64,000 bases of DNA from positions 555,550-619,549 of the forward strand of contig JAGNLV010000001.1 in NCBI GenBank assembly GCA_017999435.1, read 5' to 3'. The position numbers and the translations under genes were made by a program. Positions 1 to 64,000 of this stretch are shown in pieces. Source of the stretch: Candidatus Zixiibacteriota bacterium (lineage in GTDB: Bacteria > Zixibacteria > MSB-5A5 > GN15 > FEB-12). The first letter of the stretch is position 1. Every line of letters starts with the position of its first letter. The notes beneath the pieces are model-generated. The model was given only the letters and a program-made list of their open reading frames with translations. It ran no database searches and was not told where the DNA came from.

Positions 1-127
1 TCGGTCGGGGCACGCCGTTGACCGGCGAACGTCGTTGGCTGCAGAGCCCCGATGATCGCGGAATATCCTTGGTTGGCGAACCCCGTTGACCCGGCGACAT
101 CGTCGGTCGGGGCACGCCGTTGACCGG
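1..127. repeat. 25-bp direct repeat pair
   Basis: The 25 bases at 1-25 recur exactly at 103-127. The stretch between them contains further degenerate copies of the same theme (gttgac with cggcgacatcg-like words). No coding region is convincing here. It reads as decayed intergenic repeat DNA, and its left part may continue outside the window. Confidence 0.6.
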
Positions 128-193
128 GGGACATCGTAAGTTGGGCAGCACCATTGGTCCCGCCCGACATCACCCCAGCCATCCCCCCTCCTT

Positions 194-220
194 GTCATCC
201 CCGCGAAGGCGGGGATCCAG
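194..220. repeat. REP/dRS3-like palindromic repeat, copy 1
   Basis: A 27-base unit running from gtcatcccc to gggatccag. It contains an inverted repeat (tccccgc / gcgggga around a gaag loop). Exact copies lie at 933-959 and 1007-1033 and a variant at 445-471. The form resembles the dRS3-like palindromes that are dispersed in many bacterial genomes. Confidence 0.75.
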
Positions 221-444
221 CCATCTTCCCCGCCGTCGCACCTCCCAGGAAAGCCCCATCAAGAATGTGAGACCAATCCGGCATAATGTGATTCCCACCA
301 ACGCGCTCCTCGCATAACCTGTATTGACGCAACCAAGCGGGCTCCACCAACAATCCGGAGGGAATAACCGTGAAACCAGATACGTCACCCCCGCAGAGGA
401 AAGATACAACCCGCCGGATCAGGCACCTCAACCTCCCGGTGCTT

Positions 445-471
445 GTCATTCCCGCGAAGCTGGGAATCCAG
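445..471. repeat. REP/dRS3-like palindromic repeat, copy 2 (variant)
   Basis: Same 27-base unit with attccc/gggaat arms and one change in the stem (gaagctggg for gaaggcggg). It ends about 60 bases before the start of the GIY-YIG gene. No gene is visible in bases 221-531. Confidence 0.7.
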
Positions 472-531
472 ACACCTTGATTTCAACTAGCCGCTGTCGG
501 GCCAAACCCACAGCGGGATGTTCCGTTCTCA

Positions 532-822
532 GTGGCATACGCTTACGTTTACATCCTCGCCAGCAAACGTAACGGCACTCTCTACGTCGGTGTAACCACC
601 GACCTAGTGAAACGGGTCAGCCAACATCGCCTCGGCATCACTGCCGGCTTTACAGCGAAGTATGCCGTCCATCAGCTTGTCTACTTTGAGGGCTTCGATG
701 ACATCTGCATGGCTCTGCAACGCGAAAGGCAGCTGAAGAAGTGGAACCGGCGGTGGAAACTCCGCCTCATCGAGAAGCTCAATCCCAACTGGGACGACCT
801 CTACCCCCTGATCGCCCCTTGA
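532..822 (+). CDS. GIY-YIG endonuclease-like protein
   Basis: A 96-residue single-domain protein of the GIY-YIG superfamily, of the small stand-alone kind once called UPF0213/YhbQ-like. The N-terminus shows the signature as YVYILASKRNGTLYVG, followed by TTDLVKRVSQH, in which the Arg is the family's catalytic candidate. A Glu-containing segment (LQRERQLKKW) follows. The likely start is GTG at 532; no ATG lies in frame nearby and no strong ribosome binding site is seen. The gene is isolated and bracketed by copies of the same palindromic repeat at 445-471 and 933-959/1007-1033, suggesting a link to repeat spread or maintenance. That link is inference. The protein could also be an ordinary housekeeping nuclease of unknown substrate. 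Confidence 0.85.
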   Translation: MAYAYVYILASKRNGTLYVGVTTDLVKRVSQHRLGITAGFTAKYAVHQLVYFEGFDDICMALQRERQLKKWNRRWKLRLIEKLNPNWDDLYPLIAP

Positions 823-932
823 TGCCGGCGCGCTTACTGCATCAGGCTCTTTGCCACCCCCCCTCCTTGCCATCCCCCCTCCTTGTCATCCCCCCTCCTT
901 GCCATCCTCCCTCCTTGTCATCTCCCCTCTTT

Positions 933-959
933 GTCATCCCCGCGAAGGCGGGGATCCAG
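933..959. repeat. REP/dRS3-like palindromic repeat, copy 3
   Basis: Exact copy of the 27-base unit at 194-220, embedded in the 16-bp tandem array downstream of the GIY-YIG gene. Confidence 0.75.
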
Positions 960-1006
960 CCATCCCCCCTCCTTGTCATCCCCCCTCCTTGTCATCCCCC
1001 CTCCTT

Positions 1007-1033
1007 GTCATCCCCGCGAAGGCGGGGATCCAG
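1007..1033. repeat. REP/dRS3-like palindromic repeat, copy 4
   Basis: A further exact copy of the 27-base unit, 47 bases after copy 3, again inside the tandem array. Confidence 0.75.
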
Positions 1034-1075
1034 CCATCCCCCCTCTTTGTCACCTTCCCTCCTTGCCATCCCCCC

Positions 1076-2074
1076 CTACCCCGCCTTCGCCCCCAGCCAC
1101 TCCCCCACCACCGCCTCCACCTCCGCCAGCGACGACACCCGGTAGAGCCGCGGCCGCAGCGCCGCCGCCCCGGCCAGCCCCTTCACATATTGCGCGAGGA
1201 ATTTCCGCATGATCCGGATCCCGCGCGCCTCGCCGTACACCTGCACCGCCATCGCCACGTGCTCCCGCATCCAGTTGATGCGCTCGGCCGCCGAGGGCTC
1301 GGGCACGCGCTCCCCGGTGGCCAGGTAGCGCTCGATCCGCCCGAACACCCAGGGATCCCCCATCGCCGCCCGCCCCACCATCACGCCGTCGCACCCCGTA
1401 TCCCGCATGAGCCGTCGGGCGTCCTCCGGTGTCGTGACGTCGCCGTTGCCGATCACCGTGATTCCCACGGCCTGCTTGAGCCGGGCGATCGCCTCCCAGT
1501 CCGCTTTGCCGGCGAACCCGCGCGAGCGGCTGCGGGCATGGAGGGTGACGGCGGCCACTCCGGCGGCCTCGGCCACCGCGGCCAGATCCAGGTAGACCGG
1601 ACGGGTCTCGTCCCACCCGGTCCGCATTTTCACGGTCACCGGAATTCCTTGTCCGCCATTGCCTTGAACCGTCTTCGCCCCGCGCACGGCAGCCGCCATC
1701 ACCTGTCCGGCGAGATCCGGGTCTTTGAGCATCGCCGCCCCCCCGTTGCGCCCCACGACTTTCCGCACCGGGCAGCCGAAATTGAGGTCGATCAGATCGG
1801 GCTGAAACCGCTCGGCCACGCGGGCGGCCGCCTCCTCGACCACCGCCGGATCGGCTCCGAAAAGCTGCACCCCGATCGGCCGTTCATCGGGGCCGAAGGC
1901 GATCATTTCCAGAGTCTTGGCGTTGTCCCGCACCAGGCCGTCGGTCGAGATCATCTCGGTGAATACGAGCGCGGCCCCGCCCCGTCGGGCCAGCCGCCGG
2001 TAGGCCCGGTCCGAGACCCCGGCCAGGGGCGCCGCCACCACGGCCCCGCCCAGGTTTAAGTTTCCTATCTGCAT
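1076..2074 (-). CDS. dus: tRNA-dihydrouridine synthase (DusB-like)
   Basis: An FMN-dependent TIM-barrel enzyme that reduces specific uridines in the tRNA D-loop with NADPH. Visible family marks are APLAGVSDRAYR at the N-terminus (FMN binding), the catalytic-Cys segment LNFGCPVRKV, and VTVKMRTGW, IGNGDV and GVMVGRAAMG in the expected order along the barrel. About 332 residues from the chosen ATG, normal for DusB. A TTG at 2092 would add six residues and sits just after a gaggac motif, so it is a possible alternative start. MQIGNL matches the usual DusB N-terminus better. The gene stands alone, its stop touching the tandem repeat array. Confidence 0.92.
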   Translation of the reverse strand: MQIGNLNLGGAVVAAPLAGVSDRAYRRLARRGGAALVFTEMISTDGLVRDNAKTLEMIAFGPDERPIGVQLFGADPAVVEEAAARVAERFQPDLIDLNFGCPVRKVVGRNGGAAMLKDPDLAGQVMAAAVRGAKTVQGNGGQGIPVTVKMRTGWDETRPVYLDLAAVAEAAGVAAVTLHARSRSRGFAGKADWEAIARLKQAVGITVIGNGDVTTPEDARRLMRDTGCDGVMVGRAAMGDPWVFGRIERYLATGERVPEPSAAERINWMREHVAMAVQVYGEARGIRIMRKFLAQYVKGLAGAAALRPRLYRVSSLAEVEAVVGEWLGAKAG

Positions 2075-2188
2075 GCCGACAATATATAGCAAAGTCCTCG
2101 GATCGCCGCAAGGAACGCGCGCCGGGCGGGCGGCGGTTCGGCTTCAGCTACCGATGAGATAAGCAGCCCGCAGACAGAGAGGTTCCCG

Positions 2189-2887
2189 ATGCCGGAAATT
2201 GTGGTCAAATACGATGACAAGGTGATCGAGCGCATCGTCACCGAGAAGAAGCGCCTTTCCATAGGCCGCACCAACGAAAACGACATCGTCCTGGAAAACC
2301 GCGGCGTCTCCCGCCGCCACGCCATGATCGAGTTCAACGACAACGCCGCCGTCGTCATCGACAACGAATCCCTCAACGGCACCTTCGTCAACAACCGCCG
2401 CATCAGCGAGGAGGTGCTGCGCGACTCCGACGTCATCACCATCGGCAAGTACAACCTGGTCTACCGCAGCCAGTCGCAGCAGACCGCCGGCGACGACCTC
2501 AGCACCATGGACGGCACCATGGTCCTCAACACCAAGCAGCAGAAACAGCTCATCGAGAACGACCGCCGCGAGCGCCAACTGGTCGAGCGATACGGCGGCT
2601 CCGTCATCGTCGGCGAGTCCAACGCCGACTTCTCCGAGTACCGCCTCGACCGGGACGTCATCACCATCGGCCGCGCCAAGTTCGTCCACATCCGCGCCAA
2701 GGGCCTCTTCCTCTCCGGCATCCAGGCGAAAATCGTCCGCGACACCGGCGGCTTCATCATCGTCAACCTCGGCCGCAAGGGAAAGGTCCGGGTCAACGGC
2801 GAGACCATCGACCGCGCGGTCCTGAAAAACGGCGACCTCATCGAGGTCGGCAAGAGTACTTTCAAATTCATCGAGGGACGAGCCTGA
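2189..2887 (+). CDS. Protein with two FHA domains
   Basis: 232 residues. The first forkhead-associated domain (about residues 3-95) has the phosphothreonine-binding signature: SIGRTNENDI, then SRRHAMI, then NGTFVNN. The C-terminal third (about 150-230) is a second, less canonical FHA-like fold (ITIGRAKF, then GKVRVNGE). FHA domains read phosphothreonine on partner proteins, so this is the natural reader or substrate for the Ser/Thr kinase two genes downstream. The metallophosphoesterase gene starts two bases after this stop, so the genes are almost certainly co-transcribed. The short N-terminal strand and absence of a signal sequence point to the cytoplasm. Confidence 0.9.
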   Translation: MPEIVVKYDDKVIERIVTEKKRLSIGRTNENDIVLENRGVSRRHAMIEFNDNAAVVIDNESLNGTFVNNRRISEEVLRDSDVITIGKYNLVYRSQSQQTAGDDLSTMDGTMVLNTKQQKQLIENDRRERQLVERYGGSVIVGESNADFSEYRLDRDVITIGRAKFVHIRAKGLFLSGIQAKIVRDTGGFIIVNLGRKGKVRVNGETIDRAVLKNGDLIEVGKSTFKFIEGRA

Positions 2888-2889
2888 TC

Positions 2890-3618
2890 ATGCGGCTGGC
2901 GCTGATATCGGACATCCACGGCAACCTCGAGGCGCTCACCGCCGTCCTGCGCGACATCGAGGATAAGGGGGCCGACGAGATCGCGTGCCTCGGGGACGTG
3001 GTCGGCTACGGCTGTGACCCGCAGGCCTGTCTCGAGCTCGTCGCCCGCACCTGCCGGGTCAAACTGCTGGGCAACCACGACGCGGCGGCGCTCGGGCGCA
3101 CGCCCATCGAGGGCTACAACTCCACCGCGCGTATCACCGCCGAGTGGACGCGCACCGTGCTGAGCGACCGCGACCGCGCCTGCCTGGAAAGCTTCACCCT
3201 GCAGCACCGCGCCCTCGGCGCCCTGCTCGTCCACGCCTCCCCCTGCCGGCCCGACCAATGGCCCTACATCCTCGCCCCGGACGAGGCGGCCGAGGCCTTC
3301 GGCGCCTTCACCGAACCGATCTGCTTCCACGGCCACACGCACATTCCGGCGATCTTCACCGAAATCCCGGGCGCCTTCCCGGCCCGCCGGGTCGCCCACG
3401 ACATCGACCCCCACGAGGAAAGCCGCTACCTCATCAACGTCGGATCGGTCGGCCAGCCCCGCGACCGCGATCCGCGGGCCTGCTGGACCCTCTACGATGC
3501 GGCCGAGGGCGCCATCGCCTTCCGCCGCGTCGCGTACGATATCGCGCGAACGCAGTCGAAAATGTCCGAGGCGCACTTGCCGGATACCCTGGTGGAGCGT
3601 CTCGCTGCAGGAAGATAG
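2890..3618 (+). CDS. Calcineurin-like metallophosphoesterase
   Basis: 242 residues with the full set of metallophosphoesterase motifs: DIHGN near the N-terminus, GDVVGYG, GNHDAA, a HASP segment and GHTHIP near residue 150. INVGSVGQPRD closes the core as in YfcE/MJ0936-type phosphodiesterases. It hydrolyses a phosphoester with two metal ions; the substrate cannot be read from sequence. It sits between an FHA protein (2-base gap) and a CHASE2 Ser/Thr kinase (10-base gap). A role as the phosphatase that resets the kinase system is an attractive inference. Bacterial kinases usually pair with PP2C enzymes, so this would be unusual. Confidence 0.9.
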   Translation: MRLALISDIHGNLEALTAVLRDIEDKGADEIACLGDVVGYGCDPQACLELVARTCRVKLLGNHDAAALGRTPIEGYNSTARITAEWTRTVLSDRDRACLESFTLQHRALGALLVHASPCRPDQWPYILAPDEAAEAFGAFTEPICFHGHTHIPAIFTEIPGAFPARRVAHDIDPHEESRYLINVGSVGQPRDRDPRACWTLYDAAEGAIAFRRVAYDIARTQSKMSEAHLPDTLVERLAAGR

Positions 3619-3628
3619 AGAGAGCATT

Positions 3629-6136
<2,508 letters not shown>

Positions 6137-6173
6137 GCGTCAGCCGGCCGAAAGACCTGTGCCCCCGGTCGTC

Positions 6174-6202
6174 GAGGCATTCGGGACTCTCCCGAATGCC
6201 TC
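6174..6202. terminator. 13-bp perfect hairpin between convergent genes
   Basis: gaggcattcggga and its exact reverse complement are separated by three bases. The hairpin lies between the stops of the plus-strand kinase (6136) and the minus-strand protease (6219), where a bidirectional terminator is expected. There is no strong T-run on either side, so it may instead act as a 3'-end stabiliser. Confidence 0.6.
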
Positions 6203-6218
6203 GCTTCTCCTGCATGGT

Positions 6219-9200
6219 CTACCCGCACGGTGCGGGCGGCGGTCCGCCGCGGAACAAGTAGCTCACCAGCGCCGTCAGGTCGGCGATCTGAACCATGCGG
6301 TTCGCGTCGATGTCCGCGTGCGCAAGACACTCGGCCGCCGGGCCCCCGCGAAACAGGTAACCGACCAGAAGCGTTAGATCCGATACCCGGATCTGCCCGT
6401 CGGCCACGATGTCCCCCCGCAGCACGCAGCAACCCTCGCCGGTATTGAGCGCCGCCGAGGCATTGAGCCGCCGGTTCTGCCGCCACATGGGCGATGGCAG
6501 TTGCTCCGGGCGATAGCGCACGCCGGCGAACCGGTGCAGCACGAGACGTCCGTTGATGCCGTTCTGCGAAGGACAGATGACGTCCAGGTACCCATCCTTG
6601 TCCAGATCGCAGAGCGTCGGACAGCGAGAGAACCCGCTGCCGTCCGACGTGATCGTCATCGGAAAGCCCGGCTGAAGTGCGCCGATGTCCGAATACGCCT
6701 CGATCCGGCTCACCTCATACCCCGACAGAAAATCCCCGCCGATCAGCGCCGCGACATCCGGCCGGTAGTCGCCGGTCACATCTCCGATGACCAGGTGATC
6801 GACAACCCCCGGTTCCATCGAGGAGCAGAAGTACCCGAAGCTCGCGCTGTCTCCCATGAGCGGGCTGCCGTCCAGCCGCCACGCCCGGATCGCGTTCCAG
6901 TTCGCGCAGACATACTCCAGTGCGCCGTCGCCGTCCAGATCGGCAAACGCCGGCTCCAGCACCGGGATGTACGCGCCCAGGCCCATCGCGTGCGGCCATC
7001 CCGCCACCGACTGGAGATTCTCATCAATCGCGTAGATCGCGTGATCAACCGGCGTCACGGGATCGATCCAGGAATCCCCCAGCACGATCAGCTCTTCGTC
7101 CCCATCCGCGTCGAGGTCCGCCGACGAGAGGCTCAGACCGGCGCGCCCTATGGATAACCCGTCCTGCACCAGCGCCACCGTGTCCCCCTCGGCCGAACAC
7201 CCCTGGGCATCGAACTTCCGCAGCACCGTGCCATAGCAGTAGATCTCGCAGACGCCGTCGCCGTCCAGGTCGGCCGGATGGCATTCCTGGTATCCGCTCG
7301 GCGCCGTCGAATCGGCCCCGCACCAGAGCCAGGGACTGCCGTCCGCCCTGACGATGCGGAAGCTCCCCGACGACGGGAGCCCCGCGGAGTAGTTGATTTC
7401 GTCGATGCCGTCCCCGTCCAGGTCGCGGAGAAACAGAACCGGCGCATTGGCGGACGAACCGTACGAGGCGGTTGTCATCGTCGGAGCATTCAGCGAGACC
7501 ACGGTCGGCTCCGTGGACAGACCATGGCAGATATACATCTTCCCGCTCAGATCCATGACGACGAAATCCTCGGCGTCATCCCCGTCGAGTCGGCCCACCG
7601 CCGGCATCACGTGGGTGAAATCCCCGCCCTCAAGCGTCGGCACACCGGTCGTCTTCAAGGTCCCGTCCGGAGTCAGGAACACGACATTGGTGGCCGTCCC
7701 CAGGATAATCTCGTTCACGCCGTCGCCGTCGACATCGGCATAGGTGGCGATGCGGCCGATCTTCCGGTCAAAATCAAGGGACCATCCGAGCGGCTCTGCG
7801 AACGGCGAGTACACCTGCACGACCGCCTCGTCGCCGGCAATCGGACCGGCCGCGCCGTACACCTGCACGCGGAGCGTGTACAGACCGTCGTCCAGCAGCG
7901 AAACATCCCACCGCCCGAGTTCGCCCGCAAACACGACCCGGGTCGTCGTGTCAACGGCGTGCCACTCCGTCGGGTTGAGGCCGGCGCCGTAGTCGATGAC
8001 ACAGCGCACGAAATCCGGCGCAAAACAGGTTCCCGTGACCGTCACGCCGCCGTTGACCGTGTCCCCCGGCCCGGGTGAGGCGATCTCGGCCAGGGCCGCG
8101 CCGCCGACCGACACGCGCACCATGTCCCGGTTCCACTGGCCGACCTGCAGCCGAAGAACATACTCGGCCGTCGGCAACCCGGACACGTTCCAGTCACCCA
8201 GCCACCCGGCGGTGACGGGAACGGTCGATGTGAGCAGATCGGTCCATGCCGACGTATCCGCCGCCGCCGGGCGGTACTGCAGCCGGTATTCTGTGAAATC
8301 CGCTCCGTCGGCGGTGCCGAGAATCGCGATCGTTCCCGCCGCGATCTCGAATTCTCCGGGACTCGTGATTATGGCCCTCACGTCCGGCGCTGCGGCGATT
8401 GCCGAAGCCAGATTGACCCGTCCCCACCCGCTATATTTGTCCCATCCGGGGTAGCTTGCCCCCGTCCCGTACGGATCGACGTAATCATCGGCGGTGGCGT
8501 GCAGGATTTCCCGCACGCGCTCCCGGTCCAGGCCGGGCGACAGCGACCGCACGTAAGCCGCCACGGCCGCCGTGTACGGCCCCGACATGCTGGTCCCCGA
8601 CGCGATATAGTACTGGCTGTCGACGATGTGGACATTCGGCTCGCTGGGCGCGTACATATCCGTCCCGGCCGCCCGAAGCGAGAGAATCGACCGCCCCGGA
8701 GCGCACACATCGATGTACGGACTGATCGTCGAAAAGGAGGTGACGTGATCCGAGTCATTGGTCGCCCCCACCGCAACCGTGAGGTCATAGCTCGCCGGGT
8801 AGTTGATCTGCTCGATCCCGTCGTTGCCGATACTGGCGATCAACACCACGCCGCGGGCGGCGGCATAACCGAGAGCCTCCTCCACCACCGGTATCTGGCC
8901 CGCAAGGCCCCAGCTCATGCTGATCACGTCGGCCCCGTTGTCGGCGGCGTACACGATGCCGGCGGCCGCCGCCGAGAGCGGCATGTAGGGATAGAACTTG
9001 AGCGCCATGATCCGTACATCCGCGACCGCCCCGGCGATCCCGATACCGTTGCCGATCGCCCCGGCCACAATCCCGGCGCAGTGGGTGCCGTGACCCATCG
9101 GATCGGTCGGATCATTATCCTCCCAGATCGCAAACGGCGGATCGCCCAGGTCATTCGCGCTGAAATCCCATCCGACGAGGTCGTCAATATAGCCGTTCCG

Positions 9201-9872
9201 ATCGTCGTCGATCCCGTTGTCGGCAATCTCCCCCGGGTTCTGCCACATCCGTGACACCAGGTCCGGGTGATCCCAGTCCACCCCGGTGTCGACAATCGCC
9301 ACCACCACGGTCGCCGTCTGGTCCGGCGGGTTGGCGAAAACTTCCTCCGCATCGATGTCCGCGTCCGGCGTCCCATACACAATCGACAGCACACCATCCT
9401 CGACGTGGTAGTGGCCCTGCCCGGTGTTGTGGAGCGCCCATTGGTGAACGTACAGCGGGTCGTTCGGTGAGGCGTAGAGCTCGACCGCGTAATCCGGCAT
9501 CGCATACTCCACGGACGCCAGGGCGCGGTAGTCGCGGGCCATCGCCTCGATGTCGCCTCCCGAGGGAATCGCGAACAGGAACGTCGAGCGCAGCGGATTG
9601 TCGGCCGCCGTCGGCACCCCCTCGCGCACCAGCCGCCGCTGCGCCGTCACCCCGTACCGGGCGTGGAGGGCATCGACCTCGGGCAGGCCGGTCGTCGCCA
9701 GGCCTTTCACCGTCGCCGGGTCCACCGCGGTCCCGGCGCGGAACTTCACAATGAGCCGGGTCGGCTCATAGCCGCCGAACCTGTCCGGCGGAGCGCCCTC
9801 GAGCGCCCGGGCGCCGCCTGCCAGCAGCAGCGGCGCGGCCACGACCACACCAATGATCCAGCGCTGTTTCAT
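6219..9872 (-). CDS. Secreted subtilisin-like protease with FG-GAP/VCBS repeats and C-terminal dockerin-like pair
   Basis: 1217 residues. Signal peptide (about 1-25), a propeptide-like stretch (RLIVKF), then an S8 peptidase domain with the triad Asp195 (VDTGVDWDHP), His261 (GHGTHCAG) and Ser428 (SGTSMSGP). Two beta-rich Ig-like modules follow. Next come about seven FG-GAP/VCBS-type calcium-binding repeats (DLDGDGxxE patterns), which may form a propeller. The tail carries two dockerin-like repeats ending in YLFRGGP. The start was taken at 9872 because gaggtgt lies just upstream and MKQRW opens the signal peptide. An extracellular or surface protease is likely. The dockerin pair also occurs in the 28537-29469 protein and may be a sorting or docking module; no cohesin is seen in this window. 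Confidence 0.92.
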   Translation of the reverse strand: MKQRWIIGVVVAAPLLLAGGARALEGAPPDRFGGYEPTRLIVKFRAGTAVDPATVKGLATTGLPEVDALHARYGVTAQRRLVREGVPTAADNPLRSTFLFAIPSGGDIEAMARDYRALASVEYAMPDYAVELYASPNDPLYVHQWALHNTGQGHYHVEDGVLSIVYGTPDADIDAEEVFANPPDQTATVVVAIVDTGVDWDHPDLVSRMWQNPGEIADNGIDDDRNGYIDDLVGWDFSANDLGDPPFAIWEDNDPTDPMGHGTHCAGIVAGAIGNGIGIAGAVADVRIMALKFYPYMPLSAAAAGIVYAADNGADVISMSWGLAGQIPVVEEALGYAAARGVVLIASIGNDGIEQINYPASYDLTVAVGATNDSDHVTSFSTISPYIDVCAPGRSILSLRAAGTDMYAPSEPNVHIVDSQYYIASGTSMSGPYTAAVAAYVRSLSPGLDRERVREILHATADDYVDPYGTGASYPGWDKYSGWGRVNLASAIAAAPDVRAIITSPGEFEIAAGTIAILGTADGADFTEYRLQYRPAAADTSAWTDLLTSTVPVTAGWLGDWNVSGLPTAEYVLRLQVGQWNRDMVRVSVGGAALAEIASPGPGDTVNGGVTVTGTCFAPDFVRCVIDYGAGLNPTEWHAVDTTTRVVFAGELGRWDVSLLDDGLYTLRVQVYGAAGPIAGDEAVVQVYSPFAEPLGWSLDFDRKIGRIATYADVDGDGVNEIILGTATNVVFLTPDGTLKTTGVPTLEGGDFTHVMPAVGRLDGDDAEDFVVMDLSGKMYICHGLSTEPTVVSLNAPTMTTASYGSSANAPVLFLRDLDGDGIDEINYSAGLPSSGSFRIVRADGSPWLWCGADSTAPSGYQECHPADLDGDGVCEIYCYGTVLRKFDAQGCSAEGDTVALVQDGLSIGRAGLSLSSADLDADGDEELIVLGDSWIDPVTPVDHAIYAIDENLQSVAGWPHAMGLGAYIPVLEPAFADLDGDGALEYVCANWNAIRAWRLDGSPLMGDSASFGYFCSSMEPGVVDHLVIGDVTGDYRPDVAALIGGDFLSGYEVSRIEAYSDIGALQPGFPMTITSDGSGFSRCPTLCDLDKDGYLDVICPSQNGINGRLVLHRFAGVRYRPEQLPSPMWRQNRRLNASAALNTGEGCCVLRGDIVADGQIRVSDLTLLVGYLFRGGPAAECLAHADIDANRMVQIADLTALVSYLFRGGPPPAPCG

Positions 9873-10155
9873 AGGACACCTCGTCTGTCGATGTGCCACT
9901 GCAGACCGTCACCCGAATTCCCCCCTTGACCTTCGTGATTGCGTCTTTCACCGGTAAAATACCGCCGTAACAGCTCGTGTCAACGTGTTTTCCCGCCGGC
10001 ACCGGAGAGCGCCGTTCTGAGTCTCCCGCTTCGGCTTCTTGCCCGAGTCTCTGTGAGACGGAGCGCTTTCGATGCCTGTCTGTGGGCAGCAAATCGAGCG
10101 CCCATGTGGCCAACGCGTTCGGTCGACGCCCCGCGCGTATGAACCGGCCGCCCGC
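9873..10155. other. Intergenic region upstream of the protease
   Basis: Between the protease start and the terminator of the DUF1573 gene. It should hold the protease promoter, but no clear -35/-10 pair was found. The small open frames here lack ribosome binding sites and family features. Confidence 0.5.
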
Positions 10156-10191
10156 AAAAAAGCCCGGCCGGGCTCTGGGCCCCGCCGGGCT
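10156..10191 (-). terminator. Rho-independent terminator of the DUF1573 gene
   Basis: On the minus strand agcccggc pairs with gccgggct, with extra gggc/gccc pairs inside, followed directly by a run of six T. It lies just downstream of the stop at 10218. Confidence 0.85.
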
Positions 10192-10217
10192 GTCCAAACT
10201 GCGCTTTCTGCTCTCCC

Positions 10218-10934
10218 TCAGCTCCCCGCCGCCCCTTTCTTGACCCGCACCATCCGCTTCACCGGCAGCGTGTAGCGCGTCCCCGCTTCGTCGCTGATCG
10301 CAAACGTCAGCGACCGCTCGAACTCCTCCCCCACCCGGTTCTCGAGCACCTCTACCGACCCCTCCGCGGTCTCCCCCGCTTTCACCACCGGGGGCAGCTT
10401 CACGGCGAAATAGTCGGCCGGACAATCGATCACCGTCAGCGTGTAATCCTTCGCACTCGTGTTGTGAATCGTAAACGTCGCCTTCCGGCGCGGCATCTCG
10501 GTGAACTGCGACACATCCAGGCGGTTCGGCGTGAGAATGATCGGCAGCGTGCTGTCGGCTACCGACAGCACATGCGAGTGGAAGGTGAGAAACACCGGCT
10601 CCTCGCCGGCGTTCGTCATCACGTACGGCTTCTTGGTCACATACCCGCCGTACCGCTGGGTGTCGAAAAAGATGTCGATCCGGGTGCTGTCGCCGGGGGC
10701 CAGAACCGTGTCCTCCACCGGCGCTTTGGTGCACCCGCAACCGGGCACGATTTTCGTAATCCGCAGCGTGTCATCCCCGGTGGAACGCAGCCAGTAGGTG
10801 TGGCAGATGGTCGCCGACTGCGGCACTTTGCCGAAATTGAATTCCCCTTCCGGCACAGCGATCTGCGGGCCGGCCCACGAACCCCCCGCCCCCCACAGCA
10901 CCGCGGCGATGATCCCGAGAAGCAGCTTCTTCAT
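10218..10934 (-). CDS. DUF1573-domain exported protein
   Basis: 238 residues. A clear signal peptide (MKKLLLGIIAAVLW, cleavage probably after SWAG) precedes a DUF1573 immunoglobulin-like fold. Diagnostic marks are FNFGKVPQ at the start of the domain and VPGCGCT, with the paired cysteines typical of this family, around residue 65. The second half (about 125-235) looks like another Ig-like module. DUF1573 proteins are periplasmic or surface-attached and have no established reaction. It has its own terminator, so it is transcribed separately from the downstream protease. Confidence 0.85.
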   Translation of the reverse strand: MKKLLLGIIAAVLWGAGGSWAGPQIAVPEGEFNFGKVPQSATICHTYWLRSTGDDTLRITKIVPGCGCTKAPVEDTVLAPGDSTRIDIFFDTQRYGGYVTKKPYVMTNAGEEPVFLTFHSHVLSVADSTLPIILTPNRLDVSQFTEMPRRKATFTIHNTSAKDYTLTVIDCPADYFAVKLPPVVKAGETAEGSVEVLENRVGEEFERSLTFAISDEAGTRYTLPVKRMVRVKKGAAGS

Positions 10935-11016
10935 TGTGCGTTCATCCTCCGGCTTTGGTCAGGATCTATTCTCTGGTCGGACGCCGGACCGCGGGGCGCG
11001 CCCCGGCGCTTCATTC

Positions 11017-11802
11017 TCATATCGTGCGGAGCAGCCGCCCCCAGCGCACCTTCTCCAGAAAGTGCGCCGCATTATACAGAAACAGCCGCGGCACCGACAG
11101 CGGATCCGAAAGCGAGACCGCCGGCGACGGATTCGCCGCATCGTCCCACGAAAAATGCACGAGCACCGCGTGCCCGACAATCAGGCTCGCGTCCACCGGC
11201 CCCCAGTAGCGCGAATCGAACGAGTTGTCCCGGTTGTCCCCCATCATGAAATACATCCCCGCCGGCACGACATACGGACCGAAATTGTCCCGGCTGAATC
11301 CCTCCCCGTCGGCCGGGTCGATGTGCGGACGCCCGTCGCTCGTCGTGTCCGTGTGTTTCGTCCCCGGCGCATCCGGCACCGGACGCCCATTGACGAACAG
11401 CGTCTTGTCTACCACCTGCACCGTGTCTCCGCCCACCGCCACGCACCGCTTGATATATTTCGTCGCCCCGTCCACCGGCCACTTGAACACCACCACATCC
11501 CCCTGCCGCGGCTCGCGCAAACCGGGGAGATGAACCCCCAGCAGAGGAATCTCCCCGCCGTAAGTTATCTTGTCGGCAATGATGAAATCGCCGATCAGCA
11601 GGCTGTCTTCCATCGACGACGACGGGATCTTGTACGCCTCCACGAGGGTCGCCCGGACGACAAAGAAAACCAGCAGATAGGCCAGGATCTCCAGGCCGGG
11701 CCGCCAGGAGCGGGCGCGAGGGGCCGCTTTTTCCGGACCGCCCGCGCCTTCCGGCCCGGGAAGGTCGGGTTGCGCGGACCTGTTATTAACCGCTTTCACC
11801 AT
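11017..11802 (-). CDS. lepB: Signal peptidase I (first copy)
   Basis: A membrane Ser/Lys-dyad protease (family S26) that removes signal peptides from exported proteins. 261 residues: a proline- and alanine-rich cytoplasmic N-terminus (1-35), one membrane helix (about 37-55), then the catalytic domain. Ser63 lies in IPSSSMEDSL and the general-base Lys118 in YIKRCVAVGGD. The box MMGDNRDNSFDSR is intact. It shares its overall layout with the next gene (11916-12623), a tandem paralogue only 113 bases away on the same strand. Many secreted proteins are encoded nearby, which fits a duplicated enzyme with divided substrates; that division is inference. Confidence 0.93.
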   Translation of the reverse strand: MVKAVNNRSAQPDLPGPEGAGGPEKAAPRARSWRPGLEILAYLLVFFVVRATLVEAYKIPSSSMEDSLLIGDFIIADKITYGGEIPLLGVHLPGLREPRQGDVVVFKWPVDGATKYIKRCVAVGGDTVQVVDKTLFVNGRPVPDAPGTKHTDTTSDGRPHIDPADGEGFSRDNFGPYVVPAGMYFMMGDNRDNSFDSRYWGPVDASLIVGHAVLVHFSWDDAANPSPAVSLSDPLSVPRLFLYNAAHFLEKVRWGRLLRTI

Positions 11803-11915
11803 ACCTGATTGCCGCTTCTGATTTCGTATTACGCTTTATACCGCCGCTGCCGCGCCCGGTTCGCCCCGTTTCCGGCCTCCCCCGCCGCGCCCGGACCCGG
11901 ATTACCTCGGCCCGC

Positions 11916-12623
11916 TCAACTGATGGTCCGGAACAACCGGTGCCACCGCACTTTCTGGAAGAAATGCGCCGCGTTGAACAGAAACACCCGCGGCACCGAC
12001 AGCGGATCGGTCAGCGCCACCTCCGGCGAGGGATACGCCTGGTCGTTCCACGACCAGTGGATGACCATCGCCTCGCCCAGGATGAACCGGTAGTGCACCG
12101 CCCCCCACCACCGGGAATCATGCGAGTTGTCCCGGTTGTCCCCCATCATGAAATAGCTGTCGGGCGGAACGATAAAGGGTCCGAAATTGTCCCGGCTGTC
12201 CATCCCGCCCGGACGGCGCGGCTGGACCACCTGCTCCCCCCGGGCGGTGGTGTCGATGTACTTCCCGTGCTCCGGATCGGGAAACGGCTTCCCGTTCACG
12301 TAGAGCGCCTTGTTCCGCACCTCCACCGTGTCCCCCCCCACGGCCACGCACCGCTTGATATACTTCGTCACCCCGTCGCGCGGGTAGATGAAAATCACGA
12401 CGTCCCCGGCCTCCGGACGGTGCAGCGCCGGCAGCCGCCAGTTCACCAGCGGCAGGTGCGCCCCGTAGACAAACTTGTTCGCCAGAAGGAAATCCCCAAC
12501 CAGGAGCGTGTCCTCCATCGACTGCGACGGAATCTTGTAGGCTTCCACGATCGAGGTTTTGATGAGGATCGCCAGGATGACGGCCAGGAAGACCTGCTTG
12601 AAGTTGTCCCACACTTTGCTCAT
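11916..12623 (-). CDS. lepB: Signal peptidase I (second copy)
   Basis: 235 residues, the tandem paralogue of the gene at 11017-11802 and lacking its long N-terminal extension. One membrane helix (about 8-27), Ser35 in IPSQSMEDTL, Lys90 in YIKRCVAVGGD, and the box MMGDNRDNSHDSRWWG. All catalytic residues are present in both copies, so neither looks dead. It is probably expressed with the RseP and Dxr genes upstream (132-base gap). The N-terminal half of the catalytic domain differs between the copies where the substrate cleft lies, so different cleavage preferences are possible. Confidence 0.93.
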   Translation of the reverse strand: MSKVWDNFKQVFLAVILAILIKTSIVEAYKIPSQSMEDTLLVGDFLLANKFVYGAHLPLVNWRLPALHRPEAGDVVIFIYPRDGVTKYIKRCVAVGGDTVEVRNKALYVNGKPFPDPEHGKYIDTTARGEQVVQPRRPGGMDSRDNFGPFIVPPDSYFMMGDNRDNSHDSRWWGAVHYRFILGEAMVIHWSWNDQAYPSPEVALTDPLSVPRVFLFNAAHFFQKVRWHRLFRTIS

Positions 12624-12755
12624 GCGCGCTTTCCCAGTTGTGCCGGCGTTCCGCCGTCGTGGTCCTCGCCCCGATGGTCCTCCGGGGCGCCTTCATATAA
12701 GCGATTGTACGCCGTTTGCCAAGGTTTGTTTTGCGCCGCGCCGCCCCGCCCCGGC

Positions 12756-13826
12756 CTACATCCCGCGGATCACCCGGAGGATATCGTTGTAGGTCACCAG
12801 CAGAACGAGCGCCAGAATCGCCACAATCCCCACTTGCTGCGCGATCACCCGCGCCCGCATCGACAGCGGCGAGCCTTTCAGCCGCTCGATTGCCAAAAAC
12901 AGCAAATGCCCGCCGTCCAGCACCGGGATCGGCAGGATGTTAAGCACCGCCAGGTTCACCGAGAGCAGGGCCATGAAGTAGAACAGGTTGGCGGCCCCCT
13001 GCTGCGCCTGCCGGCCCGACTCCCGCGCGATGAATACCGGCCCCCCCACCATCTTGACCGAGACCTCCGCCGTGATCAGTTGCTTGACGAACTTGACCGT
13101 GAACCACACCAACTGGTGCGCCTCGACAAATCCGTGCCGCATCCCGGTGAGCAGCCCGACCCGCTCGGTGCCGACCGCCTTCTGGGTGAACCCGATCACC
13201 CCCACGGTGTCGATGCCGCCCCGGGCATTGGGCCGCGGCTGCGCCTCCGTCACCATCTCCCGCGTCACCGTGTCCCCCGCGTGGATCCAGGTGACCGTGA
13301 TCGGGGCATCGATGTGGGGCGTGATCTTGGCCGCCGCCGAATCGAAATTCGCCACCGCCTCGCCGTTGATCGCGATGATCTGGTCGCCGGTCTGCAGCCC
13401 GGCTTTGGCCGCCGGCGTGTCCTTCTCCACCTTGCCCACCAGCACGCGCGTCGTGTCGAAAACCGGCCGCCCGGCCAGCCAGGCAATGCCGATGAGCAGC
13501 GCGATCGCCAGCAGGTAGTTCATGAAGGGCCCGGCGAAAATCACCGCCGCCCGCTGCCCCACCGTCTTGGACATGAACTCGTCGGGCGACCCCGACCGCT
13601 CCTCGCCCGGGTTCTCCCCCGCCATCTTCACATACCCCCCGAGCGGGATCACGCCGATGCAGTATTCCGTCCCGCCCCACTTCCGCTTGAACAGGTGCGG
13701 GGGGAAGCCCAGCGAAAACTGGTCGACCCGGATCCCCACCCGCTTGGCCAGGAGAAAGTGCCCGAGCTCGTGAATGAAAATCAGAATCCCCAGCACGAAG
13801 ATGAAAGATGCAATGTTCAACAGCAT
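12756..13826 (-). CDS. rseP: Site-2 protease RseP (membrane zinc metalloprotease)
   Basis: 356 residues, family M50. The zinc motif HELGH (19-23) sits in the first membrane helix and the third ligand lies in the C-terminal NILPIPVLDGGH segment. A PDZ domain lies between (about 115-200, with AGLQTGDQIIAINGE). It cuts anti-sigma factors and leftover signal peptides inside the membrane. The start codon lies inside the end of the upstream dxr gene (10-base overlap), so the two are translated together. This dxr-rseP order is common in bacteria. Confidence 0.94.
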   Translation of the reverse strand: MLLNIASFIFVLGILIFIHELGHFLLAKRVGIRVDQFSLGFPPHLFKRKWGGTEYCIGVIPLGGYVKMAGENPGEERSGSPDEFMSKTVGQRAAVIFAGPFMNYLLAIALLIGIAWLAGRPVFDTTRVLVGKVEKDTPAAKAGLQTGDQIIAINGEAVANFDSAAAKITPHIDAPITVTWIHAGDTVTREMVTEAQPRPNARGGIDTVGVIGFTQKAVGTERVGLLTGMRHGFVEAHQLVWFTVKFVKQLITAEVSVKMVGGPVFIARESGRQAQQGAANLFYFMALLSVNLAVLNILPIPVLDGGHLLFLAIERLKGSPLSMRARVIAQQVGIVAILALVLLVTYNDILRVIRGM

Positions 13827-14986
13827 GCCGTTTTCCCTGTCCTGGCGCCGGCGAACGCCCGCGCCTGCCGATCGGCCTCAAAAATGTCGTCCTCGCCCGG
13901 GTCCGCCGTCGGCGGTATCCGCCCGAGCGCCTCTTCGATGGTAGCTGCTATATCGGTAAACTTGATGCGTTCCTGCAAGAAACTTTCCACCGCCACTTCG
14001 TTCGCCGCGCTGTACACCGCCGGCGCCGTCCCCCCGCTCCGCGCCGCCTCGAACGCCAGGCGCAGGGCCGGGAACCGCCCGATATCCGGCGGCTCAAAAG
14101 TCAGCGTCCCCAGGCGCGCCGGATCCACCCCCCCGAACTCCGAGGCCGCCCGGTCCGGCCAGAACAGCGCGTACGTGATCGGCAGCCGCATGTCGGGCGC
14201 CGACAACTGCGCGATGATCGACGAGTCGATATACTCGACCATGCTGTGCACGATCGACTGCGGGTGAATCACCACCGCGATCTTTTCCGCCGGCATCGCG
14301 AACAGCGCCGCCGCCTCGATCACCTCGAGCCCCTTGTTCGCCAGCGTCGCCGAATCGATCGTGATCTTCTTCCCCATCCGCCAGGTCGGGTGCGTGAGCG
14401 CCTCGCCGGGCGTGATCCGGTCGAACGTCTCCCGCGGCCGCGTCCGGAACGGTCCCCCCGACGCCGTGAGGATCAGCCGCCGCACCTCGCTCGCCCGCCC
14501 CGCCGTCAGGCACTGCCACAGCGCCGAGTGCTCGGAGTCGATCGGGACAATCTCCGCGCCCGTCCGCTTCAGAATTTTCGGAAAGAGCGGCCCGCCGGCC
14601 ACCAGCGACTCCTTGTTCGCCAACGCCAGTCGGATCCCCCGCCGGACCGCGGCCAGCGAGGCCCGCAGCCCCGCCGCCCCCACCACCGCGTTGACCACCA
14701 CGTCGGCGCCGGGAAGTTCCGCCAGCTCGGTCAGCCCCGCCTCCCCGAAACGGAGTTCCACCGCCTCGCCGGCCACCGCCGCGCGCAGTTGCTCCGCCCG
14801 CCGCTCATCGACGAGCGCGAGATATTTCGGCCGGAAGCGGCGGTACTGCTCCGCCAACAGCGCTGCGTTGCTGAAAGCCGCCAGCCCCGCCACCTCGAAA
14901 GCCCCGGGGTGGGCGGCCGCCACCTCCAGGGTCGAGCGGCCGATCGAGCCGGTCGAGCCGAGAACCACGAGTTTGCGCGGATTCAT
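13817..14986 (-). CDS. dxr: 1-deoxy-D-xylulose 5-phosphate reductoisomerase
   Basis: 389 residues. It converts DXP to MEP with NADPH, the committed step of the non-mevalonate isoprenoid pathway. Seen in order: the Rossmann motif GSTGSIGRSTLEV at the N-terminus, NKESLVAGG, the metal-binding and substrate segment PIDSEHSALWQCL, TASGGPFR, and the loop HPTWRMGKKITIDSATLANKG. Length and order are those of a normal active enzyme. It overlaps rseP by 10 bases and probably heads a dxr-rseP-lepB-lepB transcription unit. Confidence 0.95.
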   Translation of the reverse strand: MNPRKLVVLGSTGSIGRSTLEVAAAHPGAFEVAGLAAFSNAALLAEQYRRFRPKYLALVDERRAEQLRAAVAGEAVELRFGEAGLTELAELPGADVVVNAVVGAAGLRASLAAVRRGIRLALANKESLVAGGPLFPKILKRTGAEIVPIDSEHSALWQCLTAGRASEVRRLILTASGGPFRTRPRETFDRITPGEALTHPTWRMGKKITIDSATLANKGLEVIEAAALFAMPAEKIAVVIHPQSIVHSMVEYIDSSIIAQLSAPDMRLPITYALFWPDRAASEFGGVDPARLGTLTFEPPDIGRFPALRLAFEAARSGGTAPAVYSAANEVAVESFLQERIKFTDIAATIEEALGRIPPTADPGEDDIFEADRQARAFAGARTGKTACC

Positions 14987-15039
14987 CGTCGCCTAATAGA
15001 ACGGCCGGCCCCTGCGCCGGTTCCACTAAAACATTCCGC

Positions 15040-15073
15040 AAAAAGCAACGGCGGGGCGCCGGGGCCCCGCCGT
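15040..15073 (-). terminator. Rho-independent terminator of the cyclophilin gene
   Basis: On the minus strand acggcgggg pairs with ccccgccgt around an 8-base loop and is followed by tgcttttt. It lies 23 bases beyond the stop at 15096. Confidence 0.85.
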
Positions 15074-15095
15074 CCCAATCGAGTCATCCCCCCGC

Positions 15096-15809
15096 TCAGT
15101 TCTGCTTGAGCGGCTTGCCCTCCGCGTCGGAGACAAAGACCTCGCGCATGTAGACCGTCTCGGCCGGCTTCGAATTCTCCCCCCGGAACGCCGTCACCGG
15201 TACCTTGCCGATCTTGTGCAGCGTGTCGTACCCCTTGAGCACCTGCCCGAACACCGTGTACTTCCGGTCAAGGAAGGCCGCCCGGCCGAGGCAGACGAAG
15301 AACTGGCTGCCCGCCGAGTTCGGGTCGTTCGAACGCGCCATCGAGAGCGTCCCGTCCGCGTGCGGAAGCTCCGAGAACTCCGCCGTCAGCGAGTAGCCCG
15401 GGCCGCCCGTACCGTCCCCCTTGGGATCTCCCCCCTGGATCATGAAGCCGTCGATGATGCGGTGGAAGGTGAGCCCGTTGTAGAACCCCTTCTTGGTCAG
15501 GGCCACGAACGAATCGGCGTGGGCCGGAGCCACATCGCGGTACAGCTCGCACACCATGTCACCGAAATCCGTGCGGATCGTGACAATCGGATTCTTCTCG
15601 TCGCGAATGGGATGGGTCATCTGCGCCAGACTGTCATAATAAGGGTTGCCGGTTGTCGCCGCCGCCGGCTTCGCCGCCGGGGCCTGCGCCGTCGTCTTGC
15701 CCGAGGCCTGCGCTGTGTTGTCGGCCGACTGCGCATCGTTGCTCGAACAGCCGATCACCAGGACAAACGCCGCCGCCACAATCATCAGCACGCTCGTCAT
15801 AAATCGCAT
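15096..15809 (-). CDS. Cyclophilin-type peptidyl-prolyl isomerase lipoprotein
   Basis: 237 residues. The signal sequence ends in a lipobox (VIGCSS, Cys21), so the protein is probably lipid-anchored. An Ala/Gln/Thr-rich spacer (25-55) leads into a cyclophilin domain (about 70-235). Family residues are visible: the catalytic-Arg segment FHRIIDGFMIQGGDP, then GTGGPGY, then the binding-pocket motif SQFFVCLG. It would speed prolyl bond turning in exported proteins. It has its own terminator and no close operon partner. Confidence 0.93.
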   Translation of the reverse strand: MRFMTSVLMIVAAAFVLVIGCSSNDAQSADNTAQASGKTTAQAPAAKPAAATTGNPYYDSLAQMTHPIRDEKNPIVTIRTDFGDMVCELYRDVAPAHADSFVALTKKGFYNGLTFHRIIDGFMIQGGDPKGDGTGGPGYSLTAEFSELPHADGTLSMARSNDPNSAGSQFFVCLGRAAFLDRKYTVFGQVLKGYDTLHKIGKVPVTAFRGENSKPAETVYMREVFVSDAEGKPLKQN

Positions 15810-15928
15810 GTCGCTCTATCCTCTCTATGATAACGTGGAAACCTGGGTTCTTCTTCTTCCAGCCGCGGCCGCGAATATATGACGCCCGCCGGCCGCTGTC
15901 AAGCGCCGCCCCTCGGCCGCGCCCCCGC

Positions 15929-17554
15929 TCACGGCCCCTCCCACGTGAGGATCCGGACCACCGCCCCGTCCACGGCCGGGACCAGTTCAAACCTCACCGG
16001 GTAACCGTCGTAGACCAGCCCGAGCGTGTCCCCCGCCGTGGCCGAGCTGCTCGGCGCCCCGTACGCCCCGGTCACCTCCGCATAGGTCGATCCGATCCGG
16101 ATTCCGCGCTGCGCCGCGGAGGCCGAGGCCATGGTCCCCGGCCAGGGCGCCTCGGCGATCACCCCGTACACTTGCGACGACGAGGTCACCTGGTTGGTTC
16201 CGCCCGGATCGCGGAATACGAACGTGAGACCGGAATCGGGGTAGGCCGCGTACGCGTAGGTCGGCCCGAACCGGCCGTCCCCGGCCACGCTCGCCGCCGT
16301 CCCGTTCCACGCCGCCGCCTCCGCGTAGGTTTCGTTGAACAGCACGTACTGCCCCTGCCCTCCGGACCCCGGCGCCAGCACATTGCGCCGCAGATAGATG
16401 TCGAGCGTGTCGATCACCGGTATCGTGAGCCGCCCCACGGCGCTTCCGCTCAGACCGGGGGTCATGAGATATCGGAATTCCGCAAGACCGGGCGGGGTCG
16501 TCGCCGTCGTCACGTACGAGATGGACCCTCCGCCGGTCGACAGGAAAGATCCCGCTCCGGCGGCATGCGACAGCTGAATGTCCACGTTGCCGATCCGCGC
16601 GCCCGAGGAATCCTCCACGGCAAACTGCAGCGCCGGATAGGTCATGCCGCCGGGAAGGTTGGCCACGCGGTAGAGCAGACCATTGAGGGGAACAATCTCC
16701 GTCGGAAACGCCGGGATATACTCGCCGAGCGTCATCTGCACCGCCGGGGTGTCGGGCTGCGAGCCGTCCGCAAAAACGTACAGGTCCCACAGGCCGAAAT
16801 AGTACTGGAGCGTATTCGGCTCCTCGGGGTACACACCCCAATCCGTCGGCGGCCCAAACCGCTTGCGTACCTCGGCGATCGTCGAGCCCATGCCGACCGC
16901 GTCGCCGTCCGGCGTCGTCCCCGCGAATCCCGTCACGGCGATCGCTCCGTAGACGCTCGACGAATCATAGAGCTTCCCATCCAGATCCCAATCGTACAAC
17001 ATCACGACCAGGCCGCGGGTGGACTCCCAGGACGCGTACACGGGGCTCCGGTTCGGAAGCACATCCTCCGACTCCGGCTGGCCGAGCCACCGCTTGACCT
17101 CGGCGTAGTCATCGTCGAACAGCACGTACCCCACCTGTCCGTGGACCCCCGGGATAATCGCATCGGCCCGGAAATAAACCTCCAGCGTGTCGGTCCCCTC
17201 CGCATACAGCCGCAGTGCCGCGTGCCCCATGCGTCCGCTGAAGTCATACTGCAGCACGGCCACGCCGGCCGCGTCGGTCGCAATGCTTCGCGGCGCCGCT
17301 CCGTCCCCCCGCACCGGCGCGACCTGTATCTGGTGATTGGCCAGCCGGTTTCCGCCCGCGTCGGTGACCGCGAACTGCGCCGCCGTCGTCGTCGAATCGC
17401 TCCCCATGAATCCCTGGAAACGCACTCCGTTGAGCGCCACGACCTGACCGCCCTGCGGCTGCGGCCCGTTGGGCGAATCGCTGCCGCACCCCCCCGCCGC
17501 CATCGCCGCGGCCAGCCCGAACGCCACTGCCGCCCTCGCCGCACGTCCTCTCAT
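15929..17554 (-). CDS. Lipoprotein with two tandem copies of an unknown ~250-residue module
   Basis: 541 residues; function not recognised. The N-terminus is a signal peptide with a lipobox-like end (MAAGGCGSD). Starting at 17554 puts aaggggaac in front of the ATG; an upstream start would only lengthen the signal peptide. The body is an internal duplication. Each half starts with V(A/P)LNG, holds a QFAV(T/E)D Ig-like strand with TDAAG or TTPPG turns, then GQ(V/G)xYVLF(D/N), a V(Y/V)G(A/V)IA segment and a closing GSTxAEVxxxxGxP motif like SmpA/OmlA-type repeats. Probably a surface or periplasmic beta protein. It lies 76 bases downstream of the stop of the probable barrel protein gene, so the two may form an operon. 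Confidence 0.8.
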   Translation of the reverse strand: MRGRAARAAVAFGLAAAMAAGGCGSDSPNGPQPQGGQVVALNGVRFQGFMGSDSTTTAAQFAVTDAGGNRLANHQIQVAPVRGDGAAPRSIATDAAGVAVLQYDFSGRMGHAALRLYAEGTDTLEVYFRADAIIPGVHGQVGYVLFDDDYAEVKRWLGQPESEDVLPNRSPVYASWESTRGLVVMLYDWDLDGKLYDSSSVYGAIAVTGFAGTTPDGDAVGMGSTIAEVRKRFGPPTDWGVYPEEPNTLQYYFGLWDLYVFADGSQPDTPAVQMTLGEYIPAFPTEIVPLNGLLYRVANLPGGMTYPALQFAVEDSSGARIGNVDIQLSHAAGAGSFLSTGGGSISYVTTATTPPGLAEFRYLMTPGLSGSAVGRLTIPVIDTLDIYLRRNVLAPGSGGQGQYVLFNETYAEAAAWNGTAASVAGDGRFGPTYAYAAYPDSGLTFVFRDPGGTNQVTSSSQVYGVIAEAPWPGTMASASAAQRGIRIGSTYAEVTGAYGAPSSSATAGDTLGLVYDGYPVRFELVPAVDGAVVRILTWEGP

Positions 17555-17630
17555 AGTTCCCCTTGCGCCGTCGCGCCTTGACACGTCTCTCGCCAGACAG
17601 CGGCCCGCCCGCCGCCGTCACTGTCTGCGG

Positions 17631-18293
17631 CTAGCGGAACCAGTAGCGCAGCCCGCCGCCGATCGTGAGGTACTTCGGCCGGTCCTCGGTGCCGAACAGG
17701 TCATAGCTGTTGATGGAAGCGAGCGTGAGAAAACTCCGCCCCTTCGAAAACTCGGCCACCTTCAGGTCCAAGCCGAAATCCGCCGCCATCAGAATCGTCA
17801 GATCGGACTCGTCGTCATACCCGGCGATCTCAATGTTGAGCAAGCCCGCCTGCACCCCCACACCGCCGTACGGCGCCACAATCGACTTCGTCGGCGGCAC
17901 CGCGTACACGTGCAGGTTGAGGTTAAGATCGTACTGCGCCAGGTGGAACTCATCCGGATGGTCCTTGAACCAGTCCTGCTCCTGGTGGTTCGTATAGCGA
18001 AATCCGAGCTGCATCAGAAAGCGGTCGGCGTACAGAGTACCGTAATTGAAGCCCAAAGACCAGCCGGCGTCGAACACCTGATCCGCGTCAACCTCCACCG
18101 GCCGGTCAAACTCGTCAATAAACATTACCAGCCCGACCTCGCCATACTCTCCGTGCGGGCTCGCATACCCCCCGTAGACATCCACCATATTGTAGCGGGC
18201 CGCGACCCGCTGTATCGCCGCCTCGGCCGGCTGTGCGGCAATGAGACCTATCGCCAAGAGTAACAACAAGATAAAGGGTATCGCCTGCTTCAT
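17631..18293 (-). CDS. Probable outer-membrane beta-barrel protein
   Basis: 220 residues, family not identified. A signal peptide (MKQAIPFILLLLLAIGLIAA, cut after AEA) precedes alternating hydrophobic and polar strands with aromatic girdles (GGYASP, GWSLGFNYG, LGFRYTN, YGGVGVQAGL). It ends in RYWFR, a C-terminal Phe/Tyr-rich strand as in small OmpA/OmpX-like barrels. The ATG at 18293 is preceded by ggaaggag. It probably heads a unit with the duplicated lipoprotein. Its promoter lies in the region shared with the divergent dehydrogenase gene. Confidence 0.75.
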   Translation of the reverse strand: MKQAIPFILLLLLAIGLIAAQPAEAAIQRVAARYNMVDVYGGYASPHGEYGEVGLVMFIDEFDRPVEVDADQVFDAGWSLGFNYGTLYADRFLMQLGFRYTNHQEQDWFKDHPDEFHLAQYDLNLNLHVYAVPPTKSIVAPYGGVGVQAGLLNIEIAGYDDESDLTILMAADFGLDLKVAEFSKGRSFLTLASINSYDLFGTEDRPKYLTIGGGLRYWFR

Positions 18294-18435
18294 AGCTGCT
18301 CCTTCCGTCTGGATCTTCGCGGCCGCCCACCCGGTGCGCCCGGCTCGACGCCGCCGAGCCGGACCCGGTTTGTCTCCTCCCTTGTACACGCCGGGGCCGC
18401 TTTCGCCGAGCGGCGGGGCCGATCATACCTCCCGC

Positions 18436-18441
18436 AGTATA
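18436..18441 (-). promoter_or_regulatory. Candidate -10 box for the barrel-protein gene
   Basis: Reading on the minus strand this is TATACT, with a weak tttcct at the -35 distance. It lies about 145 bases from the ATG at 18293, back to back with the plus-strand promoter at 18450-18477. Confidence 0.4.
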
Positions 18442-18449
18442 ATTTGCGG

Positions 18450-18477
18450 TTGCCCTGCAGGAAAGAGCAATTATATT
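18450..18477 (+). promoter_or_regulatory. Candidate promoter for the hbd-ackA unit
   Basis: TTGCCC and TATATT are separated by 16 bases, about 70 bases upstream of the ATG at 18549. Confidence 0.45.
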
Positions 18478-18485
18478 CGGGGTGA

Positions 18486-18509
18486 TTTGTCGACTCCTTC
18501 GTCGACAAA
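18486..18509 (+). promoter_or_regulatory. 9-bp hairpin in the hbd leader
   Basis: tttgtcgac and gtcgacaaa form a perfect stem with a 6-base loop, immediately downstream of the predicted transcription start and about 40 bases before the ATG. It could be an operator (GTCGAC half-sites) or an mRNA structure. Confidence 0.45.
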
Positions 18510-18548
18510 ACCGATAGACTTGAAGACCTGACACATAGGACTAATGAC

Positions 18549-19451
18549 ATGGCCGGAAAAAAGATAGCAATCATCGGCGCCGGTGTGATGGGCCAGGGCC
18601 TCGCCGAGGCCGTCGCCGCCGCCGGCACCGAAGTCACCCTGATCGACAAAACCACCCGGCTCGCCGAACGCGGCGTCAAAGCCATCGCCGAAGCCATGAA
18701 CCGGGAGATCGGCAAATGGGGCCTCACCGAGTCCGACAAGAAAGCCATCCTCGCCCGCATCTACCCCTCCTCCGACCTCTCCATGACCGAGGACGCCGAA
18801 ATCATCCTCGAGGCGATCCCCGAAGACCTCCAGATGAAGCGCGACCTCTTCGAAAAACTCGACACCGTCGTCCGTCCCGACGCCCTCTTGGTCACCAACA
18901 CCGGCACCATCTCCGTCTCCGAAATCGCCGCCGTCACCGAACGCCCCCAGAAAATCATCGGCATGCACTTCCTCACCCCGGTGACCAAGGTCCCCGTCGT
19001 CGAGATCGTCAAGGGCTTCCACACCGATGACGACACCTTCCGCAAAGCCGTCGCCTTCGCCCAGCTCCTCGACAAGGAGTACATCACGGTCAACGAGTAC
19101 CCGGGGTACGTCACCACCCGCATCATCGTCCCCCTGCTGAACGAGGCCATGCACGTGCTCATGGAAGGCGTCGCTTCGGCCGACGACATTGACCGGGCCA
19201 TGAAACTCGGTTTCGGCTTCAACATGGGCCCCCTCGCCCTGGCCGATGTGATGGGACTCGACGTCGTCATGAAGTGGATGGAGAACCTGCTCGACGAACT
19301 CGCCGAGCACAAGTACAACCCCTGCCCCCTCCTGCGCAAGATGGTCCGCAGCGGCCACCTCGGCGTAAAAACCGGACGCGGCTTCTTCGTCTATGACAAC
19401 GAGGGCAACCGCGTCCCCAACCCGGCCGCCGCGGCTGCCGTGACAAAATAA
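18549..19451 (+). CDS. 3-hydroxyacyl-CoA (3-hydroxybutyryl-CoA) dehydrogenase
   Basis: 300 residues, the usual size for stand-alone enzymes of this family. It interconverts 3-hydroxyacyl-CoA and 3-oxoacyl-CoA with NAD(H). The N-terminal Rossmann motif GAGVMGQG, the EAIPED segment, the catalytic-His region IIGMHFLTPV, and the C-terminal domain with MGPLALADVMGLD and TGRGFFVYD are all present. An aggac ribosome site precedes the ATG. The acetate kinase gene follows after 12 bases, so the pair may join acyl-CoA turnover to acetate formation. Chain-length preference cannot be read from sequence. Confidence 0.92.
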   Translation: MAGKKIAIIGAGVMGQGLAEAVAAAGTEVTLIDKTTRLAERGVKAIAEAMNREIGKWGLTESDKKAILARIYPSSDLSMTEDAEIILEAIPEDLQMKRDLFEKLDTVVRPDALLVTNTGTISVSEIAAVTERPQKIIGMHFLTPVTKVPVVEIVKGFHTDDDTFRKAVAFAQLLDKEYITVNEYPGYVTTRIIVPLLNEAMHVLMEGVASADDIDRAMKLGFGFNMGPLALADVMGLDVVMKWMENLLDELAEHKYNPCPLLRKMVRSGHLGVKTGRGFFVYDNEGNRVPNPAAAAAVTK

Positions 19452-19463
19452 GGAACGTCCGCC

Positions 19464-20690
19464 ATGAAGATACTGGTGCTCAACGCCGGGTCGTCCTCCG
19501 TGAAATACCAGCTCATCGACTCGGAGACGGAAAAAGCCCTGGCCAAAGGAATGGTCTCGCGGATCGGCATGTCCGGATCCCTCCTCGCCCACAAACCGTT
19601 CGACCGCCCCGAGGTGAAAGTCTCCGGCGAGATCCTCGACCACATCCAGGCCGTCGAATACATCGTCACCATGCTCCTGTCGCCCAACCACGGCGTCATC
19701 AAGGACCGCGCCGAGATCGGCGCCGTCGGCCACCGCGTCGTCCACGGCGGCGAGAAATTCACCGACTCGGTGCTCATCACCCCCGCCCTCATGCAGGAAC
19801 TGCGCAACCTCATCGAACTCGCCCCCCTCCACAACCCCCACAACATCCGCGGCATCACCGCCTGCGAGCGCACCCTCCCCGGACTCCCCCAGGTCGCCGT
19901 CTTCGACACCGCCTTCCACTACACCATGCCCGGCTACGCCTACATCTACGGCATCCCCTACGTCCTGTACAAGCGCTACGGCATCCGCCGCTACGGCTTC
20001 CACGGCACCTCCCACAAGTTCGTGAGCGACCGCGCCGCCGTCATGCTCCGCCGCCCGCTCGCCGAATTGAGAGTCGTCACCGCCCACCTCGGCAACGGCG
20101 CCTCCATCACCGCCGTCGACCGCGGCGTCTCGGTCGACACCTCGATGGGCTTCACCCCCCTGGAGGGGCTGCTCATGGGCACCCGCTCCGGCGACATGGA
20201 CCCGGCGATCATCCTCCACCTCATGGCCCGCGAGGAACTCTCCCTCCACGAGGCCAACACCCTGCTGAACAAACACTCCGGGCTCATCGGCATCTCCGGC
20301 GTCTCCTCCGACATGCGCGAGATCCAGTCGGCCTCCCAGGCCGGCAACGCCAACGCCCAGCTCGCCCTCGACATCTACTGCTACCGGATCAAGAAGTACG
20401 TCGGCGCATACGCGGCCGCCATGGGCGGGATCGACGCCCTCATCTTCACCGGCGGCGTCGGCGAAAACTCCGCCGTCGTGCGCGCAAAAGTCTGCGAGGG
20501 ACTCGCCTTCCTCGGCCTCCAGGTCGACCCGGAAAAGAACAGCGCCGCCCACGCCGCGGAAACCGACATCTCCTCCGCCGGCGCCGGCGGCCACGTGCTC
20601 GTCGTGCCGACCAACGAGGAGCTCGTCATCGCCCGTGACACCCTCCGCATCGTCACCGAACGCCGGGGGCAGTCCGCCCGTGTGAAATAG
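19464..20690 (+). CDS. ackA: Acetate kinase
   Basis: 408 residues, full length for AckA. It catalyses acetyl phosphate + ADP to acetate + ATP. ASKHA-fold signatures: NAGSSSVKYQL at the N-terminus, GHRVVHGGEKF, FDTAFHYTMP, RYGFHGTSHK, HLGNGAS and FTGGVGENS. These identify AckA rather than butyrate kinase. A phosphotransacetylase is not encoded in this window. It shares a unit with the dehydrogenase upstream. Confidence 0.95.
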   Translation: MKILVLNAGSSSVKYQLIDSETEKALAKGMVSRIGMSGSLLAHKPFDRPEVKVSGEILDHIQAVEYIVTMLLSPNHGVIKDRAEIGAVGHRVVHGGEKFTDSVLITPALMQELRNLIELAPLHNPHNIRGITACERTLPGLPQVAVFDTAFHYTMPGYAYIYGIPYVLYKRYGIRRYGFHGTSHKFVSDRAAVMLRRPLAELRVVTAHLGNGASITAVDRGVSVDTSMGFTPLEGLLMGTRSGDMDPAIILHLMAREELSLHEANTLLNKHSGLIGISGVSSDMREIQSASQAGNANAQLALDIYCYRIKKYVGAYAAAMGGIDALIFTGGVGENSAVVRAKVCEGLAFLGLQVDPEKNSAAHAAETDISSAGAGGHVLVVPTNEELVIARDTLRIVTERRGQSARVK

Positions 20691-20998
20691 GCCGCGCCCC
20701 CCCAAAGCTTCTTTCTCCGAGGCCGTCATCCCCGAGGATGACGGCCTGGTCGTAACAGCCGGCACGCACGGCCGCCGGCCCTCCGCCGTCTGCGCAAGGA
20801 TCGCTCACCCTGCTCAGCCTGCCACCACCAAAGACCCCTGCAGCCACCTCTCCCGGAAACCGGCCCGGTCCGCCAAGCGACTTTCAATCAATGACTTACA
20901 CTAACCCGGAAAAAACTTCCCGCCCCGCATCCGGCTTGCAGAGAGATTGTCAGCGCCTACCGATGCGTTCGTCCGACGCCTCTGAAGGAGGATGCGGT
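20691..20998. other. Intergenic region after ackA
   Basis: 308 bases without a gene. It holds the hairpin at 20720-20747. An AT-richer patch near 20880-20905 includes tacact, a possible -10 for the next gene, but no good -35 was found. Confidence 0.5.
20720..20747 (+). terminator. 12-bp perfect hairpin after ackA
   Basis: aggccgtcatcc and ggatgacggcct pair around a ccga loop, 30 bases beyond the ackA stop. It has no T-run, so it may be a 3'-end stabilising structure rather than a rho-independent terminator. Confidence 0.55.
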
Positions 20999-22201
20999 AT
21001 GAGAAAGAAAATCACTTCCCTTGCTCTCACCGGGCTCCTGGCAGCCCTGGTCGGCTGCTCCGACCGCAGCCCCGTCGGGTCGGCATCTACCGCCGATCAA
21101 CCCTTCGCCCTCGCGGCCGGCGTCATTGTCCCCGACTCGGTCAAAACCGCGGCCCTGTCCGTCTACTGCTCCGGCCCGAGCCTGCAGACTGTGAACGTCT
21201 ACCGCGTGACCGCCCCGTGGGCGGAATCAACCGTCACCTGGAACAGTTTCGCCGGGGCCTACGACACGGCGGCCGTGCATGGTTCTTTCGCCGCCGCGGC
21301 GCCGGGGTGGAAGACCGCCGAGGTGACGGCGCTGGTGCGCCAGTGGGTCGGCGGCGCGGCCCCGAACTGCGGCCTGCTCCTGGGACAGACCACCAACCTC
21401 TTCCCGCGCGGGATGTTCTTCAGCCGCGAAAACGCCTTCATGCAACCCTACCTGACCGTCACCTACGGCGGCCCCACCGGCGACACCTCGGTTCAGTTTC
21501 CGGTCCTCCGCGACGCTGCTATCGATGAGTCCGTCCCGAACAACCCGCTCGGCCTGGCCCAACTGCTCTTCACCGGCTGGGCGGCCGACGGCGGCCTGAA
21601 AAACCAGAGCCTCCTGCTGTTCGATCTGCCGGTCTATAATCCGCCGCCGCCCGATGGCGACTCGACCGGCATCGACGAGCCCAACGACACCACCATCACC
21701 GATCCGCCGGACACCACCATCATCGAACCGGGCGATCCGGACGATCAAGGGTGCACCCGCCCCTGGCCCTGGTGGCTCCGCCACAGCGGCTGCGCCAAGG
21801 GGTCGGAGTCCGATGAGATTTCGGCCCTGCTCCCCCTCTGGGTGGGGACGCCCGGCGGCGCCCACAGCGTCGAAATCGACTCCAACTGCAAAGCGGCCCA
21901 ATCCCTCCAGCGCCGGAATCACGACCGGACCTTCCCGCCGGTCAAGCCCCTGCTGACCGAACTGCTGGCCGCTAAACTCAACATCGCCGCCGGCGCCGAC
22001 GACTCCGCGGTCGCCGGGGTGATCGCCGCCGCCGACGCCTACCTGGCCACCCACCCGGTGGACAGCCGCCGGTCGGTCGATCGCCGCGCCTTCAAACAGA
22101 TCCATGAGTGGTACCGCGCCCTGCACGCCTTCAACGTCGGCGACATCGGTCCCGGCGCCTGCGCGCCCGACGCAGATACCTCTGTCAACCCGCGGCGGTA
22201 A
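20999..22201 (+). CDS. DNRLRE-domain surface lipoprotein
   Basis: 400 residues. Start chosen at 20999 because aaggagg precedes the ATG at good spacing and MRKK opens a signal peptide ending in the lipobox LVGC. Residues about 35-150 match the DNRLRE (disaggregatase-related) domain: VNVYRVTAPWAESTVTWN, then a W-x-TAEVTALVRQWVGG segment and GLLLGQT. A Pro/Asp/Thr-rich linker follows (DTTITDPPDTT), then a C-terminal helical region of unknown type. Such domains occur on secreted wall or matrix proteins. The gene ends with its own terminator. Confidence 0.8.
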   Translation: MRKKITSLALTGLLAALVGCSDRSPVGSASTADQPFALAAGVIVPDSVKTAALSVYCSGPSLQTVNVYRVTAPWAESTVTWNSFAGAYDTAAVHGSFAAAAPGWKTAEVTALVRQWVGGAAPNCGLLLGQTTNLFPRGMFFSRENAFMQPYLTVTYGGPTGDTSVQFPVLRDAAIDESVPNNPLGLAQLLFTGWAADGGLKNQSLLLFDLPVYNPPPPDGDSTGIDEPNDTTITDPPDTTIIEPGDPDDQGCTRPWPWWLRHSGCAKGSESDEISALLPLWVGTPGGAHSVEIDSNCKAAQSLQRRNHDRTFPPVKPLLTELLAAKLNIAAGADDSAVAGVIAAADAYLATHPVDSRRSVDRRAFKQIHEWYRALHAFNVGDIGPGACAPDADTSVNPRR

Positions 22202-22271
22202 CCCCGCCGCTCGCGGCTCCGCGCGCCCCGCAACCTCCCCAGGGCGCGCGCAGCGACGTCCATCGGCACGG

Positions 22272-22311
22272 CAACGGGCGGGTCGCCTCACGGCCCCGCC
22301 CGTTGTCTTTA
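22272..22311 (+). terminator. Terminator of the DNRLRE lipoprotein gene
   Basis: caacgggcgg pairs with ccgcccgttg and is followed by tcttta, 70 bases beyond the stop at 22201 and just before the convergent transglutaminase-like gene. Confidence 0.7.
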
Positions 22312-22334
22312 TTCGCCAAGCCGCCAACGGCCGC

Positions 22335-24215
22335 TCACCGGCCCGCCGCCCCCGAAGCTGTCAACCGTATCGGCTCGCGCTCCCTGGCCTGCCGCTTCTT
22401 CAGATACTCCGCGAACGTCGGCAGCTCCCCGACCTCGACCACCGACCCTAAGCAGGCTGCCTCCATCGTCAGCCGCACCGCCGCGCTGTCCGCGGCGGCG
22501 GCCGTCCGCCGCCAGAACCCGTGGCCGCAGGCGATCGAGTCCGCCCCCGGCCCTTCCGCCGTCGCCGTCCCCATCGAGGGCCAGGTCACCGTCACCTCAT
22601 CCGTCATGAGCTGCGGAACCTCCAGGTCCACCGGGTAGCGCCGGGTCGCAAAATCGAGAGCGCGCACTTCCGCAAAGTCCCGGTACACCGCCGGCTGCAC
22701 ATAGGCCGTCCCCTTGACCAGGTCGACCGGCCGCTCCGACACCGCCGCCACGCGCACCGCGACCCCTCCCCCCGAGTCCGCCGGCCTCCTTGTCAGTGAC
22801 GCCTCCGTCACCCGATAGCCGCCGTTGTCGCCGGTCAGCAGTTGCCCCACCATCAGCCTCCGATCCTCGCTATCCGACGCTGTGAACATTGCTTCCAGCC
22901 ATAGCGCCGGGACCCCGCACAGCTCCCACTCGGCGCTGAGATTCACCCGGTAGTCCGCGCCGATCGCCAGATGCGTCCGCCGCGCCCACACGTTGTCCTC
23001 CGCCTTCGCCGCCGGCGTCCGCACGAGAACGCCCCCGCTGTCGGTCACCAAAAGCACCGGCATCCCCTGGTCACCCAACGGCAGTTGGCCGAAGGGACAG
23101 AGGTCGCAGGTCGGGTCCATCCACAGCGTGTCCCCGTCGATCAGCGCCGCCGTGATGACGTGGTTGAAGTCGAAAGTGGGGAAATCGGGATCGATGGGCG
23201 TTGCCCCGCGTGTCGAGATGAGCGCCGGGTACGCCGCCACCCCCGCCTGCCGCAGGTACGACACCAGCAGCGTCGTCATGTCCTTGCAGTCGCCATAGCC
23301 GAGCTTCTGCGTCTCGGCGGCGGCGTGGGGTTGCCACCCGCCGATCCCGATCGACACCGCCACGTACCGCGTGTTCCCGGTGACGCGCTCATAGGCCTCG
23401 CGCGCCATTTGCCGCACATCGCCCGCCGTCACCCCGGCCTTCCATGCGAGATACCGGTCGGCCGCGAGCGTCCGGTACCAGTTCCCCACTTCGCGCCACG
23501 AGAAACCGCTGTAGGCGCTGTTCTCCAGGCGGAAGGCGTGCGGCGAAAACGCCACCCGCCCCGGGTACTCGGCCTCCGGCGGAAGCTGCGATTCGTTCGG
23601 CAGCGGCGCCAGATTCCCCGCCGCAAACTCGTATAATGTCTTCTCCCCGGTCCGCACCACCCGCGGCGTTATGGCCAGCCCGTACACCTTGTAGTGCAGC
23701 GGCGGTTCGCTCGGCGCCGTCACCTGGCAGAGCGCACGCACCACCGGCAGGTAACTCTGCATGGCCGCGCCCCGCAGGAAAAACAGCGACTTCGAACGCA
23801 CCGCATACTCGTACTCAATCGTATAGGGGTAGGCCGGGCCGGGAAGGTCGAGGGAGTACGTGCAGTTGGAGGAGTAGAGCGCGTACGACGGCCCGAATCC
23901 GCAGGTCCGGAACATATCCTTCAACTTCCGCTCATAAACCTTCTTCCCGTCCGCCCGGTAAACGCTCGCCCGGAAATCCTCGATCTGATTGAACTGGTCG
24001 CCGCTGACCGCCACCCCCGCGAACTTGTCGCCCCGGGCATTGAGGATGACGAGACGCGCCCTTACCCGATGCCGCAGCCCATTGGCCTCCACCTCGGTCA
24101 CCCACTGCCGGTTCTCGAAATACCCGCCCCGGTCGTCGGCCTCCGCCGGCGCCGCCGCGGCGTCGCTCCATCCCAGCAGCCCCGCCGCCAGAAATCCCCA
24201 CACCCGCCGGTTCAC
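22335..24215 (-). CDS. Exported DUF3857/transglutaminase-like protein (intact triad)
   Basis: 626 residues. Signal peptide (1-22), an N-terminal DUF3857 beta domain (about 40-220), a transglutaminase-like core (about 240-390) and a C-terminal beta domain. The papain-like triad is complete: Cys310 in YGDCKDMTTLL, His352 in FNHVITA and Asp367 in WMDPT. The reaction could be peptide cleavage or crosslinking in the periplasm; the family is poorly characterised. Its ATG overlaps the stop of the upstream paralogue by four bases (ATGA), so the two are translationally coupled and probably made in equal amounts. Confidence 0.88.
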   Translation of the reverse strand: MNRRVWGFLAAGLLGWSDAAAAPAEADDRGGYFENRQWVTEVEANGLRHRVRARLVILNARGDKFAGVAVSGDQFNQIEDFRASVYRADGKKVYERKLKDMFRTCGFGPSYALYSSNCTYSLDLPGPAYPYTIEYEYAVRSKSLFFLRGAAMQSYLPVVRALCQVTAPSEPPLHYKVYGLAITPRVVRTGEKTLYEFAAGNLAPLPNESQLPPEAEYPGRVAFSPHAFRLENSAYSGFSWREVGNWYRTLAADRYLAWKAGVTAGDVRQMAREAYERVTGNTRYVAVSIGIGGWQPHAAAETQKLGYGDCKDMTTLLVSYLRQAGVAAYPALISTRGATPIDPDFPTFDFNHVITAALIDGDTLWMDPTCDLCPFGQLPLGDQGMPVLLVTDSGGVLVRTPAAKAEDNVWARRTHLAIGADYRVNLSAEWELCGVPALWLEAMFTASDSEDRRLMVGQLLTGDNGGYRVTEASLTRRPADSGGGVAVRVAAVSERPVDLVKGTAYVQPAVYRDFAEVRALDFATRRYPVDLEVPQLMTDEVTVTWPSMGTATAEGPGADSIACGHGFWRRTAAAADSAAVRLTMEAACLGSVVEVGELPTFAEYLKKRQAREREPIRLTASGAAGR

Positions 24216-26155
24216 AAGCCCTCCTTGGCCGTCGTGAACACCACCTGTTCGCCCAGCGCGGACTCCACTCTCTGGAAAAACAGCCGCACCATCATGTACT
24301 CGTCGACCTCGAAGAGCGGGCGGCTCACCGTGAACTTGCTGTGCACCTGCGCCGCCTGCCCTTCCGACGACGACTGCCGTTCGTAGAGGAGACCTTCGTA
24401 GGCGAAGGACGTATCCGGGGGGAGCTGGCTGACCGTGGAACCCTCCGGCCCGACAATGCGCGCGATCGCCTGGTAGGTGAAGGCGTGGTTGAAATTGACC
24501 GGGAAGACGCGCCGTTCGCTCTCGAACGGATTGCGGGAAAACATGGTCGCCGGGCAGTTCACCGCGAGGTGGTCGTCCAACCGCCGCCCCGCCCCCTCGA
24601 CCGCGTAGCCGGTCATGACGCGCAGCCGCCCCAGCGAATCCAGCGTCGCCTCAAAACTCCCCCGCCGGTAGCCGGGCGCATCGACATTGAGAATGTCGCG
24701 GTCCAAAAAGTCGTTCGCTTCCCGCGTCTCGTAGCGGCGCCCGTAGTTGCTGCACAGATAGCCCGTGAAAAGCGCCGAGGTGGAGCAGGCGGCGTTCCCC
24801 TCGGCGTCCATCCGGTAGACGATCAGGTCGATGCGGCTCGACGGCGGGTCGTTCGTCACCACTTTCACCAGTTCCGATTTGTCCCCGTCCAGCAGCAGGC
24901 CGATGTCCGTCCGACAAACCGGCGGCAGCGTGCCGTAGGCATTGTACTTCGTGGTGGCGTCGAGGTAAATTCCCCCCTGCTCGACCTCGGCGAAAATGAT
25001 CATGTGCGAGAACTGAAGGGGATCGACCCAAGTGGGCTCGAACGCCGCGACGTCCCGCGTGCAGATCATGATCGGCCAGGCCCGGATCCGCTCCGACCGG
25101 AGCATCGCCAGCAGCAGCAGGTTTTTCTCGCCCGCGGTGCCGAACTTCTCCCGCCACAGGCCGGCCAGGTTGTCATGGTGGAAACCGTCGTCGAACCCGT
25201 CCTGCCGCGTCTCGATCGTGCTCACGGCAAAGCTGTACAGAGCTTTCGATTTGTCATAGTCCGTCTTCAGCCCCTTCACGATCTCCCGCAACCTCTTCTT
25301 GAAATCCCGCGGCTCGCTGCAATACTCATCGACAACCGCCGTTTCCCACAACTGCCCGATCGTGCTCCACTGCTCGACAGCGTCGGCTACCGTCGCCTTC
25401 CGCGACAGGTCGGAGAGAACCAGGCTCACCGCGGGCACATAGTCCCGCTCGAACCCCATGTAGGGCTCGTCTTGCACCGGCAGAACATTCTGCACCCGCC
25501 ACGTGAACCGCTTCTTGGCCTTCATGTCGGTGCCGGGAAGTTTCTCGACCACGGGATTCCCTGTTCCCGCAGGCAGGTTGTGCGCCCGGTATTGATACTG
25601 CGGCCCCACCGGGACCTCAAGGACATATTCCGTCTCCAGCGTGTACACCTCATGGCTGAACGGAATCGTTTCCCAGCGGATGTAGCTTCCCCCCCACACC
25701 TTGTAGGTGAACTCGAGGATACAGCCGCTGTCCGCCTGCGGAAATGCAAACGTGACGATTGTCGTCGAGCCCGCCTTCCTCGTCAGGAAATCCTTGTCGT
25801 TGACCTTGAACACCTGCCCGTCGGGAGTCACCGTGTGCGCACAGAGGTCGCTGACATGGTCCTTCTCCGAGTGCCCGAACGACCCATTACCGATCTCTTC
25901 CGCCCCGGCCTTGTTGAACGCTTTCATGCGCACGTGCCGCCGCAGCTCGAGCTGGGGGGAGAACTCGCCCTGCGGGATCGTCATCGACCGGTACACCCGG
26001 TCGAAGATCACGACCGCGTTCGCCTCGGGATAATCCGCCGGGGGACCGATCTGCCACTCGGCTTCGGCAATCTCCCCGTACTCCGGTCCCGCGCCGGCCG
26101 CACTCCCGCACAGCGCCAGCCAGACCGCCGCCGTCACCAGCATCGCTCTCCTCAT
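24212..26155 (-). CDS. Exported DUF3857/transglutaminase-like protein lacking the catalytic Cys
   Basis: 647 residues with the same build as the coupled downstream gene: signal peptide, DUF3857 domain, transglutaminase-like core, C-terminal domain. At the nucleophile position the sequence reads FGTAGEKNLLLL, with Ala341 where Cys is expected. The His (FSHMIIF) and Asp (YLDATTKY) segments remain. It is therefore probably a non-catalytic partner or a binding protein. Start taken at 26155, preceded by ggagg at five bases. The C-terminus holds a long beta-rich part (about 430-645) with no recognised family. Confidence 0.85.
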   Translation of the reverse strand: MRRAMLVTAAVWLALCGSAAGAGPEYGEIAEAEWQIGPPADYPEANAVVIFDRVYRSMTIPQGEFSPQLELRRHVRMKAFNKAGAEEIGNGSFGHSEKDHVSDLCAHTVTPDGQVFKVNDKDFLTRKAGSTTIVTFAFPQADSGCILEFTYKVWGGSYIRWETIPFSHEVYTLETEYVLEVPVGPQYQYRAHNLPAGTGNPVVEKLPGTDMKAKKRFTWRVQNVLPVQDEPYMGFERDYVPAVSLVLSDLSRKATVADAVEQWSTIGQLWETAVVDEYCSEPRDFKKRLREIVKGLKTDYDKSKALYSFAVSTIETRQDGFDDGFHHDNLAGLWREKFGTAGEKNLLLLAMLRSERIRAWPIMICTRDVAAFEPTWVDPLQFSHMIIFAEVEQGGIYLDATTKYNAYGTLPPVCRTDIGLLLDGDKSELVKVVTNDPPSSRIDLIVYRMDAEGNAACSTSALFTGYLCSNYGRRYETREANDFLDRDILNVDAPGYRRGSFEATLDSLGRLRVMTGYAVEGAGRRLDDHLAVNCPATMFSRNPFESERRVFPVNFNHAFTYQAIARIVGPEGSTVSQLPPDTSFAYEGLLYERQSSSEGQAAQVHSKFTVSRPLFEVDEYMMVRLFFQRVESALGEQVVFTTAKEGL

Positions 26156-26343
26156 GGAAACCTCCGTCATGAGTCCTTCGCCTGCGTCCTACCCTTGTTC
26201 GCTCTGGAGATCCGTCTCGGCCGTACAGCCCTGCGCCGGCGCGATCCGCATCCCGCACTCCGGTCGTCACGCCCAACTCACGCCCATAGCCTAGGCAACG
26301 GAGAGTCCGGAGTCAAGGATCATTTTACGGCCGCGCCGGCGGC

Positions 26344-26376
26344 AAAAAAAAGGCCGCCGGGAAATCCCGGCGGCCT
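26344..26376 (-). terminator. Strong rho-independent terminator of the S41 peptidase gene
   Basis: On the minus strand aggccgccggga pairs exactly with tcccggcggcct and is followed by eight T. It begins 22 bases after the stop at 26399. Confidence 0.93.
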
Positions 26377-26398
26377 GCCAATCTGCTTGCCGCCCCCC

Positions 26399-27742
26399 TC
26401 ACGTCCGTTCGTTCCGGTCCACCTGCCCCCCTTCGTAATGCCCTTCGACCGCCACGATCCCCCCGCCTGCATCCCGCACAAACTTCAGCCGGAAATACGG
26501 GATGTCCGCAAACATGAACAGGTCCCCGCCCATTGGCGTCATCCGGAATTTCGGATTTCCCTCGCGCTGGTACACCAGCGCGCCGTTCTCCAGCGCGATG
26601 CGCCGGGGTCCGAAATCGCCGACATATTCCTGCAGCGCCGCGGCCTCGAGCGTCACCGGGTTCCGCTGCGCCTCCAGCCCGTCGATTTGCCAATCGTAGG
26701 TCGCGAGCAACTGCTCGTCCCCGCACTCCGCTTTCAGCTTCCGGTAGGCCTCCAGAAGCGCGACCTCGAGCGCCCGGTCGGCTGCGCACGCGATGTCCGG
26801 TGCGATCCCCGTCCCTTCCCAATTCGTCCCCGAAATCGGGTTGATCGCCCGCCCGAACGGCACCCTCACGCCCACCTCGAGGTTCGGAAATCCGTGCGTC
26901 GCCACCGGGTGCGCCCCACCGCCCGTGGTCTCCCCGACAACCGTCGCCCGCTTCAGATTCTTCAGATTGTACGTAAACTCTTCCGCCGCCGAAAAGGTGC
27001 CCCCCGAGGTGAGCACGTACAGGGGGACGTCGGCCATCTTCTCGCCGTCGACATAGCTCGTCGTCCAGAACTGCTGCAGCGAGTCCGTCTCGCGTACATA
27101 GAACGTATTCAGGTGCACCTGGTCCTTGAAGAAGTAACTCGTCAGAATCTGGATCATATCCGGGCTGCCCCCACCGTTGTCGCGCAGGTCGATAATGAGC
27201 GCGTCGGTGTGAGCCAGAAAATGCATCGCCCCGACCGCCGTCGCCCGCGCTTCCGGCAATCCGCTGAAACCGTCCAGCTTCAGGTACCCCACGTTGCCCG
27301 GCAGTTGTTCGGCTTTGCGGAACCCGAAATTGTCCAGCCGCGCCCGGCGCAGCTCCTCGGCCGCCGTGGGACGGTTGATCGTGTCGAGCATCGCCTCCAG
27401 TTGCGCCCGCGGGACATACCGCAGCCCGAAATGCCGATCGTGGCACACCGTCAGCAGATCCTCCGAAAGCCCCCGCGCGAACGTCCCCACCGTCGCCAGC
27501 GTGTCGTACGCCCCCTTCTTCAACTGCCGGCGCGCGTGCTCCCCCATCTTCTTCGCGACGTCCGGGAAGACGTAGTAGCGGTCGAGCGCCGCCGTCACGC
27601 TGTCGATGATCTCCGCTTTGACCGTCCGGTCGATCGCCGGCCCGGTGTCGTCGGGATCCGCCTGCGCCCCGGCCTCCGGCCCGCCGGCGAACACGGCAAC
27701 CGCCGCCCACATCATTGCAGCCCACAACGCCTGAAACTTCAT
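26399..27742 (-). CDS. Exported S41-family peptidase (IRBP/Tsp-like)
   Basis: 447 residues. Signal peptide (1-26), an N-terminal helical domain typical of the retinoid-binding/tricorn-like S41 branch, and the catalytic core with IDLRDNGGGSPDM and the nucleophile Ser251 in TSGGTFSAAEEF. GETTGGGAHP follows as in active homologues. No PDZ domain is visible. The last 110 residues (IALENGALVYQREG) resemble a small beta domain found at the end of many S41 and beta-lactamase-like secreted proteins. It lies 41 bases downstream of a MarR regulator gene and shares its transcript. Confidence 0.9.
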   Translation of the reverse strand: MKFQALWAAMMWAAVAVFAGGPEAGAQADPDDTGPAIDRTVKAEIIDSVTAALDRYYVFPDVAKKMGEHARRQLKKGAYDTLATVGTFARGLSEDLLTVCHDRHFGLRYVPRAQLEAMLDTINRPTAAEELRRARLDNFGFRKAEQLPGNVGYLKLDGFSGLPEARATAVGAMHFLAHTDALIIDLRDNGGGSPDMIQILTSYFFKDQVHLNTFYVRETDSLQQFWTTSYVDGEKMADVPLYVLTSGGTFSAAEEFTYNLKNLKRATVVGETTGGGAHPVATHGFPNLEVGVRVPFGRAINPISGTNWEGTGIAPDIACAADRALEVALLEAYRKLKAECGDEQLLATYDWQIDGLEAQRNPVTLEAAALQEYVGDFGPRRIALENGALVYQREGNPKFRMTPMGGDLFMFADIPYFRLKFVRDAGGGIVAVEGHYEGGQVDRNERT

Positions 27743-27783
27743 CGCTCACCTCCGCACTTCGGATGTTGGTCGTGCGGGAGCCG

Positions 27784-28278
27784 TTACGGAAGAATTCCCT
27801 CCCGCCGAAGTCTGGTCATGACGCGCTCGTACATGCTCGTCTCGTCGAGCTGCCGCTCCAGACGCCGGAGCGCCTCAAGGATGTCGCTCCCGTCGGTGCT
27901 CCCGAGCTCGGTCGAAGCGTCCGCGATCACCGCCCACACCGGCTCCAGCGCCCTGACCGTCTCCCGCCCGCGGTCGGTCAGACTCAGCAGCCGCCGACGG
28001 TAGTCGCCGGGGTCGCGGGTGGACCGCAACAGTCCGCGCCGCGTCAACTGCCCCGCCACCTGGTTGATCGCCGGATGAGTCAGCCCCAGATCCGTCGCCA
28101 CCGTCGTCAGCGGCGCCTCGTTGTGGTCCTTCAGGTAGTACACGACCGCAAACCAGCGCGCCTCAAACTCGACATTGAGCTCCCGGTACACCTGTGACAC
28201 ATCCCTCTGGAGGCGGTCCGCCAGTCGGCGCAGCCGGGTCGCCAACGCCAGCGAGCCGAGTTGTTCGATCACGTCCAT
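27784..28278 (-). CDS. MarR-family transcriptional regulator
   Basis: 164 residues. The winged-helix core is clear: PLTTVATDLGLTHPAINQVAGQLTRRGLL (recognition helix around residues 65-85), followed by the wing DPGDYRRRLLSLTDRG. The family binds palindromic DNA as a dimer and is often released by small ligands. A palindrome lies 34 bases upstream of the ATG (28312-28323). The S41 peptidase gene follows in the same transcript, so autoregulation of this pair is likely. The ligand is unknown. Confidence 0.9.
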   Translation of the reverse strand: MDVIEQLGSLALATRLRRLADRLQRDVSQVYRELNVEFEARWFAVVYYLKDHNEAPLTTVATDLGLTHPAINQVAGQLTRRGLLRSTRDPGDYRRRLLSLTDRGRETVRALEPVWAVIADASTELGSTDGSDILEALRRLERQLDETSMYERVMTRLRREGILP

Positions 28279-28311
28279 TGTCTTCGGGCTCCCTCTATCA
28301 TCCGAGTGTAC

Positions 28312-28323
28312 GTAAGTGCTTAC
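28312..28323. promoter_or_regulatory. Candidate MarR operator
   Basis: gtaagtgcttac: a 5-bp inverted repeat with a 2-base centre, embedded in an AT-richer stretch upstream of the MarR gene. The position fits an autoregulatory site. The remaining 28279-28536 region shows no gene. Confidence 0.5.
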
Positions 28324-28536
28324 ATAATTGTTTCGCGGATGCGTGCGATGACCATCGCACCGACCTGCCTTCAGGATGGCTCAATCTACCACTCCCCGTT
28401 TCGCACTGCAATAAGGAAAAAGGTTCTTTCGATCGCCCACCCCACCGGCTTGAGATAGGAAGGGCCGATCGTCCGATTGCGGGCGGCCGCCCGTCTCTTT
28501 CGACTTCCGAAGCTGTGTCTCCGCGCGGTCCGGGGT

Positions 28537-29469
28537 CTAGCACGGCGCCGGCGCCGGCCCCCCGCGGAAGAGGTACCCGACGAGAAGCGTTAGGTCCGAA
28601 ACACTCACATCACCGTCGGGATCGCCGTTGACGTTGGCCTCTTCCCGACACGGCGGCTCCACTCCCCCGCGGAACAGGTACGACACGGGGAATGTCAGAT
28701 CCGCCACGTCGACTTTGTCGACGGGATCCCCGTTCACATTCCCGGCGCCGCCGACGCAGCAGGTAGTATCGCAGCCGAAATCTATCTCCGCTTCAAATAC
28801 GAACACGTAGTCCGTTCCAACGGCCGAGCTGAGCGTCCACCACGCGTCGCCGTCGAAGTACTCTGACCGGTTCTCTCCCGAGTGAGGACCGGTCGCCTCA
28901 TCGCTGCACAGCGATACGGTATCTCCGGCTACCGCCGGCGAAACGCGCAGGGTGAGGTGGTAGGTCTCTCCCTCGCTGAAAACCAGGCTGCTCGGCGAAA
29001 AATCGGCCTCGATCCAGCCCAGGCCGGTGGTGGGCAGGGAGGCGTTCGGAACGGTGACCGCGGCCAGCTGAGCGCCCGGCAGCCCCGTACCGTCATCCTG
29101 ATACACCACCACCTCCACATCCGGCGAGCCCGCCATCTGTGGCCCATACAGCAGCGCCCGGACCGTCACAAGAGTACAGACCGAGACCCCCTCCTGATCG
29201 AATCGCTCGCCGAACTCCTCGACCCCCTCTTGCGGCAACCTCCAGACGACATACGCCGTTGATTCCTCGTCGTAATAGTAGACCGTAGGACAACCATCCT
29301 TCTCGATCGGCGTCACATCACTTGCCGCCAGCCGCACCTCCTGAAAACTTGGAGCCGAACCTGCCCCTTCCTCAGCGACAGCCGCCGCTGTCCACGACAG
29401 ACTCACCACCGCGGCCGCCATGGTCACGACAGCCGCAAGAGCCCCCGCAATCTGCGAGTTACCCCTCAC
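28537..29469 (-). CDS. Secreted protein with C-terminal dockerin-like pair
   Basis: 310 residues. The start is a GTG at 29469 with gaggtg six bases upstream, the same initiation context as the protease at 9872; upstream in-frame residues lack signal-peptide character. A signal peptide (about 1-33) is followed by a beta-rich domain of unknown family (about 40-240). The end holds two dockerin-like repeats (VDVADLTFPVSYLFRGG and VSVSDLTLLVGYLFRGG) with Cys-rich spacers (CDTTCCVGG). The dockerin-coding DNA is strikingly similar to that of the protease. Probably extracellular. Confidence 0.8.
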   Translation of the reverse strand: MRGNSQIAGALAAVVTMAAAVVSLSWTAAAVAEEGAGSAPSFQEVRLAASDVTPIEKDGCPTVYYYDEESTAYVVWRLPQEGVEEFGERFDQEGVSVCTLVTVRALLYGPQMAGSPDVEVVVYQDDGTGLPGAQLAAVTVPNASLPTTGLGWIEADFSPSSLVFSEGETYHLTLRVSPAVAGDTVSLCSDEATGPHSGENRSEYFDGDAWWTLSSAVGTDYVFVFEAEIDFGCDTTCCVGGAGNVNGDPVDKVDVADLTFPVSYLFRGGVEPPCREEANVNGDPDGDVSVSDLTLLVGYLFRGGPAPAPC

Positions 29470-29775
29470 ATGACACCTCGTCTCGTTGAGAACCGCTTCG
29501 GACCGACACTTCGTCACCCGCTCGGGCAACGTCCGTCGAACGTCCGCCTCATCGATCTTCCCGGACTCCAGGTGTAACGATGAACTTCCCTGCGTCGTCT
29601 GAAGGGGCCAACTGTTTCCGACCAACGTCGGCTTTGCCGCCGATCATGTTCCGGCCGGGAGACGACCCTGCCCGAGATGTCATTCGGAGTCCCGGCTGAA
29701 GGCAGTTGTCACACGATGTTGAGTTTCAACGAGGGTCTGCTGCAGCGATAAAGCTGTCTCGATTTGCCTTGCTTG
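29470..29775. other. Leader/intergenic region upstream of the dockerin protein
   Basis: About 300 bases between the predicted promoter and the GTG start. Small open frames here lack ribosome binding sites. No stable regulatory element was recognised. Confidence 0.45.
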
Positions 29776-29804
29776 ACGATATCGCGGCAAGTCTCTATTG
29801 TCAA
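29776..29804 (-). promoter_or_regulatory. Candidate promoter for the dockerin protein gene
   Basis: Minus strand TTGACA, a 17-base spacer, then TATCGT. It lies just beyond the end of the radical SAM gene and would give a leader of about 300 bases. Confidence 0.4.
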
Positions 29805-29830
29805 GCGCCTTCTGTGGCTCTCTTCCGTCC

Positions 29831-30871
29831 CTATCGCCGCACCGCGGCCCGCTCCCGCGCCGCCAGGTACAGACACAGCGGGTGCGCCGCGTCGAGATCG
29901 CCGGTGTGGACGAAGGCCCCCGCCCGGCACGCCCCCCGGCAGGCTGAGAAATTGTCGCACGATCGGCAGGGCTCTTTCACCCGCTCCCGCGGATACCGCG
30001 ACATCGCCGACATCTCCGGCGAATGCCAGATCTCCGGCAGGGGCCGTTGCCGGATATTGCCCACCCGGAACCGCCGGTGCGAGAGCGCCGTGCACGGGTA
30101 GATGTCGCCGTTCCCCTTCAGGTAGAACGTCTCCACGCCGGCCGTGCACTGGTGGAACCCGAACGTCGGCGGCACCGGCCCCCAGGCCACGTCGAAATCA
30201 ATCACCATCGACGCATCCTTCTCCATCGTCTCGGCGAACTCGAGCAGGCGCTGCACATCGGTGAACCCCAGCCGGCTCTTCACATCGCGGCGCCGCCCCC
30301 GCCCGGCCGGCGTGTAGCCGCAGAACCGCACGGCGTCGACCCCCCCCCGCTTGGCCAACTCGACCATCCGCGCGCCGTCGTCCATATTCTCCTCCCCGAT
30401 CAGCATGGCGAGAAACACCCGCGCTCCGAGCTCTTTGCAGACGCGGATCCCCGCGACTATCTTCTCGAACTGGGCCTCGTCCGTCCCCCGCATCCGCGTA
30501 TTCCGCTCGGGCGTGGATCCGTCAAGGCTGATCTGGAAAGCGCGCAGGCCGGCCGCCACCAGTCCCTCCGCCCGCCGCCGGTCAAGCAGCACCCCGTTGG
30601 TCGTGATGTTGCAGTTGATCCCCCGCTCCCCGGCGTAGGCGGTCAGTTCCTCGAGGTCCTCCCGGAGGAGCGGTTCCCCGCCCGTCCAGCCGATCATGCG
30701 CACCCCGATTTCCGCCATGGCCTCGATCACCCCCTTGCAGACCTCCGTCCCCATCTCGTCGTGGGGCCGCGTCCGGGCCGCCGTGTAGCAGTGCGGGCAG
30801 CGCAGGTTGCACTGGCTGGTGATCTCCCACCCCGCGATGATGTAGGGGGTGCCGCCGGGCTCGGCGCTCAT
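29831..30871 (-). CDS. Radical SAM/SPASM protein (second enzyme of the RiPP-like operon)
   Basis: 346 residues. The N-terminal radical SAM motif is CNLRCPHC (about 23-30), which holds the SAM-binding [4Fe-4S] cluster. WTGGEPLL and ITTNGVLL follow as in PqqE/SPASM enzymes. The C-terminus carries a SPASM-type cluster region: CTAGVETFYLKGNGDIYPC, then CRSCDNFSACRGAC and a last Cys near the end. Such enzymes modify peptides or small precursors by radical chemistry. It overlaps the upstream maturase by four bases (ATGA), so both are coupled behind the 33-codon peptide gene. Whether it acts on the same peptide or finishes another step is unknown. Confidence 0.88.
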   Translation of the reverse strand: MSAEPGGTPYIIAGWEITSQCNLRCPHCYTAARTRPHDEMGTEVCKGVIEAMAEIGVRMIGWTGGEPLLREDLEELTAYAGERGINCNITTNGVLLDRRRAEGLVAAGLRAFQISLDGSTPERNTRMRGTDEAQFEKIVAGIRVCKELGARVFLAMLIGEENMDDGARMVELAKRGGVDAVRFCGYTPAGRGRRRDVKSRLGFTDVQRLLEFAETMEKDASMVIDFDVAWGPVPPTFGFHQCTAGVETFYLKGNGDIYPCTALSHRRFRVGNIRQRPLPEIWHSPEMSAMSRYPRERVKEPCRSCDNFSACRGACRAGAFVHTGDLDAAHPLCLYLAARERAAVRR

Positions 30872-32205
30872 TGGTCCGCCCCTGTCGGCGCCTGCACCTG
30901 CGCCTCATACGACACGGCCACCATCCCCGGGAGATTATATTTCCAGGTCACGCACTCGCCGCGCTGCTCCCCCCGTTTCTCCTTGGCCCGCAGCGGGCAG
31001 CCCCCGGCGCAGAGCGGGAGAACGGCGCAGGCCCGGCATTCGCCCAGGGCGTAGGGATCCCAGTCGCGGTAGCTTTTCGCGTTGGCCGCCTGGTAGTCCT
31101 CCGGCGCCGTCTGAAGAAGACTCCCGATCGACCGCGCCGGATCGGTCGACAGCTCCTCCCAGCACCGGAAGAGATACCCCTGCGGCGAGACCACGTAGTG
31201 CGTCTCCGACAGCGCGCTGCAGTACCCCGCGCCCCCGAGCGCCTGCGGGTACTCCACCTGGCGGATGCCCCGCCGGAGCAGTTGCCGGTAGAGCTCCACC
31301 TGCGTCCGGGCGAACTCCTCGTCCGTGTAGCACCGGTCGCGCGTGTCGCTGCAGGCCGCCCCGGTCGACCGCACCTGCGCAAACTGCACCTTCACGCGCG
31401 GCAGGATCCCCTCCCGGTCCAAAAGCGCCATCACCTCGCAGGCCGAATCGATATTTTCCTTGTCCATGTTGATGCGCACGTTGATGTCGAGAATCCCCGC
31501 CGTCTCGCGCAGATTCGCGATAATCCGCTGAAACGTCCCCTTGCCGCTGCGCAGCTTCCGCCGGGCATCGTGCACCCCCTCCGGACCGTCGATCGTCACC
31601 TGCGCCCGTTCAATCCCCAGCTCTTTCAGCCGCTGCGCCGCCGCCCCGTCGAGGAGGTAGCCGTTGCTGATGATCGACCCCGGGATCACGTTGGCCCGCC
31701 GTTTCGCCGCCAGCTCCAGCAACTGCCGCTGCAGCCGCTCGACCAGCGGCAGGCAGAGCGTCGGCTCCCCGCCGAACCAGCACACGCGCAGCATTTCCGA
31801 CCGCACGAGTTGCCGCTCGGCGAACCGCAGCAGCGCCTCCTGCACCTCCGGGCTCATCGTCACCGCCGAACGCGATTCAAAGCAGTAGTCGCAGGCAAAG
31901 TTGCACGCCAGCGTCGGCGCAATCGTCAGCGTCAACACCACCCCCCCGAGACGCACCTGCTTGGCCGCCGACCGCAGCGCCCCGAACTGGTCGATCCCGT
32001 CGGGAATTAAAAACCCGCCCGCCTGCAGGCAGGCCACGAACTCCGCGTCCTGCGCGCTCGCGGACAGGCCCGGGTCGGCGAGCAGCTCCTGGACCCGCCC
32101 ATAGTGCTCCGGCTCGATCTCGGCCAGCGCCCCCGAATAACTGTTGTAGGCCAGGATGATCCCGTCCCGGGCCGGGATGAAGTGATTGTACGGCGACGGC
32201 TTCAC
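30868..32205 (-). CDS. Radical SAM/SPASM peptide maturase
   Basis: 445 residues. The first 90 residues (GIILAYNSYSGALAEIEPE) look like the N-terminal region found in radical SAM peptide maturases and may bind a leader peptide; that is inference. The radical SAM core starts with CNFACDYC (about 100-107), then WFGGEPTL. A SPASM/twitch region near the C-terminus has CRACAVLPLCAGGC and further Cys residues in GYCSAL, FRCWEE and GECVTW. The family installs thioether or carbon links in ribosomal peptides. The 33-codon peptide gene with two Cys lies 98 bases upstream on the same strand and is the obvious substrate candidate. Confidence 0.9.
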   Translation of the reverse strand: MKPSPYNHFIPARDGIILAYNSYSGALAEIEPEHYGRVQELLADPGLSASAQDAEFVACLQAGGFLIPDGIDQFGALRSAAKQVRLGGVVLTLTIAPTLACNFACDYCFESRSAVTMSPEVQEALLRFAERQLVRSEMLRVCWFGGEPTLCLPLVERLQRQLLELAAKRRANVIPGSIISNGYLLDGAAAQRLKELGIERAQVTIDGPEGVHDARRKLRSGKGTFQRIIANLRETAGILDINVRINMDKENIDSACEVMALLDREGILPRVKVQFAQVRSTGAACSDTRDRCYTDEEFARTQVELYRQLLRRGIRQVEYPQALGGAGYCSALSETHYVVSPQGYLFRCWEELSTDPARSIGSLLQTAPEDYQAANAKSYRDWDPYALGECRACAVLPLCAGGCPLRAKEKRGEQRGECVTWKYNLPGMVAVSYEAQVQAPTGADQ

Positions 32206-32254
32206 GGCGTCCTCTCACAATGCTGTCGGGTTGCCCCGCCTGTGCTCATGTGAC

Positions 32255-32283
32255 GCTGCACCGGCCCCGATGGCCGGTGCAGC
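32255..32283 (-). promoter_or_regulatory. 12-bp perfect hairpin between peptide and maturase genes
   Basis: gctgcaccggcc and ggccggtgcagc pair around a ccgat loop, 20 bases after the peptide stop. There is no T-run on the minus strand. It is well placed to act as an attenuator, a processing site or an mRNA stabiliser, giving more peptide than enzyme. Confidence 0.65.
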
Positions 32284-32303
32284 TTCGACTCAAACGGCCG
32301 TTC

Positions 32304-32405
32304 TCACCACACTCCGCAAATGATCTTCAACGGACCATTCACCTTGCAGATGATGTAGTGCGGCCTCTTCACCATCAGATCGTTGGGCAGTCTGATGAGC
32401 TTCAT
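32304..32405 (-). CDS. Candidate RiPP precursor peptide, 33 residues
   Basis: An ATG-TGA frame with an excellent ribosome site (aaggaggtg, five bases before the ATG). The peptide starts MKLIRLPNDLMVKRPHY and ends in two copies of an IIC-x-V motif: IICKV (Cys20) and IICGV (Cys30), linked by NGPLK, with a final Trp. The basic, hydrophobic N-terminal half would be leader and the Cys-containing C-terminal half the core. It precedes two radical SAM/SPASM genes on the same strand and follows a strong promoter with a long leader. No known RiPP family was recognised. The reading frame and initiation site are seen directly; its role as maturase substrate is inferred from context. Confidence 0.8.
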   Translation of the reverse strand: MKLIRLPNDLMVKRPHYIICKVNGPLKIICGVW

Positions 32406-32748
32406 ATGCACCTCCTTCTTGGAGTTATTGCTTCCCCGCCCCGGTCGGTCTGGCCGGCGCGGGACCTCAGGCCACTGTCAGTTATCGCGAACCGAGCGCC
32501 GCTTCGCACCGTCGGCGCGACGCCCTCTATCATTTCCGTGCCAACGGGCTGCTCCGGCGGCCGCGTTTGCCGTGCGATTCGTACTCATTAAACTTCCGTG
32601 ATAATCCGGCCGGCCGATTGAGACGCCGGCCCCGACCTGTCCGCCCTCCCCGCCATCCGGGTACCGCCTCTTCCTCCTCGCCTGGCTTCCCCCGCCAGAC
32701 GGAATGTTTCCCCTTCTGCCCCGCCCCGAACCAGTCTGTTGACCTTTT
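32406..32748 (-). other. Long leader of the RiPP-like operon
   Basis: About 340 bases lie between the predicted transcription start and the peptide ATG. The only frames are short and poorly initiated. One (32402-32533, minus) ends with its TGA overlapping the peptide ATG but has no ribosome site. A structured regulatory leader is possible; no known riboswitch was recognised. Confidence 0.4.
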
Positions 32749-32767
32749 AGAATACACTGAAAATAGT
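32739..32767 (+). promoter_or_regulatory. Candidate promoter for the hppD operon
   Basis: Plus strand TTGACC, a 17-base spacer, then AATAGT. It overlaps the minus-strand promoter at 32749-32777 almost completely. It would give hppD a leader of about 220 bases, opening with an 8-bp hairpin (ccggccgc/gcggccgg at 32791-32811). Confidence 0.45.
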
Positions 32768-32777
32768 CTTGTGTCAA
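32749..32777 (-). promoter_or_regulatory. Promoter of the RiPP-like operon
   Basis: Minus strand TTGACA, a 17-base spacer, then TATTCT: the best housekeeping-type promoter seen in the window, in an AT-rich island within GC-rich DNA. Confidence 0.65.
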
Positions 32778-32995
32778 GCCGATAGTCAAACCGGCCGCTC
32801 CCTGCGGCCGGCCCCCGGCAGCGGTTTTCCGGGCCGGCCGACCACGCGCGCCGGTGCCCGTTTGGCCGGGAACAATCCCAAGCCTATCCTGTTTTTGCCG
32901 TTAGTAGCGGCGCCCGCGGCCCGTGCCGCCGCCCCCGGCGGCCGTCGCTGCGTTGCCGACCCGATCCCGAAAAACCGATAGAGAGGAGACTTGAC

Positions 32996-34141
32996 ATGAG
33001 CAGCCCGCTCGGTATTCGCGGTTACGACTACGTGGAATTCTATGTCGGCTCCGCCCGCATGACCGCTTTCTGGTTCGCCCGCGCCCTCGGCCTCCAGCTC
33101 ACCGGCTATGCCGGCCCCGAAACCGGCGTCCGCGACCGCATCTCCTTCTATCTCACCCGCCACCGCCTCAAATTCGTCGTCACCTCCCCCCTCCAGCCCG
33201 ACACCTGGGACATCTGGGGGTGGATCACGAAGCATGGCGACGGGGTCAAACGCTGGGCGGTCGAGGTCGATTCCGTGGAGGACGCCTTCGCCTACGCCGC
33301 CAAACGGGGCGCCGTCATGGTCAAACGCCCCGAACGCATCTCCAATCGCCACGGCTACATCGACGAAGCCGCCATCCGCCTCTACGACGACACCGAACTC
33401 GTCTACGTCAACCGCGACCACTACCGCCACATCTTCCGCCCCGGCTTCTGCGAACCCCTCTTCTCCTTCGACGCCGGGCGCGACGACACCGGCCTGCTCG
33501 CCGTCGATCACATCGTCGGCAACGTCCGCGAGAACGAGATGAACCTCTGGGCCGAGTATTTCAACAACACCATGGATTTCGAAACCTTCGTCGATTTCGG
33601 CCCCGGCGACATCAGCACCAGGTATTCCTCCCTGCTGTCGAAAGTTGTGCGCTCGAAAGACTCAAAAATCCGCAACCCCATCAACGAACCGTACGAGGGA
33701 CTCAAGAAGTCCCAGATCGAGGAGTTCATCGAGCAGTACCGCGGCTCCGGCATCCAGCACGTCGCCCTCCGCACCGGCGACATCGTCGCCACCGTGTCCG
33801 CCCTCCGTCGCAACGGCGTCGAGTTCCTGGCTGTCCCCGACGCCTACTACGACCGGCTCCGCGGCCGCTCCGAGGTCATGTCCCGCCTGCGGGAGGACCT
33901 CGCCCTGCTCAAACAGCACGGCATCCTCTGCGACATCGAGAGCGACGGCTACCTGCTCCAGCTCTTCACCAAACCGATCGGCGACCGCCCGACCTTCTTC
34001 TTCGAAGTAATCCAGCGCGTCGGCAACAGCGAGGGGTTCGGCAAGGGCAACTTCCAGGCGCTCTTCGAATCCATCGAACTCGACCAGAAACTCCGGGGCA
34101 ACCTCGAAAAGGACAAAGTGGAAACCGCGCCAATCTGCTGA
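32996..34141 (+). CDS. hppD: 4-hydroxyphenylpyruvate dioxygenase
   Basis: 381 residues. It converts 4-hydroxyphenylpyruvate to homogentisate in tyrosine catabolism, using Fe(II) and O2. The two-domain vicinal-oxygen-chelate fold is visible. Predicted iron ligands are His172 (VDHIVGNV), His255 (IQHVALRTGDI) and Glu337 (FFFEVIQR). The C-terminal helix region GFGKGNFQALFESIE, which gates the active site, is present. agaggaga precedes the ATG. It heads the catabolic run; hmgA follows after 34 bases. Confidence 0.96.
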   Translation: MSSPLGIRGYDYVEFYVGSARMTAFWFARALGLQLTGYAGPETGVRDRISFYLTRHRLKFVVTSPLQPDTWDIWGWITKHGDGVKRWAVEVDSVEDAFAYAAKRGAVMVKRPERISNRHGYIDEAAIRLYDDTELVYVNRDHYRHIFRPGFCEPLFSFDAGRDDTGLLAVDHIVGNVRENEMNLWAEYFNNTMDFETFVDFGPGDISTRYSSLLSKVVRSKDSKIRNPINEPYEGLKKSQIEEFIEQYRGSGIQHVALRTGDIVATVSALRRNGVEFLAVPDAYYDRLRGRSEVMSRLREDLALLKQHGILCDIESDGYLLQLFTKPIGDRPTFFFEVIQRVGNSEGFGKGNFQALFESIELDQKLRGNLEKDKVETAPIC

Positions 34142-34175
34142 TCGGCGCCTCCCGCTGAAGGAAAGGAACCTCCCG

Positions 34176-35339
34176 ATGCCGTTCTACCATCGTCTCGGCG
34201 ACCTGCCGCGCGTGAAACACACGACTTTCTACAAGCCCGACGGCGTGTCCCTCTACCGCGAGGAACTCTTCTCCAGCAAGGGCTTCTCCGGCGTCTATGC
34301 CACCCGGTACCGCCTCCATATGCCCACCCAGGTGGCCCGCTCGCGCGAGATCCCCTTCCACAAGAACGTCGGCTGGCCCGAGGCCGAGGTCCTCTACTAC
34401 CACTTCTTCACCGACGACAAGCCCGGCGGCGGCAACTTCATCACCGCCCGCCACATCTTCCTCGAAAACCCCCACACCGTCATCTCGGCCGCCCGCGTCA
34501 CCGAAGACACGCCGGATTTCTACCGCAACGCCTACGCCGCCGAGTATGTCCTCGTCCACCGCGGCCGCGGCCTCTTCAAGAGCGAGTTCGGCGACATCCC
34601 CTTCCTCGAGGGAGACCAGTTCATCATCCCCCGCGCCGTCACCTGGCAGATGAAATTCGACGACTACGCGAACACCAAACTCCTCATCGTCGAATCCGAC
34701 ACCGCTTTCGAGATCCCCCGCGAGTACCGCAACGACTACGGCCAGCTCGAGGAACACGCCCCCTACTGCGAACGCGACTTCAAAGTCCCCTCCGCTCTCG
34801 ACCCCAAAGACGAACGCGGCGAATTCCGCATCATCATCAAAGCCGGCCGCCGCTACTTCGAACACATCGCCCCCGTCCACCCCTTTGATGTGGTCGGGTG
34901 GGACGGCTTCCTCTACCCCTACGCCTTCAACATCCGCGATTACCACGCCAAGGTCGGCCGCATCCACCTCCCCCCGCCCATCCACCTCGCTTGGCGGACC
35001 GGCAACTTCGTCCTGTGCAACTTCGTCCCCCGCCCCTTCGACTTCCACCCCCACGCCGTCCCCGCCCCCTATGTGCACTCCAACATCGACAGCGACGAGG
35101 TCCTCTACTACGTCGAGGGGGATTTTATGTCCCGCAGCGGGGTGCGCGAGGGCTCCATCACCCTCCACCCAGGCGGCATGCCCCACGGCCCCCAGCCGGG
35201 CCGGACCGAAGCCTCGATCGGCAAGCCCGGCACCGACGAATACGCCGTCATGATCGACACCTACGCCCCCCTTCGCCCCACCCTCAACGTGAGAGAAACG
35301 CTCGACCCGGCTTACGCCCAGTCGTGGCTGGAACCGTAG
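34176..35339 (+). CDS. hmgA: Homogentisate 1,2-dioxygenase
   Basis: 387 residues, a little shorter than the animal and pseudomonad enzymes (about 430). It opens the homogentisate ring to maleylacetoacetate. Predicted Fe ligands in the C-terminal cupin are His301 and Glu308 (HSNIDSDEVLYY) and His337 (LHPGGMPHGPQPG). The signature segments IPRAVTWQM and FNIRDYHAKVGRIH are clear. aaggaa lies upstream of the ATG. It follows hppD in the same transcript. Confidence 0.95.
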   Translation: MPFYHRLGDLPRVKHTTFYKPDGVSLYREELFSSKGFSGVYATRYRLHMPTQVARSREIPFHKNVGWPEAEVLYYHFFTDDKPGGGNFITARHIFLENPHTVISAARVTEDTPDFYRNAYAAEYVLVHRGRGLFKSEFGDIPFLEGDQFIIPRAVTWQMKFDDYANTKLLIVESDTAFEIPREYRNDYGQLEEHAPYCERDFKVPSALDPKDERGEFRIIIKAGRRYFEHIAPVHPFDVVGWDGFLYPYAFNIRDYHAKVGRIHLPPPIHLAWRTGNFVLCNFVPRPFDFHPHAVPAPYVHSNIDSDEVLYYVEGDFMSRSGVREGSITLHPGGMPHGPQPGRTEASIGKPGTDEYAVMIDTYAPLRPTLNVRETLDPAYAQSWLEP

Positions 35340-35416
35340 GCCAGGGGCGCGCTTGAACCGATCGCCGATTCCGCTGGCGATCGGCCCCCCGAACCATGTA
35401 TCTTGAGGGATGCGAA

Positions 35417-36598
35417 ATGATGACCGTGCCCACTGACGAGGTGCCTGCCATGATCTATATACCGGAGTACGTCCGCTCCCTCGAACCCTACCGCGCCGGC
35501 AAGCCGATTGGCGAACTGGCGCGCGAGCGCAATCTCACCCGCATCGTCAAGCTGGCCTCCAACGAGAACCCGCTCGGTCCCTCGCCCCGAGCGATGGCCG
35601 CGGTGCGGGAGGCCGTCGCCGAAATGCACCGCTACCCCGACCCCCGCGCCTGGGAACTCGTCCAGGCTCTCTCCCGCAAGTACCGCATCCGAACCGAACA
35701 CATCGTCTGCGGCCACGGCACCGACGCCCTCCTCGGCTACATCGTCGCCGCCTTCTCCGAACCCGGCGACGAAGTCCTCACTTCCGACGGCACTTTCATC
35801 GGCATCTACGTCAGCACCCTCAAACAGGGCCGCACCCTGCGCAAGGTCCCGCTCAAGGACTACGGGTACGACCTCGACGGCATCCTGCGCGCAGTCACGC
35901 CCCGCACCCGCCTCATCTTCATCGCCAACCCCAACAACCCGACCGGCACCATGATCCCGCGCGATGAATTCGAGGCCTTCATGGACAGAGTCCCCGGCGA
36001 TGTCCTCGTCGTCCTCGACGAGGCCTACTACACGTACGCCGGCGTCTTTCCCGACTACCCCCAGGGCGTCTCGTACTGGTACGACAACATGGTCGTGACC
36101 CGGACGCTGTCGAAGTCCTACGGCCTCGGCGGGCTCCGCGTCGGCTTCGCGGTCGGCCTCAGCCACATCATCGAGGCCATTTTCAAGGTCCGCTACCCCT
36201 TCGAGCCGCACCACCTCGCCCAGGCGGCGGCCATCGCGGCTCTCGACGACGACGAATTCCTCGAGCGCACCGTCCGCACCAACACCGCCTCGCTCGCCCG
36301 CATGAGAGAGGCGTTCGCCGGCCTCGGCATCCGCCAGATCGACACCTACGCCAACTTCATCCTCCTGCTCATGCCCTCCCAGGCGCTCGCCGAGGAGTTC
36401 TACAGCCGCTGCCTCGAACAGGGCCTCATCGTCCGCCCCGTCGCCCCCTACGGCATCCCCAACGGAATCCGCATCAACTCCGGCACCGACGACGAAACCG
36501 CGTTCGCCCTCGACGTTATCGCCGGCGTGTGGGCCGAGCTGCAGCGGACCGGGCGGCTCGGCAGCGACGACACGCCGCCGCGAAGGGTTCCCCGATGA
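35417..36598 (+). CDS. HisC-like PLP aminotransferase, probably for tyrosine/phenylalanine
   Basis: 393 residues, fold-type I class II aminotransferase of the histidinol-phosphate branch. Motifs: LASNENPLGPSP, NPNNPTGT, LDEAYYTYA and the PLP-lysine segment TRTLSKSYGLGGLRVGF. By sequence alone it would be called HisC. It sits between hmgA and the FAH gene and no other histidine gene is near, so it probably makes 4-hydroxyphenylpyruvate from tyrosine. The start at 35417 is preceded by gaggga at six bases; ATGs at 35420 and 35450 are alternatives. The stop overlaps the next ATG (ATGA). Confidence 0.88.
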   Translation: MMTVPTDEVPAMIYIPEYVRSLEPYRAGKPIGELARERNLTRIVKLASNENPLGPSPRAMAAVREAVAEMHRYPDPRAWELVQALSRKYRIRTEHIVCGHGTDALLGYIVAAFSEPGDEVLTSDGTFIGIYVSTLKQGRTLRKVPLKDYGYDLDGILRAVTPRTRLIFIANPNNPTGTMIPRDEFEAFMDRVPGDVLVVLDEAYYTYAGVFPDYPQGVSYWYDNMVVTRTLSKSYGLGGLRVGFAVGLSHIIEAIFKVRYPFEPHHLAQAAAIAALDDDEFLERTVRTNTASLARMREAFAGLGIRQIDTYANFILLLMPSQALAEEFYSRCLEQGLIVRPVAPYGIPNGIRINSGTDDETAFALDVIAGVWAELQRTGRLGSDDTPPRRVPR

Positions 36599-37626
36599 GA
36601 CTCGTTTCTTTCCGCACCGCCGAACACCCCGAGCGGCTCGGCCTCGTCCACGCCGACCGCGTCTACGACCTGGCCGCTGCCGCCTCGGCCCTCGGCCGCC
36701 CGCTCCCCTCGACCATGGCCGAGTTCCTGACCGGGGGCGAAGCGGCGATGGCTTCCGCCCGCGCCGTCCACGAGGCCGTCGTCGCCGGCGCCGCCGAGCC
36801 GCTCCCCTCCGAAGGGGCGGCGCTCCTCGCCCCCGTGCCGCACCCGCCCTCGTGCCGTGACGGATACGCCTTTCGCCAGCATGTCGCCACCGCCCGCCGC
36901 AACCGCGGTGTCCCCATGATCCCCGAGTTCGACCAGTTCCCCGTCTTCTACTTCACCAATCACCGCTCGATCGTCGGCCCCGGCGACGTCCTCGTCGAAA
37001 CCGATCACCTCGTCGGCCTCGATTTCGAGCTGGAATGCGCGGTCGTCATCGACCGCCCCGGCCGCAACATCCGCGCCGAGGAGGCCGACCGCTGGATCGC
37101 CGGTTACACGATCATGAACGACTTCTCCGCCCGCACCCTCCAGATGGAGGAGATGAAATTGAATCTCGGCCCCGCCAAGGGCAAGGATTTCGCCACCGCC
37201 ATCGGCCCCTGGCTGGTCACCCCCGAGGAACTGGCGGACCGCCGCCTCTCCACCCCCGGCGGCGCCGCTTACAACCTCCGCATGACCGCCCGCCACAACG
37301 GCCGGCTCGTCTCCGAGGGCAACCTCAGGGACATGACCTGGACCTTCGCCGAAATCATCGAGCGCGCCTCCTACGGCGTCGACCTCTTCCCCGGCGATGT
37401 CATCGGCTCCGGCACCGTCGGCACCGGCTGCTACCTCGAGCTCAACGGCACCTGGGCGCTGGCGGCCGCCCAGCGCGGCGAGTCTTTCACCCCCGTCTGG
37501 CTGCGCGCCGGGGACACGATCGAACTCGAGATCGAGCGCCTCGGCGTCCTGCGCAACCGCATCGTGAAAGCCGACCGGGACTACTCCATCCTCGCGCGCA
37601 AGAAGACTTCAGCCGCGGCCCCGTGA
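36595..37626 (+). CDS. Fumarylacetoacetate hydrolase-family protein
   Basis: 343 residues. An N-terminal small domain (1-80) precedes the FAH core. Metal-site and catalytic segments include the Glu-rich GLDFELECAVVI, GYTIMNDFSAR, KGKDFATAIGPW and GDVIGSGTVGTG. In context it should split fumarylacetoacetate (or maleylacetoacetate) into fumarate and acetoacetate, the last step of the pathway. The ATG overlaps the aminotransferase stop by four bases, so the two are coupled. Other FAH-superfamily activities (e.g. acylpyruvate hydrolysis) cannot be excluded from sequence. Confidence 0.9.
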   Translation: MRLVSFRTAEHPERLGLVHADRVYDLAAAASALGRPLPSTMAEFLTGGEAAMASARAVHEAVVAGAAEPLPSEGAALLAPVPHPPSCRDGYAFRQHVATARRNRGVPMIPEFDQFPVFYFTNHRSIVGPGDVLVETDHLVGLDFELECAVVIDRPGRNIRAEEADRWIAGYTIMNDFSARTLQMEEMKLNLGPAKGKDFATAIGPWLVTPEELADRRLSTPGGAAYNLRMTARHNGRLVSEGNLRDMTWTFAEIIERASYGVDLFPGDVIGSGTVGTGCYLELNGTWALAAAQRGESFTPVWLRAGDTIELEIERLGVLRNRIVKADRDYSILARKKTSAAAP

Positions 37627-37642
37627 CCGCCCGCACACCGGT

Positions 37643-38638
37643 ATGCTCCATTTCGAACCGAAAGATCTCCCTTCGCCACAGGTCCACCGCTACCTGCTGG
37701 GCGGCGTCGGCCCCCGCCCCATCGCCCTCGTCTCCACCATCTCCCCCGACGGCGCCGTCAACCTCTCCCCCTTCTCGTTCTTCAACGCCTTCGGCGCCAA
37801 CCCCCCGATCGTCGCCTTTTCCCCCGCCCGGCGCGGCCGCGACGGCTCGCTCAAGGATACCTACGCCAACCTCGTGGCGACCCGCGAGTGCGTCGTGCAG
37901 GCCGTCACCTACGCCATGGTCCACCAGGTCTCCCTCGCCTCCGCCGACTACCCGCCCGAGGTGGATGAATTCGTCAGGAGCGGCCTCACCCCCGTCCCCT
38001 CCGACCTCGTCGCCCCGCCCCGGGTGAAAGAGTCCCCCTTCCAGATGGAGTGCCGGCTGCGGCACATGCTCGAGCTGGGCGGCCTCCCGGGCTCGGGCAA
38101 CCTCGCCGTCTGCGAGGTCGTCAAGTTCCACATCGCTGAGGACGTCATCCGCGACGGCGTCATCGTCCCCGACCTCATCGACCTCGTCGGCCGCCAGAGC
38201 GCCGACTACTACGTCCGCGCCGCCGGCGCCGCCGTCTTCGCGGTCCCCAAACCCCGGGGGCGCGGTATCGGCGTCGACTCCCTCCCCGCCTTCATCCGCG
38301 GCTCGCACCTCCTCTCCCCCAGCCACCTCGCGCGCCTGGCCGGGGTCGAGGCGATTCCCGACCCCGACGCCGCCGTGTGCGCGGTCGAACAGCTCGCCGC
38401 CCCCGCTCCCGCGGAGACCGCGGGCCCCGGCCTCGAGGTCTCCGAGTCCGCGTTCTTCCGTTTCGAGCAGCGCGGCGACTACCCCGCGATGCTCCGCGCC
38501 GCCGTGCTGCTCCAGCGCGCCGGCCACCCGAAAGCCGCGGCTTTCATCGAACGCGCCGCGTGCGCCGCTCTCGACCGCGGCGACGTCTCCTTCGCCTGGA
38601 ACGCGCTCCTCTATCTCGGCCGCCTGGGCCGCGCCTAG
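37643..38638 (+). CDS. Flavin-reductase-like FMN-binding protein with C-terminal extension
   Basis: 331 residues. The first 210 residues are a flavin-reductase-like split barrel (ALVSTISPDGAVNLSPFSFFNAFG, then GNLAVCEVVKFH), the form that binds FMN. The last 110 residues are helical and unassigned. It follows the FAH gene after 16 bases and closes the hppD run. Its job in the pathway is not established. Homologues are commonly linked to aromatic catabolism clusters, so a redox side step or protection role is possible. Confidence 0.85.
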   Translation: MLHFEPKDLPSPQVHRYLLGGVGPRPIALVSTISPDGAVNLSPFSFFNAFGANPPIVAFSPARRGRDGSLKDTYANLVATRECVVQAVTYAMVHQVSLASADYPPEVDEFVRSGLTPVPSDLVAPPRVKESPFQMECRLRHMLELGGLPGSGNLAVCEVVKFHIAEDVIRDGVIVPDLIDLVGRQSADYYVRAAGAAVFAVPKPRGRGIGVDSLPAFIRGSHLLSPSHLARLAGVEAIPDPDAAVCAVEQLAAPAPAETAGPGLEVSESAFFRFEQRGDYPAMLRAAVLLQRAGHPKAAAFIERAACAALDRGDVSFAWNALLYLGRLGRA

Positions 38639-38669
38639 CCGCCGCCGGCTCCGGCCAAAAAATCGATTG

Positions 38670-38680
38670 ATATAATCCAT
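38670..38680 (+). promoter_or_regulatory. Shared upstream motif (copy 1), acetoacetyl-CoA synthetase gene
   Basis: atataatccat, preceded by gattg. The same 11-mer occurs at 40816-40826 before the hydroxylase gene. It includes TATAAT, a possible -10, and GATT-n5-AATC half-sites at 38666-38678. No -35 is clear. Confidence 0.4.
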
Positions 38681-38791
38681 TTTCCGTGAACCCGTCGCCC
38701 CCGCCGGGTGTTCTGTCAGGCGGACGCCGGGCGCGCGGCCGCGCCCGCCCGGCCGGCACTGAGGAGAACCGCTGTTGGAGAACCCGCTCCC

Positions 38792-40750
<1,959 letters not shown>

Positions 40751-40767
40751 CCCCCCTCACTTTTCCC

Positions 40768-40797
40768 TTGACGCGCGCCGCGCGCGCCCCCTATTAT
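40768..40797 (+). promoter_or_regulatory. Candidate promoter of the aromatic hydroxylase gene
   Basis: TTGACG, an 18-base spacer, then TATTAT. The -10 overlaps an inverted repeat (tattat at 40792-40797 with ataata at 40805-40810), which could be an operator. Confidence 0.5.
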
Positions 40798-40815
40798 AAT
40801 CGCAATAATAGATTC

Positions 40816-40826
40816 ATATAATCCAT
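40816..40826 (+). promoter_or_regulatory. Shared upstream motif (copy 2), hydroxylase gene
   Basis: atataatccat preceded by gattc, identical over 11 bases to 38670-38680. It lies downstream of the likely transcription start and 33 bases before the ATG, where a repressor could block elongation. Confidence 0.4.
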
Positions 40827-40859
40827 GTATCGCCGCTCCGCGCGGAAAGGACGTACGCC

Positions 40860-42650
40860 ATGGCTCCCGAACCCGCCCCCGCCGCCCCCGCCTACCGGGA
40901 CAACCCCATCCTCGCCGCCCTGCCCGGCCACCTCGCCCAGTTCATCGTCGATCAGAACTACTCCGCCTACACCCCGGTCGACCACGCCGTCTGGCGCTAC
41001 GTCATGCGCCAGAACTACGCGTTCCTCAAGGACCACGCCCACCCCGCGTATGTCGACGGCCTGCGCCGGACCGGCATCGGCATCGAGAAGATCCCCAGTA
41101 TCGAGGACATGAACGAGATCCTCGGGCGCCTCGGCTGGGCCGCTGTCCCCGTCGACGGTTTCATCCCGCCGGCCGCCTTCATGGAATTCCAGGCGCACAA
41201 CGTCCTCGTCATCGCCGCCGCCATGCGGCAGATCGACCACATCGAATACACCCCCGCGCCCGACATCATCCACGAGGCCGCCGGCCACGCCCCGATCATC
41301 GCCGACCCCGAATACGCCGACTACCTCCGCCGCATCGGCGCCATCGGCGCGAAAGCCATGTCGTCGAAAAAGGACTACGAACTCTACGAGGCCATCCGCC
41401 GCCTGTCGATTCTCAAGGAGTCCGACCGCCCCGACCCCGCGGCCGTCGCCCGCGCCGAACAGGACGTCGCCGCCAAACAGGCCGGCCTCGGCCCGCCCTC
41501 CGAAATGGCCCGCCTCTCCCGCCTCCACTGGTGGACCGTCGAGTACGGCCTCATCGGCGACCTCGACTGTCCGCGCATCTATGGCGCCGGCCTGCTCTCC
41601 TCCATCGGCGAGTCCGCCTCCTGCCTGGGTCCCGAGGTGAGGAAGATCCCCTACACGCTCGACGCCGCCGACTACCCCTTCGACATCACGACCCAACAAC
41701 CCCACCTCTTCGTCACCCCCGATTTCGCCCGCCTCACCGAGGTCCTCGAGCAGTTCGCCGCGACCATGGCCTTCCGCGTCGGCGGGGCCGAGGGGCTGGC
41801 CAAAGCCCTTGAGTGCGAAAACGTCTCTACCGCCCAGTTCAGCTCCGGCCTCCAGGTGTCCGGCGTCGTGGCCGAGGTCCGCACCCGGCGGCCCGGCGCA
41901 CCGCCCTGCTTTTTCCGCACCGCCGGCCCGACCGCGCTCGCCCTCGACGGCCGACAACTTGCCGGCCACGGCCGCGAGCGCCATCGCGACGGCTTCTCAT
42001 CGCCCATCGGCACACTCCGCGGCCAGGCGGCGCCGCTCGAGCGGATGAGCGACAGCGACCTCGCTGCTTGCGGCCTCGAACCCGGCCGCCCCGCCGCCAT
42101 CGAGTTCGAAAGCGGCCTCCGCCTCAGCGGCCGCCTCGAATCCACTCTCCGCAGCCCCGACCGCGCCCTCCTCCTCATGACTTTCTCCGACTGCACCGTG
42201 GCCGACGGCTCCGCCGTCCTCTTCCGCCCCGAGTGGGGCCCCTACGACATGGCCGTCGGCGCCTCCATCGTCTCCGTCTTCGCCGGCGCCGCCGACAAAT
42301 CCGCCTACCAGCAGCCCTCCCTCGTCCCGCGCGAGCGGACCGTCACGGCCGACCGGCCCGACGCCGCCCTCCGCCTCCTCGACCTCTACCGGCAGGTCCG
42401 CGACGTGCGCGAGGGACAGCGCGGCCTGGCCGCACTCCCGGCCGTCTGGGAGGCCCTCCAGGCCGAGTACCCGTGCGAGTGGCTCCTTCCCCTGGAGATT
42501 CTTGAAATCTGCCGGCAGCGCGGCCTCCACCCGGAACTCGCCGCCGCGCTGCGCCGTTATCTCGAAAGGAAAGCCCTCGCCGAACCCGGGCTGGCCAAAC
42601 TGATCCGCGACGGATTGGCGCTGCTGGACAGCGCCGCCGCGCCAAATTGA
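40860..42650 (+). CDS. Aromatic amino acid (phenylalanine 4-) hydroxylase, long form
   Basis: 596 residues. Residues 1-310 are the pterin-dependent hydroxylase core with Fe ligands His138 and His143 (DIIHEAAGHAP) and Glu228 (HWWTVEYG). Phenylalanine hydroxylase activity, making tyrosine, fits the cluster. Residues 310-596 are an extension absent from the short proteobacterial enzymes (about 260-290 residues); similar long forms are known in Bacteroidota. The extension contains beta segments and a helical tail (QVRDVREGQRGLAALPAVW) of no recognised family. The dehydratase that recycles its pterin follows after 42 bases. Confidence 0.93.
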   Translation: MAPEPAPAAPAYRDNPILAALPGHLAQFIVDQNYSAYTPVDHAVWRYVMRQNYAFLKDHAHPAYVDGLRRTGIGIEKIPSIEDMNEILGRLGWAAVPVDGFIPPAAFMEFQAHNVLVIAAAMRQIDHIEYTPAPDIIHEAAGHAPIIADPEYADYLRRIGAIGAKAMSSKKDYELYEAIRRLSILKESDRPDPAAVARAEQDVAAKQAGLGPPSEMARLSRLHWWTVEYGLIGDLDCPRIYGAGLLSSIGESASCLGPEVRKIPYTLDAADYPFDITTQQPHLFVTPDFARLTEVLEQFAATMAFRVGGAEGLAKALECENVSTAQFSSGLQVSGVVAEVRTRRPGAPPCFFRTAGPTALALDGRQLAGHGRERHRDGFSSPIGTLRGQAAPLERMSDSDLAACGLEPGRPAAIEFESGLRLSGRLESTLRSPDRALLLMTFSDCTVADGSAVLFRPEWGPYDMAVGASIVSVFAGAADKSAYQQPSLVPRERTVTADRPDAALRLLDLYRQVRDVREGQRGLAALPAVWEALQAEYPCEWLLPLEILEICRQRGLHPELAAALRRYLERKALAEPGLAKLIRDGLALLDSAAAPN

Positions 42651-42692
42651 CGGCCGAACACAGCCGGCTCAAACTGCGGAGTTGTGAACCCT

Positions 42693-43031
42693 ATGTCCGA
42701 GAACCTCGCCTTCCGGCACTGCGTCCCCTGCGAGGGGGGCGTCGATCCCATGACGCGCAAGGATTTTGAAGTCTACCTGGAGCAGGTGGCCGCTTGGCGC
42801 ATCAGCGACAACGACACAAAACTCGAGCGGGATTTCACGTTCAAAGATTTCGCGCGGGCGGTGAAATTCATCAACGCCCTCGCCGCCGTCGCCGAAGAGG
42901 AGGGCCACCATCCGGACATCTTCCTGCACGGTTGGAACAAGGTCCGCGTCACCCTGTGGACCCACGCCATCGGCGGTCTCTCGATCAACGACTTCATCCT
43001 CGCCACCCGGACCGACCGCATCGAGGTCTGA
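42693..43031 (+). CDS. phhB: Pterin-4a-carbinolamine dehydratase
   Basis: 112 residues, standard PCD size plus a short N-terminal tail. It dehydrates the 4a-hydroxypterin formed by the hydroxylase so that the cofactor can be re-reduced. Family marks: FKDFARAVKFINALAAVAEEEGHHPD with the His pair, and WNKVRVTLWTHAIGGLS. A GTG at 42684 is an alternative start; the ATG is preferred because ggag stands 11 bases away. It is linked to the hydroxylase gene upstream. Confidence 0.95.
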   Translation: MSENLAFRHCVPCEGGVDPMTRKDFEVYLEQVAAWRISDNDTKLERDFTFKDFARAVKFINALAAVAEEEGHHPDIFLHGWNKVRVTLWTHAIGGLSINDFILATRTDRIEV

Positions 43032-43155
43032 CACCCTCGCACTGCGGGTCCGGATCCGCGGGCCTGAAGTTCGCGGCCGGGCGCACGTCTGAGGCGCCCC
43101 TTTCTGAATTTGCACCGCGGGGATTCCAGACTCCGACCGGATCGCCGGGGCCTTC

Positions 43156-43866
43156 TTACAGGTTGCCCCCGATCCCGCCCACCGTGATGCTCTCCACGAG
43201 CACCTCCCCCGGCCGCTCCAGCGCGTAGGCGATCGCCTCCGCCGCCTCTTCCGGCCGCAGCATGGCCGCCCGATTCCACTCGCCCGGCACCCTCTCCCAC
43301 AGGTCGGTCGCAGTGGCCGCGAGGTAGACGTCGATCACCCGGATCCCCCGGCCGCGCACTTCCTCCCGCACCACCCGCGCCAGCCCCTCGAGCGCCGCCT
43401 TGCTCATCGTGTAGGCCCCCCACCCGGGAAAGGTTGCCTTGTTCGCCGCCGACAGCACGTTGACGATCGAGCTGCCCCGCCCCATGGCCGGCAGCAGCCC
43501 CTTCATGAGCAGGAACGGCGCCGTCACGTTGACCGCCAGCGACTCCTCCCACTGGGCGAGCGTGAGCTCCCCCACGGGCGCGACCCGGCTCACCCCCGCG
43601 TTGTTGACCAGCACCTCGACCGGTCCTTTTCCCAGCGCCGCGAGAACGTCGGCCGCACCCTGGGCCGTGTCGAGCCGGGCCGCAATCGCCTCCCCGATCC
43701 CCCCTTTCCCCCGCACCAGGCGCACTGTCTCCTCCAGCGCCCTCCGGTCGCGGCCCTGGACCACGATCGTGCGTCCGGGCCCCGCCAGCCGCACCGCCAG
43801 CGCCCGCCCGATCCCGCGGCTGGCCCCCGTGATCAGCACCCGCCCCGGCGCCCCGCCCGCCGTCAT
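43156..43866 (-). CDS. Short-chain dehydrogenase/reductase, sepiapterin-reductase-like
   Basis: 236 residues. Classical SDR: TGASRGIG at the NADP(H)-binding loop (about 14-20), NNAG, and the catalytic Ser139, Tyr152 and Lys156 (YTMSK). The Gln-Gly-Arg-Asp segment after the second strand suggests NADPH. Its ATG overlaps the stop of the PTPS-fusion gene (ATGA), and GTP cyclohydrolase I lies further upstream. The expected role is reduction of 6-pyruvoyl-tetrahydropterin side-chain carbonyls to form tetrahydrobiopterin or a related pterin. That substrate is inferred from neighbours, not from a diagnostic motif. Confidence 0.85.
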   Translation of the reverse strand: MTAGGAPGRVLITGASRGIGRALAVRLAGPGRTIVVQGRDRRALEETVRLVRGKGGIGEAIAARLDTAQGAADVLAALGKGPVEVLVNNAGVSRVAPVGELTLAQWEESLAVNVTAPFLLMKGLLPAMGRGSSIVNVLSAANKATFPGWGAYTMSKAALEGLARVVREEVRGRGIRVIDVYLAATATDLWERVPGEWNRAAMLRPEEAAEAIAYALERPGEVLVESITVGGIGGNL

Positions 43867-45101
43867 CGCCCCGCCCCTCCCGGCGTTTCCCGCCGCAGCG
43901 TGAACCGGTTGTTCGGCGTTTCCCACAGCCGCAGCCGGTACAGCGGCCGCCCCAGGGCGTCCTCCACTTTGGGCCACAGCGCGCTCACGATATTCTCCCC
44001 GGTGCTCGGCCGCTCGGCGAACTCGTCCGTGTCCTCATCCAGGTGCACATAGTCCCAGGGCGCCACCGCCGTGCGCACTCCCCTCGTGAGATCCTCCAGC
44101 GGGTAGAGCGCCCCGCTCGCCTCATCCAGGTATCCGTCGATCGCCGCCTCGACCACATAGCGGTGCCCGTGCCCGGCGGCGTTGGTGCACTTTCCGTACG
44201 TGCGCTCGTTCTCCTCCCGCGAGTACCGCGGGCTGGCCAGCCGGTGCGCGGCGCGGAAATCGGCCCGCACCCCCATGACATACACGCCGGTGGGCAGGCA
44301 GTCGGTGTAGAAATATGGGTTCTCCCACAGCCGCATGCGTGCGAGCGGCATCCGGTTGGCCAGCCGCGCGAACAAGAACCCCGACAGCGATTCCGTCGTC
44401 AGCGGCCGACCCGCCAACTCCGGCACATCGGTCACGAGATTCCGGTGGTCGAGCAGCTGAAACACCGCCGCCAGCGCCTTGCCGCTCGTCTCCGGCGCCA
44501 CGATCATCCCCGACTCCCGGTCCGGCTCCCCCGCCGCCGTCGCCCGCAAATAGTAGCAGTGCCCGTGCCCCGAGGGGGAGGCCGCCGCCCCGAACAGCCG
44601 CGTGTTCTCCTCCTCGGTCAGCCGCGGCGACCAGGTTCGCCGCGCCGCCGAGAACTCCAGCCCGTACCCGCGCTCCACCCGCCCGTCCGCGTAGGCCGTC
44701 GCGCTGTCCAGGGGCGACATCTCCAGGTGCACCGCCGCCAGCCCCGCCCCCGCATCGCCGAACAGCGGCTGGGCGTCGGCCCACAACTGGCGCGCGATAT
44801 TCTCCGGCGTCGGCACCACCTCGTCGAACGGCCGCGTGTCGACATTCAGGTACCGGTGATCGTACCGCGCGGCGAGCATCCCCCCCACCCGCTCCTTCAC
44901 CTCCGCGACATTGATCACCATCCCGTTCTCCGGATCGACCGGCCCGTGGAACACGAAATGGACCGATGCGTTGGCGCCGTAACCGTGCGGGCCGCCCGCC
45001 GCCGGACCGTAAAACGCCCGGTTCCGCTGCGCCGGCCAGTCCTTCTGCCACCAGCGGTACGACAGGGAGATCTCGAATTTCTTGCTGATCGTCAGATACA
45101 T
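43863..45101 (-). CDS. Triple-domain 6-pyruvoyl-tetrahydropterin synthase fusion
   Basis: 412 residues, about three times a normal PTPS (about 120-140). Three PTPS-fold repeats are seen: residues 1-135, 145-268 and 272-405. The third keeps the zinc ligands His286, His311 and His313 (GHGH) and the catalytic Cys305 (YGKCTN) but has YVHLD where the Asp-His pair is expected. The second has Arg154 and Ala173 in place of the first His and the Cys, yet keeps GHGH and Asp218-His219 (LLDHRN). The first keeps Asp81-His82 only and reads HGY for HGH. PTPS active sites form between subunits, so one composite site per chain is plausible. It lies between folE and an SDR gene. Confidence 0.88.
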   Translation of the reverse strand: MYLTISKKFEISLSYRWWQKDWPAQRNRAFYGPAAGGPHGYGANASVHFVFHGPVDPENGMVINVAEVKERVGGMLAARYDHRYLNVDTRPFDEVVPTPENIARQLWADAQPLFGDAGAGLAAVHLEMSPLDSATAYADGRVERGYGLEFSAARRTWSPRLTEEENTRLFGAAASPSGHGHCYYLRATAAGEPDRESGMIVAPETSGKALAAVFQLLDHRNLVTDVPELAGRPLTTESLSGFLFARLANRMPLARMRLWENPYFYTDCLPTGVYVMGVRADFRAAHRLASPRYSREENERTYGKCTNAAGHGHRYVVEAAIDGYLDEASGALYPLEDLTRGVRTAVAPWDYVHLDEDTDEFAERPSTGENIVSALWPKVEDALGRPLYRLRLWETPNNRFTLRRETPGGAGR

Positions 45102-45166
45102 GCGCGTCCTTTCCGCCGCCGTCGTTTTTCCCCCGCCCCTCCGGTCGCCCCCGGCCCGCCCGGCCC

Positions 45167-45715
45167 TTACTTGTTGATCAGGCTGAAAAACTCCGCCCGG
45201 GTCGCATTATCCTCATGGAACTCCCCTATGATATACGACGTTGTCATCACCGAGTTTTGCTTCTCCACCCCCCGCATCATCATGCACAGGTGCTGCGCCT
45301 CGATCACCACCGCCACCCCCAGCGCGTTTGTGTACTTCTGGATCGCTTCCCCGATCTCCTTGGTCAGTTTCTCCTGGATCTGCAGCCGCCGCGCGTAGAC
45401 ATCCACAATCCGCGCCACCTTCGACAGCCCCAACACCTTCCGGTTCGGGATATACCCGACGTGGCATTTCCCGATAAACGGGAGCAGGTGGTGTTCGCAC
45501 ATCGAGTACATCTCGATATTCCGCACGAGAATCATCTCTTTCGTGTCCGCCTCGAACAGGGCGTTGTTCACGATCGCGTCGATGTCCTCTTTGTAGCCCC
45601 GCGTGAGAAACTCGAATGCCCGCGCCGCGCGCCGCGGTGTGTTGCGAAGCCCCTCCCGGTTCGGATCTTCGCCGATCTGGATCATCAACTGTCGGTACAG
45701 ATCTTCCATCAGCAT
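45167..45715 (-). CDS. folE: GTP cyclohydrolase I
   Basis: 182 residues. It converts GTP to 7,8-dihydroneopterin triphosphate, the first step of pterin synthesis. Zinc ligands are Cys73 and His76 (MCEHHLLP) and Cys144 (QHLCMMMRG). The substrate segment [17 protein letters not shown] is intact. ATG at 45715 with aggtg upstream; a second ATG two codons on is also possible. The PTPS fusion follows 65 bases downstream, so this enzyme probably feeds biopterin-type cofactor synthesis as well as, or instead of, folate. Confidence 0.96.
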
Positions 45716-45945
45716 ACGGGTCACCTGTCCTTCCCTGAGTTGTTTGATCGGCGTTCTCTCCGGCCCTGCCGCCGCCGCGGGCCGCCCCTCCCGGTAGGCT
45801 CCGTCCGCCCCCGACCGCCGGGACCGGTTCGCCGGTCCGCACCGCCGTAGTATACCTGCCCTCCGCCCCCGACACAAACGCAAAAGCGCCCCGCGGCGCC
45901 GCCCTGGGGGCGCATTCGCGGGGCCGCGATCGCGCTCCGGCGAGC

Positions 45946-46995
45946 CTACTGCCGGCCGTCGCCCCTCGTGCCGATCCCCCGCCTCACCGCCCGAATGTGC
46001 TCCGGCGTCGTCCCGCAACATCCTCCGATCACCCGCACCAGCCCGGTCGCCGCCAGATCCTCCGCCCACCGCCCGAACGCCGGGGGCCCCACCGGAAACA
46101 CCATCTGCTCGTCCGGCAACCCCGCGTTCGGGTACGCCGCGATCGGCAGATCCGTGACCTCTGCCAGCGCCCGCACTCCTTCTGCAATCGACTTCGGTCC
46201 GTACCCGCAGTTGAGCCCGACACACACCGGCCCGAAATCCGCCACCGCGCGAACGAACTCCGTGAAACTTTCCCCCGACCCCATCCGCGCGCCCGTTTCG
46301 TCGGTCGTCGCCGACACCCACACCGGCAGCGCTCGCCCCAACCGGGCAAACGCGTCCTGCGCCCCTGCGCACGCCGCCGCCGCACCTGCCACGCTCATGG
46401 CCGTCTCGATCAGAATCACCTCCGCCCCGCCGGCCGCCAGCCCGCGCACCTGCTCGGCGTAAGCCCGCCGCATATCCTCCCCGGACACTTCGCTCCCGCG
46501 CGCCCCCTCGTTGCCGCCCGCCGCCGGCGGCCCGGGCGCGATCGGTCCGAGCGAACCTGCGACATACACTTCCCGCTCGGGCTGCGCGTCGCGGGCGTCG
46601 TCGGCCGCCCGCCGCGCCAGCGCCGCCGCCTCCCGGTTCATCCGCTCCGCCAGGTGCGCCGTCCCGTACCGCGCCTGCATCGGCCCGTTCGCCGTGAACG
46701 TGTTGGTCGTGATAATCTCCGCCCCCGCGTTGATGTAGGCCCGGTGCACCGCCTCCACCAGGTCCGGCCGCACGAGTGTGAGCAGGTCGAGATTGCCGTA
46801 CAGCCGGAGCGAAGTCCCCGCCGCCCCCGGGTCGCCCGCGCCAATTTCCCCCTCCCGCGCCGGCTCCTCGCGGGCGAATTCCTCCCCCCGGAAATCTTCT
46901 TCCCGCAGACCGTGGTTCAGGAGCATCGTCCCGACCGCGCCGTCGAGCACGAGCAGCCGCTCCTGCAGCGCCTGCGCAAACGGTAGTGTCGCCAT
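45946..46995 (-). CDS. Homocysteine S-methyltransferase-domain protein
   Basis: 349 residues. The zinc-dependent homocysteine-binding TIM barrel shared by MetH N-terminal, MmuM and BHMT enzymes. [13 protein letters not shown] opens it; [10 protein letters not shown] and the zinc cysteines in GLNCGYGP and [11 protein letters not shown] are present. It transfers a methyl group to homocysteine; the donor is not readable. No cobalamin or methyl-THF domain is attached. Start at 46995, where aggg precedes MATLPF; a 27-residue upstream extension is unlikely. It lies between the glutamate-synthase-like gene and folE with gaps of about 230 bases on both sides. Confidence 0.88.
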
Positions 46996-47169
46996 ATCCC
47001 TGCTCAACTCCTGCCGATTCTGCTTCGACCGGCCCGCTCCGCCGGGCTTGCCCGGACCGCAAGCCGACTCTCCCAACTAGCCCGCCCTTCGCGATGCTGT
47101 CAATCTTAAATCCCCCCGCCGGGCCGGAGGAAGCCGGCGGACGATCGGCCCGTCCGCCCCTTCATACGC

Positions 47170-47200
47170 GCGCGGCGGCCGACTGCCGCGACCGCCGCGC
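47170..47200. other. 9-bp hairpin downstream of the glutamate-synthase-like gene
   Basis: gcgcggcgg and ccgccgcgc pair around a 13-base loop, 33 bases past the stop at 47233. No T-run follows on the minus strand, so termination here is uncertain. Confidence 0.4.
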
Positions 47201-47232
47201 ACTTTACAGCATGAGCAAGAGGGGATTCTTCG

Positions 47233-48813
47233 CTAATTCATGATCGCGTCCACTTCCTTCTTGTCCACGTCCATCACGTACTGGACCCCGGAGAGCTCGG
47301 CCGCCTCATGGGTGAGCGCGCAGATGTCGTCGCGCGTGATATACTCGGTCGCGAACTTCCGCCCGCCCGCCATGAGCTGCCGCAGCCCCTGGGCGAGCCG
47401 CTCGTAGTACGTGTACAGACCGAGCGCCCCGGTCGGCAGCTTCTCGAACGCCTCGTTCCCGAGGAGGTGCCGGAGTTCGTGGGCCGTGACGAAAATCTCA
47501 TCCTTGGTCGTGCCGAACCGCTCGACATACACCGGCACCTGGTTCGTCTCGATCGTCCGCCCGATCGTCTTGCCCACCATGGCCGCAGCGATCGGCGCCC
47601 GGGCCATCCCGACCAGCTTCACATAGGGTGAGGCCAGCGCCAGCCCCTTGAAAATCTGGTCCTCAAACGTGAACCCGCCCGCCACGGCGATCGCCGGCAC
47701 CCGCTCCCCCTTCTTCACCAGCCGCGTGCAGTATTGGTGGGTCAGCGTGTGCAGCTCGACCGGCGGGATCCCCCACTCGTTCATCATCCGCCACGGGCTC
47801 ATCCCCGTGCCGCCGCCCGCGCCGTCGACCGTGAGAAGGTCAATACCGTACTTGGAGGACCACTTGATCGCCCGGGCGAGGTCGGCCGGACGGTAAGCGC
47901 CGGTCTTGAGGAACACGTACTTGGCCCCCGCCTTGCGCAGCTCCTCGACCCGGCCGGCGAACCCCTCCTCCGTCACCATCCCAACCCGCGAGTGCCGCTC
48001 GAACTCCTTGAACGCCCCGTGCTGGAAGGCCTCGATCACCTTCGGATCGGTCGGGTTCGGCAGCACCACATACCCGCGCTCGTAGAGCAGCTGGGCCTTC
48101 TTGAGGTCGCGGATCTTCACCTCGCCGCCGATATTCTTCGCCCCCTGCCCCCACTTGAGCTCGACAATCGAAACCCCCAGCTTCTCGATCGCGTACTCCT
48201 GCGTCCCCAGCCGGGTGTCTTCGATATTGGCCTGCACGATGATCGCGCCGTACCCCTCGCGCTGGTGGTCCTGGTACAGCTTCACGCGCCGCTTCAGATC
48301 GACCGTGTCGACGACCCGGCCGTTCTTGATCGCCGCCTCCACGTCCATGCCCACGACGTTCTCGCCGATCGTCAGCCCCGTCCCGGCCAGCGCCGAGCCG
48401 ATCGCCAGCCCCTCCCAGTTGTTCTTGGCGATGTCGGTCGAGCCGATCCCCGGGATAATCCAGGGGAGCCGGAACTTGATCCCGCGGTCGTGCCCGAACC
48501 GCACCTCGAGATTCACATTGGGGAACACCGCCTTGTCGCTGTCGGCCGCGATCCCGTGCGCCCCCACCGCCGTGCCCATGATGTTGAAGTGCGAGTAGTC
48601 GACCGGGTAGGTCTTCTCCCCCGCCGTCGTGATCACCCCGAACGGCTGCGGGTAGATCACCTCGTGCCCCCGGTAGGCCGACTTCCCGATCTCGCACATC
48701 CCGATACACCCGTCCACGCAGGTGACGCACATGCCCGAGGTCGGGACCACCGAATCCTCCGTCCGGTTCTTCGTCAGCGTGGCCGCCGAGGCGTTTACTC
48801 TGGTCAGCGTCAT
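47233..48813 (-). CDS. FMN-binding glutamate synthase-like protein with N-terminal Fe-S motif
   Basis: 526 residues, matching the central FMN domain of the GltB large subunit (archaeal-type stand-alone form). There is no glutaminase domain. An N-terminal Cys motif, CVTCVDGCIGMC (about residues 29-40), may hold an Fe-S cluster. FMN-site and core segments include LKWGQGAKNIGGEV, DLLTVDGAGGGTGMSPW and AIAVAGGF. It follows the HoxU-like gene by 20 bases in one transcript with NuoE- and NuoF-GltD-like genes. It could make glutamate from 2-oxoglutarate and ammonia, or use another substrate, with electrons from the partner subunits. The partner relation is inference. Confidence 0.85.
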   Translation of the reverse strand: MTLTRVNASAATLTKNRTEDSVVPTSGMCVTCVDGCIGMCEIGKSAYRGHEVIYPQPFGVITTAGEKTYPVDYSHFNIMGTAVGAHGIAADSDKAVFPNVNLEVRFGHDRGIKFRLPWIIPGIGSTDIAKNNWEGLAIGSALAGTGLTIGENVVGMDVEAAIKNGRVVDTVDLKRRVKLYQDHQREGYGAIIVQANIEDTRLGTQEYAIEKLGVSIVELKWGQGAKNIGGEVKIRDLKKAQLLYERGYVVLPNPTDPKVIEAFQHGAFKEFERHSRVGMVTEEGFAGRVEELRKAGAKYVFLKTGAYRPADLARAIKWSSKYGIDLLTVDGAGGGTGMSPWRMMNEWGIPPVELHTLTHQYCTRLVKKGERVPAIAVAGGFTFEDQIFKGLALASPYVKLVGMARAPIAAAMVGKTIGRTIETNQVPVYVERFGTTKDEIFVTAHELRHLLGNEAFEKLPTGALGLYTYYERLAQGLRQLMAGGRKFATEYITRDDICALTHEAAELSGVQYVMDVDKKEVDAIMN

Positions 48814-48833
48814 GATGTCCTGTCCTCCTTCAT

Positions 48834-49517
48834 TTATTTCGCGTCTTTCGGAATTTCACACGCCACACACGGTTTCATGTAGCACATCATATCGTGGAAC
48901 TGCTCTTTCTCCACGCACGGCGGGGTGAGGTTCGCGCACCCGCCGCAGATCGCTTTCTCCGGATCTGTGTACGTGCACCGCAACTGGCAGGCCGGGCACA
49001 CGTACATGCACCCGCCGCACAGCCGGCACACCTCCGACTTCACGTCGAACGGCGTGCCGATCCCGCGGTGCTCGCCCCGGCCGTAGAACCCGATCGCCTG
49101 GGCCACCATCTGCTCCTTGCACATCCGCACGCACAGCCCGCAGAGGATGCAGTCCTCGTGCTCCTGCCGGAAGCGCTGCTGCCGCACCTGGTGGGCCGAG
49201 GCGATGTCCTGAATCACCTTCGACTGCGGGCACGAGGCGAGGAGCAGCTCGATGATCATCCGCCGCGCCCGCAGCACCCGCTCCGATGCCGTCCGCACCG
49301 TCAGCCCCTCCTGCACCGGGTACGTGCACGACGTCACCAGCCGCGCCGCCGGCCCCTCGCCGATCTCCACCACGCAGAGGCGGCACGCCCCGTAGGGCGT
49401 GAGCCCCTCCATGTGGCACAGCGTCGGAATCGGAAAACCGAGAAACTGCGCCGCCTCCAGGATTGTCGAACCCGTCTCCACCTGGACGCGAAGCCCGTTG
49501 ATTGCCAGTGTCGTCAT
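48834..49517 (-). CDS. HoxU/NuoG-N-like iron-sulfur subunit (StnA-like)
   Basis: 227 residues. The N-terminal [2Fe-2S] plant-type ferredoxin domain (CHMEGLTPYGACRLCVVEIG, then a further Cys in VTSCTYP) is followed by a NuoG-like His/Cys segment and two [4Fe-4S] motifs (CILCGLCVRMC and CRLCGGCMYVCPAC). A Cys-rich tail (CGGC, CMKPCVAC) follows. It should carry electrons between the flavin subunits. Its ATG overlaps the stop of the NuoF-GltD gene by four bases (ATGA), so the two are made together. Confidence 0.9.
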   Translation of the reverse strand: MTTLAINGLRVQVETGSTILEAAQFLGFPIPTLCHMEGLTPYGACRLCVVEIGEGPAARLVTSCTYPVQEGLTVRTASERVLRARRMIIELLLASCPQSKVIQDIASAHQVRQQRFRQEHEDCILCGLCVRMCKEQMVAQAIGFYGRGEHRGIGTPFDVKSEVCRLCGGCMYVCPACQLRCTYTDPEKAICGGCANLTPPCVEKEQFHDMMCYMKPCVACEIPKDAK

Positions 49518-52500
49518 AGCTGCTTACCTCCGGTGACGGCGACCGCGCCGTCGTGATCCGTTTCCTGCCCGGTCTCGGGCGGCCGCGTGAACTCGAGGTC
49601 GCACCGCAGGCACCGCCGCGCCTCGCAGTGGGCCTCGGCGACCGACAGCGCCACCTCCACCTCGGCGAAATTGCGCGTCCGCCAGGCCGCCGGCGCCCGC
49701 GGCGTCTCCACCCGCTCCACCGTCGGAAGGTCGTCGAGCTCGGCGCTCACCGGCGGCACGTACACCCGCGGCAGAGCCGGCTCGGCCGCATCCGCCAGCT
49801 CGAGCCCGCGCACGTACCGGTCGATCATCCGTGCCGCCCGCTTGCCGTCGGCGATCGCGTCGACCACCGTGTTCGGGCCGCGCACCACGTCGCCCGCCGC
49901 GAACACCCCCGGCCGCGTCGTCAAAAGCGTCTTCTTGTCCACCTTCACCGTGTTCCAGTCGGTGATCGCGATCCCGCTCTGCTTCGCCGGGCCGATCGCG
50001 TCGACCCCCGAATCCTCGCTGATCGCCACGATCAGCGTCTCGAGATCCACCCGGAACTCGCTCCCCGCGATCGGCACCGGCCGGTGCCGCCCCGACTCGT
50101 CGATCTCCCCCAGCCGGTTGCGCAGACACTCCAGCCCGATTAGCTTCCCGTCTTTCGCCAGCACCTTCTTCGGCGTCACGAGAATCTGGATGTCGATCCC
50201 CTCCTGCGCGGCCGCCTCGATCTCCTCGGCGAACGCCGGCATCTCCTCCCGCGTCCGCCGGTAGAGGATGGTCACGCTCTCGACGTCGCGCTGGCGGAGG
50301 GCCACCCGCGCCGCGTCGAAGGCCGAGTTGCCGCCCCCGATCACCCCCACCCGGCCGCGCGCCCTCGCCTCGCCCCGCTGGTTGAACGCCTTGAGGAATT
50401 CGATCGACGGGTGCACCCCCGCGCAGTCCTCGTTCTCCAGCTTCAGCGGCTTGCTTTCGTGCGCGCCCAGCGCCAGCAGGACCGCCCGGTAGCCCTCGCC
50501 GAGAAGGCCGTCGACCGTGATCTCCCTGCCGAGCGCCATCCGGCACCGGACCGTGATATTGTCGTTGAGGACCGCTTCGATCTCCCGGCGGATCACCTCC
50601 TGCGGCAGCCGGTATCCCGGAATCGCGCAGTAGAGCATACCGCCCGGACGGTCTTCCTTTTCGAAGACGGTCACGTGGTAACCTTTGAGGGACAGGTAGT
50701 GGGCCGCCGTCAACCCGGCCGGCCCCGACCCGATCACCGCCACCTTGGGCGCCGGACCGTCCGTCCAGACCTCCCGCCGGGGCGTGTAGGCCGAGGGGTC
50801 GATGCGGTCCGTGATGAACCGCTTGAGCGCCCGGATCGCCACCGGGTTGGTCCCCGTCTGGCCCGCCTTGCAGCGCTCCTCGCACGGATGGTGGCAGACG
50901 CGGCCGCACACCGACGGGAACGGATTGGCCTCCCGGATCACCGCGTAGGCCTCCTTGTACTCGCCGTTGGCGATGTGCGCGACATACCGCCACGCCTCCG
51001 TCCCGATCGGGCAGGCCGACTGGCAGGGCGCCCCCACCAGCTCCGTGCACACGAACGCGTCGCAGCGCTTGTCCAGGATGTGCCGCTCGAACTCCTGGCG
51101 GAAATACCGGATCGTGCTCAGCACCGGGTTTGGCGCCGACTGCCCCAGACCGCACATGCTCGTGTCTTTGACCACCAGCGCCAGCTCCGCCAGAAGGTCG
51201 AGGTGCTCCATCGTCGCCTTCCCCTTGGTGATGTCGTCGAGAATCTCCCACATCCGCTGCGTCCCCTTGCGGCAGGTGAAGCACTTCCCGCACGACTCGT
51301 CCTTGAGGAACTTCATGAAATACTTCGCGAGATCCACCATGCAGGTGTTCTCGTCCATGACGATCATGCCGCCCGAACCCATGATCGAACCGGCCTTGGT
51401 CAGACTGTCGTAGTCGATCGAGAGGTCGAACATCGAGGCCGGGATGCACCCGCCCGAAGGACCGCCCGTCTGCACCGCCTTGATCTTCGCCTTGCCCGCC
51501 GCCCCGCCCCCGATCCCGTACACCACCTCGCTGATCGCCGTCCCCAGCGGCACCTCGACCAGCCCGGTGTTCCGGATCTTCCCCACCAGCGAGAAGATCT
51601 TCGTCCCGGTGTTCCCCGGCAGACCCACCTTCGCGTACTCCGCGCCCCCGCGGGTGATGATCTCCGGGATGTTGGCGAAAGTCTCGACGTTGTTGATGCA
51701 GGTCGGGCTGCCGAAAATCCCCCGCTCGATCGGGAACGGCGGCCGCTGCCGCGGCTCGCCCATGTACCCTTCGATCGACTTGATCAGCGCCGTCTCCTCC
51801 CCGCACACGAACGCCCCGGCCCCGCGCACGATCTCGATATCGAAATCGTGCTCCGTCCCGAGAATCTTCTCCCCGAGAAGGCCGAGGTCGCGCGCCTGCC
51901 GGATCGCGATGAGACAGTGCTTGATCGCCAGCGGATACTCGCTGCGCACGTAGATGATCCCCCGCGTCGCCCCGATCGCCAGCCCCCCGATCACCATCCC
52001 CTCCATGATCGCGTGCGGATTCCCCTCCAGCACGCCGCGGTCCATGTACGCTCCCGGATCCCCCTCGTCGGCGTTGCACACGATGTATTTCTGCTGCCCC
52101 GGCCGCCCCGAGGTCCGCGCCAGCGCCCACTTCCGCCCGGTCGGGAAACCGGCCCCCCCGCGCCCGCGGATCCCCGCCGTCTGCACCTCCTGGATGATCC
52201 ACTCCGGGTCGTTCTTCTCCAGCGCCTTCAGCAGCGCCCCGTACCCGCCGTTCTCGAAATAATCCATGATCCGGATCGGGTCGAGCTTCTGGTTGTTGCC
52301 CACGATCGTCCGCTTCTGCCGCGCGAAAAACGGAATGTCGCTCTGCCGCGGGTACACTGTCCCGGTCGCCGCGTCGCGGTAGAGCAGGTCGTCGGCCGGC
52401 TGCCCGCTCAGCGCCGCCTCGATTATCCGCGGCACGTCCGCCGGTCTCAGCCTGGGATAGAAGTGCCCGTACGGCTCCACCGTCACGTAGGGGTTCATCT

Positions 52501-52726
52501 CGCAGAACCCGTGGCACCCCGTGATGCGCAGGCGCAGTTTTTCCTGAAGGAACCGGTCGAGCATGTGCTTCTTGAACAGCCGGATGAGGTCGTTCACGCC
52601 GCTCGCCTGGGCGCCCGTGTCGGCGCTCACCACGATCGTCGGAATCGCCTCCGCCCGCCGCCGCTCCGCCATCACCCGACTCCGGAATCCCGCCAGGTCA
52701 TCGACTGATGTCAGTTTTCTTGCCAT
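49514..52726 (-). CDS. NuoF-GltD (NfnB-like) fusion flavoprotein (StnB-like)
   Basis: 1070 residues. Residues 1-110: thioredoxin-like [2Fe-2S] region (GCHGFCEMNPY). About 135-540: NuoF-type NADH/FMN domain with GRGGAGFPTGRKW and CNADEGDPGAYMDR, then a SLBB region and the [4Fe-4S] site SCGKCFTCRKGT. About 555-620: GltD-type Fe-S domain (CQSACPIG, VCGRVCHHPCEERC). About 670-990: two-nucleotide oxidoreductase with FAD motif IGSGPAGLTAAHYL and NADPH motif IGGGNSAFDAARVAL. The C-terminus holds another CxxC (RCLRCD). This NuoF + GltD join is the form I recall for Stn-type electron-bifurcating transhydrogenases (NADH, NADPH and ferredoxin). NuoE-like and HoxU-like genes flank it. Confidence 0.92.
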   Translation of the reverse strand: MARKLTSVDDLAGFRSRVMAERRRAEAIPTIVVSADTGAQASGVNDLIRLFKKHMLDRFLQEKLRLRITGCHGFCEMNPYVTVEPYGHFYPRLRPADVPRIIEAALSGQPADDLLYRDAATGTVYPRQSDIPFFARQKRTIVGNNQKLDPIRIMDYFENGGYGALLKALEKNDPEWIIQEVQTAGIRGRGGAGFPTGRKWALARTSGRPGQQKYIVCNADEGDPGAYMDRGVLEGNPHAIMEGMVIGGLAIGATRGIIYVRSEYPLAIKHCLIAIRQARDLGLLGEKILGTEHDFDIEIVRGAGAFVCGEETALIKSIEGYMGEPRQRPPFPIERGIFGSPTCINNVETFANIPEIITRGGAEYAKVGLPGNTGTKIFSLVGKIRNTGLVEVPLGTAISEVVYGIGGGAAGKAKIKAVQTGGPSGGCIPASMFDLSIDYDSLTKAGSIMGSGGMIVMDENTCMVDLAKYFMKFLKDESCGKCFTCRKGTQRMWEILDDITKGKATMEHLDLLAELALVVKDTSMCGLGQSAPNPVLSTIRYFRQEFERHILDKRCDAFVCTELVGAPCQSACPIGTEAWRYVAHIANGEYKEAYAVIREANPFPSVCGRVCHHPCEERCKAGQTGTNPVAIRALKRFITDRIDPSAYTPRREVWTDGPAPKVAVIGSGPAGLTAAHYLSLKGYHVTVFEKEDRPGGMLYCAIPGYRLPQEVIRREIEAVLNDNITVRCRMALGREITVDGLLGEGYRAVLLALGAHESKPLKLENEDCAGVHPSIEFLKAFNQRGEARARGRVGVIGGGNSAFDAARVALRQRDVESVTILYRRTREEMPAFAEEIEAAAQEGIDIQILVTPKKVLAKDGKLIGLECLRNRLGEIDESGRHRPVPIAGSEFRVDLETLIVAISEDSGVDAIGPAKQSGIAITDWNTVKVDKKTLLTTRPGVFAAGDVVRGPNTVVDAIADGKRAARMIDRYVRGLELADAAEPALPRVYVPPVSAELDDLPTVERVETPRAPAAWRTRNFAEVEVALSVAEAHCEARRCLRCDLEFTRPPETGQETDHDGAVAVTGGKQL

Positions 52727-52760
52727 TTATGCCGTCTCCTCGTTCATCGCATTGCCTCCG

Positions 52761-53612
52761 TCAGTCGGCCGCCGTGCCGCCGAAATCGAGGATGTGTCCC
52801 TTGCAGCCCCGCCGCGAGCAGAGCTGCACGATACCGCCGCCGCGCACGATCATCGGCACCATCGGCGCCCCGCACTCCGCGCAGGGCGCCCCGCCCATCA
52901 TCTCCGCATGGCAGTGCGGACAGAAAAACGTCACCACCGTCTCCGCCGGAATCTCGTGCTCCGAGTGCACCGTGTACGATCCCCACAGCGACGATATCGC
53001 CAGCCAGCTGTGCTTGCTGCCGAACGAGGCCGTCACCCGTACCGACGGGTGCCCCTCGATCTCGTGCCGCGGATCCATCAGACTGTGGTTGCACCGCGCG
53101 CAGCTCACCTCGACCGGGAAGATCCGCTCGTCCGTCTCCACCCGGACTGCGTCGAGCCCCTCCTTCGCCCGCGCGAGAATGTCCGGGATCATCGATGTCT
53201 TCACTTTCGAAAAGTAGTGCCCGTCGACCACCACGATCGGCCCCAACGCGCATGCCCCCAGGCAGTTCACCGTCTCCAGCGTGAACTCCCGGTCCGCCGT
53301 CGTCTCCCCCGCCCTGATCCCCAGCCGCTTCTCGATCTCCCGCGCAATCGCCGGCCCCCCCCGCACGTGGCACGCCGTCCCCAGACAGCACGACACCAGG
53401 TGCTTCCCCCGCGGCCTCAAACTGAACGCCCGGTAAAACGTCGCCACCCCGTAGATGTCGACCAGCGACCGGCCCGTCTTCTCCGCCACCACCCGGAGCA
53501 TCGCCTCCGGAAGGTAGCCGTACTTCGCCTGCATGTCCTCGAGTATCGAAATGAGACTGCCGCGATTCCCGTGGTGCTTCTCCACGATGCTGAGGACTTC
53601 CTGTGTGTTCAT
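52761..53612 (-). CDS. NuoE-like [2Fe-2S] subunit with C-terminal zinc-ribbon extension (StnC-like)
   Basis: 283 residues. Residues 1-155 are the NuoE/HydC-type thioredoxin-like domain: IYGVATFYRAF, then the four cluster cysteines in CLGTAC and NCLGAC. Normal NuoE ends here. Residues 160-283 add Cys pairs (CARC, CPHC, CAEC, then a CSRRGC) that could form zinc ribbons or rubredoxin-like sites. Upstream of the NuoF-GltD gene by 34 bases. The extension could bind another electron carrier or the FMN glutamate-synthase partner; that is conjecture. Confidence 0.9.
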   Translation of the reverse strand: MNTQEVLSIVEKHHGNRGSLISILEDMQAKYGYLPEAMLRVVAEKTGRSLVDIYGVATFYRAFSLRPRGKHLVSCCLGTACHVRGGPAIAREIEKRLGIRAGETTADREFTLETVNCLGACALGPIVVVDGHYFSKVKTSMIPDILARAKEGLDAVRVETDERIFPVEVSCARCNHSLMDPRHEIEGHPSVRVTASFGSKHSWLAISSLWGSYTVHSEHEIPAETVVTFFCPHCHAEMMGGAPCAECGAPMVPMIVRGGGIVQLCSRRGCKGHILDFGGTAAD

Positions 53613-53753
53613 GGCCTGCCCTTCTGCTTCACATCGATCGTCCGCCGCCGCAGGCGCGCCCGGCCGCCCTGAGCGCAGTCGATGGGCGACCCCTTCGCCC
53701 GCCCGCCGCCGTCCTCCGGCCGCGGGCAGCTTCCGACCGACATCGATCTATGT

Positions 53754-54110
53754 TCATGTGTATTCCTCGCAATGCCAGATCCCCGCCTCAGGACGCGGAT
53801 GCGCACAGGTGGCCGCTCCGGCGCAGGTCGCACACAATCCGCGCGCCCCCCCGTCGCCGCCGGTATCGTTCTCACGCGCGGACGGCTGACCCTCCGGTCC
53901 GTCCCCAAATGCCCGGTGCTCGAACATCTCGCAGTACAACGCGTCCACCCCCCGCTTCTCCCGAAAGACACACCCGCGGCGGAACTTGCACGTCGGGCAC
54001 AGCCCCGCCGGCGCCGTCCGCTCACCCGACCACACAACCCGCCCCTCCGCCCTGTACGGGGAAAACCGTCCCACCCGACCATCCCTGTCGCACTCCCGAC
54101 ATCGTCGCAT
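53754..54110 (-). CDS. Small Cys-rich protein with paired Cx2C-Cx5C-type motifs
   Basis: 118 residues; not a recognised enzyme. Two copies of one motif are seen: GLCPTCKFRRGC followed by YCEMFE, and GLCATCAGAATC followed by HCEEYT. Each has four Cys (Cx2C, x5, C, then C-E). A further CRECD sits at the N-terminus. They probably bind zinc or an Fe-S cluster. The linker between the copies is Gly/Asp-rich. The gene lies 141 bases upstream of the NuoE-like gene on the same strand, so it may belong to the same unit. The ATG at 54110 has a weak ribosome site, so the start is uncertain. Confidence 0.7.
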   Translation of the reverse strand: MRRCRECDRDGRVGRFSPYRAEGRVVWSGERTAPAGLCPTCKFRRGCVFREKRGVDALYCEMFEHRAFGDGPEGQPSARENDTGGDGGARGLCATCAGAATCAHPRPEAGIWHCEEYT

Positions 54111-54583
54111 TCTGGGTCAATTTCTCCATACATCACACCCTCCCCTATCAGATTGCATGCCAAGTCGCTGTCGCGCTCGCTTTCTCTGAAGACCCGCACA
54201 CCACCGTCCAACCCGGCATCGTCGCACTTGCTTGATTCGCATGCTGATAATTGTCATTTCGGGAATCGCATTCGACGATTCAAAAAGTCTATATTACCAC
54301 CGCTCAACCACTAACCGTTATCGGGGAATTTCTCCCCACCGGATCATTTTTCCTCGATGATGACAGGAGATCTCACGCCCGAGGCCGAGCACTCCACGCC
54401 CCCTCCTCCTCCCCGCCCCAACCCTCCAAAATCCCTCCCACCCCATCAATTCTCGTTGACACCCGGCTCCTCTGGGGGCTATTGATTCATAGATTGCAGG
54501 GCCGGCCGATCTTCAAGGCGACGCTTTCCTGCGGGTGCGGACGACACCGGAAACGGTCCGCCGACCCTTTGGATGGAGGGACT
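54111..54583. other. Divergent intergenic region
   Basis: 473 bases between the minus-strand Cys-rich gene and the plus-strand M48 gene. An AT-rich island at 54240-54310 probably holds the minus-strand promoter, but no convincing box pair was found. On the plus strand TTGACA at 54456-54461 with a weak TATTGA 18 bases on may serve the M48 gene. No gene is supported here; upstream in-frame residues of the M48 frame look non-coding. Confidence 0.45.
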
Positions 54584-56086
54584 ATGTCGGACAACGATTC
54601 ATCTCTGGCGGGTCGCGCCGCCGTGGCCATGGCCCTGACTATCGGCTTCTACTCGCTCGCACTCATCCTCGGCCTCGGCACGATCCTGCTGCCGTTCATC
54701 ATCGCGTGGGCCACCGGCCAGTTGATTCTGAAACTGGTCATCGTCTGCCTCATCTCCGGCGGCGCAATTCTGGCGGCCATCGTCCCGAGGCGGGACCAGT
54801 TTGAACCGCCCGGTCCCGAACTGAGTCTCGCCGAGCACCCCCGGCTGGCCGAAGTTATCCGCCGCGTGGCCGGTCAAACGGAGCAAGCCATGCCCCGCAC
54901 CGTCTACCTGATTCCCGATTTCAACGCCTGGGTGGCCCAGCGCGGCGGCTCGCACCTTCACGGCGGCGACCGCCTCATGGGGATCGGCCTTCCCCTGCTC
55001 CACCAGTTGACCGTCTCGCAGTTCGAGGCCGTGATCGCCCACGAATTCGGCCACTATCACCACGGCGACACGAGACTCGGCCCCCGCATCTACCAGACCC
55101 GGGCCGCCATCGTCCGCACCATCGCCGGCCTGCACGAGCACAATTCCATCCTCCAGGCGCCCTTCCTCTGGTACGGCAGGATGTTCCTGCAGATCACCCA
55201 CGCCATTTCCCGCCGCCAGGAATTCAACGCCGACCGGCTCGCCGCCCAGGTGGCCGGCACTGCCGCCATGCGCTCCGCCCTCGAGAAAATCAACCGGGGC
55301 GGCATCGCCTTCGATGCCTACTGGCAGAGCGAGTTCGTGCCCATGCTCCGGTCCCGCCGCCTTCCGCCGCTGCTTGACGGCTTTACTCTCTTTCTCCAGT
55401 GTGAGCCGATGCAGACCCGGATAGACGCCTGCGCCGAGCAGGTTCTCGCCTCCGAGGCCACCGACAAGTACGACACCCACCCCTCGCTGCGCGAACGGCT
55501 CGCCGCCCTTGAGGCCCTCCCCGCCGGACCCGCGCTCTCCGATCGCCGGCCCGCGCTCGACCTCCTCTCCGACCCCGCCGAACAGGAGCGGGAACTCCTC
55601 CGCGCGATCGTCGCCGCAGGCGAATTCGAACGGCTCACCCCGGTGGGCTGGGACGAGGTCGCTCCCATCCACGCCGCCCGCTGGCAGGCCATGAGCCGCG
55701 AGCGCCGGCACTTCTTCTTCGCCATCACCCCCAAGGACCTCCCGCGGTTTGTCCGGGATCCCAAGCCCTTCGTGAAAGACAGGCCCCTGCAGGATCTGCT
55801 CGCCGGCCCCAATCAGGCCCAGGCAGCGGAGGCGGTCGCCGTCACCGTCGCCCTCGCCCTCGCCTCCCTCCTCGTCCGCCTCGGCTGGACGCTCGAGAGG
55901 CCGATCGGCAGTAACCCCCGCATGGTCCTCGGAGCCGCCGTTATCGAACCCTTCGACACCCTCGATCTCCTCAGGTCGGGACAGCTCCCCGCGCCGGAGT
56001 GGCTCCGCCTCTGCCGCGACACCGGAATCGGCGACCACCCCCTCTTCCCGCCCTCTCATAAAGAGGATGGCGCGCGGGCCGAATGA
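54584..56086 (+). CDS. M48-family membrane zinc metallopeptidase
   Basis: 500 residues. Two membrane helices at the N-terminus (about 12-42 and 48-66) are followed by the peptidase domain with HEFGH (His153, Glu154, His157) and the third zinc ligand Glu213 in EFNADRLAA. A C-terminal half (about 300-500) of mixed helices is unassigned. The start at 54584 is set by ggaggg and the membrane helix. HtpX-type enzymes degrade damaged membrane proteins; this branch (M48 Ste24-like with a long tail) has no defined substrate. It appears monocistronic. Confidence 0.9.
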   Translation: MSDNDSSLAGRAAVAMALTIGFYSLALILGLGTILLPFIIAWATGQLILKLVIVCLISGGAILAAIVPRRDQFEPPGPELSLAEHPRLAEVIRRVAGQTEQAMPRTVYLIPDFNAWVAQRGGSHLHGGDRLMGIGLPLLHQLTVSQFEAVIAHEFGHYHHGDTRLGPRIYQTRAAIVRTIAGLHEHNSILQAPFLWYGRMFLQITHAISRRQEFNADRLAAQVAGTAAMRSALEKINRGGIAFDAYWQSEFVPMLRSRRLPPLLDGFTLFLQCEPMQTRIDACAEQVLASEATDKYDTHPSLRERLAALEALPAGPALSDRRPALDLLSDPAEQERELLRAIVAAGEFERLTPVGWDEVAPIHAARWQAMSRERRHFFFAITPKDLPRFVRDPKPFVKDRPLQDLLAGPNQAQAAEAVAVTVALALASLLVRLGWTLERPIGSNPRMVLGAAVIEPFDTLDLLRSGQLPAPEWLRLCRDTGIGDHPLFPPSHKEDGARAE

Positions 56087-56267
56087 GCCCGGTCCCCCGC
56101 GGGGCGGTCCCGCCGCACGACCGCGCCGCCCCGGCCGCGTCTTTTCTAGCGTTGACTCCGCTCCCCGCCCTCCGTATGATGAGGGGGACAGTATCGACCG
56201 ATTGCCCGATCCACCCTCCGGCCGCGCCCCAACGGCGGCCGGCAGAACGAGAAACGGAGGAACAATC

Positions 56268-56378
56268 ATGGCCGACAAAGGAAGTAAGGACCGGGGGAAG
56301 AAAGAACAGAAGAAGAAGCCGCAGCACACGCCCGAAGAAAAACGCCGTCTCAAGCGGGAGAAGAAAGAAAAGAAGTAG
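56268..56378 (+). CDS. 36-residue lysine-rich microprotein
   Basis: Starts MADKGSKDRGKKEQKKK; 13 Lys and 4 Arg among 36 residues, no hydrophobic segment. A clear ggagg stands six bases before the ATG and the frame ends before a hairpin (56431-56451), so translation is likely. Function unknown; nucleic-acid or ribosome binding is possible from charge alone. It may be missed by gene finders because of its size. Confidence 0.65.
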   Translation: MADKGSKDRGKKEQKKKPQHTPEEKRRLKREKKEKK

Positions 56379-56430
56379 GCGGCCGGCCCCGGCCAAACGA
56401 TGTCGCAAGGCGCGCCGGTGCCGGGCGGGT

Positions 56431-56451
56431 CGGGCACGTTTCCCGTGCCCG
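56431..56451. terminator. 8-bp hairpin after the microprotein gene
   Basis: cgggcacg and cgtgcccg pair around a 5-base loop, 52 bases past the stop at 56378. No T-run follows, so terminator function is uncertain. Confidence 0.45.
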
Positions 56452-56553
56452 GCGCTCCCCGGCGCCGGCCTTTCCGCTTGCTTCCCGCTCTTCCCCCGCC
56501 TACTTTGGTCCCATGCGGAAACCCGCTCGCCCGTCGACTCCGGAGATTCGCCG

Positions 56554-56931
56554 ATGAAACTCCTCTTCGTCGCCCTCGTCGTGGCCACCCTGCTGGCCGC
56601 CTTCTACTACTTCTTCGTCGACACCCTCACCCTGACTGAAATCGCCTCCTCCTCCGGCAACCGCACCGCGGCCGCGGCGGCCGCCCTCGTCAACTTCGAC
56701 ACCGGCCTCACGCGCTGGGATATCCGCCGCCTGTCCGACCGGGCGTCGGCTTGGGAGGAGCGCTGGCGCGCGCTGGACTCCCTCTCCGACCGCAGCGCGC
56801 GCCGGGCCGGGCGCGACTCGCTCGTCTCCGAAATGATGGCTGACCCCGCCTTCAAGAAACTCTCCGACCGCCTCGGAACTCTCGGCGAACGCTCGGCCGA
56901 GTCCATTCTCGAGTTCCTCTCCCGCCGCTGA
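56554..56931 (+). CDS. Single-pass membrane protein with helical domain, unknown function
   Basis: 125 residues. One N-terminal membrane helix (MKLLFVALVVATLLAAFYYF) is followed by a polar, Arg/Ser/Asp-rich helical region (about 50-125) probably outside the cytoplasm. ggag lies before the ATG at 56554; upstream in-frame residues look non-coding. No family recognised. It lies tail to tail with the response-regulator gene (56987) and 175 bases after the microprotein gene. Confidence 0.7.
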   Translation: MKLLFVALVVATLLAAFYYFFVDTLTLTEIASSSGNRTAAAAAALVNFDTGLTRWDIRRLSDRASAWEERWRALDSLSDRSARRAGRDSLVSEMMADPAFKKLSDRLGTLGERSAESILEFLSRR

Positions 56932-56986
56932 TCTCCCGGCTCCCGCTGGTCGGGTCCGTGCAATCCGCCCCCGCTCCCTCGCCCCC

Positions 56987-58318
56987 TCACCCGCGCTTCA
57001 GTTTCTCCCGCAGCGTCTTCCGGTCAATCCCGAGGATCTCCGCCGCCTTCGTCTTGTTCCCTCCGACCCTCGCGAGCACATTCCGGATGTACTCTCCCTC
57101 CACCTCCGCCAGCCGGCGCGCCACCCCCCCCTCCTTGGGCGCCGAATACCGCATCAGCGCGGGAAGGTCCGGGATATCGACCACATCCCGATCGCTCATC
57201 ACCACCAGCCGCCGCACCACATTCTCCAGTTCCCGCACGTTCCCCGGCCAGTTGTAGGTCCGAAAGACCTCGATCGCGCCGTCCGACAGCCGCGGCGTTG
57301 TCCGCCCCTGTTCGCCGGCGAACTTCTCGGCGAAATGCCGCGCCAGCACCAGCACGTCATCCCCCCGCTCGCGCAGCGGCGGCACCGCGATCGTGATCAC
57401 CGACAGCCGGAAGAAGAGATCTTCGCGGAAGAGATCCTTGCCGACGAGCACCTCCAGATCCTTGTTGGTCGCCGCGACTATCCGCACATCCACCCGCCGC
57501 GAGCGCGTCGCCCCGACCATGTACACCTCTCCGTCCTGGAGCACGCGCAGGAGCTTCACCTGCATCGCGAGGCTCGTCTCGGCGATCTCGTCCAGGAAGA
57601 TCGTCCCGCCGTCGGCGGTCTGGAAAAACCCCGCCCGCGATTCGTTGGCCCCCGTGAACGCGCCTTTGACGTACCCGAACAGCTCGCTTTCCAGGAGGCC
57701 CTCCGGGATCCCCCCGCAGTTGACCGGCACGAATGGTGCGGAAGCCCGCGGGCTGCGGTAGTGGATCGCCCGCGCCACCAGCTCCTTGCCCGTGCCGCTC
57801 TCGCCCGAAATCAGCACCGTCGCCGACGTCCCCGCCGCTTTCTCGATCGCCCGGAACACCCCGCGCAGCGCCGGCGAGTCCCCCAGGATCCCGAACTGCG
57901 CGTACTCGAGCGCCGCCGCCGGCGTCTCCGCCGTCCGCCGCGTCGACAACTTCCCCAGCGACCGCTTCACGGCCGCGAACAGCTCCTCGTCGGTGAAGGG
58001 CTTGACGAGATACTCCTCCGCGCCCGTCTTCATCGCCTCGATCGCCCCCGTCACCGAGGCGAACCCCGTCATCATCATGACCTCGGTGTCGCGAAGGTTC
58101 TCGCGCACGTGGCGCACGAGATCCAGCCCGCTCGCCCGCGGCATCTTGAGATCGGTGATCACCAGATCCACCGGCGTCGACTCCAAAAGCGCTGTCGCCG
58201 CCCCGACATCCGGCGCCGTGTACACCCGGTACCCCTTCGCCGTGAGGTTCCGCCGCACCACCTCCAGCGTGTCCGGCGCGTCGTCCACCACCAGAATCGC
58301 CGCCCGCTCGCCGCCCAT
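56987..58318 (-). CDS. NtrC-family sigma-54-dependent response regulator
   Basis: 443 residues. Receiver domain (1-120) with phospho-acceptor Asp56 (VITDLKMP); AAA+ domain with Walker A GESGTGKE, the sigma-54 contact motif GAFTGA and Walker B GGTIFLDE; C-terminal Fis-type helix-turn-helix (NKTKAAEILGIDRKTLREKL). It would drive sigma-54 promoters when phosphorylated by the kinase encoded just upstream. The start at 58318 lies one base after the kinase stop with gagggg upstream, so they are coupled. Target genes are not evident in the window. Confidence 0.95.
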   Translation of the reverse strand: MGGERAAILVVDDAPDTLEVVRRNLTAKGYRVYTAPDVGAATALLESTPVDLVITDLKMPRASGLDLVRHVRENLRDTEVMMMTGFASVTGAIEAMKTGAEEYLVKPFTDEELFAAVKRSLGKLSTRRTAETPAAALEYAQFGILGDSPALRGVFRAIEKAAGTSATVLISGESGTGKELVARAIHYRSPRASAPFVPVNCGGIPEGLLESELFGYVKGAFTGANESRAGFFQTADGGTIFLDEIAETSLAMQVKLLRVLQDGEVYMVGATRSRRVDVRIVAATNKDLEVLVGKDLFREDLFFRLSVITIAVPPLRERGDDVLVLARHFAEKFAGEQGRTTPRLSDGAIEVFRTYNWPGNVRELENVVRRLVVMSDRDVVDIPDLPALMRYSAPKEGGVARRLAEVEGEYIRNVLARVGGNKTKAAEILGIDRKTLREKLKRG

Positions 58319-58319
58319 G

Positions 58320-60077
58320 TCAGCGCCCCTCCCCGAGCTCATCCTCGCCCGTACGCCGCGGCAGCCGGACCGTGAACCGCGACCCCTTCCCCTCCTCGCT
58401 CTCGATCTCGATCGTCCCGCCGTGGGCCGCCACGATCCCGTTGACCACGGCCAGCCCCAGACCCGTCCCTTCGGTCACGCTCTTGGTGGTGAAAAACGGC
58501 TGCAGCGCTTTCGCCCGCACCCCCTCGCTCATCCCCACCCCGGTGTCGGCGACGCTCAGGATGACCGCCGCCGCCGTCGCCTCGGTCCGGATCGTGATGA
58601 ACCCGCCCTCCGGCATCGCCTGGATCGCGTTCACCACCAGGTTGACCAGCACCTGGTACAACTGGCTCGCATCCCCCGCGAGCTCCGGGAGGTCCGGCTG
58701 CAGTTCCCGCTCCAGGGCGATCCCCAGCCGCTCGCAGCGCGATTCGAGGAAATACAGCCCCTCCGTGATCACATCGTTCAGGTTGACCCGGTTCTTGCGC
58801 GGCGGCAGACGCCGCGCGAACAGCATGAGCCGCCGCACCACCTCGCGCGCGTGCAGCGCCGCCGCGATGATTTTGTCGATATCCTGCCGCGTCTGCCCGG
58901 TCAGCCCCGGCGCCTTCTTCGCCAGTTGCGCGAACCCCAGTATCCCCCCGAGCGGCTCGTTCAGCTCGTGCACCACCCCCGCCGTCACCTGCCCGATCGT
59001 CGCCAGCCGGTCCGCGTGGCGAAGCTGATCCAAAAGCCCGTGCACTTCCGCCGAGGCCTGCCGCTGCTCCAGAATCACCGCCACGTTCTCCGCCACCGTC
59101 TGCAGCAGCGTCTCCTCCTCCCGGAGAAACGGTCCGAGGTCGCGGGGGGGAAGATCCTCGGCGTAGGCCACCTCGACCAGCCCCCGCTGCCGGCCGCCGA
59201 ACCGGATCGGCGCGGCCAACCGCGCTCCCCGCTCGGGAAATCCCGCAGCCCCCGCCGTCCGCCCGTCGAACGTGATCCGCGCGCGCGCCGCCAGCGGGTG
59301 CCGAAAGGCCGCCGGCAGCAGTTCGATACACTTCTCGAGAAATTCCTCCGACGACACCTGCGGGTTCGCCGCCACCTGCGCCATTCCGTACAGGCACGTC
59401 ATCTCTTTGACCCGCTCGCGCAGATCGCGCCGCGCCTCCCGGTGCGCCAGCGCCGCCCCGATCACCGCCGCCGCCTCCTCCAGACAACCCATCGTCTCGG
59501 GTCCAAAGTGCCAGGTCTCCCGCGAACCCAGCACCAGCACTCCGCCCCGGTCGCGGTCAACCCGCATCGGCAGCACCGCCAGCGACCGCATAAGCTCCGC
59601 CCAGGCCCCGTCCGCTCCCCCGACACCCGCGAACAGCCGCGAGGTATCATCGATACTCACGGCTCCCCGCTCGGTCACCCGCGAGGCCGCCCGGTCGGCC
59701 GCCGGAGGCAGTTCACCCCCCGCCCGGCGCCCTGCCACGCCGGCGATAAGGGCTTCCAAAGGAGCGTCGCATTCCGCCCGCGCGTCTCCCCCAGCATGAT
59801 CTCCCGCTCCCTCGTCCTCCGCTGCCGGACCCCGCTCGTGCGTAAATTCGTCTCTGTCGCGCGTGTATCGCCAGCGCTCGACAGCGCCGTCCTTAACCAA
59901 CCGCAATTCGCCCAGCCCGCACGCCGCCGCATCGCACACTCCGCTGAGCGCCTCCCGCACAAACTCCCCTTGAGAAAGCTCCTGTTGCGAAAACGCAAGA
60001 AGATTGGCGATAAGCGTCAAATAGTTGCGATCGTTTTCGGATGGCCGCCTGTCTCCCGGCGGGGTATTTTGCCTCAT
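58320..60077 (-). CDS. Sensor histidine kinase with GAF-like domains
   Basis: 585 residues, no membrane helix. An N-terminal region and two GAF-like domains (about 20-220 and 240-345) precede a dimerisation domain with phospho-acceptor His370 in HELNEPLGG. The ATP-binding domain has NLVVNAIQAMP, DTGVGM and GTGLGLAVV. A soluble kinase sensing an internal signal through GAF domains is expected; no ligand residues are identifiable. It is the partner of the NtrC-type regulator that follows directly. Confidence 0.92.
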   Translation of the reverse strand: MRQNTPPGDRRPSENDRNYLTLIANLLAFSQQELSQGEFVREALSGVCDAAACGLGELRLVKDGAVERWRYTRDRDEFTHERGPAAEDEGAGDHAGGDARAECDAPLEALIAGVAGRRAGGELPPAADRAASRVTERGAVSIDDTSRLFAGVGGADGAWAELMRSLAVLPMRVDRDRGGVLVLGSRETWHFGPETMGCLEEAAAVIGAALAHREARRDLRERVKEMTCLYGMAQVAANPQVSSEEFLEKCIELLPAAFRHPLAARARITFDGRTAGAAGFPERGARLAAPIRFGGRQRGLVEVAYAEDLPPRDLGPFLREEETLLQTVAENVAVILEQRQASAEVHGLLDQLRHADRLATIGQVTAGVVHELNEPLGGILGFAQLAKKAPGLTGQTRQDIDKIIAAALHAREVVRRLMLFARRLPPRKNRVNLNDVITEGLYFLESRCERLGIALERELQPDLPELAGDASQLYQVLVNLVVNAIQAMPEGGFITIRTEATAAAVILSVADTGVGMSEGVRAKALQPFFTTKSVTEGTGLGLAVVNGIVAAHGGTIEIESEEGKGSRFTVRLPRRTGEDELGEGR

Positions 60078-60269
60078 GTGATCCGCCCCATTTTCCGCCG
60101 TGATACATCAAACACCGGGGATTTTATCCCCAGTACACACCGCCAATATATGTCATTCTCTCCTCAGGCGGGGAGAAAATTCACAATGCCTGCGCCCCAA
60201 CACCCGACCTGCGCAGAAAAACCGGAATGGAAGATCGTGAACTTTTTATCCCTTGCCTCTGTTATCCAA

Positions 60270-60302
60270 TATGACAAATATTAGACAATACTTAGATAGA
60301 CT
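60270..60302 (+). promoter_or_regulatory. Three 11-bp direct repeats, candidate CarH-type operator
   Basis: Units tatgacaaata, ttagacaatac and ttagatagact lie head to tail at 60270, 60281 and 60292. Aligned they read t-t/a-a/t-g-A-C/T-A plus four bases. As I recall, the Thermus CarH operator consists of three 11-bp repeats of the form nTnnACAnnnn; the second unit fits fully. It ends one base before the predicted ATG of the B12-binding regulator in AT-rich DNA. Confidence 0.55.
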
Positions 60303-60303
60303 G

Positions 60304-61248
60304 ATGGACGCGCTCTACCCCATACGTGTGGTCGCTGCCAAGACCGGCCTTTCCGCCCACCTCATCCGCATGTGGGAGCGGCGCTACGGCGCGGTCGAAC
60401 CCTCCCGCACCAACACCCGCCGCCGCCTTTACTCCGAAAGCGATGTCCGCCGGCTCACCCTGCTGCGGCGCGCCACCCAGGCCGGCGCCGCCATCGGCCA
60501 GATCGCCACCCTCCCGGAGGACGACCTCGAGAGCCTCGTCGCCTCCTACGAACAGCTCGGCGCCGTGCGCGGCGCCGGGGCTCCCGGACCGCCCGCACCC
60601 GGCTACTTTGTGAGACTCGCTCTCGAAGCCGTCGCGGACCTTGATGCCCGCCGGCTGGAGTCGGTTCTTCTGCAGGCTTCGGTCGCCCTCGGGCGAATCG
60701 TCCTGCTTCAGGAGGTCGTCATGCCGCTGCTGGACCGCGTGGGGACCGAATGGAGCGGCGGCCGCCTCAAGATCGCCCACGAGCACCTCGCCAGCTCCAC
60801 CCTCCGCTCCTTTCTCGGCCATCTCGCGGAGACAGCCGCCGCCGAGCAGGATGCCCCGCTGCTGCTCACCACCACCCCGGCCGGGCAGGTCCACGAATTC
60901 GGCGCTTTAGTGAGTACGGTGGCCGCCGCCTCGGTCGGCTGGCGCACCGCCTTCCTCGGACCGAATCTCCCGGCCGAAGATATCGCCGGCGCCGCCCGCC
61001 AGACCTCCGCGCGGGCCGTCGCCCTCAGCATCATCTACCCGCCCGATGATGCCCGCCTCGCCGATGAACTGCGCACCCTGCGCCGCCTGCTTGACCCCGC
61101 GGTCCGGATCATTGTCGGCGGACGCTCGAAGGACGGCTACCGGAGAACGCTCGCCGAGATCGGCGCCCTCGCCGTCGACAACCTCCCCGGTTTGATCGAG
61201 GGCCTCGATTCCTTGCGGGCAGCGTCCCCCTCCGATGGGGAGCGCTGA
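60304..61248 (+). CDS. MerR-type B12-binding light-responsive regulator (CarH/LitR-like)
   Basis: 314 residues from the chosen ATG. Residues 4-72 form a MerR-type winged helix (YPIRVVAAKTGLSAHLIRMW). Residues 100-180 form a four-helix cap with the W-x9-EH motif (Trp150, Glu160, His161), and 185-305 a cobalamin domain with the lower-ligand motif as GQVHEFG (His197). These are hallmarks of CarH/LitR photoreceptors, which use adenosylcobalamin and release DNA on light exposure. Ser151 takes the place of the His that follows this Trp in Thermus CarH. Starts at 60271 (ATG) or 60253 (TTG) are possible, but the homologous N-terminus favours 60304. A photolyase gene follows at once. Confidence 0.88.
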   Translation: MDALYPIRVVAAKTGLSAHLIRMWERRYGAVEPSRTNTRRRLYSESDVRRLTLLRRATQAGAAIGQIATLPEDDLESLVASYEQLGAVRGAGAPGPPAPGYFVRLALEAVADLDARRLESVLLQASVALGRIVLLQEVVMPLLDRVGTEWSGGRLKIAHEHLASSTLRSFLGHLAETAAAEQDAPLLLTTTPAGQVHEFGALVSTVAAASVGWRTAFLGPNLPAEDIAGAARQTSARAVALSIIYPPDDARLADELRTLRRLLDPAVRIIVGGRSKDGYRRTLAEIGALAVDNLPGLIEGLDSLRAASPSDGER

Positions 61249-62625
61249 GTGGCCGCCCCGGTCGATCCGCGGCGTGTCCGCGTCGTCCGCCCGGGCGAGC
61301 TGTCGGACGGACCCATCGTCTACTGGATGAGCCGCGACCAGCGCGCCGCCGACAACTGGGCTCTCCTCTACGCCGGGGAGATCGCGCTGCGCCGCCACCG
61401 GCCGCTCGCCGTCGTCTTCTGCCTCGCCCCCGCCTATCTCGACGCCGCGCTCCGCCAGTATGCATTCATGCTCCGCGGCCTCGAAGAAACGGCCGCCGAC
61501 CTCCGCCGCCTCGCCATCCCCTTCTTCCTCCTGGCCGGCGCTCCGCCCGACCGGCTGCGCGCGTTTGTCCGCCGCCACAAGGTCGGCCTGGTCGTCGCCG
61601 ACTGCTCTCCCCTCCGGATCAACCGGCGGTGGCTCGAGGAATTCGCGGCCGCCTCCCCCTGCCCGGTGCATCAGGTCGACGCCCACAACATCGTGCCGGT
61701 GTGGGAGGCCTCCGACAAACAAGAGTACGCCGCGTACACGCTCCGCCCCAAAATCCGCCGCCGGCTGCCGGAGTTTCTCACCGATTTCCCGCGCCTGCGC
61801 CGCCATCCCTTCGCCTGGCCCGGCGAACCTCCCCCGGTCGACTGGGCCGCCGCCCGCCGCTCTCTGCGCGTCGATCGATCCGTCCCCGAGGTCGACTGGC
61901 TCGCCCCCGGCCCCCGGGCCGCCTTCCGCCTCCTGCGCGCCTTCTTCGACCGCCGTCTCCACCTGTACGCCGATCACGGCCACGACCCCAACGTCGAAGC
62001 CCATTCCGACCTCTCCCCATACCTCCACTTCGGCCAGATCGCCCCTCAGCGCGTCGCCTGGAACGCCCAGCCCTTCGACCGCTCCATCCCCGCCCTGGAG
62101 GCGTTCCTCGAACAGCTCATCGTGCGTCGCGAGCTCTCCGACAACTTCTGCTGGTACAACTCCGCCTATGATTCGTGCGCGGCTTTCCCCGAGTGGGCCC
62201 GGATCACGCTTGAGGAACACCGTCGCGATCCCCGTCCCCGCCTCTACTCCCGGGACCAGCTCGAGGCCGCGCAGACCGATGATCCCCTCTGGAACGCCGC
62301 CCAGCGCGACCTGGTCATCGGGGGGAAAATGCACAGCTATCTCCGGATGTACTGGGCCAAGAAGATTCTCGAGTGGAGCCCGTCCCCCGAAGAGGCGCTC
62401 GCCGCCGCCGTCGCCCTGAACGACCGCTACGAACTCGACGGCCGCGACCCCAACGGTTACGCCGGCATCGCCTGGTGCATCGGCGGCGTGCACGACCGCG
62501 CCTTCGGCGCCCGCGACGTCTACGGCAAGATCCGCTGCCTGAGCGCCGCCGGCGCGCGGCGCAAGTTCGATGTCGCCGCTTACATCCGCGCCGGCAACCG
62601 CCGCACCGCCGGGAGGAATGAATGA
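61249..62625 (+). CDS. Class II deoxyribodipyrimidine photolyase
   Basis: 458 residues. Class II CPD photolyases start with a segment like GPIVYWMSRDQRAADNWALLYA, clearly present here at residue 20. The C-terminal FAD domain shows LSPYLHFGQIAPQR, ELSDNFCWYN, MHSYLRMYWAKKILEW and DPNGYAGIAWCIGG in the expected order. It repairs cyclobutane pyrimidine dimers in UV-damaged DNA using light. GTG start immediately after the regulator stop (no gap). The stop overlaps the next ATG, so three genes form one operon, probably controlled by the light-sensing regulator. Confidence 0.95.
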   Translation: MAAPVDPRRVRVVRPGELSDGPIVYWMSRDQRAADNWALLYAGEIALRRHRPLAVVFCLAPAYLDAALRQYAFMLRGLEETAADLRRLAIPFFLLAGAPPDRLRAFVRRHKVGLVVADCSPLRINRRWLEEFAAASPCPVHQVDAHNIVPVWEASDKQEYAAYTLRPKIRRRLPEFLTDFPRLRRHPFAWPGEPPPVDWAAARRSLRVDRSVPEVDWLAPGPRAAFRLLRAFFDRRLHLYADHGHDPNVEAHSDLSPYLHFGQIAPQRVAWNAQPFDRSIPALEAFLEQLIVRRELSDNFCWYNSAYDSCAAFPEWARITLEEHRRDPRPRLYSRDQLEAAQTDDPLWNAAQRDLVIGGKMHSYLRMYWAKKILEWSPSPEEALAAAVALNDRYELDGRDPNGYAGIAWCIGGVHDRAFGARDVYGKIRCLSAAGARRKFDVAAYIRAGNRRTAGRNE

Positions 62626-63092
62626 GGCTGCACACGCTTCAGCGCGAGCAGTTCGTCCCCCGCCCCCGCGACGAAGTCTTCGCCTTCTTCTCCCGCCCCG
62701 AGAACCTCCCGCGCCTCACGCCGCCCGCGCTGCGCTTTCGGATTCTCACTCCCCCGCCGCTCGACATGATGCCCGGAGCCCTCATCGACTACACCCTGCG
62801 CACCTTCGGCTTCACAGTGCGCTGGACCACCCTGATCGCCGCCTGCGACCCCCCCGCCCGGTTCGTCGATGTTCAGCTCCGGGGACCGTATGCGTTCTGG
62901 CACCACGCCCACGAGTTCGTGGCCGCCGAGGGCGGCACCCGGATCATCGACCGCGTCACCTACGCCCTGCCCCTGGGACCGCTCGGGCAGCTCGCCCATG
63001 CGCTGCTGGTCCGCCGGGCGCTGCGCCGCATCTTCGACTACCGCCGCGCCGCTGTCGACCGGCTCTTCCCCCCGCATCCCCTCCCGGACTAG
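62622..63092 (+). CDS. SRPBCC-family protein (COG4276-like)
   Basis: 156 residues. A Bet v1/START-like helix-grip fold: QREQFVPRPRDEVFAFFSRPENLPRLTPP opens it and a TRIIDRVTYALPLGPLG segment ends the sheet. Proteins of this branch often sit beside photolyase genes. Its ATG overlaps the photolyase stop (ATGA), so the two are coupled. It may carry a hydrophobic ligand; no catalytic residues can be named. Confidence 0.88.
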   Translation: MRLHTLQREQFVPRPRDEVFAFFSRPENLPRLTPPALRFRILTPPPLDMMPGALIDYTLRTFGFTVRWTTLIAACDPPARFVDVQLRGPYAFWHHAHEFVAAEGGTRIIDRVTYALPLGPLGQLAHALLVRRALRRIFDYRRAAVDRLFPPHPLPD

Positions 63093-63161
63093 CCGCCGCC
63101 CCCAAACGCCTCCGTGAACCCTTCCCCCGCGTTGTGCGTATTACCGCCAGGAGAACCACCG

Positions 63162-64000
63162 GTGACGACCGCTGACGACCACCTCGACCGCATCCGCCGC
63201 CACTACGGCGTGCGCGGCCTCAACGCCCGCATTCTCGCCCGCCTCGAGGAGTGCGGGCTGCGCCTCGATGCTTTGGGCCGCGACGATCTGGCGGACTTCG
63301 ACGAATTCCATGCCGGCGGTCGCGACGCCACCCGCGCCCTCGCCCGCGCCGCCGGCCTCCGGCCCGGCCTCGCCGTCCTCGACATCGGCTGCGGCCTCGG
63401 CGGTCCCGCCCGCACCCTGGCCGCCGAGTTCGCCTGCCGGGTCGTCGGCATCGACGCCACCGCTGACTACATCGAGGCTGCCCGCATGCTCACCGATCTG
63501 ACCCGCCTGGGCGGCCGCGTCCGCTTCGCCGTCGCCTCCGCCCCCGACCTCCCGTTTCCCGCGGCTGCCTTCGATGTCGTCTGGCTCCAGTTCGTCACCC
63601 CCAACATCCCCGACAAAGACGCCCTCCTGGCCGAGGTCCGCCGCCTGCTCGCTCCGGGCGGACGGCTCGCGATTCACGACGTGATGCGCGGGAGCGGCGA
63701 ACCGCTCGCCCTCCCCGTCTTCTGGGCCGAGGATGATTCGCTGAATGCGCTGGACTCCCCCGAGGACTTCGCCCGCCGCTGTAAGCGTGCCGGGTTGGCC
63801 CGCCTGGATTTCCGTGACGATTCGCCGGCGGCCCTCGCCTGGTTCCGCGCCGCCCTCGCGCCTGCCCGCCCGCCGGGCCCCAAGCGGCTGGGTCTGGGCC
63901 TTATTGTCCCCGGCGACGCCCGCACCAAGTCGGCCAACGTGCTGGCCAACCTGGAGTCCGGCCGGATCAGAATCTTTCTGGGAATTTTCTCCCGCGACGC
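63162..64000 (+). CDS. SAM-dependent class I methyltransferase (3' end outside window)
   Basis: The frame is open for 279 codons to the window end without a stop, so the gene is partial here. GTG start at 63162 with aggag about eight bases upstream. The SAM motif LDIGCGLGGPARTLA lies at about residues 72-86, then VGIDATADYIEAA (acidic loop), LPFPAAAFDVVW and LAPGGRLAIHD. This resembles the gamma-tocopherol/sterol/sarcosine-type small-molecule methyltransferases rather than protein or RNA enzymes. Gap to the SRPBCC gene is 69 bases, so it may belong to the light-responsive operon. The substrate is unknown. Confidence 0.85.
   Translation, partial: MTTADDHLDRIRRHYGVRGLNARILARLEECGLRLDALGRDDLADFDEFHAGGRDATRALARAAGLRPGLAVLDIGCGLGGPARTLAAEFACRVVGIDATADYIEAARMLTDLTRLGGRVRFAVASAPDLPFPAAAFDVVWLQFVTPNIPDKDALLAEVRRLLAPGGRLAIHDVMRGSGEPLALPVFWAEDDSLNALDSPEDFARRCKRAGLARLDFRDDSPAALAWFRAALAPARPPGPKRLGLGLIVPGDARTKSANVLANLESGRIRIFLGIFSRD

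Follow-up and report, generated by a model that had tools for sequence, protein, structure and literature searches.

The window, a 64,000-nucleotide stretch of a Candidatus Zixiibacteriota contig (JAGNLV010000001.1), carries on its minus strand, from 32405 down to 29831, a compact cassette made up of a putative precursor peptide gene, a hairpin and two radical SAM/SPASM genes, called here maturases 1 and 2 (Table 1). An initial annotation had proposed a 33-codon gene with a strong ribosome-binding site, a hairpin, and two SPASM genes that it called coupled; each of these was found in its place, as were the two IIC-x-V repeats that it read in the peptide, IICKV at residues 18-22 and IICGV at residues 28-32, which hold Cys20 and Cys30. 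Residues 1-15 (MKxIxxP...KRP) are a probable recognition part and residues 16-33 (HYIICKVNGPLKIICGVW) a probable core, the putative leader/core border lying between them. The ATG of maturase 2 overlaps the stop codon of maturase 1 by 4 nt (ATGA), and the two are therefore probably translationally coupled. A candidate promoter matching 10 of 12 consensus positions lies ~345 nt upstream of the precursor gene; five sigma-70-like sites were found in the scanned region, with 0.5 expected. Strong ribosome sites also precede the related precursor genes described below, whose frames were chosen partly by ribosome-site strength.

Table 1. Features of the cassette and of maturase 1 (window positions or residues), with the lineage C peptides of related loci
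Feature	Position	Strand	Details
Candidate operon promoter, sigma-70-like	32749..32777	-	TTGACA - 17 nt - TATTCT, consensus match only
Ribosome-binding site AGGAGGT	32410..32416	-	4 nt before precursor ATG (read from sequence)
Precursor peptide gene	32304..32405	-	MKLIRLPNDLMVKRPHYIICKVNGPLKIICGVW, 33 codons + stop (translation)
RNA hairpin	32255..32283	-	between precursor and maturase 1
Maturase 1	30868..32205	-	445 aa, GTG start
Maturase 2	29831..30871	-	346 aa, ATG start
Maturase 1 N-terminal domain	residues about 1-85		RRE-like; three strands + three helices before radical SAM barrel
Maturase 1 radical SAM core	C100, C104, C107		CxxxCxxC
Maturase 1 SPASM domain	C328, C347, C389, C392, C398, C402, C417		
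Lineage C peptides	L139:1541-1861, L143:4988-5176, L163:2928-3071		

Compared on its own with 132 Zixibacteria genomes, the query peptide has one other strong match (E=1.9e-5), in G063, a genome from another family in the phylum. This homologue, MKIITMPGIEPILKPYLIICGVKGPLRIICGHY, immediately precedes maturases that share 55% and 56% identity with the query's, in the same operon position, and aligns with the query peptide without gaps: 16 of 33 residues are identical, and the score of 88 compares with a mean of 21.8 for 20,000 shuffles (sd 4.9, maximum 63). It is the kind of conserved short frame with IIC repeats beside homologous maturases on which the initial annotation had staked its claim in advance. 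Two far weaker matches, in G025 and G056, likewise adjoin maturase 1; the G025 peptide, MKLITVTPTTLVKKPHFIICMDRH, ends after the first IIC and has one Cys. A profile (A1) built from 17 precursor peptides of the query's group found 21 copies at E<1e-5 in 14 of the 132 genomes, all within maturase-1 operons, a count that is partly circular, most matched copies having been in the profile. Copies absent from the profile were found as well, a G049 match (E=7e-4) leading to three tandem copies of the MRFIEKRQ..CP..C.....YILPPW type. A match in G069 (E 0.002) was set aside as probably fortuitous.

Codon differences between sister operons point the same way. In a close genome pair with two tandem group A precursor genes there are 12 synonymous codons, a TTG/ATG start difference and no amino acid changes, while the spacer between the tandem genes is ~63% identical; across the four tandem group B genes of G050 and G042, 29 synonymous codon differences are seen versus 2 non-synonymous. 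Purifying selection acts on the sister precursor genes, and the 33-codon frame is a genuine gene, beyond chance.

The query hairpin has a 12-bp perfect stem (GCTGCACCGGCC/GGCCGGTGCAGC) and a 5-nt loop, and its region folds at -44.6 kcal/mol (z -3.3 versus shuffled sequence). The stretch after the precursor has z of -3.7 in the G063 operon (L155) and of -5.6, -4.7, -4.6, -3.4, -4.3 and -5.1 in L104, L106, L108, L119, L121 and L123, respectively; at L114 (z -0.7) a strong fold was not seen. Stem sequences are unrelated among operons, and a hairpin follows the precursor in most of the operons folded. A search of the window against Rfam gave nothing at gathering scores. A classical terminator was considered for the query hairpin and rejected as unlikely, because no U-tract follows the stem there or in L155. 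The simplest reading is that the hairpin may act as a stabilising or processing element, raising the amount of peptide over enzyme.

Maturase 1 gave an AlphaFold2 model with a mean pLDDT of 91.3. Its best full-length structural match is CteB, the thioether-forming SCIFF maturase (5WHY/5WGG; Z about 27 over residues 3-436, 18% identity), which shares the seven-Cys SPASM layout; the next is TigE (8vpo; Z 22.6 over residues 1-436), a cyclopropylglycine enzyme of the Tig system. Both matches take in the N-terminal domain, the counterpart of which binds the leader in CteB, and the three radical SAM and seven SPASM cysteines are invariant or nearly so among relatives. Because the matches span this domain and the Fe-S cysteines are kept, there is good support for the prediction that maturase 1 binds the leader and oxidises the core by radical chemistry. 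The N-terminal region that the initial annotation had termed maturase-like can be described more precisely, from its predicted fold, as a well-supported candidate leader-binding (RRE-like) domain of the CteB kind. Maturase 2, which partners maturase 1 in group A operons, has a radical SAM motif (CNLRCPHC) and a SPASM domain, without a leader-binding domain. Its nearest models are MftC, AhbD, NirJ2 and PqqE, all below cut-off; at 149.8 bits to TIGR02109 (cut-off 381) it stands outside PqqE.

Relatives of maturase 1 at E<=1e-70 are present in 36 of the 132 Zixibacteria genomes, and the best relatives outside the phylum, from a scan that used exact patterns and may miss loci, are ~30-37% identical to it. 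In the maturase 1 tree the Zixibacteria sequences form three lineages, in agreement with peptide type. Lineage A, which includes the query, has MKxIExP...KPCPCYxxLFxILPPW or IIC-type peptides, in one to four copies that precede maturase 1, lie between the two enzymes or follow maturase 2; what stays constant in the group is the MKxIxxP start, the Pro-(Cys) segment in the middle and the hydrophobic tail. As a family hallmark the IIC-x-V repeat held in part: the exact doublet marks a sub-type, its query-type core confined to few genomes, but most relatives carry KPCPCYxxLFxILPPW. Lineage B peptides (MxYLIDP...C...C...PLYG[IV]; L117-L140, L161-L166), a type absent from NCBIfam and Pfam, are encoded by as many as four genes in one operon, beside a maturase 2 that differs from the lineage A enzyme and is closest to the nif11_3 and GDL-trio models. 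Lineage C peptides are longer and Cys-rich, start with MNWLVEP (MNWLV.P), and lie downstream of a single maturase; a second radical SAM gene was not detected in lineage C loci. Tandem precursor copies combine a constant start with a varied core, and each aligned precursor of groups A and B retains at least one Cys.

At the database level the module falls outside the known sactipeptide, ranthipeptide and SCIFF families, as the initial annotation had supposed. Ten types of precursor, compared with NCBIfam and Pfam at E up to 10, gave one weak match only, of a group C peptide to NCBIfam CefA (Cys-every-fifth; 13.4 bits, cut-off 30); the query peptide matched nothing in either. Both maturases fall short of every NCBIfam equivalog cut-off by a wide margin, and maturase 1 is about equally distant from the Clo7bot and TIGR04463 models. 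Like Clo7bot, it and its Zixibacteria relatives align over their full length to TIGR04334 (277-337 bits, query 277), short Cys-containing peptides adjoin the maturase, and one group B peptide locus weakly resembles TIGR04333 (E about 0.05). However, the TIGR04334 cut-off is 600 bits, none of the 132 phylum genomes has a TIGR04333 peptide over its cut-off (31 bits), the query operon has a second SPASM enzyme, and the cores differ. TIGR04463, the maturase of Cys-rich peptides, is matched at 280-330 bits over the full length (query 284.2) and, among lineages outside the phylum, comes nearest in the maturase tree, but these scores lie outside the family (cut-off 525), and at two related loci, L007 and L008, the neighbouring peptide is long, with CGA-type repeats, a kind of peptide that the query locus does not have. 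For all the structural likeness to CteB, the score to the SCIFF maturase model TIGR03974 is 64.5 bits (cut-off 425), and SCIFF is a six-Cys peptide, whereas the query precursor has two Cys.

Pairs of radical SAM enzymes have precedents: thuricin CD and ruminococcin C each use two in a small-peptide pathway (PMC12093266, PMC8188230). The query operon resembles these in its pairing, but its enzymes belong to separate subfamilies, only one of them has a recognition domain, and it lacks a bacteriocin transporter set. The open-access literature searched has no mention of TIGR04463, TIGR04334, NF038107, Clo7bot or Cys-every-fifth, and the parts of the Zixibacteria biosynthetic-gene-cluster literature consulted do not describe the module. 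The general pattern of a radical SAM RiPP, a conserved short precursor gene adjoining a radical SAM/SPASM maturase with a recognition domain, is present; because the maturases score below cut-offs, the peptides are unmatched and the families go unmentioned in the open-access literature, the system is rated a variant of radical SAM RiPP rather than a new kind. A new subfamily is the best reading of the sequences.

The most probable interpretation (roughly 80%) is a minimal radical SAM RiPP module, in which the leader docks on maturase 1, a Cys thioether is formed, and maturase 2 makes a second change; that the two enzymes remodel the 33-residue peptide is almost certain. The peptide would be produced in excess over the enzymes, the hairpin probably protecting the short message or limiting read-through. 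The putative leader, MKLIRLPNDLMVKRP, is the predicted ligand of maturase 1 residues 1-85, its MKLIRLP strand presumably docking on the RRE-like domain, and maturase 1 would then oxidise the core via its radical SAM and auxiliary Fe-S clusters. By analogy, thioether formation at Cys is most likely the chemistry, an assignment that rests on distant resemblance (18% identity to CteB; 104 bits to the PapB model, cut-off 340): the sulfur of Cys20 and/or Cys30 would be joined to a carbon of a neighbouring residue, with a loss of 2 Da per link. The coupled maturase 2, without a recognition domain of its own, would make a second radical modification of the same peptide, perhaps, to judge weakly, toward the C-terminal aromatic residue. 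Export and trimming would be carried out by genes elsewhere, or the product may stay in the cell. Against this stand the absence of the usual Cys-rich ranthipeptide or sactipeptide core (the query has two Cys, and peptides such as MKLITVTPTTLVKKPHFIICMDRH have one) and of a conserved peptidase or exporter, unusual for a secreted RiPP.

Other roles for the enzymes and the short frame can be imagined. Each maturase might make a non-thioether radical change (a cyclopropyl residue, epimerisation, a carbon-carbon cyclophane) in the Ile/Val-rich core, with Cys otherwise used, for instance in a metal site: TigE, a cyclopropylglycine enzyme, is the full-length structural match next after CteB, and Ile and aromatic residues abound in the IICxV and ILPPW cores. 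All aligned group A and B peptides retain Cys, however, and no other chemically distinctive core residue is retained throughout; CteB, the best structural match, forms thioethers, and non-thioether chemistry appears unlikely. The frame might instead be a regulatory or leader ORF, or chance, and no substrate of the maturases; it is short, and its query-type core is found in few genomes, but conserved sequence, length and position, purifying selection on sister genes, and tandem multiplication with shifts of position relative to the enzymes leave this very improbable.

A pathway like that of mycofactocin, also unlikely and marginally behind non-thioether chemistry, would have maturase 2 decarboxylate or cross-link a C-terminal Val-Trp (or His-Tyr); the RRE of maturase 1 would stand in for MftB, and cleavage at the C terminus within the cell would later release a small redox molecule. 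Maturase 2 is MftC-like, the mycofactocin maturase model being the best NCBIfam match of the L155 enzyme (187.7 bits; 164.1 for the query), and the absence of a conserved exporter or peptidase beside the operon would fit; mycofactocin precursors end in CGVY, which the ICGVW (as in the query) or ICGHY ends of the query sub-type recall. Both maturase 2 scores are nevertheless below the MftC cut-off (265), the precursor matches no NCBIfam model, that of the mycofactocin precursor MftA included, the end motif is absent from most relatives, many in group A ending without an aromatic residue (PPGPK, PPR, PPLQD, PPNPVK, PVCSID), and no MftD/E/F-like genes were recognised among the neighbours. Less probable again is a tryptophan analogue of mycofactocin, in which the enzymes in series would turn the C-terminal IICG-[V/H]-[W/Y] into a small intracellular cofactor-like molecule, the aromatic end being decarboxylated or cross-linked and the recognition domain being provided by a thioether-type maturase.

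If the preferred reading of a minimal radical SAM RiPP module is correct, this would be a previously undescribed module for peptide modification, distributed across a phylum that has no cultured members, and a compact case of two unlike radical enzymes sharing one 33-residue substrate. At least three precursor types with related maturases (MKxIEKP...ILPPW/IICGVW; MxYLIDP...PLYGI; MNWLVEP...) are small enough for synthesis, and the leader motif together with the genomic signature (a hairpin after the precursor, paired SPASM enzymes) should let such systems be found.

When the window and 16 related regions were compared, the genes near the maturases included no transporter, peptidase or regulator that recurs beyond chance families; the pair forms a minimal module, with neither transporter nor protease conserved, and the initial annotation's remark that neither adjoins the operon extends to the related loci examined. 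The module sits in unrelated genomic places. At the query it adjoins a divergent operon (window 32996-36598) that looks like tyrosine catabolism, with a glyoxalase-family gene like 4-hydroxyphenylpyruvate dioxygenase, a homogentisate dioxygenase-like gene and an aminotransferase. Downstream of the cassette on the same strand (window 26399-28278) are an S41 peptidase gene (26399-27742) and a MarR-type regulator; at L169 an S41 gene of similar appearance is found about 2.3 kb beyond the operon, a recurrence that is probably chance.

Several individual loci show further variation. L110 (G055:C5:36828-37515) has four tandem precursors between its maturases, one broken by a stop codon, which read as signs of duplication and decay. 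At L004:4614-7329, maturase 1 is present as two tandem copies (46% and 52% to the query), with a single precursor and a single maturase 2 for both. The Tyr of the lineage B PLYG motif is conserved and is a possible target of that lineage's second enzyme. The host genome itself has a second, paralogous system of lineage B (G000:C2, about 514693-519865; L121:693-5865; L182), with four MxYL[IVL][DS]P...YG-type peptides, a maturase 1 (35%) and a different maturase 2, after which comes an ABC exporter gene (L182:12481-14259) that lacks a C39 domain. In Thermus composti, a peptide ending in Trp, MRWVVKPGLRIGPNGGCDVNCGSNSGCVQNQKLW (MRWVVKP...W; L071:7372-7476), directly follows a maturase-1 relative; the M-x-hydrophobic-x-x-P start may be general.
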